Below, piece after piece: positions 1-36,983 of a stretch of DNA of 36,983 nt (positions are counted from its first letter, which is position 1; each line of letters starts with the position of its first letter). This DNA is from a virus: positions 1 through 36,983 of the IMG/VR virus record IMGVR_UViG_3300035099_000024; one strand, written 5' to 3'. Below the pieces are notes generated by a model. The model was given only the letters and a program-made list of their open reading frames with translations, was not told the origin of the DNA and ran no database searches. The position numbers and the translations under genes were made by a program.

Positions 1-1
1 G

Positions 2-1567
2 AACGGCGCCACTTCTGTCACTGGAACCAATACCTTTACCGTCGGCACCGGTCTTACCTCATTGGGCGGCGATCTGTCTGTCACCGGCCTGACAACTTTA
101 TCCAACGCTTCGGTATCGGGCAACTTTGAAGTCGGAACCGACAAGTTCAGAGTATACGGAGCAACCGGCAATCTGACTTCAGCGGGCATCGCTTCTTTCA
201 CCGGAACAGGCAGCAATTCCTTCTCGGGTTCAATCAATTCTCTCTTGGGCATCCATGGGGCGGGCAATGTCACCACCGAAGCCCAATTCCTGTCTTACGG
301 CACCGCTTCCAATTCATTCGCCGGTTCATTGGAACTGGCCAAGGGTTTGAGATTCGGCAATCTGACCCAGACGGAAAGCGGGATCAATTCATTCAACGGC
401 AACGTCGGCATCGGGACGACGGGACCAGGGGCGAAGTTGGATGTGGCAGGGTATATTAAAGCAGGAACTACTGGTAGTGGAGGAGTTCAATTTGCTGACC
501 AAAATGATGGGTCTAATTTATTTTATGCATATCATTATTTGAGCAAATTGAGGTTTTACTACGGCGGGTCAGATTTGGTAGCAATTCAATCAAACGGCAA
601 CGTCGGCATCGGGACGACGGGGCCCAGTGATAAGTTAACGGTATTGAATACAGGAAGTACACAAATATCTTTACAGGATAGGAGCGACCATTCTGAGAGA
701 GCACAACTTATGTATGATGATGGGGGTGCCACTAACTTTTATTTGTATAATAATTATGCCGGGTCTGCGTCTTCTGCAATAACTTTGGGTTTTGGTTCAA
801 CGTATGGAAGTAATGCAGTCATGACTTTATTACAGAGCGGCAACGTCGGCATCGGGACGACGGGACCAGTGGCAAAGCTGGAAGTTGCTTCGGGTGGAGA
901 TATTACAGGTTCTAATACCCACTTCAAGGTATCGGCTTTGGCGGGGTCAGTGTATGGTGCGAAAATGTCGCTAGATGCTACTGCTTTAATGGGTGGTAAT
1001 AATTGGGAATTATTTAGTTCAGCAACTGCCGCTGGTGAAGGTGGCGGCAAGTTAATTTTCTACGACAGAACGACTACTAAATATGGGCCAGTCATAGATA
1101 ATCAAGGCAACGTCGGCATCGGGACGACGGGGCCAGAGACACAACTTAAAATAGGAGGGGCTATCTCGTCGAGTTCTTTGGCTTTTGAAGTATTTGGATT
1201 AGCGAGTGCTTCAAATATATATGTTGGCGGCAATGTTTCAGCTTTAACCTACACCGACAGGACACCATATCCAAAGGACTTGCGGGAGGCCTATAATTCG
1301 GTTCTCTCCTTGGAAGGAAAGAATGGAAATGTTGACCACTCAAAACTTGACCCGTTTATCAAAGCGGAAAACGGGGAAAGGAATTTGTCAGCTCTCATTT
1401 CCGCTCAAAACGAGGTCATTAAAGATTTGAATAAAAGGGTTTCCGATTTGGAAACTAGAGTGGCCCTATTAGACGGCAAGACGCCGCCAGTTGGGGCGGT
1501 AACCCCGAAAACGGAGGTCAATTTTTGGGTGAAACTTTGGGAATTTATAATTAACCTGTTTAAATGA
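2..1567 (+). CDS. Tail-fibre protein, C-terminal part (5' end missing)
   Basis: The reading frame is open from base 2, so the gene is cut by the window edge; a TTG at 62 is only an internal codon. The protein is a low-complexity, Gly/Ser/Thr-rich fibre with four copies of a NVGIGTTGP motif (codons at about 401, 599, 842 and 1109) separated by unrelated 55-80 residue segments, as in phage fibres built of modular knitted domains. The C-terminus has a YTDRTPYPKDLREAYNSVL segment, then a coiled coil (ISAQNEVIKDLNKRVSDLET) and a hydrophobic tail (VNFWVKLWEFIINLFK). From base 398 onward it is the in-frame continuation of the gene starting at 36359, giving a predicted 555-aa protein. Bases 1-397 are an alternative N-terminal section. 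Role: probable receptor-binding or accessory fibre. The family is inferred from composition and repeats. Confidence 0.75.
   Translation, partial: NGATSVTGTNTFTVGTGLTSLGGDLSVTGLTTLSNASVSGNFEVGTDKFRVYGATGNLTSAGIASFTGTGSNSFSGSINSLLGIHGAGNVTTEAQFLSYGTASNSFAGSLELAKGLRFGNLTQTESGINSFNGNVGIGTTGPGAKLDVAGYIKAGTTGSGGVQFADQNDGSNLFYAYHYLSKLRFYYGGSDLVAIQSNGNVGIGTTGPSDKLTVLNTGSTQISLQDRSDHSERAQLMYDDGGATNFYLYNNYAGSASSAITLGFGSTYGSNAVMTLLQSGNVGIGTTGPVAKLEVASGGDITGSNTHFKVSALAGSVYGAKMSLDATALMGGNNWELFSSATAAGEGGGKLIFYDRTTTKYGPVIDNQGNVGIGTTGPETQLKIGGAISSSSLAFEVFGLASASNIYVGGNVSALTYTDRTPYPKDLREAYNSVLSLEGKNGNVDHSKLDPFIKAENGERNLSALISAQNEVIKDLNKRVSDLETRVALLDGKTPPVGAVTPKTEVNFWVKLWEFIINLFK
398..1135 (+). repeat. Four dispersed ~28-bp NVGIGTTGP repeats in the tail fibre
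   Basis: A near-identical 28-30 bp sequence beginning ggcaacgtcggcatcgggac starts at 398, 596, 839 and 1106. A fifth copy at 36857 equals the first one in the circular reading. The intervening segments of about 170-240 bp share no obvious similarity. DNA identity is higher than protein conservation would need, since the same codons recur each time. This fits homogenisation or recombination at the repeats. Confidence 0.85.
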
Positions 1568-1794
1568 GCGAAAATAACCAAAATGTAAAACTGTCAACCC
1601 TTCTTGCGATAATAGTGATTTTTATCGGTATTGTCGGGGCGGCCTTTACGCTGGTTTGGAATGAGCAAAAAGAAAACAGGGCAGAGGCCAATACCAGAAT
1701 GGATAAGTTGGAAACCAAATTTGACAGTAAGTTTGATGTTTTGAGCGGTAAGATAGATAGTTTTATAGGGCGTTACGATGGATATAGAAAATAA
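1564..1794 (+). CDS. Small membrane protein with coiled coil (lysis region)
   Basis: 76 aa. The start overlaps the tail-fibre stop (ATGA). One transmembrane helix at about residues 11-31 (LLAIIVIFIGIVGAAFTLVW) follows a short polar N-terminus. Behind it lies a charged heptad-like helix (about 33-70) with the repeated pattern KLETKFDSKFDVLSGKIDSF. The layout (membrane anchor plus coiled coil, directly before an endolysin) resembles small accessory lysis proteins, but no family is recognised. It could also anchor or assemble the preceding fibre. Confident as a gene, uncertain in function. Confidence 0.7.
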   Translation: MSENNQNVKLSTLLAIIVIFIGIVGAAFTLVWNEQKENRAEANTRMDKLETKFDSKFDVLSGKIDSFIGRYDGYRK

Positions 1795-1796
1795 AG

Positions 1797-3896
1797 ATGG
1801 AAGACAAATTTTGGTATAAACAACACGATGGGCTGATTGAGGAAAAGCCAAAACCGACTGATTTTATCAGAGGAGTCGGCCAGACCTTGCTTCAGCACGA
1901 AGATAGAAACACAATCGCCGATTGGACGCAGTTTTTGCCGTCAGGCGAAAGGCAAAGGTTCAGATTTATTGATGTGATGGCCTGCTTTCCTTACGACACA
2001 GAGGTTTTAATGGAAGATTTTACAACGAAAAGAATTTCTGACATTAGAGTCGGGGAATATGTTATTTCTCATATGGGACAGAAAAAAAGAGTTTTGGAGG
2101 TAATGAAAAGGAAATACGATTCTGAGATGTATCGCATAAAAATTATGGGCAACTATGATGAAATTTTATGCACGCCAGAACATCCGTTTTTAACAGATAT
2201 TGGATGGATTCCGGCGGATAAATTGACAACAGATTCAAGAGTTTTAATTCCTTTAACCGATAATTTAATTGCAGATAAAACCATAAAAGAGATAGAAAAG
2301 AATCCAGAATTTTTATGGTTATTAGGTTTTTATTTGGCGGAAGGGTCTATAACCATAAGGGAAAAGAAATTAAAAATACCAAAAAGGGCGGTCAATGGAG
2401 GCGGTAAGGGAAATGGAACCGTTATATTTTCAATTTCCAAAAAAGAAACTGATTTTGCAAATAAAATTATTGATATCGCCAAAAGGCTTTTTAATGTTGA
2501 TTTTCATATTTACGAAAAGAAAACTAGTAAGGGAATGAGTGTTTATGGCTATTCGGACTATTTGGCAAAGTTACTAATAGAACTTGGAGGGCAATATTCT
2601 GACAAAAAAAGAATAAACCCAAGGTTAATGTTCTTAGAACCCAAACTCCAATTAGAAATTTTTAAGGGCTGGAAGGATGGCGACGGTTATTCAGATAACA
2701 AAAAAGAAACTATTATCTCCTGTTCAAAGGAATTAGTTGGGCAAATGCACAGGATACTTCTTCGTAATAGAATTAAGTCCTGTATTTACAAAAGAAATGC
2801 TTATGGAATTCATAAAGAAGCCTTTGACCTGAATATTTATGGAGATGGAGATAATGGATTTAAGGATAACTATTTAACAAGAAAGGTGTCCTCAATAGAA
2901 GTGGTAAAAAACCCCAAACAAAGAGATTCTAAAAGTAGAGTAAAAAATGTTTACAATCTTGAAGTAGAAGACGACCATTCATATATTGTTAATACGGTTG
3001 CTGTTCATAACTGCGTAACCTTCAGCGCGTTAAACTGCGTAGAGACCCAAGCCAAGTGGATGATTAAAAATAAACTCTTACCCGAAGGCACTTACAACAA
3101 ACTGGTTGAATTGGGATTTATAGTTAACGGCGAATTTAACGCTTCAGACCGTTTTACGGCAAAGATGTCGGGGACGACCGAACAAGGAAATACCTTGACC
3201 AAGGTTTGGGAAAGTATAAGGAAGGACGGACTTTTACCCGAAGGAGATTGGCCGGCAAATGAGGATTTTTCGTGGAACGGCTATTATGCCGCCATCCCTG
3301 ATGAGTTAAAGCAGAAAGCCAAAGAAATTCTTAAACTATTCAAGTTTGAATATGAACTCATAAGCCCTATAACTATCCCCGTCCTGAAGGCCGAACTGAG
3401 ACACGCGCCGTTGCAGATTACGACGGGAGTTTGCCCGGGCTGGGATAATCCCCCCGTTCCCGTATGCGGTCTGGGGGCTTCCCACGCCACAATGCTTTAC
3501 AAGGTTGATTCCGATAACGGGTTGGAAGATTTTGACCAATACGCGCCTTTTCAAAAGAAACTGAATCCGGGATATAGGGTTTATTCCTGCCTAAAGGGCG
3601 TAGTCAGCCCGATTAAACCAGGTGAAGTTTATCCGTTTCATTACACGTTCAGTAATAATCTTTATTGGGGCCAAGCCTCTCCCGAAATCGTAGCCCTCCA
3701 ACGGATTCTGGTTCAAGATGGCGAATTAAGGCAAGGTGATTTCAAGAGTGGAACTTATGATAACGTAACCAAGGAGGCCGTGTTCGCTTTTCAGAAACGG
3801 TATATGGTCGCTTCTTGGTGGGAACTTTTATTCGTTCGCGGGCGATGGATTGGCCCGGCCACTCGTCGCAAGCTGAACGAACTTTACGGACTATGA
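1797..3896 (+). CDS. Endolysin: papain-like cysteine peptidase with peptidoglycan-binding domain, split by an intein
   Basis: 699-aa precursor; removing the intein (residues 63-405) leaves 356 aa. The catalytic region reads VMA-CVTFSALNC across the junction. C-x-x-F-S-A aligns with the CWAFSA active-site helix of papain-fold peptidases, making Cys406 the likely nucleophile, and His563 (GASHATMLY) the likely general base. Residues about 625-697 (ALQRILVQDGELRQGDF ... ATRRKLNELYG) form a PG_binding_1-type cell-wall domain. The protein would cleave wall cross-bridges at the end of infection. A holin-like gene follows with an ATGA overlap. Activity should depend on intein excision, because the intein sits directly before the nucleophile. 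The family is recognised from motifs; the exact bond cleaved is unknown. Confidence 0.8.
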   Translation: MEDKFWYKQHDGLIEEKPKPTDFIRGVGQTLLQHEDRNTIADWTQFLPSGERQRFRFIDVMACFPYDTEVLMEDFTTKRISDIRVGEYVISHMGQKKRVLEVMKRKYDSEMYRIKIMGNYDEILCTPEHPFLTDIGWIPADKLTTDSRVLIPLTDNLIADKTIKEIEKNPEFLWLLGFYLAEGSITIREKKLKIPKRAVNGGGKGNGTVIFSISKKETDFANKIIDIAKRLFNVDFHIYEKKTSKGMSVYGYSDYLAKLLIELGGQYSDKKRINPRLMFLEPKLQLEIFKGWKDGDGYSDNKKETIISCSKELVGQMHRILLRNRIKSCIYKRNAYGIHKEAFDLNIYGDGDNGFKDNYLTRKVSSIEVVKNPKQRDSKSRVKNVYNLEVEDDHSYIVNTVAVHNCVTFSALNCVETQAKWMIKNKLLPEGTYNKLVELGFIVNGEFNASDRFTAKMSGTTEQGNTLTKVWESIRKDGLLPEGDWPANEDFSWNGYYAAIPDELKQKAKEILKLFKFEYELISPITIPVLKAELRHAPLQITTGVCPGWDNPPVPVCGLGASHATMLYKVDSDNGLEDFDQYAPFQKKLNPGYRVYSCLKGVVSPIKPGEVYPFHYTFSNNLYWGQASPEIVALQRILVQDGELRQGDFKSGTYDNVTKEAVFAFQKRYMVASWWELLFVRGRWIGPATRRKLNELYGL
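1983..3011 (+). mobile_element. Intein with LAGLIDADG homing endonuclease in the endolysin
   Basis: 343 aa (precursor residues 63-405). Block A starts at Cys63 (CFPYDTEVL) and block B contains CTPEHPF with the TxxH histidine. The endonuclease has two LAGLIDADG-like motifs (LLGFYLAEGS and FKGWKDGDGYSD). Block F is VYNLEVEDDHSYIVN and block G ends AVHN, followed by the +1 residue Cys. All splicing residues (Cys1, block B His, penultimate His, terminal Asn, +1 Cys) are present, so it should be active. The insertion site codes for the catalytic cysteine of the host protein. Its A/T-rich sequence differs from the flanking extein and fits horizontal entry. Confidence 0.93.
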
Positions 3897-4111
3897 ACAG
3901 CGATTTATTTAAGTTAAACCTAACGGACGTAGCCAAAGGGCTTATCGTGGCGGTTCTGTCGGCCGTCTTATCGGCGCTTTATCAAGCGCTTACGGCGCAG
4001 GCGGTTATTGACCCGAAGCAGTTATTGCTGGTTGCGGCCACTGCTTGCGTAGGTTATTTGCTGAAGAACTTTTTTTCTACCCCAGACGGCAAATTTGGGG
4101 GCGTCTTGTAG
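3893..4111 (+). CDS. Holin-like small membrane protein
   Basis: 72 aa with the ATG overlapping the endolysin stop (ATGA); an upstream in-frame start at 3815 is rejected because it would run deep into the endolysin. Two hydrophobic helices are visible (about residues 14-34, KGLIVAVLSAVLSALYQAL, and about 45-62, KQLLLVAATACVGYLLKNFF) separated by a short loop. This size, the two helices and the position next to an endolysin match phage holins, which form the inner-membrane lesion that times lysis. No specific holin family is assigned. Confidence 0.7.
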   Translation: MNSDLFKLNLTDVAKGLIVAVLSAVLSALYQALTAQAVIDPKQLLLVAATACVGYLLKNFFSTPDGKFGGVL

Positions 4112-4112
4112 G

Positions 4113-4154
4113 GTTGATAACTTTTTGCCCTATATTTGCTAAAATACTTATATT
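4113..4154 (+). promoter_or_regulatory. Promoter with GTTGATAAC element upstream of the transglycosylase
   Basis: GTTGATAAC (4113-4121) precedes a TTGCCC -35 (4125-4130). An 18-nt spacer separates it from a TATATT -10 (4149-4154). GTTGATAAC is the reverse complement of the GTTATCAAC at 8810, so the same element appears here inverted. Moderate match to a sigma70 promoter. Confidence 0.45.
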
Positions 4155-4190
4155 AGGACTTTTGTAATCATTATTCTGTCCCTTTTATGG

Positions 4191-4664
4191 TTGCTGGCCA
4201 TCATTGTATTTGCCTCTAGAGTGGAAGGGAAGAGCAAAACGATACAATATACCTATAACGACCTCTTCATTCAACCTAGGGCATTACAGAGCGTCAAAAC
4301 AGGCGTTCCCAGCGTAATATCCGGCGGGGATGGAAATACATATTTAGTTGCCTCTACATTAACTCTTGAACCTCGTGAATACCTGAAACGGCTCGCGCCG
4401 GAGATTTTTAGTTTGGCGAATAAAATTGTTATAGCCGAATCAAACTGGCATCCGACCGCCCATAACAAAACCACTTCGGCTTCGGGTTTGTTCCAGTTTC
4501 TTGATTCAACTTTCCAACACTATTGCATAGACAAATATCACTTCACCGATACGATGGCCGACAAAGACGATCCCTATATTCAAATCAAATGCGCCGTTGA
4601 GATGATTAAGTATGAACCGAACGGATTAAACCATTGGCTGGCTAGCGCTGATTATTGGAAATAA
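4191..4664 (+). CDS. Lytic transglycosylase (SLT-like)
   Basis: About 157 aa from a TTG; the true start is unclear because the open frame extends upstream to 4143, and translating from 4152 gives a textbook signal-anchor (RTFVIIILSLLWLLAIIVF) but no ATG. The second half carries the goose-lysozyme/SLT signature: a catalytic Glu in KIVIAESNW, then the ASGLFQFLDSTF motif, and a C-terminal NHWLASADYW resembling the usual substrate-cleft strand. It would cut the glycan strands of peptidoglycan, either during lysis with the neighbouring endolysin or as a virion entry enzyme. The N-terminal hydrophobic segment suggests export or membrane anchoring. Family call is firm, start is not. Confidence 0.8.
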   Translation: MLAIIVFASRVEGKSKTIQYTYNDLFIQPRALQSVKTGVPSVISGGDGNTYLVASTLTLEPREYLKRLAPEIFSLANKIVIAESNWHPTAHNKTTSASGLFQFLDSTFQHYCIDKYHFTDTMADKDDPYIQIKCAVEMIKYEPNGLNHWLASADYWK

Positions 4665-4665
4665 A

Positions 4666-4890
4666 ATGTATAAATCTTTTCTGGGGAAAATTGAAGAATG
4701 CTGGAACTGCGGCCGCCGATTATCTATCAGGCAAAGATATTGTGTTTGCGGAAAAAAGAATTTGGATTTCAAGCCGAGAAACTGGATGGGGGCACCGGTG
4801 GCAGAAATTGAGGAGAACCCGGAAAATAACAATGAGGAAGATATGCTGGGCCGCGCGCAGGAACCGTTAAAAACCGACCGGCAACAATGA
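4666..4890 (+). CDS. Small zinc-ribbon protein
   Basis: 74 aa, starting one base after the transglycosylase stop. A four-cysteine cluster CWNCGRRLSIRQRYCVCGKK (residues 12-31) forms a zinc ribbon; the rest is acidic and Asn-rich. Function unknown. It is the last gene before a terminator and may be a leftover of the lysis operon. Confidence 0.6.
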   Translation: MYKSFLGKIEECWNCGRRLSIRQRYCVCGKKNLDFKPRNWMGAPVAEIEENPENNNEEDMLGRAQEPLKTDRQQ

Positions 4891-4944
4891 CCGGAAGAAA
4901 GCGGGACTTACGGCGGGCTGGCTGGAGAGGGTCTTGTTGTTAAG

Positions 4945-4998
4945 ACTCAACCAAATTCCAAGAACTCACCTCGCAAGGGGTGGGTTTTTGGTTGGAGT
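4945..4998 (+). terminator. Rho-independent terminator of the lysis operon
   Basis: An inner stem aactcacc/ggtgggttt around a tcgcaagg loop is stacked on an outer stem actcaaccaaa/tttggttggagt with one bulge. A T-run (tttttg) lies inside the 3' arm. It closes the fibre-lysis operon and precedes the first early promoter. Confidence 0.65.
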
Positions 4999-5026
4999 TG
5001 CCTGTGGATAACTTATATGCTATTAT
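4998..5026 (+). promoter_or_regulatory. Sigma70-type promoter, early operon
   Basis: TTGCCT -35 (4998-5003), 17-nt spacer, TATTAT -10 (5021-5026). GTGGATAA, the reverse complement of TTATCCAC, occupies the start of the spacer (5004-5011) and recurs at 5048-5055. A factor bound there would cover the promoter. Confidence 0.6.
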
Positions 5027-5080
5027 GAAATAGTGGTTTAGGTTAAAGTGGATAACATTTCAAAAACTGCACTTTTTCAA

Positions 5081-5137
5081 GGGGTTTTGGGGGGGGTTGT
5101 CCACTATTGCAATCTAGTGTGGCTATGTTAATATAAC
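5081..5137 (+). promoter_or_regulatory. Second early promoter region with G-tract
   Basis: G4T4G8 (5081-5096) is followed by TTGTCCAC (a variant of TTATCCAC) and TTGCAA (5107-5112). A 16-19 nt gap leads to TAATATAAC, which contains overlapping -10 candidates. The next gene has a near-perfect ribosome site (aaggaggtg, about 5147-5155). The -10 choice is ambiguous. Confidence 0.4.
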
Positions 5138-5160
5138 GATGTATGAAAGGAGGTGCAAAA

Positions 5161-5340
5161 ATGAAAAGGAAAAATAGAAAGTATGTAAAATTAGGTCAAG
5201 CGGGCGCTCGCAAGAGGTGGTCGTCCCGCTGGGATTTATTGGTTGAGCTTACCAAGAAATATGGCAAAGAGCGGCAGACCGAGTTTCTTAAGTGGCCGAC
5301 AGAGCACCTTAAGACACTTGTCCAGTTGCTAAAAAAATGA
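5161..5340 (+). CDS. Small basic phage protein
   Basis: 59 aa. The ATG at 5161 is chosen over 5143 because AAGGAGGTG ends 5 nt upstream of it. The N-terminus is strongly basic (KRKNRKYVKLGQAGARKRW) and the rest is helical. First gene of a chain joined by stop-start overlaps. It may bind nucleic acid; family not recognised. Confidence 0.65.
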   Translation: MKRKNRKYVKLGQAGARKRWSSRWDLLVELTKKYGKERQTEFLKWPTEHLKTLVQLLKK

Positions 5341-5585
5341 GCAACAACGAAACTTACAATCCCGATTCTTCTATTAAGGCAAGCGCCAAAGCAAACTTCA
5401 GAGTCGGGCTAGTTGCTTTAAGAAACGATATTGAATGGCTGGCTGAGGAACTGGCGAAGACGGCCGACACGCCAGACAAATTAGAAGCGTTAATAGTGGA
5501 ACTTCAAAAGCAATACGAGGAGCTTCGTAAAGTTAGCCCAAAGATATGGGATGGCTGGAAGGATGAACCTCGCGAGGATTTATGA
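5337..5585 (+). CDS. Hypothetical helical protein
   Basis: 82 aa, ATGA overlap with the preceding gene and with the next one. Mostly charged helix (WLAEELAKTADTPDKLEAL). In the same operon as a GRF zinc-finger protein, so possibly linked to replication or recombination, but no motif supports a function. Confidence 0.6.
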   Translation: MSNNETYNPDSSIKASAKANFRVGLVALRNDIEWLAEELAKTADTPDKLEALIVELQKQYEELRKVSPKIWDGWKDEPREDL

Positions 5586-5983
5586 AACTAAAAGCACAAA
5601 TTACAATAGACATAAATCAATACGAGAATGTAAAGCCGGAGATTGAAATTGACACCGAAGATCTAGGCGCGGCCAAAGAATTGATTCTGAAGCTTTGGGA
5701 TGCCTTCCACGGGTTATGCCAAAACCGTTATAACCCGAAAGGTGAGATTGACGAGCTTAACAGCCAGCTTCAGATGGACGCGGAAACAAGAAAAGAATAC
5801 GGCAAAACCGATTTCAAAATGCAAGACCTTTTTGACAAAGTCAGGCAGGGAAAAGCCATACCAGTCGAAGTATGGCAAGGGTTAAACGAGTCTGACCAGA
5901 ATATATTGCATAAAGCGATTTTGCAATTTAATCAGGAACAGAGACTCAATAAAAAAGATGCCAAAGTGCAAGTGCAATCTTGA
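5582..5983 (+). CDS. Hypothetical protein
   Basis: 133 aa, starting in an ATGA overlap. Begins with a short beta-like segment (KLKAQITIDINQYENVKPEI), then helices. Its last 26 nt overlap the start of the GRF zinc-finger gene in another frame, so the two are translationally coupled. No recognisable family; the coupling hints at a shared pathway. Confidence 0.6.
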   Translation: MKLKAQITIDINQYENVKPEIEIDTEDLGAAKELILKLWDAFHGLCQNRYNPKGEIDELNSQLQMDAETRKEYGKTDFKMQDLFDKVRQGKAIPVEVWQGLNESDQNILHKAILQFNQEQRLNKKDAKVQVQS

Positions 5984-6398
5984 AGCCAAGCGGGCTCAGG
6001 TAAGGAAAGAAGGGCCAAATAAGGGCCGATGGTTCTTCACCTGCCCCCAACCGCAGGGCAAACAATGTTCATATTTTGAATGGGAAGCCCGCGAGCCGAT
6101 TAGCGAAGTGGAAATGAGCTCAAGGCAATATGAGAATATAATGCGGGGGCTGGTGGTGGTGAACGAGAACTTGAAGGCAATCTCAAAGAAGCTATTTAGA
6201 AAGGGGTATATTCCAGTCTGGGAAACCCAAGAGAAGGTTCAGGAGCCCGTTTTAGATGCCCCTGTAAGCCCCAAAACTGCCCCAGAAGCGACGAAAGCCC
6301 CCCAAGACGATATAGACCCCATTAACGAGGAATTGGCAGGCAAGGAGTTGGCAGATGAAGAAGAGAAAGAAATAGACCTTTCGCAAATCCCTTTCTGA
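5958..6398 (+). CDS. GRF zinc-finger protein with SSB-like C-terminal tail
   Basis: 146 aa. The N-terminus is a GRF-type zinc finger: Cys4/Cys6, the GRWFFTCP core with Cys29, then Cys37 and FEW (residues 4-42). Such fingers bind single-stranded DNA in topoisomerase 3, NEIL3 and APEX2-type proteins. A helical middle is followed by a Pro/acidic linker and the last residues EEKEIDLSQIPF. This ends like bacterial SSB (acidic stretch plus I-P-F), the docking site for host repair and replication proteins. Inference: a phage single-strand binding protein with a non-OB DNA-binding module that recruits host SSB partners. No OB-fold is visible. Confidence 0.7.
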   Translation: MPKCKCNLEAKRAQVRKEGPNKGRWFFTCPQPQGKQCSYFEWEAREPISEVEMSSRQYENIMRGLVVVNENLKAISKKLFRKGYIPVWETQEKVQEPVLDAPVSPKTAPEATKAPQDDIDPINEELAGKELADEEEKEIDLSQIPF

Positions 6399-6400
6399 TT

Positions 6401-6745
6401 ATGGAGAAAATAACTTGCGACACAATAATTGATTTTCTAAAGAATATAATTGAGGAAAAGAAAATTCTACCCCCTTCAGTTTTTATTGATGCCGCCGAAA
6501 AACTTAATATCTTGCGTTCGGATGAGGATGATAAGCTAGTCGGCTTAATGCAAAAGGTTGCCCAGCTTAAATCTAATTCTATTCTGAGTGGTAATAGTGT
6601 AGCTCAGGCGAAGGTTCACGCTGAAGCATCTGATGATTACAAACTGATGCTGATGCAAAAGATGAGGTGTGAAAGAATAACCGAATTTATCCGTATAGAA
6701 AAGATACGGGCAAGGTTAAAGGATACCGATTTAAGCGGATTCTAA
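6401..6745 (+). CDS. Hypothetical helical protein
   Basis: 114 aa, starting 2 nt after the GRF protein stop. All-alpha in appearance with charged helices (KLNILRSDEDDKLVGLMQK). No motif recognised. The tight spacing places it in the same early operon as the GRF protein. Confidence 0.6.
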   Translation: MEKITCDTIIDFLKNIIEEKKILPPSVFIDAAEKLNILRSDEDDKLVGLMQKVAQLKSNSILSGNSVAQAKVHAEASDDYKLMLMQKMRCERITEFIRIEKIRARLKDTDLSGF

Positions 6746-6746
6746 T

Positions 6747-7034
6747 ATGACCCAACTTCAAAAAATTATAGAATTATGTTCCGATGGTGCTTTTCATTGC
6801 CAAGTGGAATTTTGGAACTTATTCATCCGAAGTCCCCATAAGCGCCGAGCAGAACTTGAGAAAACCGGCAAGTATCTTTTTCAAAGCAGACCCTGCGAAC
6901 ACGGCCATAAGAATGTCAGGGATTACTTAATGATTGAAATAGTGGGCGAGGTTAAAGATGAGAAGGTAAGTTTTTGCCGCCCCGAAGTTCTGGCCGAGAG
7001 GCGGGCTAAGGAGAAGCAAAGAAGTTTAATTTGA
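6747..7034 (+). CDS. Winged-helix-like protein
   Basis: 95 aa, 1 nt after the preceding stop. The start MTQLQKIIELCSDGAFHCQV, with SPHKRRAELEKTGKY behind it, has the spacing of the small winged-helix proteins common in phages (DG-x-W/F-H-C ... R-x-x-E-L-x-K-x-G-Y). The C-terminus is basic (ERRAKEKQRS). Could act as a DNA-binding regulator; the assignment rests on pattern similarity only. Confidence 0.55.
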   Translation: MTQLQKIIELCSDGAFHCQVEFWNLFIRSPHKRRAELEKTGKYLFQSRPCEHGHKNVRDYLMIEIVGEVKDEKVSFCRPEVLAERRAKEKQRSLI

Positions 7035-7047
7035 AAGGAGGCGAAAT

Positions 7048-7209
7048 ATGAAAACAACATTAAAAATAATATCAATAATAGCAATAGTGATAGGCGGTTT
7101 AGCAATACTGGATGGTATTGGAAAGCCAAGTGGTTATGCGATAATAGGCGGGTTGCTTTTCGCAGGGCAGGGCATATTGGCTTTAATTTACATTGGGCAG
7201 AGGAAATAG
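7048..7209 (+). CDS. Small two-helix membrane protein
   Basis: 53 aa. A strong ribosome site (aaaggaggc) lies 6 nt before the ATG. Two hydrophobic helices (KIISIIAIVIGGLAIL and YAIIGGLLFAGQGILALIYI) flank a short GIGKPSG loop; the end is basic. Function unknown. Membrane topology resembles small phage-encoded inner-membrane proteins. Same general type as the protein at 9481. Confidence 0.65.
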   Translation: MKTTLKIISIIAIVIGGLAILDGIGKPSGYAIIGGLLFAGQGILALIYIGQRK

Positions 7210-7254
7210 TTATCCACTTTTAGAGCTTGCTTTAACAATTAGGGGTGATATAAT
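7209..7254 (+). promoter_or_regulatory. Promoter with GTTATCCAC element driving a leader peptide
   Basis: GTTATCCAC (7209-7217), TTGCTT -35 (7227-7232), 16-nt spacer, TATAAT -10 (7249-7254). The predicted transcript starts at or near the ATG at 7260. A second promoter (TTGACA 7270-7275, 18 nt, TATTAT 7294-7299) lies just downstream inside the leader. Confidence 0.7.
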
Positions 7255-7259
7255 TAAAG

Positions 7260-7301
7260 ATGTCTGGAATTGACATCGTGCATGGGGATGTAGTATTATA
7301 G
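7260..7301 (+). CDS. Leaderless 13-residue leader peptide of an attenuator
   Basis: ATG 5 nt after the TATAAT box, so probably leaderless; reads MSGIDIVHGDVVL then TAG. The stop lies 3 nt before the 5' arm of the downstream terminator, the usual geometry of a transcription attenuator. Codons 7-9 contain the gtgcatgg strand that can pair with the terminator loop. Translation is inferred, not shown. Confidence 0.45.
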   Translation: MSGIDIVHGDVVL

Positions 7302-7304
7302 ATT

Positions 7305-7340
7305 AAAGGAAACCCCGCCATGCACGGGGCTTCCTTTTTT
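7305..7340 (+). terminator. Attenuator terminator with competing antiterminator strand
   Basis: Stem aaaggaaaccccg (7305-7317) / cggggcttccttt (7325-7337) followed by T-run up to 7340; the next gene begins at 7341. The loop and 3' edge (ccatgcac, 7318-7325) are a perfect complement of gtgcatgg (7278-7285) in the leader ORF. The two hairpins are mutually exclusive. Confidence 0.7.
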
Positions 7341-7553
7341 ATGAAACCGAATCAAACAAGACAACAGTTCTTACTCTCGTTCTTTGATGACGCGGGTTAT
7401 CAAGAAAAACAGGTCAATGGCTTTTGGCTGGTAAAACAATTCAATGGAAACACCAAAAGCTGGCAAGTCGCGATTTTTACCAACGATTCTTTCAGGAAAT
7501 ATAAAGAATTTACAGAGAGAAATAAGCAGTTAGATTGGTTAAAACGCGAGTAA
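7341..7553 (+). CDS. Hypothetical protein behind the attenuator
   Basis: 70 aa from ATG 7341; an in-frame ATG at 7320 lies inside the terminator stem and is less likely. Short beta-rich-looking sequence (YQEKQVNGFWLVKQF ... SWQVAIFTNDSF) with a basic C-terminus. No family recognised. It is the first gene controlled by the attenuator and is followed by a long structured non-coding stretch. Confidence 0.6.
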   Translation: MKPNQTRQQFLLSFFDDAGYQEKQVNGFWLVKQFNGNTKSWQVAIFTNDSFRKYKEFTERNKQLDWLKRE

Positions 7554-7850
7554 GAGCCTTCAGGCGATGCTCTTCAACTTGGCCTGTTTATCGGTTTCAT
7601 AGCAGGATAATTAAGGTGTGGTCTGATAACCAACTCAACACACCCTCGGACGCGTGGAAACACGATTCTGCTCTCCCCCAAGTATCCGTTGCCACCCCAA
7701 CGATTAGAACTAGAAAGCTATTATCTGGTTAAAGCTTATGCCAGATGAATAACTTGGGTATCTTCCTATGAGAACTGATATTAAACCACTCGTTTCATAT
7801 TCCACGGTTTTCTCGGACGGACGAGAAGGTCTGGGTTTAATTTAAGAGGG
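7552..7850 (+). ncRNA. Candidate structured RNA of about 300 nt (unknown class)
   Basis: No convincing gene here; a 65-codon frame at 7535 lacks a ribosome site and has an implausible composition. Perfect helices: AAGAGC/GCTCTT (7552-7574), GGTGTG/CACACC (7615-7644), CGTG-GAAA-CACG (7653-7664, GNRA loop), CGTTG/CAACG (7687-7702), ATCTGG/CCAGAT (7723-7746) inside CCCAAG/CTTGGG (7677-7758), and ATTAAACC/GGTTTAAT (7780-7841) enclosing TTCTCG/CGAGAA (7810-7827). No RNase P, tmRNA, tRNA or group I core was recognised. Confidence 0.5.
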
Positions 7851-7871
7851 TAGATTATAATTTATGAAAAA

Positions 7872-8054
7872 ATGAAAGTAACTAAAGATTTAAAAATATA
7901 TCTAGATGAAATAGACCGATTATCAAAGAAAGCGCCTAAAGAAAAAAGGTTAGAATTGGAAAACATATTAAAAGTGATATTAACATTGCTTGTATCATTA
8001 AAAGAATCGTCTAATTTAGGGAAAATAAAGTTTATGTGGGAAAGCAAATTTTAA
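7872..8054 (+). CDS. Hypothetical small helical protein
   Basis: 60 aa of mostly Lys/Glu/Leu helix (KIYLDEIDRLSKKAPKEKR). A TATAAT at 7856-7861 lies just upstream without a clear -35. It follows the structured RNA directly. No family recognised. Confidence 0.5.
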   Translation: MKVTKDLKIYLDEIDRLSKKAPKEKRLELENILKVILTLLVSLKESSNLGKIKFMWESKF

Positions 8055-8081
8055 CTAATTTATGACTCCTGAAGATATAAA

Positions 8082-8579
8082 ATGAAAATAGAACGAAAAT
8101 GGGCTATGCCCAATAAATATACTTTTAAAATTAAGCCGATAAAAGAACTTTTGGTAGAAGAAGTTAGGCAACCTCAATACTGGCTTGACCCATTTGCCGG
8201 TTATAATTCACCCGCTTTTATGACGAATGATTTAGACCCACAAAGTCCTGCCAAACATCACAAAGATGCATTAGAGTTTTTGTGCGGATTTTTACCCGAA
8301 AGTTATGATGGCATTTTATATGACCCGCCATACTCAATTACACAAGCAAGAATGTATGGTAAAAAAGAATTTTCAAGTATGAAATACTGGGCAGATTGTA
8401 AAAATGAGATGGCAAGAATTATCAAACCCGGGGGTAAGGCAATCTGTTTCGGCTGGAACTCTATGGGGCTTGGTAAAAATCGTGGCTTTAGAATAGAACG
8501 AATACTTTTAGTGGCTCACGGTGGAAGTAAAAACGATACGATAGTAACCGTAGAAACAAAATGCAACCCCTCCCCCTAA
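8082..8579 (+). CDS. Adenine-specific DNA methyltransferase-like protein
   Basis: 165 aa (a start at MPNKYTF, codon 9, is possible). Carries a SAM-binding-like LDPFAG motif (residues 35-40) and the catalytic DPPYS motif (81-85) typical of N6-adenine or N4-cytosine methyltransferases. A conserved-looking IIKPGGKAICFGWNSMGLG strand follows. Smaller than restriction-linked enzymes and with no obvious target-recognition domain, it fits the orphan phage methylase type, likely protecting phage DNA or altering regulation. A second methylase lies at 11642. No restriction enzyme is adjacent. Confidence 0.72.
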   Translation: MKIERKWAMPNKYTFKIKPIKELLVEEVRQPQYWLDPFAGYNSPAFMTNDLDPQSPAKHHKDALEFLCGFLPESYDGILYDPPYSITQARMYGKKEFSSMKYWADCKNEMARIIKPGGKAICFGWNSMGLGKNRGFRIERILLVAHGGSKNDTIVTVETKCNPSP

Positions 8580-8809
8580 AATTCACCCCCCGCAAGAAAG
8601 TCGGCGAACGCAACTATTGGCTTGGTCTTATCGCCAAACTCGTGGACAGAAGGATTCCGCACATAGCAAAACTGCTTGAGGGGTGGCCAATGGAACTTAT
8701 AAAACAATCCTACCTAGAAACAAAGAGCGAAACCAATCCGGCGGAGGCGTGGTGGGTATTTAGGAAAAAAGTGCTTGACCGGCCCCTGCGGCAGAAACCT
8801 TTAGTGTAA
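8561..8809 (+). CDS. Hypothetical basic protein
   Basis: 82 aa overlapping the methylase end by 19 nt. Rich in Trp, Arg and Lys (YWLGLIAKLVDRRIPHIAKL). No motif recognised. Translational coupling to the methylase suggests a joint role, but nothing in the sequence identifies it. Confidence 0.6.
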   Translation: MQPLPLKFTPRKKVGERNYWLGLIAKLVDRRIPHIAKLLEGWPMELIKQSYLETKSETNPAEAWWVFRKKVLDRPLRQKPLV

Positions 8810-8855
8810 GTTATCAACCTTGCTTCTTGCAAACGCCTTTGCCTAGATTTATAAT
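8810..8855 (+). promoter_or_regulatory. Promoter of the HTH gene with GTTATCAAC element
   Basis: GTTATCAAC (8810-8818), TTGCAA -35 (8827-8832), 17-nt spacer, TATAAT -10 (8850-8855). The ATG of the HTH gene lies 6 nt after the -10, implying a leaderless mRNA. The upstream element sits 8 nt before the -35, as at 7209, 12622 and 26288. Confidence 0.7.
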
Positions 8856-8861
8856 GTAGTT

Positions 8862-9035
8862 ATGGATAAAGAAAAAGCAAAACGGCTAAAACGAATCTCC
8901 GAAAGAGCGATTAAGATAATTGAGATGTTGGAAGCGGGAATTTCGCCCCAGCAAATCGTGGAAAAACTAGGTTGCAACCGGCAACTAGTAGATTATTACA
9001 AAAATCAATTAAGTGAAAAAGAATTAAACACCTGA
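8862..9035 (+). CDS. Small helix-turn-helix DNA-binding protein
   Basis: 57 aa. Residues about 27-50 read AGISPQQIVEKLGCNRQLVD, a classic helix-turn-helix (resolvase/sigma-4-like) with the turn at Gly38-Cys39. The flanks are highly charged. The predicted mRNA is leaderless. Being the only clear short HTH regulator in the window, with the recurrent GTTATC(C/A)AC element in front of its own promoter, it is the best candidate for the factor binding that element; this is inference. It could equally be an orphan recombinase-derived HTH. Confidence 0.65.
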   Translation: MDKEKAKRLKRISERAIKIIEMLEAGISPQQIVEKLGCNRQLVDYYKNQLSEKELNT

Positions 9036-9040
9036 AAACA

Positions 9041-9283
9041 ATGAAAAAAGAAGAATATATAAAAAGATACCGGGAAATAAAATTATTTAAGGTTGTTTAT
9101 AAATTTACTAAACGATGGGAAGAAATGCCAATTATTCCAGAAACAAGATACTTCTTGGCCTTTGATATGACTGGCGCAATGAAAGAATGTATAAATAATT
9201 ATTGTTTAGGCGACCGTAAATATGTTGAGATACTAGATATTGAGGAATTGGGTTATCCAAATGGAATCCATCATTTTGTTTGA
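9041..9283 (+). CDS. Hypothetical protein
   Basis: 80 aa, 5 nt after the HTH gene stop, so in the same transcript. Looks like a small alpha/beta protein (YFLAFDMTGAMKECINNYCL, then KYVEILDIEELG). No family recognised. It ends just before a structured RNA region. Confidence 0.55.
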   Translation: MKKEEYIKRYREIKLFKVVYKFTKRWEEMPIIPETRYFLAFDMTGAMKECINNYCLGDRKYVEILDIEELGYPNGIHHFV

Positions 9284-9290
9284 AACGTCG

Positions 9291-9468
9291 GGCGGCAAGG
9301 TTCGGGACAATTAAACAAAACCCGAAATAAACGCTGTTAAAACGGCGAACCTAAACCCTAGTCAGCGAAGGGGCTGACCCAAGTAGCGATAAAAAGGGCT
9401 ACTAAACCATATTCCCCGGAAGGTGAAAATGGTTGGGCAAGGTTGGAAAACCTGCCACATTAACCGCC
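9291..9468 (+). ncRNA. Candidate structured RNA of about 180 nt (unknown class)
   Basis: A closing helix GGCGG/CCGCC (9291-9295/9464-9468) encloses successive hairpins: TTCGGG/CCCGAA (9301-9326), GCTG/CGGC (9333-9346), GTCAGC/GCTGAC (9361-9378), GTAGC/GCTAC (9383-9402), ACCAT/ATGGT with TTCC/GGAA (9406-9433), and GGC-a-AGGTT with a GGAA loop closed by AACCTGCC (9436-9456). AGGTTCG/CGAACCT (9298-9352) competes with the first hairpin. No ribosome site or frame explains the region. It does not match any RNA family I recognise. Confidence 0.55.
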
Positions 9469-9480
9469 TTAATCTGATTT

Positions 9481-9666
9481 ATGAAAAAAGGATTGTATAT
9501 TGCCGCTGGTATCATTCTGATAATTATTGGTTTTTGGCTATTCATAACTGGCAAAACTTCACAAACTGTAGTGAATGGATTCGCATTAAGTAGTATTGGA
9601 GCAGTAATGGTAGGGTGGAATATCAGCAGAAGGCGAGATAAAAATCAATTAAGCGAAAAAAATTAA
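9481..9666 (+). CDS. Small two-helix membrane protein
   Basis: 61 aa, MKKGLYIAAG start with two hydrophobic helices (about 5-24 and 34-48), then a basic tail (ISRRRDKNQLSEKN). No family recognised. It lies between the structured RNA and a small metalloprotease-like gene. Confidence 0.55.
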   Translation: MKKGLYIAAGIILIIIGFWLFITGKTSQTVVNGFALSSIGAVMVGWNISRRRDKNQLSEKN

Positions 9667-9667
9667 C

Positions 9668-9952
9668 TTGAAAATACCAAAACAACTAAAAATCGGTGGA
9701 CATATTTATAAAGTTATACTCCACGACAGGATGGAAAAAGGAGGGAGTGATAAACTCGGGACTTCCTATGTGTATAAAAACAGGATTTTTTTGGATAATA
9801 AAGTGTCGCCTTCCCAGTTGGAAAGCACGCTTTTGCACGAAATCTTAGAAGTTATAAATAGTTTGAACAATATAGGGGCGACAGAAGAAAAGATTTGTCA
9901 ATTTGAAACGGGACTTTACCAAGTTCTTAAGGATAATAAATTGTTAAAGTGA
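9668..9952 (+). CDS. Small phage protein with degenerate HExxH-like motif
   Basis: 94 aa from a TTG start. Overall pattern IGGHIYKVILHD ... NRIFLDNKVSPSQLESTLLH-EILEVIN resembles small SprT/ImmA-like phage proteins, in which LLHEILHxI carries the zinc site. Here the second histidine is Glu (HEILE), so zinc peptidase activity is doubtful; some relatives do use HExxE-type patterns. Its 3' end overlaps the VRR-NUC gene start (GTGA). Confidence 0.55.
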   Translation: MKIPKQLKIGGHIYKVILHDRMEKGGSDKLGTSYVYKNRIFLDNKVSPSQLESTLLHEILEVINSLNNIGATEEKICQFETGLYQVLKDNKLLK

Positions 9953-10284
9953 AAAAGATAAAAGAAAGTGATTTACAGCGCGAAATACTTGACTATCTGC
10001 GGCTGGTTATGAAAGCTGAAGCCATCAAGTTTCCCAGCGTGGGGATTTACAAGAAAGCCACCGGAACCTACATAACCCAGTCAAAGAAAGGCGTCTCGGA
10101 TATTCTGGCCTGCTTGCCCCCGAACGGAAGATTTATAGCAGTTGAGTGCAAGGCTGGCAACAACAAGGCCACACCAGAGCAACTGGAGTTCCTTGCCGAG
10201 GTTAAAAAGCGAGGGGGAATAGCGATATTGGCCTACTCGCTAGAAGAGTTTGAGAGGGAGTTTGAGAAATATAAAAGCAATTAA
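9949..10284 (+). CDS. VRR-NUC domain nuclease
   Basis: 111 aa from a GTG start overlapping the previous stop. A compact PD-(D/E)xK fold: early Glu in LQREILDYL, GVSDILAC (Asp51), then FIAVECKAG with Glu66-x-Lys68. Stand-alone VRR-NUC proteins are common in phages and act on branched or flap DNA in recombination and repair, or as Holliday-junction resolvases. With endonuclease VII (12753) and the GRF protein it forms a likely recombination-dependent DNA-processing set. Confidence 0.85.
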   Translation: MKKIKESDLQREILDYLRLVMKAEAIKFPSVGIYKKATGTYITQSKKGVSDILACLPPNGRFIAVECKAGNNKATPEQLEFLAEVKKRGGIAILAYSLEEFEREFEKYKSN

Positions 10285-10286
10285 CT

Positions 10287-10754
10287 ATGAAATACGATAC
10301 AGCAGGAAATGTAATATACGAGCCGATACAGAATTGTAATTGTGGGCTTACTGGTGGTTGTAATTTATGCCGTCCAAGTTTTATTGGAAGCATTACTGAC
10401 AAAGAAGCTGATAAGATGAAAAAGAAAGTCGCCGATTTTAAGGAAGAGTTTGATAGAGATTTGGAAGAAAGAAATAAAAAGTTCTTTCCAAGAAAGAGAA
10501 ATATAAAAGCAATTCTTAATGAAAAAAAAAGAATCTCACTAACACAAAGACAAGCGCAACATTTATATGAACTAGCATTGGAACATTTCTGTATGAATCG
10601 TCCGATAAAGTTTGGAAAAATGAAAGTCGCGCCTGATTGTTGCGAATGCAGCAATCTTAAAAAGCGATTAGAGAAATTTATCGGCGAAGAAGAAGTCCGT
10701 TGGACAAAAAGAATGCTTAAAAAACATCCATATTGTAAAATAAAGGATTGGTAG
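10287..10754 (+). CDS. Hypothetical cysteine-containing protein
   Basis: 155 aa, starting 2 nt after the nuclease. N-terminal CNCGLTGGCNLCRP (17-30) and a later CCECSNLKKR could form zinc sites; the middle is a long basic helix (KKRISLTQRQAQHLYELAL). No family recognised. Its stop is also the first base pair of the following RNA hairpin. Confidence 0.55.
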   Translation: MKYDTAGNVIYEPIQNCNCGLTGGCNLCRPSFIGSITDKEADKMKKKVADFKEEFDRDLEERNKKFFPRKRNIKAILNEKKRISLTQRQAQHLYELALEHFCMNRPIKFGKMKVAPDCCECSNLKKRLEKFIGEEEVRWTKRMLKKHPYCKIKDW

Positions 10755-10846
10755 GTTCTCTCCAGCAAGGAAGAAAGTTAGGCAAACAGGGAAGTGATCT
10801 CCTCGCCCAGGTCGCCCAAAGAGATACTAACTTGCTGGCGAGAGCC
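10754..10846 (+). ncRNA. Long RNA hairpin of unknown function
   Basis: GGTTCTC-t-CCAGCAA (10754-10768) pairs with TTGCTGG-c-GAGAGCC (10832-10846): 14 pairs with one internal mismatch. GTTAG/CTAAC then continues the stem, with an 8-nt purine bulge (ggaagaaa) on the 5' side. An inner ATCTC/GAGAT helix follows. Possible RNA element or processing site between two genes. An in-frame start at 10794 inside the stem is not credible. Confidence 0.5.
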
Positions 10847-10877
10847 AGTTTTATCAATCCCTAACGGCACAAATAAG

Positions 10878-11333
10878 ATGAAAAAAGACATAGAACAATT
10901 AAAACAAAAAGCGATTGGGGAGTTTAATCGTCTATTTAATTCCAAAGGAATTGACCATATTGATTTTGACGGTCATATCAGAGCTGAACTTCAATCCTTT
11001 TTTCTCTCCAAACTCTCCGAACTTGAACAAGCGGTGAGGAAGGGAATAAGACAAAAAATAAATGAAATAGAACTTACTTTATCTGAAGAAGATAAGAAAA
11101 AATTAGAAGGGGAAAGTGTTGAATTTGGAATGGGTTATGGTCAGACTTGGCTGTTAAATAAAATAAATAAATTATTTGAGCTGGAGCCGGACAGAGATTG
11201 CGAAGCTGAAGGTTATGGCGAATATGAAGCTCAACAGCAAGCAGAAGCCGAATGGGAAGCGCAGAAAGCGGCTGAAGCACAAGCGGAGTGGGAGCAGGGA
11301 CAATGTATTCCCGACGAAGAACCCCCATTTTAA
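10878..11333 (+). CDS. Hypothetical acidic coiled-coil protein
   Basis: 151 aa from the ATG at 10878 (MKKDIEQLKQKAIGEFNRLF); the frame is open further upstream through the RNA hairpin but has no ribosome site there. Long helices, then a C-terminal low-complexity stretch rich in Glu, Ala and Gln (EYEAQQQAEAEWEAQKAAEA) and a final CIPDEEPPF. No family recognised. Confidence 0.55.
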   Translation: MKKDIEQLKQKAIGEFNRLFNSKGIDHIDFDGHIRAELQSFFLSKLSELEQAVRKGIRQKINEIELTLSEEDKKKLEGESVEFGMGYGQTWLLNKINKLFELEPDRDCEAEGYGEYEAQQQAEAEWEAQKAAEAQAEWEQGQCIPDEEPPF

Positions 11334-11381
11334 TCAAAGGTCATTAGAACCTAATTAAAATAAAGAGATTAAATTAAAACT

Positions 11382-11573
11382 ATGAAAGAAGAAATAATAA
11401 AAAAATTCAAAAGTAAATATAAGGATAGTTCTCTGTTTAATTCTTGGGACGACTGTGAAAAAGAACTTACGGAGTTTATTGGCAAAGTTTATGATGTGGC
11501 ATATCACTTGGGATGGAAAGAAAAAGCCGAGCAAATGTTGAAGGCGATGAAAGATTATGTGTCAAAGAATTAA
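11382..11573 (+). CDS. Hypothetical small protein
   Basis: 63 aa, charged and helical (EEIIKKFKSKYKDSSLFNSW, then YHLGWKEKAEQMLKAMKDY). Flanked by the AGAACCTAATTAA repeats. No family recognised. No obvious ribosome site, as for the next gene. Confidence 0.5.
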   Translation: MKEEIIKKFKSKYKDSSLFNSWDDCEKELTEFIGKVYDVAYHLGWKEKAEQMLKAMKDYVSKN

Positions 11574-11641
11574 AACAATTAGAACCTAATTAAGATAAAG
11601 ATAAGTTAAAACTATTTAGAACGCAATTAAGATAAATAGTT

Positions 11642-12187
11642 ATGAAACCACCATTAAAACAAGGAAGCTCCGATGATTTTCAAACGCCGCCAGAGGCGTT
11701 AGAACCACTTTTGTCTTATTTGAAAAAAGATTGGACGATTTGGGAGTGCGCTTGTGGAAAAGGCAACTTAGTTGAGGAACTAAAACAAAAAGGATTTAAT
11801 GTTATTGGGACAGATTTATATGTTGATTATGGGAACGAGCCATTTAGAGATTTTTTAACTGATACTCCGAGTAAGGCATTTGATTGTATTATCACAAATC
11901 CTCCATTCAAATATAAGCAACAGTTTCTTGAGCGATGCTATGAATTAAAAAAACCATTCGCTTTATTGCTCCCGCTTACTACTTTTGAAACTGCCAAAAG
12001 ACAAAAGTTATTTAGAGAGAATGGGATTGAAGTTATATTTATGCCAAAACGAATAAACTTTGAAACACCTAATAAGGTAGCAAATAGTAATAGTTGGTTC
12101 GCAACGGCTTGGTTTACTTGGGGATTAAACATCGGTCGTCAATTAACATTTTTTATTCCACCCAAAAGGTCATTAGAACCTAATTAA
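11642..12187 (+). CDS. N6-adenine methyltransferase-like protein
   Basis: 181 aa. Begins with the phage-typical SSDDFQTPPEALEPLL, then a SAM-binding-like CACGKGN (residues 36-42), an acidic strand end VIGTDLY, and the catalytic NPPF motif (86-89). This is the size and order seen in small phage Dam-like or YhcR-type SAM methylases. The last residues (RSLEPN) fall within an intergenic repeat, so the original C-terminus may have been replaced. Likely modifies phage or host DNA; substrate unknown. Confidence 0.72.
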   Translation: MKPPLKQGSSDDFQTPPEALEPLLSYLKKDWTIWECACGKGNLVEELKQKGFNVIGTDLYVDYGNEPFRDFLTDTPSKAFDCIITNPPFKYKQQFLERCYELKKPFALLLPLTTFETAKRQKLFRENGIEVIFMPKRINFETPNKVANSNSWFATAWFTWGLNIGRQLTFFIPPKRSLEPN

Positions 12188-12282
12188 AAGAATTAAATTA
12201 AAACTATGGTGGATTTTTGGTTAAAATCCAATAGATTCTTAAAATTTGACTTATCCACTTTAATAATAAACTGAAATTTTTA

Positions 12283-12402
12283 ATGTGTGAACATTTTTGG
12301 GAAATTATAAAAATTTGGTATTATGGAACTTACGCCACATTTAGATGCGCAAAATGCGGTATGATTAAGATTATAAATATTGACAATATGCCGGGAATAT
12401 GA
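12283..12402 (+). CDS. Tiny zinc-finger-like protein
   Basis: 39 aa, MCEHFWEIIKIWYYGTYATF followed by RCAKCGMIK. The CxH pair and CxxC pair could hold zinc. Its TGA overlaps the ATG of the next gene (ATGA), which supports real translation. Function unknown. Confidence 0.5.
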   Translation: MCEHFWEIIKIWYYGTYATFRCAKCGMIKIINIDNMPGI

Positions 12403-12584
12403 AACAACTGCGAAAACAAGTTAAACAAGCTCTCATTTGCAATGAAGGTTGCGGCCATAAACTAGATCCCGAAACCTGCTTTCGACATCAGGTAGAGCGT
12501 GTGGCAAAAATTATAGTAAATGAAAGAAGAAAACTGTTGGAAAAGTTTGAAACGCTCATTTCAAAAGAGTGGGATAAAAAGTAG
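12399..12584 (+). CDS. Small Cys/His-containing protein
   Basis: 61 aa. CNEGCGHKLDPETCFRHQ (14-31) offers four to six zinc ligands; the rest is a basic helix (VNERRKLLEKFETLISKEW). Coupled to the preceding 39-aa gene. No family recognised. Confidence 0.55.
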   Translation: MKQLRKQVKQALICNEGCGHKLDPETCFRHQVERVAKIIVNERRKLLEKFETLISKEWDKK

Positions 12585-12621
12585 ATTTTTAGTTAAAATC
12601 CAACAGATTTTTAATATTTGA

Positions 12622-12667
12622 CTTATCCACTTTTGTATTTGCCTTATATTGATTAGTGTGGTATATT
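12622..12667 (+). promoter_or_regulatory. Promoter with CTTATCCAC element before the packaging operon
   Basis: TTATCCAC (12623-12630), TTGCCT -35 (12639-12644), 17-nt spacer, TATATT -10 (12662-12667). It is the last clear promoter before endonuclease VII, terminase and portal, so it is the probable late-operon promoter. Confidence 0.7.
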
Positions 12668-12674
12668 TAGCCCA

Positions 12675-12752
12675 ATGGATCCACACAAAACGAAAGTTGA
12701 ATATAATTCAAGCCTTCCTAACCAAGTTCGGTGGAGGGTTTTTGTTTATTAA
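12675..12752 (+). CDS. Possible leaderless leader peptide before endonuclease VII
   Basis: 25 codons from an ATG 7 nt after the -10, starting MDPHKTKVEYNSSLPNQVRW; its TAA abuts the endonuclease VII ATG. The segment also contains a weak hairpin (cctaacc/ggtggagg) and a T-run (gtttttg), so it may be a second attenuation-type leader. Weakly supported. Confidence 0.35.
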   Translation: MDPHKTKVEYNSSLPNQVRWRVFVY

Positions 12753-13253
12753 ATGCCGTTCCGATACCACGACAGAAGGCCCAAGAAGTGCAAATATTGC
12801 GACAAAGAAGCTAAAAGAAATGAAAAAAATGGGCGGAATAAGGGTTATTATAGAACTTGTGGTTCGGATATTTGTTTAAGAATGCAGTATAAAGACGAGC
12901 GGGTGAGCAAACTTAAAAAGGGAAGGGGAGAGCGAATTTGTGAACATTGCGGAGGGTTATTCCAGATAGACAGCCAAAGACAGAAATGGTGTAAAAAATG
13001 TGTCCCAGACGATAGGGCAAGAAGTATAATGCGAAGATATGGACTGTCAAAGGGGGAATATTTAAAGATGGTTGAGGATATAGGTGGGGTTTGCCCAATT
13101 TGTAGAAAAAGAAGGGCAATTTTAATAGACCATAATCATAAAACGGGAAAGGTTAGAGGTATAATTTGTGGACATTGTAATATTATTTTAGAATCGGTGG
13201 AAGACAAAGAAGTATTAATAAGGGTATTAAATTATTTAGGCATAAAACTATGA
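12753..13253 (+). CDS. Recombination endonuclease VII family protein
   Basis: 166 aa. N-terminal zinc pairs (KKCKYCDKEA, RICEHCGG with KWCKKC). The C-terminal half is the endonuclease VII fold: YGLSKGEYLKMVEDIGGVCP, a CPIC/CGHC zinc site (114-117, 139-142) and the His-Me finger core LIDHNHKTGKVRG (Asp126-His127). Family members resolve Holliday junctions before packaging (T4 gp49) or act as free-standing homing nucleases. Its place directly before terminase supports debranching of DNA for packaging; homing cannot be excluded. ATGA overlap with the next gene. Confidence 0.88.
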   Translation: MPFRYHDRRPKKCKYCDKEAKRNEKNGRNKGYYRTCGSDICLRMQYKDERVSKLKKGRGERICEHCGGLFQIDSQRQKWCKKCVPDDRARSIMRRYGLSKGEYLKMVEDIGGVCPICRKRRAILIDHNHKTGKVRGIICGHCNIILESVEDKEVLIRVLNYLGIKL

Positions 13254-13408
13254 GCCCGTTCCGCAGCAAACTCCAAGCGCGGTGGATGTTCTGGGCCGAG
13301 AAACACGGTAAGTTAAAGCCGGGCACGGCCGAAAGATGGGCGAAGCATACGCCCTCAATGAAAAGACTGCCCGCAAGGGCCAAGAAAAAGAAAGGAGGCA
13401 AGAAATGA
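13250..13408 (+). CDS. Small conserved-type phage protein
   Basis: 52 aa, MSPFRSKLQARWMFWAEKHG, then KPGTAERWAKHTPSMKRLPA and a lysine-rich end. Short proteins of this style (SPF-S-x-x-Q-R/A-x-x-M ... A-x-x-W-x-x-x-T-P) occur next to terminase or capsid genes in many phages; role unknown. The start overlaps the endonuclease VII stop and its 3' end carries the ribosome site of the next gene. Confidence 0.65.
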   Translation: MSPFRSKLQARWMFWAEKHGKLKPGTAERWAKHTPSMKRLPARAKKKKGGKK

Positions 13409-13587
13409 GCAAAAAGTTTTGGATTAAAGGCGCTATTAAGCACCCCGGCGCATTAAGAAGGTCTCTTGGGGTTAAGAAGGGACAAACCATTCCCGCCAAG
13501 AAGTTAGCGGTTGCCGCCAAGAAGGGCGGGACCTTGGGCAAAAGAGCAAGGTTGGCAAAGATTTTAAGGAGAATGAAAAAGGGATAA
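13405..13587 (+). CDS. Small basic phage protein
   Basis: 60 aa from ATG 13405, preceded by aaaggaggc. Reads MSKKFWIKGAIKHPGALRRS, then a Lys/Ala/Gly-rich body (KKLAVAAKKGGTLGKRARLA). Such KGxIxGAIKxPGAL proteins are frequent in phages and look nucleic-acid-binding. An upstream start at 13336 is rejected because of the ribosome site and the ATGA overlap. Confidence 0.65.
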   Translation: MSKKFWIKGAIKHPGALRRSLGVKKGQTIPAKKLAVAAKKGGTLGKRARLAKILRRMKKG

Positions 13588-13604
13588 TTTGTCAATGTTA
13601 GTAT

Positions 13605-13865
13605 ATGAAGAAGCGAGGAGTAAAATTTGAAGACAGAGTTCAGTCGGCTAGAACCAGAGCCAAAGGTTTAAATGCGATTGAACGGGTTTTAGACGATAAG
13701 GATATTTCAAAGTGGTCGGATTACAAAAAGCAGTTATTACTGCGGCTAGCTCCTTCAATCCTTCCAAGAATAAACCAGTTTGAGAATGACGATGGCGAAC
13801 CTTTTGAAATAGTGGTAAAATTAAGAGATGCAAAAGGTAACGGAGTTGCACCAAAAGCAGTTTGA
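13605..13865 (+). CDS. Probable small terminase subunit
   Basis: 86 aa, basic N-terminus and helices (KGLNAIERVLDDKDISKWSD) then an acidic C-terminal strand (FEIVVKLRDAKGNG). The position immediately before the large terminase, with a 38-nt overlap, is the main argument; no sequence motif is decisive. It would recognise phage DNA for packaging. Short for a small terminase. Confidence 0.5.
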   Translation: MKKRGVKFEDRVQSARTRAKGLNAIERVLDDKDISKWSDYKKQLLLRLAPSILPRINQFENDDGEPFEIVVKLRDAKGNGVAPKAV

Positions 13866-15102
13866 GGCGTTTAATTTTGACACGCAATACTGTGCCGTAA
13901 TTGCCGGGGTTCAGTCGGGCAAGACTTTTTTGGGCGCTTATTGGTCGGCCAAGCAAATAGTGGACTGCAAAGGAGACGGGCTTATCTGCGCTCCGACCTA
14001 TAAGATTTTACAGCAATCAACGATTCCAAAGTTCTTTAAGGAGTTTCCACCATACAGAAAGTATTATAAGGAACAGAAGGGCCAAATAGAATTTCCCAAC
14101 GGCAAGGTGGTTTATGTCCGATCAATGGACGATCCCTACGGAGTTGAAGGAATGACGCTTGATTGGGTGTGGGGAGATGAAGCCGGGCGGTTCTCGGTTC
14201 TGGCTTGGATAATTCTACGTTCAAGAACTTCGGTTACAAGGGGAAAGATTCTTTTCACGACCACACCTTACAATATGGGTTGGCTTTACAGGGATTTCTA
14301 CCTACCGTGGAAAGAAGGAAGAGATCCCGATTTATCGGTATTTACTTGGGCTTCGGTTGACAACCCTTACTTCCCGGCCGACTTCGCCGAAAAAGAAAAA
14401 AGCAGATTAAGGGCAGAAGAGTTTAATAGGCGTTATTTGGGCGAATTTACAAGAATGGAGGGTTTGGTATATCAACTGCACCAATGGCACGTTATAAAGC
14501 CGATTGAGGGCCTTAGGAGCGATATTACGCTCGGGGGGATAGACTGGGGATGGACTAACCCGGCGGCTCTCGCGGTAATCAAGTATTTTGACGGCAAATG
14601 GTATTGGGTTGACGAATGGTATAAGACCGGCAAGACGACCAAAGAGATAGCGGAGGCGGCCATAGCTTTACAAAACAAGTGGGGAGTGAACAGATGGTAT
14701 GCCGATTCAGCCAATCCCGAGAAGATTGTTGAGGCGTCAACCGGAACGGGGCTTTACATAGTTGGTTACGACAAGGGCAAAAATGCTTTACAGGCCGGGA
14801 TTTCATATATTCAGCAGGAAATTAACGAAGGAAGATTTTTCATATTTGATACCTGCAAAAACGCCTTAAACGAGTTTGAAACCTATCATTATCCTGAAGA
14901 TGTCTCTGACCAAAGAAAAGCCGATATTCCCGTTCCTGAAGACAATCACCTGATGGACTGCGCCCGATACGCGATTCACGGATACCAGCCGGCTAGAAAG
15001 TTTGCGATAGCCGTGCCGGTTATTCCAACGGTCGCGGATTCGGTCAAAAGATTGCTTAATACCCGCCTCTCCGGAACTGAAGGAGATGGGGGTTATAGAT
15101 AA
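13828..15102 (+). CDS. terL: Large terminase subunit
   Basis: 424 aa, motor plus nuclease. Walker A GVQSGKT (27-33), Walker B with catalytic Glu in DWVWGDEAG (112-120), and a TTTPYN coupling motif (144-149). RNase H-like nuclease acids are Asp239 (GGIDWGWTN), Asp293 (WYADSAN) and Asp377 (NHLMDCARYAI). It pumps DNA into the prohead through the portal and cuts the concatemer. Full length for the family. The packaging strategy cannot be read with certainty, but the circular topology fits headful packaging. Confidence 0.95.
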   Translation: MQKVTELHQKQFEAFNFDTQYCAVIAGVQSGKTFLGAYWSAKQIVDCKGDGLICAPTYKILQQSTIPKFFKEFPPYRKYYKEQKGQIEFPNGKVVYVRSMDDPYGVEGMTLDWVWGDEAGRFSVLAWIILRSRTSVTRGKILFTTTPYNMGWLYRDFYLPWKEGRDPDLSVFTWASVDNPYFPADFAEKEKSRLRAEEFNRRYLGEFTRMEGLVYQLHQWHVIKPIEGLRSDITLGGIDWGWTNPAALAVIKYFDGKWYWVDEWYKTGKTTKEIAEAAIALQNKWGVNRWYADSANPEKIVEASTGTGLYIVGYDKGKNALQAGISYIQQEINEGRFFIFDTCKNALNEFETYHYPEDVSDQRKADIPVPEDNHLMDCARYAIHGYQPARKFAIAVPVIPTVADSVKRLLNTRLSGTEGDGGYR

Positions 15103-15117
15103 AAAGATAAAAGGATT

Positions 15118-16932
15118 ATGCTAAACTATAATATTTTTTCTCAAACGTTAAAGGAAATAGAGGATTTTAATAATCCGATAAAAATTGCCGACACCAAAGG
15201 GAGTCCCGATTCGGTTAAGTTTTTATCCACCGGAAACAAAGGATATCTGTTTTCCCAAAAGGATACGTTAAACCTGATTGACCTTTACGACAATTCCAAG
15301 TTTGAAACGAGCCCAAAGGATTCCGAAGGGCAGGAAAAAATCTTCTTAAACATCGGAAATTTCAGAAGAAAGGTTGCCGCCAAGCAGATACGGTTGGGGG
15401 TTAAGGATTATTTATTTATCCCCGATGACTATGCCTCAATTTGGAAGGCGTGGTTTATGGCCCGACAGTTCAAGGTTTGGTCAAGGGAAAACAATCAAGG
15501 CGAACTTATCAACGAACTGGAAGAGAACTTTCCCAAATACGGAACGATTGTAACTAAAAAGGTTGGCAAGAAAGTTGAAAGGGTAAACCTTAAATCTTTA
15601 ATCAATACCCAAGACGCCAAGAGCCTAAAAGAGGCGGCGACATCGGGCGGTTATGTCATAGAAACCCACGAGTTTTCCAAATACGAGTTAAAGAAATTCA
15701 AGGACTGGAAGACGGAAGGGTTATCCTTTGAGCCAGGCAAGAAGAAAACGGTTTACGAGCGATATGCCTTAACCCCACGATGGGTAGTTGACGAATTTGA
15801 AGGCAAAACCACCGAGGATGAGGATGAAGTTTTGGCTATGGCTGTTTTAACCTGTGAATACGGCAAGAAAAAAGAAGGGATTGGGCATCTGTTATACGTT
15901 CAGGAAATAAGCGAAGACGATTTTCCTTACGAGGAAGAACACTGGGACAGGCAGGATGGCCGCTGGCTGGGCATAGGCGAAGTTGAGAACCAGTTTGAGA
16001 ACCAGTTTGCGAGAAATCTGTCGTTTAATCTTCGCAGACGCTCCTTACTTTGGGCGGCCAAAAAGATATTTCAGTCCCCGGACGAGTCAATCCAAAGGAA
16101 TCTGGTTAAAGACGTCAGAGACGGGCAGATTATGCACATAATGCCCAATGGGAATGTTACTCCCATAGACACATCCTCAAGACATCTGGCCGATTTTAAT
16201 ACTTTTGACCAAGCGATTGAAGAAAACGCCAACCAGAAATCATTTACGTTTGAGGTGGCCAGCGGAGAAGCATTGCCATCGGGGACTCCATTTCGCTTGG
16301 GGGTTCTACTTTCCAATGCGGTAAACAGCCACTTTGAGGCAATGAGAGAAAAACTGGGACTTTTCCTGATTCGTTCCTATTACAACCAGATAGTTCCTAT
16401 TTTCAAGAAAGAAACCAAAGACCACGTTATAAACGTCGCAAGTTCGGAAGAAGGGATTGGCCATCTTAAAGAAGCGCTTTTAAGGCATTTCGTATGGGAT
16501 AAGTTTAAGGATATGCTGTTATCGGGCAACATTCCGAACCTTCAGGTTATTGAAAGTGAAGCCCGCAAGCATTTGGAGAGCCAAAGGTATCACTTTATTG
16601 AAATCCCCAAGGGGTTTTATGATGACTGCAAGTTTCATATGGAACTTGAAATAACCGGACAGGCCATAGATACCAAACAGGAACTTGAGACATTGACCAA
16701 TGTCTTTACGGTCATTTCCCAGAATCCGGCGGCCTTGCAGAATCCCCAGCTGATGCGATTGCTTGAAATCATCGTTTCAAAGACGGGCAAGACATTAAAA
16801 GACTTTATGGGAGAAATAAAAACAGCAGTTCCCGCAAGCACGGGCGGCCAAATGCAACCTATGGCATCGGCGGGAATGCTGCCCGCAGTTGGACAACAGC
16901 CAGCAGGAAATGTTCCGCCAGTTGGGCAATAG
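15118..16932 (+). CDS. Portal protein
   Basis: 604 aa directly after terL with an aaaggatt ribosome site. Features of podovirus-type portals: a mixed alpha/beta N-terminus (FLNIGNFRRKVAAKQIRLGV), the central WDRQDGRWLGIGEVENQFEN segment, and a helical RNLSFNLRRRSLLWAAKKIF region, with a Gln/Gly/Pro-rich C-terminal tail. It forms the dodecameric vertex through which DNA enters and leaves. The assignment rests on position, length and pattern; tail proteins downstream agree with a short-tailed virion. Confidence 0.82.
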   Translation: MLNYNIFSQTLKEIEDFNNPIKIADTKGSPDSVKFLSTGNKGYLFSQKDTLNLIDLYDNSKFETSPKDSEGQEKIFLNIGNFRRKVAAKQIRLGVKDYLFIPDDYASIWKAWFMARQFKVWSRENNQGELINELEENFPKYGTIVTKKVGKKVERVNLKSLINTQDAKSLKEAATSGGYVIETHEFSKYELKKFKDWKTEGLSFEPGKKKTVYERYALTPRWVVDEFEGKTTEDEDEVLAMAVLTCEYGKKKEGIGHLLYVQEISEDDFPYEEEHWDRQDGRWLGIGEVENQFENQFARNLSFNLRRRSLLWAAKKIFQSPDESIQRNLVKDVRDGQIMHIMPNGNVTPIDTSSRHLADFNTFDQAIEENANQKSFTFEVASGEALPSGTPFRLGVLLSNAVNSHFEAMREKLGLFLIRSYYNQIVPIFKKETKDHVINVASSEEGIGHLKEALLRHFVWDKFKDMLLSGNIPNLQVIESEARKHLESQRYHFIEIPKGFYDDCKFHMELEITGQAIDTKQELETLTNVFTVISQNPAALQNPQLMRLLEIIVSKTGKTLKDFMGEIKTAVPASTGGQMQPMASAGMLPAVGQQPAGNVPPVGQ

Positions 16933-17128
16933 TCCGAATGGCAGGAACCTGATTAAATATCTGAACGAACGGATGGCCGAGGTTTTTGACGTGAGTAACA
17001 TTGTCGGAGAGGTTAAACTGGAAGGCGCAAAGTTCGCCAAATCCTTTATTAAACAGGAGATTATAGATAAATTAAACGCCTTTTCGGGTAATCCAAAGGT
17101 CGGGGAAGGCGGAGAAGAGTTTAGATAA
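16889..17128 (+). CDS. Hypothetical protein overlapping the portal end
   Basis: 79 aa from a TTG, or 72 aa from ATG 16910. Overlaps the portal 3' end by 44 nt in another frame. Mostly helical (NLIKYLNERMAEVFDVSNIV). Lies between portal and scaffold, so possibly a head-assembly factor; family unknown. Confidence 0.55.
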   Translation: MDNSQQEMFRQLGNSPNGRNLIKYLNERMAEVFDVSNIVGEVKLEGAKFAKSFIKQEIIDKLNAFSGNPKVGEGGEEFR

Positions 17129-17295
17129 ACTATAGAGCGGCTGACGATCCCCTGCCGAGGGTAAGCTGTGTTGAGCGTTAATTTCTTAACCCTGTCTCTT
17201 TACGGAGACAGAGATTAGGAGTAATTAACTCTTAAATTGTTTTCGCCGGGAGTTCACTTAAAACGCCCGGAGCATCCAATTAGGAGCTTGCAAAG
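17129..17295 (+). ncRNA. Structured leader upstream of the scaffold gene
   Basis: No gene in these 167 nt. Hairpins: CTGTCTC-tttac-GGAGACAG (perfect except for the loop edge, about 17192-17211), GAGT/ACTC around aatta (about 17219-17232), and CCGGG/CCCGG around an A-rich loop (about 17247-17272), with CCCtgccgaGGG near the start. It ends in the scaffold ribosome site (aggag). May be a translational control leader or RNA processing site. Confidence 0.4.
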
Positions 17296-17832
17296 ATGGA
17301 AGCAGTCTTTGACAAGGAAGGTAACATTACCAACCTTGAGGAATTGACGGCGGAAGAGGTCGCCGCCGCTTATTCCGAGAAAAACCGCAGCATCTTCGGA
17401 CGGCTTACGGAAGAAGAGGCCAAGCGGAAACAGGCGGAGGCCGATTTGGCCAAAGCCAAAGCTGACCTTGAGTCGGAGAAAAATAAGGTTAATCAAGAGC
17501 CAGAGAAGCTCAAGAGCGTGGAGGAAAAGATTTCTTTCCTTGAACTAGCGGAAAAGAAACGCCAGTTCGGTTATGAACACGGGCTTAGTCCCGAAGAAAC
17601 CGACAGGGTATTTGGGGTAAACCCGAATCCTACGAAGGAAACCCTGGATGATCCATTCATTAAAGGCGGGCTAGATTCTATGAGGGCGAAGAAGAAACTT
17701 GAATCCAATATGCCCGGAGCTTCTACAACTCCCAGCCGTTTTGCCGCCAACAAAAAACTTGAAGAAATGAAACCCGAAGAAAAACAGGCGGAATTTGATA
17801 AGTTTATGGCGGCGAAGGGGTTAAGGAAATAG
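17296..17832 (+). CDS. Head scaffold protein
   Basis: 178 aa, AGGAG ribosome site 9 nt before the ATG. Highly charged coiled coil (about 40-110: EEEAKRKQAEADLAKAKADL, then EKNKVNQEPEKLKSVEEKI) and a basic C-terminal tail (EFDKFMAAKGLRK). Such proteins sit between portal and major capsid and direct prohead assembly before leaving the shell. The position between portal and the split capsid gene fits exactly. No protease is encoded nearby, so scaffold release rather than cleavage is likely. Confidence 0.8.
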   Translation: MEAVFDKEGNITNLEELTAEEVAAAYSEKNRSIFGRLTEEEAKRKQAEADLAKAKADLESEKNKVNQEPEKLKSVEEKISFLELAEKKRQFGYEHGLSPEETDRVFGVNPNPTKETLDDPFIKGGLDSMRAKKKLESNMPGASTTPSRFAANKKLEEMKPEEKQAEFDKFMAAKGLRK

Positions 17833-17844
17833 CTCTTTAAGTAA

Positions 17845-17905
17845 ATGGCTGTAACTACAGACCCAGCAACAGCTACAGATTTAGCTGCTGTTATACCGGA
17901 AGTCT
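17845..17905 (+). CDS. Capsid exon 1
   Basis: 20 codons (MAVTTDPATATDLAAVIPEV) plus one base of the Trp21 codon. Ends in ggaagtcT; unspliced reading meets TAA at once. Ribosome site poor: aagga lies about 20 nt upstream. Confidence 0.85.
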
Positions 17906-20900
17906 AAACAGTCTGGACTTCTAAAATCGGTTTTAATTGACTTGGAACCCAGAACGGGTAACAAGGGCGAAGGTTAATTGACAATTTAATGCACTAGGTA
18001 TAGACTAAACAATATGAAGAAACATCGTTGGTCTTATCTAGCTGGCTTGTTTGATGGAGAGGGTAGTTTTACTATCTCTAATCTTGTGAGACATGACAGA
18101 CCCGCTTATGCTTTTAGGGAGATATTCATTACAAATACTAATGTTAAAATAATGGATTGGCTTTCTAAAAATTTTGGCGGGAAAGTCAGGGTCAGTAGAT
18201 ATGGAGATAAAGGATGGAAGGACGTGTATAAATGGCATGCATCAGCAAAAGACCATAAATACATAATTCGTAATATCCTTCCCTTTCTGATAGTTAAGAA
18301 GAAACAAGCGGAAAAAGTTCTTGAGTTTATTTTGTTAAAGGAAAAACAAAATACCAAAAGAGGCCCAATCGGCCTCTCAAAAGAAGAATGGCAAAAGCGA
18401 AATTCTATTCTTATAGAAGTTCGGGCATTAAATAAAAAGGCCGTCAATACCGCGCTGAGAGACTAAACAAACCGACTCCCATGTGGAGATGTGATAGTCC
18501 GACACTCTTAGGAATAAGAGATTACAGATTAAGGGACCGAAGTAGTTAATCGTCCAAACTTTCCGAAGGCGGTGTTTATGAATTTCTTTAAGGACTTGTC
18601 GGAATACGTTACCGAAGGCGGCGACCAGTGCCATGTTCCCGGAATTTATACTTCAACCGCGCCAACCAATGCCTTTGCGGAATCGCTCTTTGGTTCAACG
18701 CCCGGAACGGCGGAGACCCAAAGCACGCAAGGCGCCGAAATTACCACGGCTATGGGCACAATGGTGGATGTTACCCTAACGGTGAATACCCACTCATACG
18801 TTAATTGCTAGCGTCATCTGCCAGTAATGGCAGAAAGTAAATCTCACAAATTAGGTGGAACTCTCGTAAGAGACAATACCTAGCCAAGCTCTTTAATAGA
18901 CACTTGAAAAAACCAATCAACAATGCTACACTATCTGTATGAAATTAAATACAGAGCACGCCCAAAAGAGAAAATGTCTTACCTGCGGAAAAGAGATGTT
19001 AATCTATAATTCCCAGTTTTCTATAAAAGGTAGGGGCAAATGGTGTAGTAAAAAATGTAGATATCCTGCCAGACGGGAGGTTGTTTGCCCGACTTGCGGC
19101 AAGGTAAGATTGCTCCCGTTCTCCATTGTTAAAAAGGGAGCAAAATACTGTAGCCGTAAATGTAAATCCATTGATTATAAAATAATCAAAAAGGGGGAAA
19201 ATAACCCTGCGTGGCGAGGTGGGATTACGAGATTGGGCCATTCAATACGAACGTCCGACCGTTACATTGCATTCAGAACTAAAATTTTGGTGCGAGACGG
19301 CGGGCGTTGTAAAGAATGTGGCGGTTATAAGAAGTTAGAGATTCACCACAGGAAAGAATTGTGGCGGATATTAGAGGATTATCTAAAACTAGGGAATTCC
19401 TTTAATCCTGAAGATGATTATTTTTATGATGAATCTAACGTAATAACTCTTTGCCAAAAGTGTCATGCTAAATTGAAGGTGTAACGACCAGAGGTGAGAA
19501 TCCCGCAAGGGAATAAAGTATGGTCTGAACTGTATGGCGACATACAGAAGTGAACAGAAATGATTCGCTCTCCAAACGGAGTAACAAACTTGAGCATGGT
19601 TAATCGGAGATAAGGATATGGCCCAATTGGCAACCAAGTATAACCTTAACGAGGAATACGCCAATGCGGCCAAAAACCTGCTGACACAGACCATAGAGAA
19701 GGCGATTGCCGCTCTATGGAGCTCACTGTCAAACACCGCGGTAGGCGACACTACTACGGTTCTATCGGACGCCGAGATTCTTGAGTCCATCTATACTCTT
19801 GACAATCTGAACTTTGACCTGAATGAATGTGCGTTTGGAAAAAGGGCGCACAATAAACCTAGCTATATGCTGGAACACCCCGTTAGGTCTTTTGTACTAA
19901 TGCCTGCAATGGCATAGTGAAAACCAAAAGATTAGGGGCAATCAGCAGGAAAGACTGTTCTTTGAAAAGCTAATTGACAAACAAAATATGGGATGATAAA
20001 ATAAGGTTATGCCTTATAAGTCCAAAATACGACAAAAAGAATATTTTAAGCAAAGATATCTTAATAAAAGAGAATTTTTTAGCAAAAAAGCTAAAGAATG
20101 GTATCGCGACAATAAGGACAAAGTTCTTCAGAGAGCAAAAGACTATTACTATAAAAATCGCGAGAGCGTTTTGAAGAAAGTGAGGATTTATCGTGAGAAA
20201 AACCTAGACAAGATTAAATTAAGAAAATCTACTTACTATATGAGAGTTACAAAGCAACGCCTTATTAACGATCCTACACTAAGAATTAAATTCAGGATAA
20301 GAAAGAGAGTATGGGAAGCCATAAGCCGCCAAGGCACTTTTAAAGACAAACCCACGCTTGAATTACTGGGATGTACAAGTATAGATATGGTGAGGAAATA
20401 TATTGAAAAACAATTCACTGAGGGAATGTCTTGGGATAACTATGGAAAATGGCACATAGACCATATAAAACCCATATCAAAATTTAATTTATTAGACCCG
20501 AATCAGCAAAAATTAGCTTTTCATTATACTAATCTGCAACCATTGTGGGCAGTAGACAATCTCCGAAAAGGAGATAGAACAGAATCCCCAGAGACTACAC
20601 GCTAGGCTCCCATGTGGGAGATGATATAGTCCGAACTTATACGAGAGCATAAGATTAACAAATTTGTCTTTATCCATCCGTTGACTTGCTAATAACAGAC
20701 GAGCGGATGTAAAACTCTCTCTAATATACGGCGAACGCTGAAATGCCAACGCCCACCAAGCGAAAGCGGGTGCAGAGAACAAGCGAGAGAGGCCAGAAAT
20801 GGTATGCAATGTTCCGACCTTACGAGAATAGTAATCGTAAGAGGCAAACAGAAATGATTTGCCCTAGTAACAAAATGTCGTCTTCTGGAGGCAGTTGGGC

Positions 20901-21486
20901 AGTATTGCAAAATACTACAACCAATACGCTTCCCAGTTGAACTTTATAAAGGATGGTTCGTTTGGGCCAATGGATGCGTCAAGAGGGCTTCGCGGCCAAC
21001 TCTACGGTAAATGCTAGCGCGAATGCCGTAGTAAAATCTTTTCTAATAAAATCTGGAAACTCCTAACTTATCAACTTGCTTATGGATAAGAAGGACAATC
21101 AGAGGGAAGATACGGATATATCACCCGCAACGATCAAACGAAAAGACATCCGAAAGGATGAAGCGATGATCTGAACTTATAGGTAACTATAAGAGATTGG
21201 CAGAAATGACCAATCACCTCAAAAGAGGATTAACAAATTGATTCCGGTGTATGTGACCACTAACATCGTTTCCGCATTGCAGACTTTCAGAAATATCTTT
21301 GCCCACCGTTCGGCTATCGGTTACGCTTTTGCGAAACTCTGGCCGACAAAGATCAGGGCGCAATCGGCCTATCTTCTGCAGAATTTAGCAACCCTAGCGG
21401 TTGTTGATGCCTGCTACGGAGTAGGTGTTTTGCGCGGATATGCGGGCGTGGTTGTGAATGCTAACAACTCTGCAATAACGAGTTAA
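17845..21486 (+). CDS. Major capsid protein gene, six exons split by five group I introns
   Basis: Join 17845-17905, 18534-18801, 19593-19834, 20667-20681, 20878-21008 and 21241-21486: 963 nt, 320 aa, no internal stop. Each junction was fixed by a P1 helix ending in U-G at the 5' site, a G as last intron base, and restored reading. Joins read IPEV-W-TEVVNRPNF, HSY-V-AWLIGDKDM, ECA-F-FIHP, HP-F-VFWRQLGS and QLYG-IPVYV. The protein looks like an HK97-fold capsid (GDKDMAQLATKYNL, NECAFFIHPFVFWRQ, then the C-terminal VVVNANNS). Without splicing only a 20-aa peptide would be made. Ribosome site weak. Splicing is inferred from sequence. Confidence 0.88.
17978..18006 (+). promoter_or_regulatory. Internal promoter of the intron 1 endonuclease
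   Basis: TTGACA (17978-17983), 17-nt spacer, TAGACT (18001-18006). ATG 7 nt further on, so the transcript should be leaderless or nearly so. Confidence 0.7.
18014..18466 (+). CDS. LAGLIDADG homing endonuclease in intron 1
   Basis: 150 aa. YLAGLFDGEGSFTI (residues 9-22) is the single LAGLIDADG motif, so the enzyme should work as a homodimer; a second conserved region (RNILPFLIVKKKQAEKVLEF) lies toward the C-terminus. It would cut intronless capsid alleles near the splice site and spread the intron. Its stop codon lies within the intron's P7 strand (gagactaaac), so gene and ribozyme overlap. Confidence 0.9.
   Translation: MKKHRWSYLAGLFDGEGSFTISNLVRHDRPAYAFREIFITNTNVKIMDWLSKNFGGKVRVSRYGDKGWKDVYKWHASAKDHKYIIRNILPFLIVKKKQAEKVLEFILLKEKQNTKRGPIGLSKEEWQKRNSILIEVRALNKKAVNTALRD
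18534..18801 (+). CDS. Capsid exon 2
   Basis: Residues 21-109 and two bases of Val110. Reads W-TEVVNRPNFPKAVFMNFF onward. The ATG-less start explains why a naive gene call would begin at GTG 18572. Ends in cacTCATACGT. Confidence 0.85.
18904..18932 (+). promoter_or_regulatory. Internal promoter of the intron 2 endonuclease
   Basis: TTGAAA (18904-18909), 17-nt spacer, TACACT (18927-18932); ATG 6 nt further on at 18939, with no ribosome site. Confidence 0.65.
18939..19484 (+). CDS. HNH homing endonuclease in intron 2
   Basis: 181 aa. Two N-terminal Cys4-type modules (CLTCGKEM ... WCSKKC and CPTCGKVR ... YCSRKC), a linker with NPAWRGG typical of intron nucleases, then the HNH core: CKECGGYKKLEIHHRKE and NVITLCQKCHAK. 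The Cys modules probably recognise the DNA target. The stop sits immediately before the P7 strand of the intron. Confidence 0.9.
   Translation: MKLNTEHAQKRKCLTCGKEMLIYNSQFSIKGRGKWCSKKCRYPARREVVCPTCGKVRLLPFSIVKKGAKYCSRKCKSIDYKIIKKGENNPAWRGGITRLGHSIRTSDRYIAFRTKILVRDGGRCKECGGYKKLEIHHRKELWRILEDYLKLGNSFNPEDDYFYDESNVITLCQKCHAKLKV
19593..19834 (+). CDS. Capsid exon 3
   Basis: Residues 110-190 plus one base of Phe191. Begins agcatggtt, giving AWLIGDKDMAQLATKY; ends GAATGTGCGT. The frame read past the end gives an unrelated tail (GKRAHNKPSY), showing the exon boundary. Confidence 0.85.
19974..20002 (+). promoter_or_regulatory. Internal promoter of the intron 3 endonuclease
   Basis: TTGACA (19974-19979), 17-nt spacer, TAAAAT (19997-20002); ATG 6 nt further on at 20009. 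Closest of the set to the sigma70 consensus. Confidence 0.72.
20009..20605 (+). CDS. HNH homing endonuclease in intron 3
   Basis: 198 aa. Long basic N-terminal helix (KEYFKQRYLNKREFFSKKAK), then the HNH core GKWHIDHIKPISKFNL with FHYTNLQPLWAVDNLRKGD at the end, as in many phage intron-encoded nucleases. The N-terminal half should bind the target. Its C-terminal codons and TAG run through the intron P7 strand gagactacacg. Confidence 0.9.
   Translation: MPYKSKIRQKEYFKQRYLNKREFFSKKAKEWYRDNKDKVLQRAKDYYYKNRESVLKKVRIYREKNLDKIKLRKSTYYMRVTKQRLINDPTLRIKFRIRKRVWEAISRQGTFKDKPTLELLGCTSIDMVRKYIEKQFTEGMSWDNYGKWHIDHIKPISKFNLLDPNQQKLAFHYTNLQPLWAVDNLRKGDRTESPETTR
20667..20681 (+). CDS. Capsid exon 4, a 15-nt microexon
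   Basis: tctttatccatccgt codes the rest of Phe191, then Phe-Ile-His-Pro, and the first base of Phe196. It is bounded by intron 3 (ends ...aatttG) and intron 4 (P1 on catccgt). Without it the capsid frame loses five conserved residues. Confidence 0.8.
20682..20877 (+). ncRNA. Group I intron 4 of the capsid gene (no ORF)
   Basis: 196 nt. P1: exon catccgT pairs perfectly with gcggatg (about 20703-20709). Q-like gaaatgccaacgcccacc. P7: gaaca with tgttc; P9 cttacg/cgtaag (20819-20841). Ends in G 20877. One of two mini-introns without an endonuclease. Confidence 0.82.
20878..21008 (+). CDS. Capsid exon 5
   Basis: Residues 196-239: VFWRQLGSIAKYYNQYASQL, then NFIKDGSFGPMDASRGLRGQ, ending LYG. Ends ctctacggT. 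Open reading stops shortly after the boundary (KC then TAG), consistent with intron start. Confidence 0.83.
21009..21240 (+). ncRNA. Group I intron 5 of the capsid gene (no ORF)
   Basis: 232 nt. P1: exon ctacggT with gccgtag (21025-21031). P7: gatca with tgatc; P8 catcc-gaaa-ggatg (21149-21162); P9 cttata/tataag and a further gattgg/ccaatc hairpin. Ends in G 21240. Confidence 0.85.
21241..21486 (+). CDS. Capsid exon 6
   Basis: Residues 240-320: IPVYVTTNIVSALQTFRNIF through GVVVNANNSAITS and TAA. Starts right after intron 5's last G (21240), at phase 0. Confidence 0.87.
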   Translation: MPVYVTTNIVSALQTFRNIFAHRSAIGYAFAKLWPTKIRAQSAYLLQNLATLAVVDACYGVGVLRGYAGVVVNANNSAITS

Positions 21487-21500
21487 TGTTAATGAGTTAA

Positions 21501-21580
21501 CATTTGTTTGGCGGGGTTCGGACCTATTATGCAAATTGGTAGGCCCGACAATTAACCCGCCAGCAATTTGCAAACAAATG
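21501..21580 (+). promoter_or_regulatory. Long hairpin burying the start codon after the capsid gene
   Basis: catttgttt (21501-21509) pairs with aaacaaatg (21572-21580), whose last three bases are the ATG of the next gene. Inside: ggcggg/cccgcc (21510-21515/21556-21561), tcgg/ccga and ccta/tagg. No ribosome site is free. Likely limits translation of the next gene after the highly expressed capsid, or marks RNA processing. Confidence 0.6.
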
Positions 21581-21994
21581 ACTTTTGTTCCCGATGAACT
21601 TACAACTCAACTGTTGAGGAATAACGAGCCTCAACCAATCCCTCTCCAAAACCTAAGGGTTAAAACTTGGTTTCTCCAAAACGCGAAGGGAGAAATTGTT
21701 GCCGTTGACGAAGCGGCGGCGTGGCATATGATTCAGCCCAATCAAAATATTGGAACGTATAAAATGGCGTATAAGATAGTCGGAGTATCTAATGCCAACA
21801 TTTACGCTAAATGCGTGGAGGATATTCAGGGGATTCAGGATATGGAAGAAAAAAAGCGATTATTAAAACAGGCGTTTGAAGAGGAGTTGGCCGAAGCCAG
21901 AAAGCATTTTGAAATGCCTCGCAACCCCAACATTTTGGATATTTCGGGCCGACCGCAGACTGACCCCAGAGTATTGGCCAACATACCAAAATGA
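21578..21994 (+). CDS. Hypothetical protein downstream of the capsid
   Basis: 138 aa from the ATG in the hairpin arm; a TTG at 21536 lies in the stem-loop and is less plausible. Pattern TFVPDELTTQLLRNNEPQPI, then a helical stretch (QDMEEKKRLLKQAFEEELAE). Possibly a head accessory protein by position. ATGA overlap to the next gene. Confidence 0.6.
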   Translation: MTFVPDELTTQLLRNNEPQPIPLQNLRVKTWFLQNAKGEIVAVDEAAAWHMIQPNQNIGTYKMAYKIVGVSNANIYAKCVEDIQGIQDMEEKKRLLKQAFEEELAEARKHFEMPRNPNILDISGRPQTDPRVLANIPK

Positions 21995-22380
21995 CCGAAG
22001 CCCAACTTAAAAAATTAAAGGAAATCAACAACTCCGTGCCTAAGGCGTGGTGGAATATGCTGACTCGCAAGGTTTGGGCTAACCCAACCATTAGGGAATT
22101 GGTTGATAGGGGTTTGGCCGACCCCGATGTCTCAAAAGAGACCAAAGACAAACTTCAAGCCGTTAAGCTCTCTTCGGCTTATTCCGAAGAGATTGAAGTT
22201 ATTAACGAAGATATTGAGAAAAAAATAGATGAGTTCCTTACTCGCAAGGTCAGGCAGGCGATCAAAAATGGCAGCCTGCCGCCCCCGAAGAAGGAAGATT
22301 TTGATGTTAAAAGTCATATGGGTTCTTCTGTTCGGAAACTTCCGGCAGAAGATTCTGCAACAAAAGATATTAGCTGTTAA
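21991..22380 (+). CDS. Hypothetical helical protein
   Basis: 129 aa, ATGA start. Helical with Trp-containing KAWWNMLTRKVWANPTIREL and a long charged middle (IEVINEDIEKKIDEFLTRKV). Likely head or neck accessory by position; no family recognised. Confidence 0.6.
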   Translation: MTEAQLKKLKEINNSVPKAWWNMLTRKVWANPTIRELVDRGLADPDVSKETKDKLQAVKLSSAYSEEIEVINEDIEKKIDEFLTRKVRQAIKNGSLPPPKKEDFDVKSHMGSSVRKLPAEDSATKDISC

Positions 22381-22555
22381 GAGGGGGATTATAGAGTTAG
22401 AGGCCTCAATTGCCCATCATCAGGGGCTTTTGGATTATGAAAGAGAATCTTTAAGCCAGAAACAAATTGAACAGTATGAGTTGGCGATTAAGTCAGCCCA
22501 GGAGCAAATTAAGACCAATGAGGATTTTATAAGGTATGTGGAACCGCTGATATGA
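22304..22555 (+). CDS. Hypothetical coiled-coil protein
   Basis: 83 aa from ATG 22304, with aaggaag 7 nt upstream; it overlaps the previous gene by 77 nt. Helical (ILAVKRGIIELEASIAHHQG, YELAIKSAQEQIKTNEDFI). Start uncertain, since the frame is open from 22229. Ends in an ATGA overlap with the first glycosyltransferase. Confidence 0.5.
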   Translation: MLKVIWVLLFGNFRQKILQQKILAVKRGIIELEASIAHHQGLLDYERESLSQKQIEQYELAIKSAQEQIKTNEDFIRYVEPLI

Positions 22556-23532
22556 GGGTTGTAGGTTATGGAATTTGCGGAAGGGATGAGGCGAATAAAT
22601 ACCTTAAGCAAACGCTTGAGGAGTTCAAACGGCTTTGTGACGATACGATTATCCTTTTGAATGGCGCTGGGAAGGAAGAACGCTCTTTAATACGCTCCTA
22701 CGGCTTCAAAATTGCCCAAGACGACAGGGAATGGGGGAAAATGCAGAATACCATCAAACAGGATTTTGTAACCAACCACGTTCAAAAATTGACACCCGAC
22801 TGGCTTATATGTCTGGATATGGATGAGGTCTTTGAGCCGAAGTTCACAAGGCAGGAACTTGAAAAGTTAACGGAGGACGGCTGGGCGTTTCATTTCTATA
22901 TCGTGAACTTATGGGGAGAAGGGTATAAGCCCAGGCGATGCTTCTGGAATGTGCGGATGTGGAAGTGGACCGGGAATACCGAGTTCCTGAACCGTCCGCT
23001 CCATCCCGGGCTTGCGCCGAAGTGGGCCTATATGATAAATCAATACGCCCCGTTTATTGTCAGGCATTACGGATTAAAGGAAAAGAAAGACAGATTGGCG
23101 AAGATTGCGAGATACAAGAAATACGACCCCAACGCCAAATTTTGTTCACGAGAATACTATAACGATTTGCAGACAGACGACTTCGCGCCTTATGACGAAG
23201 AGAAGGTTCATAGGGAGGTTGACGCCGAAGTCAAGAAATACAAACCCAAAATTAAAAAACAACCGATTATGCCTATTAAAAAAGATTTTAGCTTAATCAG
23301 AAGAATTAACCGCAGAACCGGGGAGGAGTTCACTTTTGACGTTGCCACAAATGAAGTGCCGAGGTATTTAAGCCAGTCTGGTCCCGAGTATTCGTTTGAG
23401 TTGGTGGGAAAAGTTGAAGGAGTTACGGACGAGATTGAAAAACTATTTGAAGAGCCCAAGGAACCCAAGGAACCCAAGGCCGAGGTTCCTCTAAAGCCAG
23501 TCAAAAAGGTTCGTGGTAAAAAAGCAAAATAA
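22552..23532 (+). CDS. Glycosyltransferase, GT2-like
   Basis: 326 aa. GT-A-type layout: N-terminal RVVGYGICGRDEANKYLKQT, then DWLICLDMDEVFEP (the D-x-D sugar-nucleotide site), and a conserved-looking IVRHYGLKEKKDR. The C-terminal ~100 residues are a basic/Pro-rich extension not needed for catalysis (EEPKEPKEPKAEVPLKPVKK). First of a four-gene sugar cassette in the structural operon; it may glycosylate virion proteins or alter the host surface. Substrate unknown. Confidence 0.75.
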   Translation: MRVVGYGICGRDEANKYLKQTLEEFKRLCDDTIILLNGAGKEERSLIRSYGFKIAQDDREWGKMQNTIKQDFVTNHVQKLTPDWLICLDMDEVFEPKFTRQELEKLTEDGWAFHFYIVNLWGEGYKPRRCFWNVRMWKWTGNTEFLNRPLHPGLAPKWAYMINQYAPFIVRHYGLKEKKDRLAKIARYKKYDPNAKFCSREYYNDLQTDDFAPYDEEKVHREVDAEVKKYKPKIKKQPIMPIKKDFSLIRRINRRTGEEFTFDVATNEVPRYLSQSGPEYSFELVGKVEGVTDEIEKLFEEPKEPKEPKAEVPLKPVKKVRGKKAK

Positions 23533-24601
23533 AATTATTCCTCTTTTTTGGCCCTTCATTCCTAAAGAAGACATTTTAAGGGAAATTTCTAATACACTAA
23601 ATTCGCGCTGGCTTGGCCAAGGCCCCAAAGTTGACCTCTTTGAAAAGGAATTTGGCAAAAAGATGGGTTATAAATATCCCCTTTTCGTTAATTCCGGCAC
23701 ATCGGCGCTTGAACTCGCCTATCACTTAATTGGACTTAAGAAGGGCGATGAAGTGATTGTGCCGGTTTTAGATTGCACGGCCGGACAGATGGGGCTTTTA
23801 CGGCGGGGAGTTAAGATTGTTTTTGCCGATATAGATGAGAACCTGACCATAGACCCTGAAGATGTTAGAAAAAAGATAACCAAAAAGACAAAAGCAGTAG
23901 TCGGCGTTCACTTGGGCGGCATTCACTTTAACCCGGAACTTTACAAGGTTATCGGGGACATTCCTCTTGTCGTTGATTCATCCCAGTATCACGCCAAAAC
24001 AAGGGGAGATTACATCTGCTATTCTTTTCAGGCGATTAAGCATATCACCACCTGCGATGGCGGAATGCTGGTTTTGAATAACAAGGAAGAATATATAAGA
24101 GCCAAGAAACTCCGCTGGTTTGGAATAGACAGGGAACTTAAAGCTAAAAAAAACTATCAAGCATGGGAACGGCGCGAGATGACCTTTGACATTGAAGAGG
24201 CGGGATATAAGTATCAGCCGACTGATATTGACGCCTGTTTCGGGCTGGCTTCTTTGCCTTATCTGGATAAAGTAATTAAATACCGCCAAAGATTGGTTAA
24301 GCTTTATAAGAAGTTATTGCCCAAAGAGGTTGAAGTTGTGGCTAGAGATACTTGCTGGCTTATGGGAATTCTGGTGGACAGGCGGGACGAACTGGCCGAG
24401 TTCCTGACCAAAAGCGGGATTGAAAACAATTTGGTGCACTTAAGAAATGACCTGTTTTCGGTTTTCAAGAAATTTAAGTCAAGTTGCCCCAATATGAATA
24501 GTTTAGAGCCGAAATACCTATATTTACCCCTGAACTCCAAAATAACCCCTTCTGACGTGAAATTTGTATGTAAAAAGATAAACGAGTTTTACAATGGCTG
24601 A
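23513..24601 (+). CDS. DegT/DnrJ/EryC1/StrS-type sugar aminotransferase
   Basis: 362 aa from a GTG overlapping the previous gene by 20 nt. PLP fold: N-terminal SRWLGQGPKVDLFE, VNSGTSALELAYHLIG (60-75), DSSQ near Asp155, and the Schiff-base Lys176 in CYSFQAIKHITTCDGG. Such enzymes add an amino group to keto-sugar nucleotides, the step that makes amino-deoxy sugars. Its presence argues that the cassette builds an unusual sugar, with precursors from the host. Slightly short of the family norm but complete. Confidence 0.9.
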   Translation: MVKKQNKIIPLFWPFIPKEDILREISNTLNSRWLGQGPKVDLFEKEFGKKMGYKYPLFVNSGTSALELAYHLIGLKKGDEVIVPVLDCTAGQMGLLRRGVKIVFADIDENLTIDPEDVRKKITKKTKAVVGVHLGGIHFNPELYKVIGDIPLVVDSSQYHAKTRGDYICYSFQAIKHITTCDGGMLVLNNKEEYIRAKKLRWFGIDRELKAKKNYQAWERREMTFDIEEAGYKYQPTDIDACFGLASLPYLDKVIKYRQRLVKLYKKLLPKEVEVVARDTCWLMGILVDRRDELAEFLTKSGIENNLVHLRNDLFSVFKKFKSSCPNMNSLEPKYLYLPLNSKITPSDVKFVCKKINEFYNG

Positions 24602-25295
24602 CCTTAAAGAAAGAATCAAAAAAATAATAGAACTTTCAAAAATCCCGATGAAGACCGAAGCCGAAATGCGGATGGTTGAAATTATTGTTTTGAAGTTCCG
24701 CGACCCCGAGGTGGAGGTGGAATGCGTTAAAAAGATAATTGAAAACACCAGCTGGCCGTTTAAGCTGAATGTTTATGACAACCGCCAAAATACCGCCAAT
24801 ACCGCTAAAATCTGGAATAAACTGATTAGGGATTCTACCTGCGATTATGTGATGTTTATTGACTCGGACGCCTTTGTTCCAAAGACAACTCCCTGCTGGC
24901 TTACGAGGATGATGGAAAGTTTTAAGCACCCCGATTGCCAAGTGGTCGTTCCGGTATCAAACAATGTGGGCGGGAATTATCAAAAAGTTTTGAGAGCCGA
25001 GCCCTATCCTTCGGAGACTCTGCACAACTCGGTTTGGTCGGGATTTTGCTGGCTATTTAAGAAGTCAGTTATAGAAAAAGCGGGGTGGCTTGATGAACGA
25101 TTTTATTTTTATGGGCAAGATTCGGAATGGGCGGCAAGAATCGCCAAAAAGGGCATTCATTCCTATATGCGAAAAGACGTATTCATAGAGCATAAGGCCG
25201 GATATTCGGGCAAGAAAGCCGATAAAGAAGGAACCTTTGACCGCGAAGCCGACAAAACAATGGCTCGTTTGCTTTATCTAAAAGAGACACAATGA
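24594..25295 (+). CDS. Glycosyltransferase family 2
   Basis: 233 aa overlapping the aminotransferase by 8 nt. LNVYDNRQNTANTAKIWN, then the D-x-D site YVMFIDSDAFVPK, and the acceptor-side motif GWLDERFYFYGQDSEWAARI with a late His (VFIEHKAGYSG). It is a compact GT-A catalytic domain that transfers sugar from a nucleotide donor. Works with the neighbouring aminotransferase and glycosyltransferases. Confidence 0.85.
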   Translation: MADLKERIKKIIELSKIPMKTEAEMRMVEIIVLKFRDPEVEVECVKKIIENTSWPFKLNVYDNRQNTANTAKIWNKLIRDSTCDYVMFIDSDAFVPKTTPCWLTRMMESFKHPDCQVVVPVSNNVGGNYQKVLRAEPYPSETLHNSVWSGFCWLFKKSVIEKAGWLDERFYFYGQDSEWAARIAKKGIHSYMRKDVFIEHKAGYSGKKADKEGTFDREADKTMARLLYLKETQ

Positions 25296-25314
25296 AAATA
25301 AACCTTTTGGTAAA

Positions 25315-26253
25315 ATGAGAGTAGTCTTTTGGGGTTCAAAACTTCCGTCTTGGGAATTATATTGTCCCCACTGGCTTGGGGTTCAGGCGGGATTAAAACG
25401 ATTGGGATGTGATTATTTATTTTTGTGCTGCCGAAGCGATTTTGACTACATTAAAAAAACGATAGAATTTAAGCCCGACTTGGTGATATGCGGATTGCCC
25501 GACCCGTTAAAACATTTTCTTCCGTATGGTTCCGACGGGTTGAACCACCTTGAAGACGTTAGACGCAAACTCCCGAACGCTAAAATAGTTTTCTGGTATG
25601 GGGACTTGCGGACAAAGAAGACCAATAAGTTGCAGGCGAATTGCAGCGGACTTTTAGACGCGATGTTTGTTTCTAACGACGGGCAGAAGGAGTTTTGGCA
25701 AAAGAATTTGAACATCAAAGAGGTTCATTTTCTGCCCCTTGCCTGCGAGCCGTTAGACAAACCGACTTACGATGAAAGATTCGCTTTTGATATGGTATTT
25801 ATCGGGGCAAAAAGTTTTTCACCCGAATTTTACAAAAGAGCCGTTCTAATCAATGACTTTGAAAAAATAGGAGTAAAAAGGATTAATTCACGAGTTCCCG
25901 AACTGCGCGCCCAGATTTACAAGAATATGCCCAAGATTTATTCTTCCTCAAAGATTTCTTTGGATGTTTCGCATTATACGGATATTCAGGGATATACTTC
26001 GGTGCGCTATTGGGAGATTCCGGCGATGTGGGGATTCGCGCTAACCAAACGATTTCCCGGATGCGAAGAGTTTTACCCCGAATCTATCCGCGCCTACTTT
26101 ACCGATTTTGACGAAGCCAAAGAAAAGATGAAGTTTTATTTAACTCACGAGAATGAACGAAAAAAGATGGTTGAAGCCGCCCATAAGCATTCCTACAACC
26201 ATACCCACGCCCAGAGATTTCAGCAGATGTTTAAGATATTAGGGCTCACTTGA
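25315..26253 (+). CDS. Glycosyltransferase, CgeB/GT1-like (GT-B)
   Basis: 312 aa. N-terminal RVVFWGSKLPSWELYCPHW; middle DAMFVSNDGQKEFWQKN with HFLPLACEP; C-terminal MVFIGAKSFSPEFYKRAVLI, SSSKISLDVSHY and SVRYWEIPAMWGFALTKRF, FTDFDEAKEKMKFYLTHENE. This is the pattern of CgeB-like proteins with the C-terminal Glyco_trans_1_2 domain. End of the cassette; its stop lies in a tandem repeat. Confidence 0.78.
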   Translation: MRVVFWGSKLPSWELYCPHWLGVQAGLKRLGCDYLFLCCRSDFDYIKKTIEFKPDLVICGLPDPLKHFLPYGSDGLNHLEDVRRKLPNAKIVFWYGDLRTKKTNKLQANCSGLLDAMFVSNDGQKEFWQKNLNIKEVHFLPLACEPLDKPTYDERFAFDMVFIGAKSFSPEFYKRAVLINDFEKIGVKRINSRVPELRAQIYKNMPKIYSSSKISLDVSHYTDIQGYTSVRYWEIPAMWGFALTKRFPGCEEFYPESIRAYFTDFDEAKEKMKFYLTHENERKKMVEAAHKHSYNHTHAQRFQQMFKILGLT

Positions 26254-26284
26254 GTCCAACTTAGGACTCACTTGAGTCCAACTA
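26245..26284 (+). repeat. Tandem repeat spanning the glycosyltransferase stop codon
   Basis: Two copies of ctcacttgagtccaact(t)agg, one starting at 26245 inside the last codons and stop (TGA 26251-26253), the next at 26267. gagtcc/ggactc forms a 6-bp hairpin. Possible weak terminator before the tail promoter. Confidence 0.7.
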
Positions 26285-26287
26285 GGG

Positions 26288-26331
26288 GTTATCCACCTTT
26301 AATTGCTTTTAATAAAAATGTGTAGTATAAT
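26288..26331 (+). promoter_or_regulatory. Tail-operon promoter with GTTATCCAC element
   Basis: GTTATCCAC (26288-26296), TTGCTT -35 (26303-26308), 17-nt spacer, perfect TATAAT (26326-26331). A GGCGTT/AACGCC hairpin follows in the leader (about 26342-26360). Best promoter in the window. Confidence 0.8.
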
Positions 26332-26368
26332 AATTTTAACCGGCGTTTATTTGCAACGCCTCGCCTAA

Positions 26369-27097
26369 TTGCAAATATCGGACACGACCAATTTACAGGG
26401 CATTTTTGAGGAAATTGACTTTTATGCCCAAACGGATTTAACCCTTTATCCCGCCACCCATAAGATTCGCAATCTTAATAACCGCTATCGGGAAATTTTA
26501 ACTCATATTTTTGAGGTTTATGGCGGCTGGCAATTCAATGACTCTAATCAGACCGACGACCAACTCTATGCCGACCAAACCTTAACTTCGGGGACTTCGC
26601 TTTATCCCCTCCCGACGGGGGCAATTATAGTTACGGGAGCCGAGGTTTTGTTATACAACTCTTCCACCTATCAAAAACTTTATCCCTATACCCAAGAAGA
26701 GATTGGGGAGGCGGGCGCAATCAGCGAATTTAATAAAAACAGCGGAACCCCCACCTCTTATCAGCTAATCGGCGACTCAATCAAAGTTCTTCCTCCTCCG
26801 AATTACACTCAAGCCAATTCCTTGAGAGTTTGGTTTTGGAAAGACATCGTTACCTTTGCGGTTACCGATACCGCCGTCGTCCCGGGAATCCCGGCCATAT
26901 TTCACCGGGCTTTATCTATCGGCGGAGCGTTGGATTGGGTGATCGCCGCTACGGACGGCAAACCCAAGAACGAAGCCAAATACAATAAGCTAACAAGTTT
27001 ATGGTTAAACGAAATAAGCCAAATCAGGAAGTTCTACGGTTCAAGATTTGAGAGACTTCCGCGAATAACAACCGAAGACGCAAAACAATTTAGATAA
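26369..27097 (+). CDS. Probable head-tail adaptor (neck) protein
   Basis: 242 aa from a TTG, with the hairpin just upstream and no clear ribosome site. Reads LNNRYREILTHIFEVYGGWQ, SLYPLPTGAIIVTGAEVLLY and IKVLPPPN, a pattern seen in podovirus adaptor/neck proteins (helices plus LYxLP strand and P-P-x tail). First gene of the tail operon. The function is inferred from position and pattern. Confidence 0.5.
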   Translation: MQISDTTNLQGIFEEIDFYAQTDLTLYPATHKIRNLNNRYREILTHIFEVYGGWQFNDSNQTDDQLYADQTLTSGTSLYPLPTGAIIVTGAEVLLYNSSTYQKLYPYTQEEIGEAGAISEFNKNSGTPTSYQLIGDSIKVLPPPNYTQANSLRVWFWKDIVTFAVTDTAVVPGIPAIFHRALSIGGALDWVIAATDGKPKNEAKYNKLTSLWLNEISQIRKFYGSRFERLPRITTEDAKQFR

Positions 27098-27134
27098 AAT
27101 TTAGATAAAATTTTTAGATAAAATTTAGATAAAA
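27089..27134 (+). repeat. Four tandem TTTAGATAAAA repeats at a gene end
   Basis: Copies at 27089, 27100, 27113 and 27124 (11 bp, with a 2-nt gap before the third). The first copy includes the last codons and stop of the adaptor gene. The next ATG follows the last copy directly, so no ribosome site exists apart from the A-rich repeat. Confidence 0.85.
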
Positions 27135-27135
27135 A

Positions 27136-28566
27136 ATGCCGATAGTAATTAGAGACATTAACTTGGGGGGGCTGGCGGATTCAAATTATCAGGGCGCCGC
27201 CAATTCTTACGCCGAATCCGTTGGCTTGGATATTCATTCCGCGCCGGGCTTGATTAAGGTTAATCAGAAACTTACCAAAAATTCCGGAACCACCGTAACC
27301 GAGTTTTGTAAGTGGGCGGTGTCGTGTTCAAACGGCGAGACTTACTGGTTCTCCGCCGATTCGGGAAAGATTTGGGGACGGACTTCCGCGGGGACGTGGG
27401 CGTTAAGATACACGACTTCGGCCGCGGCAGGAGAGAGTAAGTGTTTAGGGGCGATGGAGTTTAACGGTTATATTTACTGGGCGACCCAATCGCGGCTTCA
27501 CAGGATTGATACCACGTCTGCTTTAACCGCCGATTGGACAGGGGTTGCGGCCAACTGGGCGACTTTTACAAATACCGATGCTTCTTATCATCCGATGTGG
27601 GAAGTAAATTTATCGCTTTACATCGGCGATAAGAATTATGTGGCCGCGGTTTTAACGGATGTAACCCAGACTGGAGCTTTTTCGGCCAATGTTTTAGACC
27701 TTCCGGCAAACGATAGAATTACCGCCCTGAATAGTTTGGCTACCGATTTGCTTATAGGAACGACACGAGCCTCAAGTGTGAACGAGTGCAAGTTTTATCG
27801 CTGGAATACTTGGAGTCCGTCTTGGTTTTCGGAGGATTGGGTTCCCGAAGTGGCTATCAATGCCTTTATCCCGATAGACAACGGAGTTCTGGTTTCGGCG
27901 GGGACAAAAGGTAATCTGTATGTTTACAACGGTTCAACCCTTGAACCCGTTAAAACCATCAAGGGCGATTACGACGGGTCAACCAATAAGAATATCGTTT
28001 ACGCGAATTCAGTTTTGAACTTTCACGGACTTCCTTTGTTTGGCGTTTCTAACGTGTCTGGCAACCCGTCTCTGGAGGGCATTTATTCTTTCGGTTCGCA
28101 TAACAGAAACTACAAACCGGTTCTGAACCTTGAATACATTTCTTCACAGAATGTAACCTCGGCCATTGAATACGGAGCTATGGCGGGGAATGGAGACACC
28201 TTCCTCGTGGCGTGGAAAGATTCAACCGGGACGCCCGCTTACGGAGTTGATTTGCTGGATGTTTCAAACAAGTATTCAGGAGCATACCTTATAACCCGCG
28301 TGCTTATGCCCGACAGGGACAACCTTACGAGTGTGGGGCACGTGAACGTGGGGTATAAGCAGATTCCGACAAATACGGCTATTTCAATCAGCAAATACGT
28401 TAATCACGGGAGTGTAACCTCAATAACAAGCGCGGTAGATGCCAAAACGCATACCCAAAAAGCGCTTGTTGACGTGGGAGACGCGACTACTCTGCAAATT
28501 AAAGTGAGTATGACGGCGTCCTCAAATACGGCGCCGGAAATAGAAGCCATTTTAATCAACGTCTAA
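27136..28566 (+). CDS. Tail nozzle-like, beta-propeller structural protein
   Basis: 476 aa, MPIVIRDINLGGLADSNYQG start. Mostly beta with repeating blades (ETYWFSADSGKIWGR, NGYIYWATQSRLHRID, NLYVYNGSTLEPVKTI), like the tail nozzle/tube proteins of short-tailed phages. Likely forms the distal tail knob. Assignment by pattern and by position between the adaptor and the adhesin; no single motif is decisive. Confidence 0.55.
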   Translation: MPIVIRDINLGGLADSNYQGAANSYAESVGLDIHSAPGLIKVNQKLTKNSGTTVTEFCKWAVSCSNGETYWFSADSGKIWGRTSAGTWALRYTTSAAAGESKCLGAMEFNGYIYWATQSRLHRIDTTSALTADWTGVAANWATFTNTDASYHPMWEVNLSLYIGDKNYVAAVLTDVTQTGAFSANVLDLPANDRITALNSLATDLLIGTTRASSVNECKFYRWNTWSPSWFSEDWVPEVAINAFIPIDNGVLVSAGTKGNLYVYNGSTLEPVKTIKGDYDGSTNKNIVYANSVLNFHGLPLFGVSNVSGNPSLEGIYSFGSHNRNYKPVLNLEYISSQNVTSAIEYGAMAGNGDTFLVAWKDSTGTPAYGVDLLDVSNKYSGAYLITRVLMPDRDNLTSVGHVNVGYKQIPTNTAISISKYVNHGSVTSITSAVDAKTHTQKALVDVGDATTLQIKVSMTASSNTAPEIEAILINV

Positions 28567-28568
28567 AA

Positions 28569-30527
28569 ATGTCTGAACCATTTACCGATATTCCAATTCT
28601 TGATATTCCCGATGCCCAAGCGATTGACGCGAATTTGGGTTCGCCGATTTTGAATAATCCGAGCCAGATTGCCGTGGGATATGACACCCAGTCTTTTCAT
28701 GTTGATAAACAAGGACTATATCTGGGAGACAATACCTTCGCCTCCGCTCCTTTTAGAGCGAACCCAGCCGGGCAACTTTACGCAACCGGAGCGAATATCG
28801 CAGGAACCTTAACTGCGACAGACGGCTCAATCGGAGGGTGGACAATAGGTTCTGCCGCGATTTATAAAGATGGAGCAACAGACGCAACTTCTTCCGGTAT
28901 GGCTTCAGCAGATTATCCTTTTTACGCAGGCAAGAAATATGCGGATAGGGCGACCGCGCCGTTTAGAGTAACTCCGGCCGGGCTAGTTATCGCCTCAAAT
29001 ATAACTATCACCGGCGGTTCGGTGGCGGCCTCCACAATAGACGGAACTTTGAATCTTGGAAATCTTAATGTTGCCAATAGAGGTTGGAGTCAGACTTGTG
29101 TCTTTTCGGTAACTGATGCCGACACCGTGGCTTGGACTTCAGGGGTTTTTACTTCCGCAGATGGGACAACCTACAACATCTCTGCCGGAAATACCGGCAA
29201 TATGACCGCCAAGACCTATATCTATCTTGATACGGCGGTCGGGGGCGGAACGGCCTATCAAACAACTACTACTGCTTCTACAGCCATAGGAGCAGGTAAG
29301 GTGCTTGTGGCCATAGCCCAAAACGGAACAAATGAAGCAACCTTCCTTGTTTTGAATGGACAGGGCGGAATAAACATAGACGCCTCCTCAATAGTCGCGG
29401 GCTCTATTACCGCCAACGAACTTTCAGCCTCACTTCTCTATGCCGGAGCAATCACAATAGACACAGCCGGACTTATTAAATCAGGTCAGACGGCTTACGA
29501 CACCGGAACCGGCTGGTGGATAGGAAATGCTGCCGGGACTCCAAAACTTTCAATAGGAGTTTCTACCGGTAATAAACTTACTTTTGATGGCACCGACATT
29601 GTGATGACCGGACTTATCAATGGTTCAAATGTAAATTTTGGTGGAACTGGCGCCGACGGTGCCTTAACTATTTCTTCAGAAACGACTACGATTGACTTGG
29701 GTGGAGCAGCGGCTGTCACTAAAAACTACACTTCAATTTCAATAACAGGAACAGGCAAACTTGCTTTTTCAAATCCTAATGCAAATGGGACTTTGATTAT
29801 CTTAAAATCGCAAGGTAATGTTACTATCACATCCTCAACGGTGCCAGCGATAGACTTGAGAAGTATTGGAGCAATTGGAGGAAGTGGAGGGGCTAATAAT
29901 AATGGCAGTGGTCGTGGAGCAAGCGGCGGAAGTGGAAATATAGGACGAGGAAATTCATCAAAATGTGCTCAAGGCATTCGTGGAACTGGTGGTGATTCTG
30001 TCGCTCCTGTTGGCACAGGTGGCACAGCAGTTTCTGGCGGGACACCCTTTATTACCGCAACTATTGATGGCGAGGTAAGTGTATTTTCTTGCGGCGGCGG
30101 CGGTGGTGGCGGTGGCGGTTCTGGTGCAGGTATTACTGGTAGCGGAGGAGCAGGTGGAACTGGTGGTGGTTCACTTTACATAAAATGTGGCGGCGCTTTG
30201 AATATAACCAGCACAATAAATGCGTCTGGTGCAGCCGGAAGTAATGGAACCAATAGTGGTGGTGGCGGTGGTGGTGGCGGTGGCGGTAGTATTGCAATTG
30301 TTTATAGAACCCTTACCGCTAATTCTGCGACATTGACTGTTGATGGTGGGGCAAGGGGCACCGGAAATGCTGGAGGGACTAATACCTATGGCGGTGGTGG
30401 CGGATCTGGCGCAGCTGGAGCAACCGCAGATGGTTCAAATGGTTATAATGGTTCAAATAGTTCCGGCGGAGATGGCGGTGCGGGTGGTGCAGGGATAGGA
30501 TTTATTGTTCAAAATACTTCGCTTTAA
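28569..30527 (+). CDS. Tail adhesin with polyglycine C-terminal domain
   Basis: 652 aa. N-terminus: fibre-type DIPDAQAIDANLGSPIL, then knitted repeats (QLYATGANIAGTLTATDGS, SITANELSASLLYAGAITI). From about residue 435 on it is a Gly-rich domain with several long glycine tracts (near 508 and 565). Glycine tracts spaced by short strands resemble the polyglycine-II sandwich of T4-like adhesins, whose loops contact the receptor. Only two bases separate it from the nozzle gene. Likely host-range determinant. Confidence 0.72.
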   Translation: MSEPFTDIPILDIPDAQAIDANLGSPILNNPSQIAVGYDTQSFHVDKQGLYLGDNTFASAPFRANPAGQLYATGANIAGTLTATDGSIGGWTIGSAAIYKDGATDATSSGMASADYPFYAGKKYADRATAPFRVTPAGLVIASNITITGGSVAASTIDGTLNLGNLNVANRGWSQTCVFSVTDADTVAWTSGVFTSADGTTYNISAGNTGNMTAKTYIYLDTAVGGGTAYQTTTTASTAIGAGKVLVAIAQNGTNEATFLVLNGQGGINIDASSIVAGSITANELSASLLYAGAITIDTAGLIKSGQTAYDTGTGWWIGNAAGTPKLSIGVSTGNKLTFDGTDIVMTGLINGSNVNFGGTGADGALTISSETTTIDLGGAAAVTKNYTSISITGTGKLAFSNPNANGTLIILKSQGNVTITSSTVPAIDLRSIGAIGGSGGANNNGSGRGASGGSGNIGRGNSSKCAQGIRGTGGDSVAPVGTGGTAVSGGTPFITATIDGEVSVFSCGGGGGGGGGSGAGITGSGGAGGTGGGSLYIKCGGALNITSTINASGAAGSNGTNSGGGGGGGGGGSIAIVYRTLTANSATLTVDGGARGTGNAGGTNTYGGGGGSGAAGATADGSNGYNGSNSSGGDGGAGGAGIGFIVQNTSL

Positions 30528-30557
30528 TAATTAGAAAAAAAATAATAAAATAATACT

Positions 30558-32435
30558 ATGCCACTACCACAAAATATCCAAAATATCCTAAACGACCCGA
30601 AATTCTTGGCTGATGTTCAATTGCTTGGCGGAAGTTTAGCGGGAGGAACGGCGGAAAAAAATCAAGCCGTAACTAGAGTTGAGCAGGTAAGAGACAGACT
30701 TGCTGAAGAAATCCAGAAATTAGGCATCTCTTTGCCTGGAGAACTTAACAAGTATGGCCCAAAAGAACTCGCCAATTTTCTTATGCCGTTTGGCGCGGGA
30801 CAATTTGTATCAGCCGCCGAAGCTAGCGGGAATATACCAGCTTATGGAAGGGAAAGTTTTGCCAATTTATTCGGGAATGTCAAAAATTTTGCTGACTACG
30901 TTATTGGCGGAGGACAATTTGAAAACTTAAATGTGCCTAGAACTCAATTATCAACCGGAGGATATAGTGGAGGACGAACAGTTCCTGTTCCGGTTGGTTC
31001 TACTTATAAAGTTAATCCGCAGGGTATTGTTTTAGTTCGGGGAGCGGCAGGAGGAACTCCCCAAACTCAAACTATGGCGGATATAACTGGAACTCAACCA
31101 ACCAAATACTACCAGTTCAAGGGTTCTCCCGATGTCTTTGACCAGAATGGAAACTATATTTCTTCGGCGCAGGCCGCAACAATTCCCAACTTCTTTCAGA
31201 ATGTAATCCAACTTGACTATGTCAGGCCAGAAGTTAAGTCGGCGTCTGACTTTGCGACTTATTCGGGTAAGCCCGTTTCAGTAAGCGCCCTGACGAATCC
31301 GCCGCCTACTCCCCAGGGGACAACGGGAACTTCGGGGACGCAAGATTATTCCTCAATTATTTCCGGCGCGATGACTGTCCTGCCCACAACTACCGCCGAA
31401 CAAACCAAAGTAAACGAAACCTATCAGGCAATCATAAACAAGATGAAGGAGTTAGAGGGGCAAACTGCCTATCAGCAATCACAAGAGGATATTCAGGGAG
31501 TAACTGCCAAGAAAGCCCAACTTCGGGATCTACAAGCCCAATTAACGGCCCTAAACGCTTCTACGGCCGCTACACAGGCCAATATAGAGGGCAGACCGAT
31601 GAGTATGGGGGCTATTGTGGGCCAACAGGGAGAGGTTGGGCGTCAGAACGCGATTAAGGCGTTATCTCTAAATGCCCAGATAAATACCTTGCAAGGGAAC
31701 ATCCAAACCGCCCAAGAGGCCGTGAACAGGATGGTTGACCTTAAGTATGCGCCTATCAAAACCCAGTTGGAGGAGTTAAATGTTTTATTGCAGCAAAACA
31801 GAGACGCCTTGAGTAAGGCGGAGCAGAAGGTTGCCGATGCCTTAAAGTTGCAAAACGACATCAAGTTAAAACAACTGGATATACAGATTGCCAACGAAAA
31901 GAACTGGGAAACAACCGTAAATACGGCCTTAGCCAATGGCGCGCCTATAAGCGTAATAACCAACGCCAGACAACTTTATGCCGCCAAGAATGAGGATAAA
32001 GCGAGAGCGTTGTTAGCTCCTTATACGGGGGTGAAGAGCAACGATGTTTCGGCTGGGGGAGGAACAGTTGGAGAACAAAGAGATTACACGGTTTCAACTT
32101 ATTTGAACTCTAAAAAAGGAACCGATGGTTATGTCGCCGCAGAAACCTACCAGGAAGCATTGAAAAAATTCATCGCCAAGGGCGGAACTCAATCAAACTT
32201 CTTTGCTTCGTTCCCGCAACAAACCTATTTGAGACAGCAAGAGATAGACAAACTTCCGGCGGCGATGAAACCTAAAACAGATACTGGATATACTGCCACA
32301 ACAATTCCAGCAAACATAAAACAATCTTTAATGGAAGATATAAAGGCAGGATTCCCATTAGACCAGTTAGTCAAGGCATATCCTGAAATTTCGCCTTCAT
32401 TTATAAACTCCTTTAAGTGGGATTTAGGATTCTAA
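30558..32435 (+). CDS. Large coiled-coil virion protein
   Basis: 625 aa. Flexible N-terminus (LPQNIQNILNDPKFLADVQL), a beta-rich middle, and a long coiled coil about 285-450 (KKAQLRDLQAQLTALNASTA, QLEELNVLLQQNRDALSKAE). The end (ETYQEALKKFIAKGGTQ) is helical. Located between the adhesin and the 953-aa protein. Likely an internal or ejected virion protein; specific role unknown. Confidence 0.6.
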   Translation: MPLPQNIQNILNDPKFLADVQLLGGSLAGGTAEKNQAVTRVEQVRDRLAEEIQKLGISLPGELNKYGPKELANFLMPFGAGQFVSAAEASGNIPAYGRESFANLFGNVKNFADYVIGGGQFENLNVPRTQLSTGGYSGGRTVPVPVGSTYKVNPQGIVLVRGAAGGTPQTQTMADITGTQPTKYYQFKGSPDVFDQNGNYISSAQAATIPNFFQNVIQLDYVRPEVKSASDFATYSGKPVSVSALTNPPPTPQGTTGTSGTQDYSSIISGAMTVLPTTTAEQTKVNETYQAIINKMKELEGQTAYQQSQEDIQGVTAKKAQLRDLQAQLTALNASTAATQANIEGRPMSMGAIVGQQGEVGRQNAIKALSLNAQINTLQGNIQTAQEAVNRMVDLKYAPIKTQLEELNVLLQQNRDALSKAEQKVADALKLQNDIKLKQLDIQIANEKNWETTVNTALANGAPISVITNARQLYAAKNEDKARALLAPYTGVKSNDVSAGGGTVGEQRDYTVSTYLNSKKGTDGYVAAETYQEALKKFIAKGGTQSNFFASFPQQTYLRQQEIDKLPAAMKPKTDTGYTATTIPANIKQSLMEDIKAGFPLDQLVKAYPEISPSFINSFKWDLGF

Positions 32436-32436
32436 T

Positions 32437-35298
32437 ATGGGTAGACTGTCCGGACAAACTCAAATACCAACAACTTCGTTGCCAACTGGCGGCAGACTTA
32501 TTAATCGTGGAGATAACCCAAATGTCCAACCATTGAACAATGCATCTTGGGGTTGGGAAGATATGCCTTTAGGAGAAAAGATTTGGAGAACAACTAAAGA
32601 ACTACCGACCGTTCTCTATAATTTCATTCCGCCATCAATCAGAGAAGCCACAGAAAAGAAAAAGCCAAGCATTCTAGAATTGATGAAAGCAGGAGTTAAG
32701 GGAGTGGCGGAATTCGGGGCTGGTGTATTGGGAGTAACTGCACAGGCGGTTGGCGGGGCTATTTTGGGTGGAGTAGAAAAGGTAACCGGCAAACCACAAA
32801 GATATGAAATACCCGGCATTCAACCAGTTTCAAAAGCAATAGGATTAAAAGGGATTCCAAGCGAGGTTTCTTCCTATCAGCAACAGGCCTCCGATTTAGA
32901 AAAGCAAGGATTCACCCCCGACGAATCAAAGGCATTAGTAGGATTGAATGCTTATTTGGGAATAGCACCGGTGGCCGGAAGATTGGCAAGAACCGGAGCG
33001 CTTACTAAACTTGGCGAAAGGATTGCCACAAAAGAAGTTCCATTTGCGGAAACACCAGAAGGGATAAAGGCGGGGATTAAGGGTGAAACTGTCCCTGAGG
33101 GGATTACAAGAGTTGAACGACCATTTATTACTGGCGTTAAAAGGGTTTTCGGCAAAACAGAAGAACAAAAACAATTCTATAATGTTTTACAGGAACATAT
33201 GGATAAATACTTTGAGGGTAGAAGCGAATTGCTTTCAAAGGAAGAACCCCTAAATAAATCTTTGGTAGAATTGAACGATAAAGAGCTTGCCAATTATTCA
33301 AAATTTACTCAAGGATTTGAAATTCCTGAAACCGAGATTACCCCAAAACTTAAAACCGCCGTTGATTTGTGGAAAAAAGTCAGCAAAGAGGAACAGGATT
33401 ATTTAATCAGTAAGGGCAAATTAACACTGGAACAAATAGAAAACAGGCGCTGGAAGCCCGTTGAAACAATTACCGGGAGAAGCCGGGAGGAACTAAAAGC
33501 GATGGGCGTTGACCCGCAGTATTATCCTTATTTGGCTGAAGACCTGCTTAAGAAATCGGATTTTATCGCGACTACCGGTAAAAGGACAAAAGGTGGTTAT
33601 CTTAAAAGATTTACCGGCAAGATGCTTCAGGAAGATACTTACATCAAAGACCCCAAGATTGCCATTCCGAGACATAGAATACAAGTATTCAGGGACAAGA
33701 TGGATTCAGAATTGGTTGACACGATTAAAGAAACTTTTGCCGAGCAGGATAAGACGATTATACAAAAATACAGAACTGACCCTAGATTTGCCGAACAAAT
33801 GGGGGTTGAGGAATGGAAACCGGCTGGGACATTAAGATTTTATCCAATAGTGGAAGAAGGGGCAAAAAAAGCCATTGGCGTTACTAAAAAGGTTGAAAGT
33901 TATTGGGTGCCGAAAGAAGTCGCCAACGAACTTAATAAGTTTTATAAACCCGGGGTATTAGAAAAAGTTTTGCGGATGACTTATGACCCGCTTATAGATA
34001 TGTGGCGGGTTTCGGTTTTAAGTCTGGTGCCGAGATGGCTTTATAACAATTTTGTGGGAAACACTATGCTTGCCATTTTAGGCAAGACTGACCCGTTTGC
34101 GTTTGCCAAGTCGGCAAAGGAAATGCTTGCCAGAACCAAATTAGGAGAAAAAATAGGTATCGGTCAGCGGGAAATACCAAAAGGGGTTTTTATCAAAGAA
34201 TACGCCGGTGGTGAAATGGCAAAAGCGGGGCAACTGGGTTCTCTGACAAAAGAAAGAACGCAGTTTTTAAGACCGATTGAGAATTGGCTTAATCTTTTGG
34301 AGCAAGCCAAGAATTATAAAGCATTGAGGATACCGGCCATTGCCACTCAAAACTTAATTAGGGGTTGGATTGCTTTAGGCAAACCAATTGGTTATCTCAA
34401 CAAAGTAACAGAAAACTGGTTTAGAGGAGCGATGTATATCTCAAAAAGCGAAGGTAAGTTTTTAGGATTTCAATTAGACAAACCAGTTCCACCGGTTGAA
34501 GCATTAAAATATGTCAACGAGTTTTTGTTTGATTACACTAAACTTTCAAGAGCAGAACGGGCGACTTTCAGACGGGCCTTGCCTTTCTATAACTGGATGA
34601 AAAATATAACCGAGTTTTCTTTGAAATTTCCAATAAATCATCCGTTAAGAGGTTTAATCGTGGGCGCACTGTTGCAGGATTATGTTGATTATATCAACGA
34701 AGTGAACCAGAAAGAAGATAAGACAAAATCAGTTTTAAGAATTAAGACGGATATGACCTATGAGGGAAAACCACTTTACATAAATGTTAAATCGGCAATT
34801 CCTTTTAGCGATGTATTTAGAACCATTCCCACCGATTTTGAGACCTTTGGCAGGTTTTTAACTTCTAATCCGGTATCTAAAATCATCATTGAACGGGGAT
34901 TCAGAATCAATTCTTTTACCGGCCAGCCATTTTCTCAACCAGCCGCGTTACAGCAATTTGATGAATATGGAAAACCGATTTTGCCATTGCCGTCTTTGGG
35001 AGAACATCTAGGAATGCAAATCCCGCAAACCAAAATGGCACAATCAATCGCAGACCAATTAAGATACGGAAAGGTATTAAAGAGATATGAGACGGGAGAA
35101 CCTAAAATATATCGTGGCCAGATTCAAGCATCTGATTTGCTTATGGAGGTTTTAGGATATTTCGGCATCAAACTTTCGGCCACGGAATACAACGCAATCA
35201 AACAATCCGTGGATAGAAAAGAAAGATTGCAGGAAGTTAAGGGTCGCCGGTATGAACGACAAATTGAAAGTGGCCTGGAAAGATTAAGAAATCAATAA
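32437..35298 (+). CDS. Large internal virion protein
   Basis: 953 aa, the longest in the window, 1 nt after the previous stop. Contains a hydrophobic Gly/Ala stretch (AGVLGVTAQAVGGAILGGVE, about 92-112) that could cross a membrane. The C-terminal block FDYTKLSRAERATFRRALPF followed by YNWMKNITEF resembles the conserved FxR-x-P-F-Y-x-W signature of very large phage structural proteins ejected with the DNA. Likely helps DNA cross the envelope. No enzymatic motif recognised. Confidence 0.6.
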   Translation: MGRLSGQTQIPTTSLPTGGRLINRGDNPNVQPLNNASWGWEDMPLGEKIWRTTKELPTVLYNFIPPSIREATEKKKPSILELMKAGVKGVAEFGAGVLGVTAQAVGGAILGGVEKVTGKPQRYEIPGIQPVSKAIGLKGIPSEVSSYQQQASDLEKQGFTPDESKALVGLNAYLGIAPVAGRLARTGALTKLGERIATKEVPFAETPEGIKAGIKGETVPEGITRVERPFITGVKRVFGKTEEQKQFYNVLQEHMDKYFEGRSELLSKEEPLNKSLVELNDKELANYSKFTQGFEIPETEITPKLKTAVDLWKKVSKEEQDYLISKGKLTLEQIENRRWKPVETITGRSREELKAMGVDPQYYPYLAEDLLKKSDFIATTGKRTKGGYLKRFTGKMLQEDTYIKDPKIAIPRHRIQVFRDKMDSELVDTIKETFAEQDKTIIQKYRTDPRFAEQMGVEEWKPAGTLRFYPIVEEGAKKAIGVTKKVESYWVPKEVANELNKFYKPGVLEKVLRMTYDPLIDMWRVSVLSLVPRWLYNNFVGNTMLAILGKTDPFAFAKSAKEMLARTKLGEKIGIGQREIPKGVFIKEYAGGEMAKAGQLGSLTKERTQFLRPIENWLNLLEQAKNYKALRIPAIATQNLIRGWIALGKPIGYLNKVTENWFRGAMYISKSEGKFLGFQLDKPVPPVEALKYVNEFLFDYTKLSRAERATFRRALPFYNWMKNITEFSLKFPINHPLRGLIVGALLQDYVDYINEVNQKEDKTKSVLRIKTDMTYEGKPLYINVKSAIPFSDVFRTIPTDFETFGRFLTSNPVSKIIIERGFRINSFTGQPFSQPAALQQFDEYGKPILPLPSLGEHLGMQIPQTKMAQSIADQLRYGKVLKRYETGEPKIYRGQIQASDLLMEVLGYFGIKLSATEYNAIKQSVDRKERLQEVKGRRYERQIESGLERLRNQ

Positions 35299-35420
35299 AG
35301 TTCTGCGGCATTCCACGCACTACCAAGAGCAGGGAAAAAATATAGCAACCAAAACACCAGAAAGCCGATAAAAAGAATGATTAGCGTCCATTCACCGATT
35401 TTCTTTAGAGTTTTAATCAT
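35292..35420 (-). CDS. Small leaderless membrane protein on the minus strand
   Basis: 42 aa (MIKTLKKIGEWTLIILFIGF..., C-terminal SAWNAAELY), one membrane helix, convergent with the 953-aa gene by 7 nt. The only credible minus-strand gene. A good promoter lies 6 nt before its ATG. A longer frame from 35501 runs through the DnaA boxes and is rejected. Function unknown. Confidence 0.55.
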   Translation of the reverse strand: MIKTLKKIGEWTLIILFIGFLVFWLLYFFPALGSAWNAAELY

Positions 35421-35426
35421 AATCCC

Positions 35427-35455
35427 CTTATACCATAACCCCAGAATTATTGCAA
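35427..35455 (-). promoter_or_regulatory. Minus-strand promoter of the small membrane protein
   Basis: On the minus strand: TTGCAA (35455-35450), 17-nt spacer, TATAAG (35432-35427), then 6 nt to the ATG at 35420. Same geometry as the HTH gene and the intron nucleases. Confidence 0.6.
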
Positions 35456-35470
35456 ACAAGTTATACCTGA

Positions 35471-35620
35471 ATATCCACAAACTTATCCACCGAATATCCA
35501 CAGGCAGGTAATAAGTAAAATAAGGGAATTAAGACACTTTTAAGGTAAAAAGTGAATAACTATGAACTCTCTTATTGTTATCTTTATATATTAATTAAGA
35601 GGGGATTATTAAGGGGGGAT
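35471..35620 (+). other. DnaA-box cluster next to A/T-rich DNA, candidate origin
   Basis: ATATCCACA (35471-35479), TTATCCACc (35483-35491) and ATATCCACA (35494-35502) lie in 32 bp in the same orientation, matching the DnaA box TTATCCACA with 0-1 changes each. About 100 bp of A/T-rich sequence follows (35520-35600: tctttatatattaattaa). The region lies between convergent and outward-reading genes and codes for nothing on the + strand. Origin function is inferred. Confidence 0.5.
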
Positions 35621-35630
35621 TAAAATTAAA

Positions 35631-36359
35631 ATGGACAACCTCACAAAACTTAAAAAGCTAAAATCTTTTTTAGACAACAAAGACCTTGCCAGTTTTGAGG
35701 TGCAAATGGAACTTGCCGATGCGATGCAGCAATTTAAGGCCAATACCATAACCGTTAAAGGTGAAAAAGGCGACAAGGGAGATCCCGGATATACTCCAAT
35801 AAAGGGTATAGATTATTTTGACGGGAAAGACGGTAAGGACGGGAAGTCAATCGTGGGGCCAAAAGGAGATCGCGGCCCAATGGGTCCGAAGGGAGAAAAA
35901 GGGGATAAAGGGGATGCTGGAAAAGACGGAAAAGATGCTATAATAAACGAAGATGAGATTGTTAAAAAAATCTTAAAGCAAATCCCCGAACCTAAAATGG
36001 GCTTTATGCCCCCGATTCCCCCTCCGTCCCTAAAGATTAAAGGCGCGGGAACCCAGATAGCCGACGCTATCAGAGAGATAAACTTCGCGGGCGCGGGAGT
36101 TGTTGTTTCAAGGGATGGCGCTGAAAAGGTTTTGGTAACTATCGCGGGTGGTGCAGGAGTCAATTTTGCCGATAATGAAGTTGTGGCAGGCGATGTTCAA
36201 ACTTTTACTCTTGCCAATACGCCCGTTCTTGGTTCAGAGAAAATCTATGCCAACGGCCAGAGACTGGCGCCGACAACGGATTATACGATCTCTGGAAATG
36301 TCTTAACTATGGTTAATTCTTGGCCTGCCGGAACAATTACGGCTGACTATCGTTACTAA
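35631..36359 (+). CDS. Collagen-like fibre protein
   Basis: 242 aa with an AAGGGGGG ribosome site. Helical N-terminus (LTKLKKLKSFLDNKDLASFE), then Gly-X-Y repeats about 43-105 (GEKGDKGDPG, GPKGDRGPMGPKGEKGDKG), then a Pro-rich link (FMPPIPPPS) and a beta-rich C-terminal knob ending WPAGTITADYRY. Collagen-like triple helices are typical shafts of phage fibres. Its TAA overlaps the next ATG (TAATG). Confidence 0.85.
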   Translation: MDNLTKLKKLKSFLDNKDLASFEVQMELADAMQQFKANTITVKGEKGDKGDPGYTPIKGIDYFDGKDGKDGKSIVGPKGDRGPMGPKGEKGDKGDAGKDGKDAIINEDEIVKKILKQIPEPKMGFMPPIPPPSLKIKGAGTQIADAIREINFAGAGVVVSRDGAEKVLVTIAGGAGVNFADNEVVAGDVQTFTLANTPVLGSEKIYANGQRLAPTTDYTISGNVLTMVNSWPAGTITADYRY

Positions 36360-36983
36360 TGAATAAAAAAGAACTTGCAATTTTGGTAGGGGTCGGATTG
36401 GTTATTATCGGAACTTTACTTTGGTTGAATCGGCCGAAATTACAATCAGAACCGCTTATTGGAGCTTCGGTTTTTCAAGTCCAACAGGGCGGCACCGGAC
36501 TTTCCTCTTACCGCAAAGGTGATCTGATTTATGGTTCGGCTACGAATGTTTTATCTCCTCTTGCTTCCGGTTCCACGGGACAGGTTTTGAAAATCGCAGG
36601 CGGTATCCCAAGCTGGGGAACTGACAATACTGGCGGTTCTGCTTTCACCGGTCTTCTGATGGGCGAAGGTTCAACTACAAAAACCCATATTGACTCTTTG
36701 ACCTATAGTCCATCCTCATTTGACTTCTCTCCTACGGCTTCAGCTGGTTTATTAACCCTTGACTATACTAACGGCCCGGCTTCTCGTTCTCTCTCGCAGA
36801 CTTGGACAGGTACCCCCACTTTCTCAAATGGAACTTATTCTGCTCTCTTTACCGGTGGCAACGTCGGCATCGGGACGACGGGACCAGGGGCGAAGTTGGA
36901 TGTGGCAGGGTATATTAAAGCAGGAACTACTGGTAGTGGAGGAGTTCAATTTGCTGACCAAAATGATGGGTCTAATTTATTTT
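36359..36983 (+). CDS. Tail-fibre protein, N-terminal part (continues at base 398)
   Basis: Open to the window end. N-terminus MNKKELAILVGVGLVIIGTL followed by LWLNRPK is a membrane anchor or uncleaved signal, unexpected for a virion fibre. Then VQQGGTGLSSYRKGDLIYGS, a pattern common in phage fibres, and finally the first NVGIGTTGP repeat. The last 127 nt equal bases 398-524 in the same phase, so the gene continues to 1567 with no frame loss: 1668 nt, 555 aa in total. Confidence 0.8.
   Translation, partial: MNKKELAILVGVGLVIIGTLLWLNRPKLQSEPLIGASVFQVQQGGTGLSSYRKGDLIYGSATNVLSPLASGSTGQVLKIAGGIPSWGTDNTGGSAFTGLLMGEGSTTKTHIDSLTYSPSSFDFSPTASAGLLTLDYTNGPASRSLSQTWTGTPTFSNGTYSALFTGGNVGIGTTGPGAKLDVAGYIKAGTTGSGGVQFADQNDGSNLF
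36857..36983 (+). repeat. 127-bp copy of bases 398-524 (circular join)
   Basis: Exact identity from ggcaacgtcggc to the window end; the base before differs (t here, c at 397). 127 nt is a common maximum k-mer length in short-read assembly, so this is best read as a graph overlap closing a circle, not a biological terminal repeat. Confidence 0.85.

Follow-up and report, generated by a model that had tools for sequence, protein, structure and literature searches.

The best explanation for the interrupted gene described here is that a homing LAGLIDADG intein invaded the gene for a papain-fold cysteine hydrolase immediately before the codon of its catalytic cysteine, and that the intein is removed by constitutive splicing; we place the probability of this reading at roughly 0.8. 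The window (the whole stretch of DNA that was analyzed) is a 36,983-base IMG/VR virus record with terminase and tail-fiber-like genes and is a tailed-phage genome. Within it, an open reading frame (ORF) on the plus strand (positions 1797 to 3896) encodes, in an uninterrupted frame, a precursor of 699 amino acids. Removal of the intein leaves a protein of 356 amino acids, the length that an earlier sequence-only reading of this DNA had given. Precursor Cys406, the +1 splicing residue, becomes Cys63 of this spliced protein; in mature-enzyme numbering, the insertion point falls between Ala62 and Cys63.

The precursor contains an intein with intact splicing and endonuclease motifs

The intein spans positions 1983 to 3011 (plus strand) and comprises 343 amino acids, from Cys1 to Asn343, corresponding to Cys63 through Asn405 of the precursor. 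The interval of 1983 to 3014 proposed by the sequence-only reading was accurate except at its end, as the last codon (3012 to 3014) belongs to the +1 residue, Cys406. The intein is matched by Pfam Intein_splicing (E = 8e-12) and by the NCBIfam models for intein N- and C-terminal regions (TIGR01445, E = 6e-7; TIGR01443, E = 3e-6). Splicing blocks A (CF, at residue 1), B (TPEH, residues 64 to 67), F (VYNLEV), and G (HN at 342 to 343, then Cys at +1) are all intact, and the intein thus has the residues of a class 1 intein, namely an N-terminal Cys, TxxH, a C-terminal HN, and Cys at +1. Two LAGLIDADG motifs, both with acidic residues, identify the endonuclease: LLGFYLAEG at 2319 to 2345 and FKGWKDGDG at 2661 to 2687, the latter within a Pfam LAGLIDADG_3 match (E = 1e-6 over precursor residues 285 to 337). 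Judging from these canonical residues, the intein is predicted to splice.

Base composition differs between the intein and its host gene, with a GC content of 32.8% versus 45 to 47% in the exteins and a GC3 of 29% versus 50 to 52%, which fits an element acquired from elsewhere. The window record contains no second intein N-terminal region, and our search of viral contigs found no close relatives of this intein; similar phage inteins, with up to 31% identity, sit in other genes. Among the 50 records searched, the only other intein is an apparent HNH-type element (GEDHC...IIHN, then SADS) in a terminase-large-subunit-like ORF (L098, 613 to 2952, minus strand) of the record that also holds relative L037.

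The insertion site lies directly before an invariant cysteine

Searches with the spliced protein returned nothing from viral contigs (with short patterns), phage records, or PDB, and a genome search yielded one weak locus (L003). We then recovered the family from viral contigs using DNA patterns for the active-site motif DxxxCV[ST]FSAxN, followed by a profile-guided scan. This approach gave 68 loci, from which 63 distinct viral intein-free proteins were compared; the closest share 46 to 48% identity with the spliced window protein. One search pattern included the cysteine itself, so the 30 of 63 relatives lacking that pattern were rechecked separately.

The sequence-only reading had proposed aligning the spliced protein to intein-free relatives, and this alignment is unambiguous: all 63 relatives are continuous across the insertion site, none carries the intein, and every one has Cys63, including all 30 found without the cysteine-covering pattern. 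The alignment also delimits the exteins. The N-extein (1797 to 1982) provides the first 62 residues, ending at Ala62, and aligns to the relatives without a break; the C-extein (3012 to 3893) provides most of the papain-like domain and a C-terminal peptidoglycan-binding-like domain. Three further residues are invariant (63/63 each): Glu51 and Gln53, whose codons lie within 1947 to 1955, and His220 (precursor His563; 3483 to 3485), the predicted catalytic histidine. By analogy with papain Gln19, Gln53 is likely the oxyanion-hole glutamine. Asp237 (precursor Asp580; 3534 to 3536), the predicted third catalytic residue, which replaces the Asn of papain, is present in 62 relatives and is Asn in the remaining one. 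No close pair of an intein-bearing and an intein-free gene was found among the relatives. One relative (L097:5566-6726) has approximately 29 extra residues just after the start of the active-site helix, a segment too short for an intein.

Cys63 is the predicted nucleophile of a papain-fold enzyme

To place these residues, we compared the family profile with PDB sequences. It matched ficins and falcipains (best E = 0.002), aligning Cys63 with the Cys of CGSCW (papain Cys25) and His220 with the histidine of the cysteine-protease HAV motif. A fold model of an intein-free relative (L010, 46 to 48% identical to the window protein; pLDDT 88) resembles procathepsin X, xylellain, and propapain with Z scores of approximately 20 (20.2 to 1deu and 20.1 to 3ois) and a Foldseek E value of about 1e-6; in this model Cys55 opens a helix spanning residues 55 to 73. 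In a model of the window precursor built with the relatives, the extein is folded and matches xylellain with a Z of 20.4, and a helix (residues 406 to 424) starts at Cys406 (codon 3012 to 3014). The intein, for which no homologues were supplied, has a pLDDT under 50 in this model, and its geometry there is uninformative.

The enzyme thus has the features of clan CA peptidases: a papain fold with Cys at the N terminus of the central helix and a conserved Cys, His, and Asn/Asp together with a preceding Gln. It shares with papain, ficin, cathepsin X, and xylellain the fold (Z of about 20), a Cys that opens the central helix, a His in the beta half, and a Gln before the Cys. It differs from the papain family in sequence (only 9 to 18% identity), in the spacing of the Gln (10 residues before the Cys versus 6 in papain), and in having Asp rather than Asn as the third catalytic residue; in addition, part of the phage family carries a C-terminal peptidoglycan-binding-like domain, unlike these four enzymes. 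The window protein has no match to Pfam Peptidase_C1 (PF00112), and three relatives reach E = 2e-5 at best. Although PF00112 does not assign it, the enzyme looks like a C1 peptidase and should work like one.

Position, conservation, profile, and fold agree in supporting Cys63 as the predicted papain nucleophile. Papains of known structure are only weakly similar in sequence (E = 0.002), and this assignment comes mostly from the fold model and conservation. Cys71, eight residues after Cys63, had been named by the sequence-only reading as the competing candidate; it is Cys in only 24 of the 63 relatives, and we rejected it. Together, the intein matches, the invariance of Cys63, the ficin alignment, and the fold models bear out the claim that the intein sits exactly at the predicted catalytic cysteine.

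The host gene probably encodes a wall-degrading lysis enzyme

The sequence-only reading had called the host protein an endolysin. Among 64 family proteins scanned, 13 carry PG_binding_1 (up to E = 2.5e-13), two carry an M15 peptidase, and one carries CHAP, all of them modules characteristic of wall enzymes. Small hydrophobic holin-like ORFs begin directly 3′ of the gene in 29 of 53 relatives, compared with 9.4% at random positions. In addition, papain-family catalytic domains (N5) are known in mycobacteriophage lysins (PMC3314691). As the window enzyme may do, mycobacteriophage Lysin A proteins (with N5 papain-like or N4 domains) combine a papain-family domain in a lysis enzyme with a C-terminal wall-binding part; unlike the window gene, none of 224 mycobacteriophage endolysins is interrupted by an intron or intein (PMC3314691). 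The window protein's own PG_binding_1-like C-terminal domain (3681 to 3803) falls below the Pfam cut-off (E = 0.0017 to 0.004; 18 to 19 bits versus a cut-off of 23), and we regard the endolysin label as plausible.

The papain-like gene is flanked on both sides by small hydrophobic ORFs with weak PHROG matches. The upstream ORF (1564 to 1794, plus strand) has one strong hydrophobic segment (KD19 maximum 2.95) and is weakly holin- or spanin-like, with PHROG lysis matches of only E = 0.01 to 0.03. The downstream ORF (3893 to 4111, plus strand; KD19 maximum 2.0) is weakly holin-like, and its homologue lies directly 3′ of the papain-like gene in one relative (L033). Farther downstream, a plus-strand ORF at 4191 to 4664 encodes an SLT lytic transglycosylase (Pfam SLT, E = 4e-9), a second probable wall enzyme. 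It has a hydrophobic N terminus and begins approximately 300 nucleotides 3′ of the intein-bearing gene.

Papain-fold enzymes are mostly proteases. A possible but doubtful alternative is therefore that the window enzyme is a virion-associated or other protease, acting for example in entry or processing, with the lysin encoded by the SLT gene or another gene. The position of the gene after a tail-fiber-like ORF and the presence of a separate transglycosylase 300 nucleotides downstream would suit such a protease, whereas the family fusions to wall modules, the excess of holin-like ORFs 3′ of the relatives, and the papain-family domains of mycobacteriophage lysins (N5; PMC3314691) argue against it. 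We conclude that the papain-like enzyme is probably an endolysin, or wall-degrading enzyme of a lysis module; the SLT transglycosylase may itself be the lysin or may share this work. Wall hydrolysis by the spliced enzyme is inferred from these associations.

Other features of the window were noted in passing. The tail-fiber-like ORF (62 to 1567) contains several copies of a near-identical NVGIGTTGP unit at irregular spacing. Glycosyltransferase and aminotransferase genes at 22552 to 25295 perhaps serve surface sugar modification. PADLOC gave no match.

Homing into conserved DNA would explain the position of the intein

Across the relatives, the 24-bp window centered on the insertion site ranks 1st of 1045 for base conservation, and it ranks 2nd of 1045 when the comparison is restricted to the 30 relatives whose recovery did not depend on the site. 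Few parts of the gene are thus as well conserved at the DNA level as the insertion site, a result that fits homing-site choice. Active-site DNA is conserved and is hence a reliable target for homing, and an intein there is costly to lose; this would account for an intein placed just before the catalytic cysteine. By chance, 40 Cys, Ser, or Thr residues, 5 of them Cys, would offer splice-competent positions; chance is not the right null, however, because inteins are known to favor active sites. Native inteins lie on average 8.3 Å from active-site residues, compared with 21.1 Å for other Cys/Ser/Thr sites (PMC3359363), and in phages, inteins are concentrated at conserved motifs (PMC5050341). The striking position is therefore the expected one for inteins, and homing would explain it without any regulatory role.

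The closest parallels are the mycobacteriophage inteins in TerL, a RecB-like nuclease, thymidylate synthase, and other proteins (PMC5050341), which are likewise full-length inteins at or next to catalytic motifs and whose positions are attributed to homing into conserved DNA. For several of its groups, that study states that all have roles in DNA modification or nucleotide metabolism, whereas the host described here is papain-like and probably wall degrading; unlike those inteins, the window intein has a +1 residue that is also the predicted nucleophile.

The intein most likely splices constitutively

We propose that a homing intein carrying a LAGLIDADG endonuclease invaded the papain-fold hydrolase gene and that the precursor would be processed by established intein chemistry, namely transesterification, Asn cyclization, and an S-to-N shift. 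Cys406, as the +1 residue, would take the N-extein in the transesterification step, and Asn cyclization and the S-to-N shift would then leave an ordinary peptide bond between Ala62 and Cys63. Once the intein has left, Cys63 would act as the nucleophile of the hydrolase with His220 and Asp237. The sequence-only reading held that the enzyme is inactive until this occurs, and we agree that this is very likely: before splicing, 343 residues separate the cysteine from the part of the oxyanion hole that Gln53 would supply, and the precursor should therefore be inactive.

That reading also suggested that the splicing rate could set a delay on lysis. If the intein were such a posttranslational timer or zymogen switch, slow or condition-dependent splicing would delay activation of the lysis enzyme and set lysis time; one cysteine would serve splicing and then hydrolysis, and splicing would determine when the wall enzyme becomes active. 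Insertion at the nucleophile does make activity depend on splicing. However, lysis time is normally set by holins, all canonical splicing residues are present, nothing points to slow or conditional splicing, the absence of the intein from all 63 relatives indicates that the enzyme family does not need a timer, and the downstream SLT transglycosylase provides a second wall enzyme. Conditional splicing is described for other inteins (for example, in PMC6195587 and PMC7360933), whereas phage TerL inteins near active motifs, at sites similar to this one, are reported to splice quickly (PMC5050341). Since homing already explains the position, we consider a timer very improbable, and the intein as a lysis regulator is speculation.

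Inteins do decay. That this one has lost the ability to splice, so that the enzyme of the window genome is dead, is nonetheless the least probable reading considered, as nothing beyond this general tendency favors it and the uninterrupted frame, the intact blocks A, B, F, and G, the two LAGLIDADG motifs with their acidic residues, and the retention of all conserved residues in the extein argue against it.

Implications for intein hosts

Active-site inteins are familiar, and this kind of system is known as well; what appears to be new is the host enzyme. In the open-access literature, the scope of our survey, we found no precedent for an endolysin or papain-like phage enzyme that carries an intein. 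The gene adds a probable lysis enzyme to the range of intein hosts and illustrates how homing inteins come to occupy the most conserved DNA of a gene. It also offers a clean case of one residue predicted to perform two successive nucleophilic jobs, in a system that is small and testable, since the wall hydrolysis of the precursor can be set against that of the mature enzyme.
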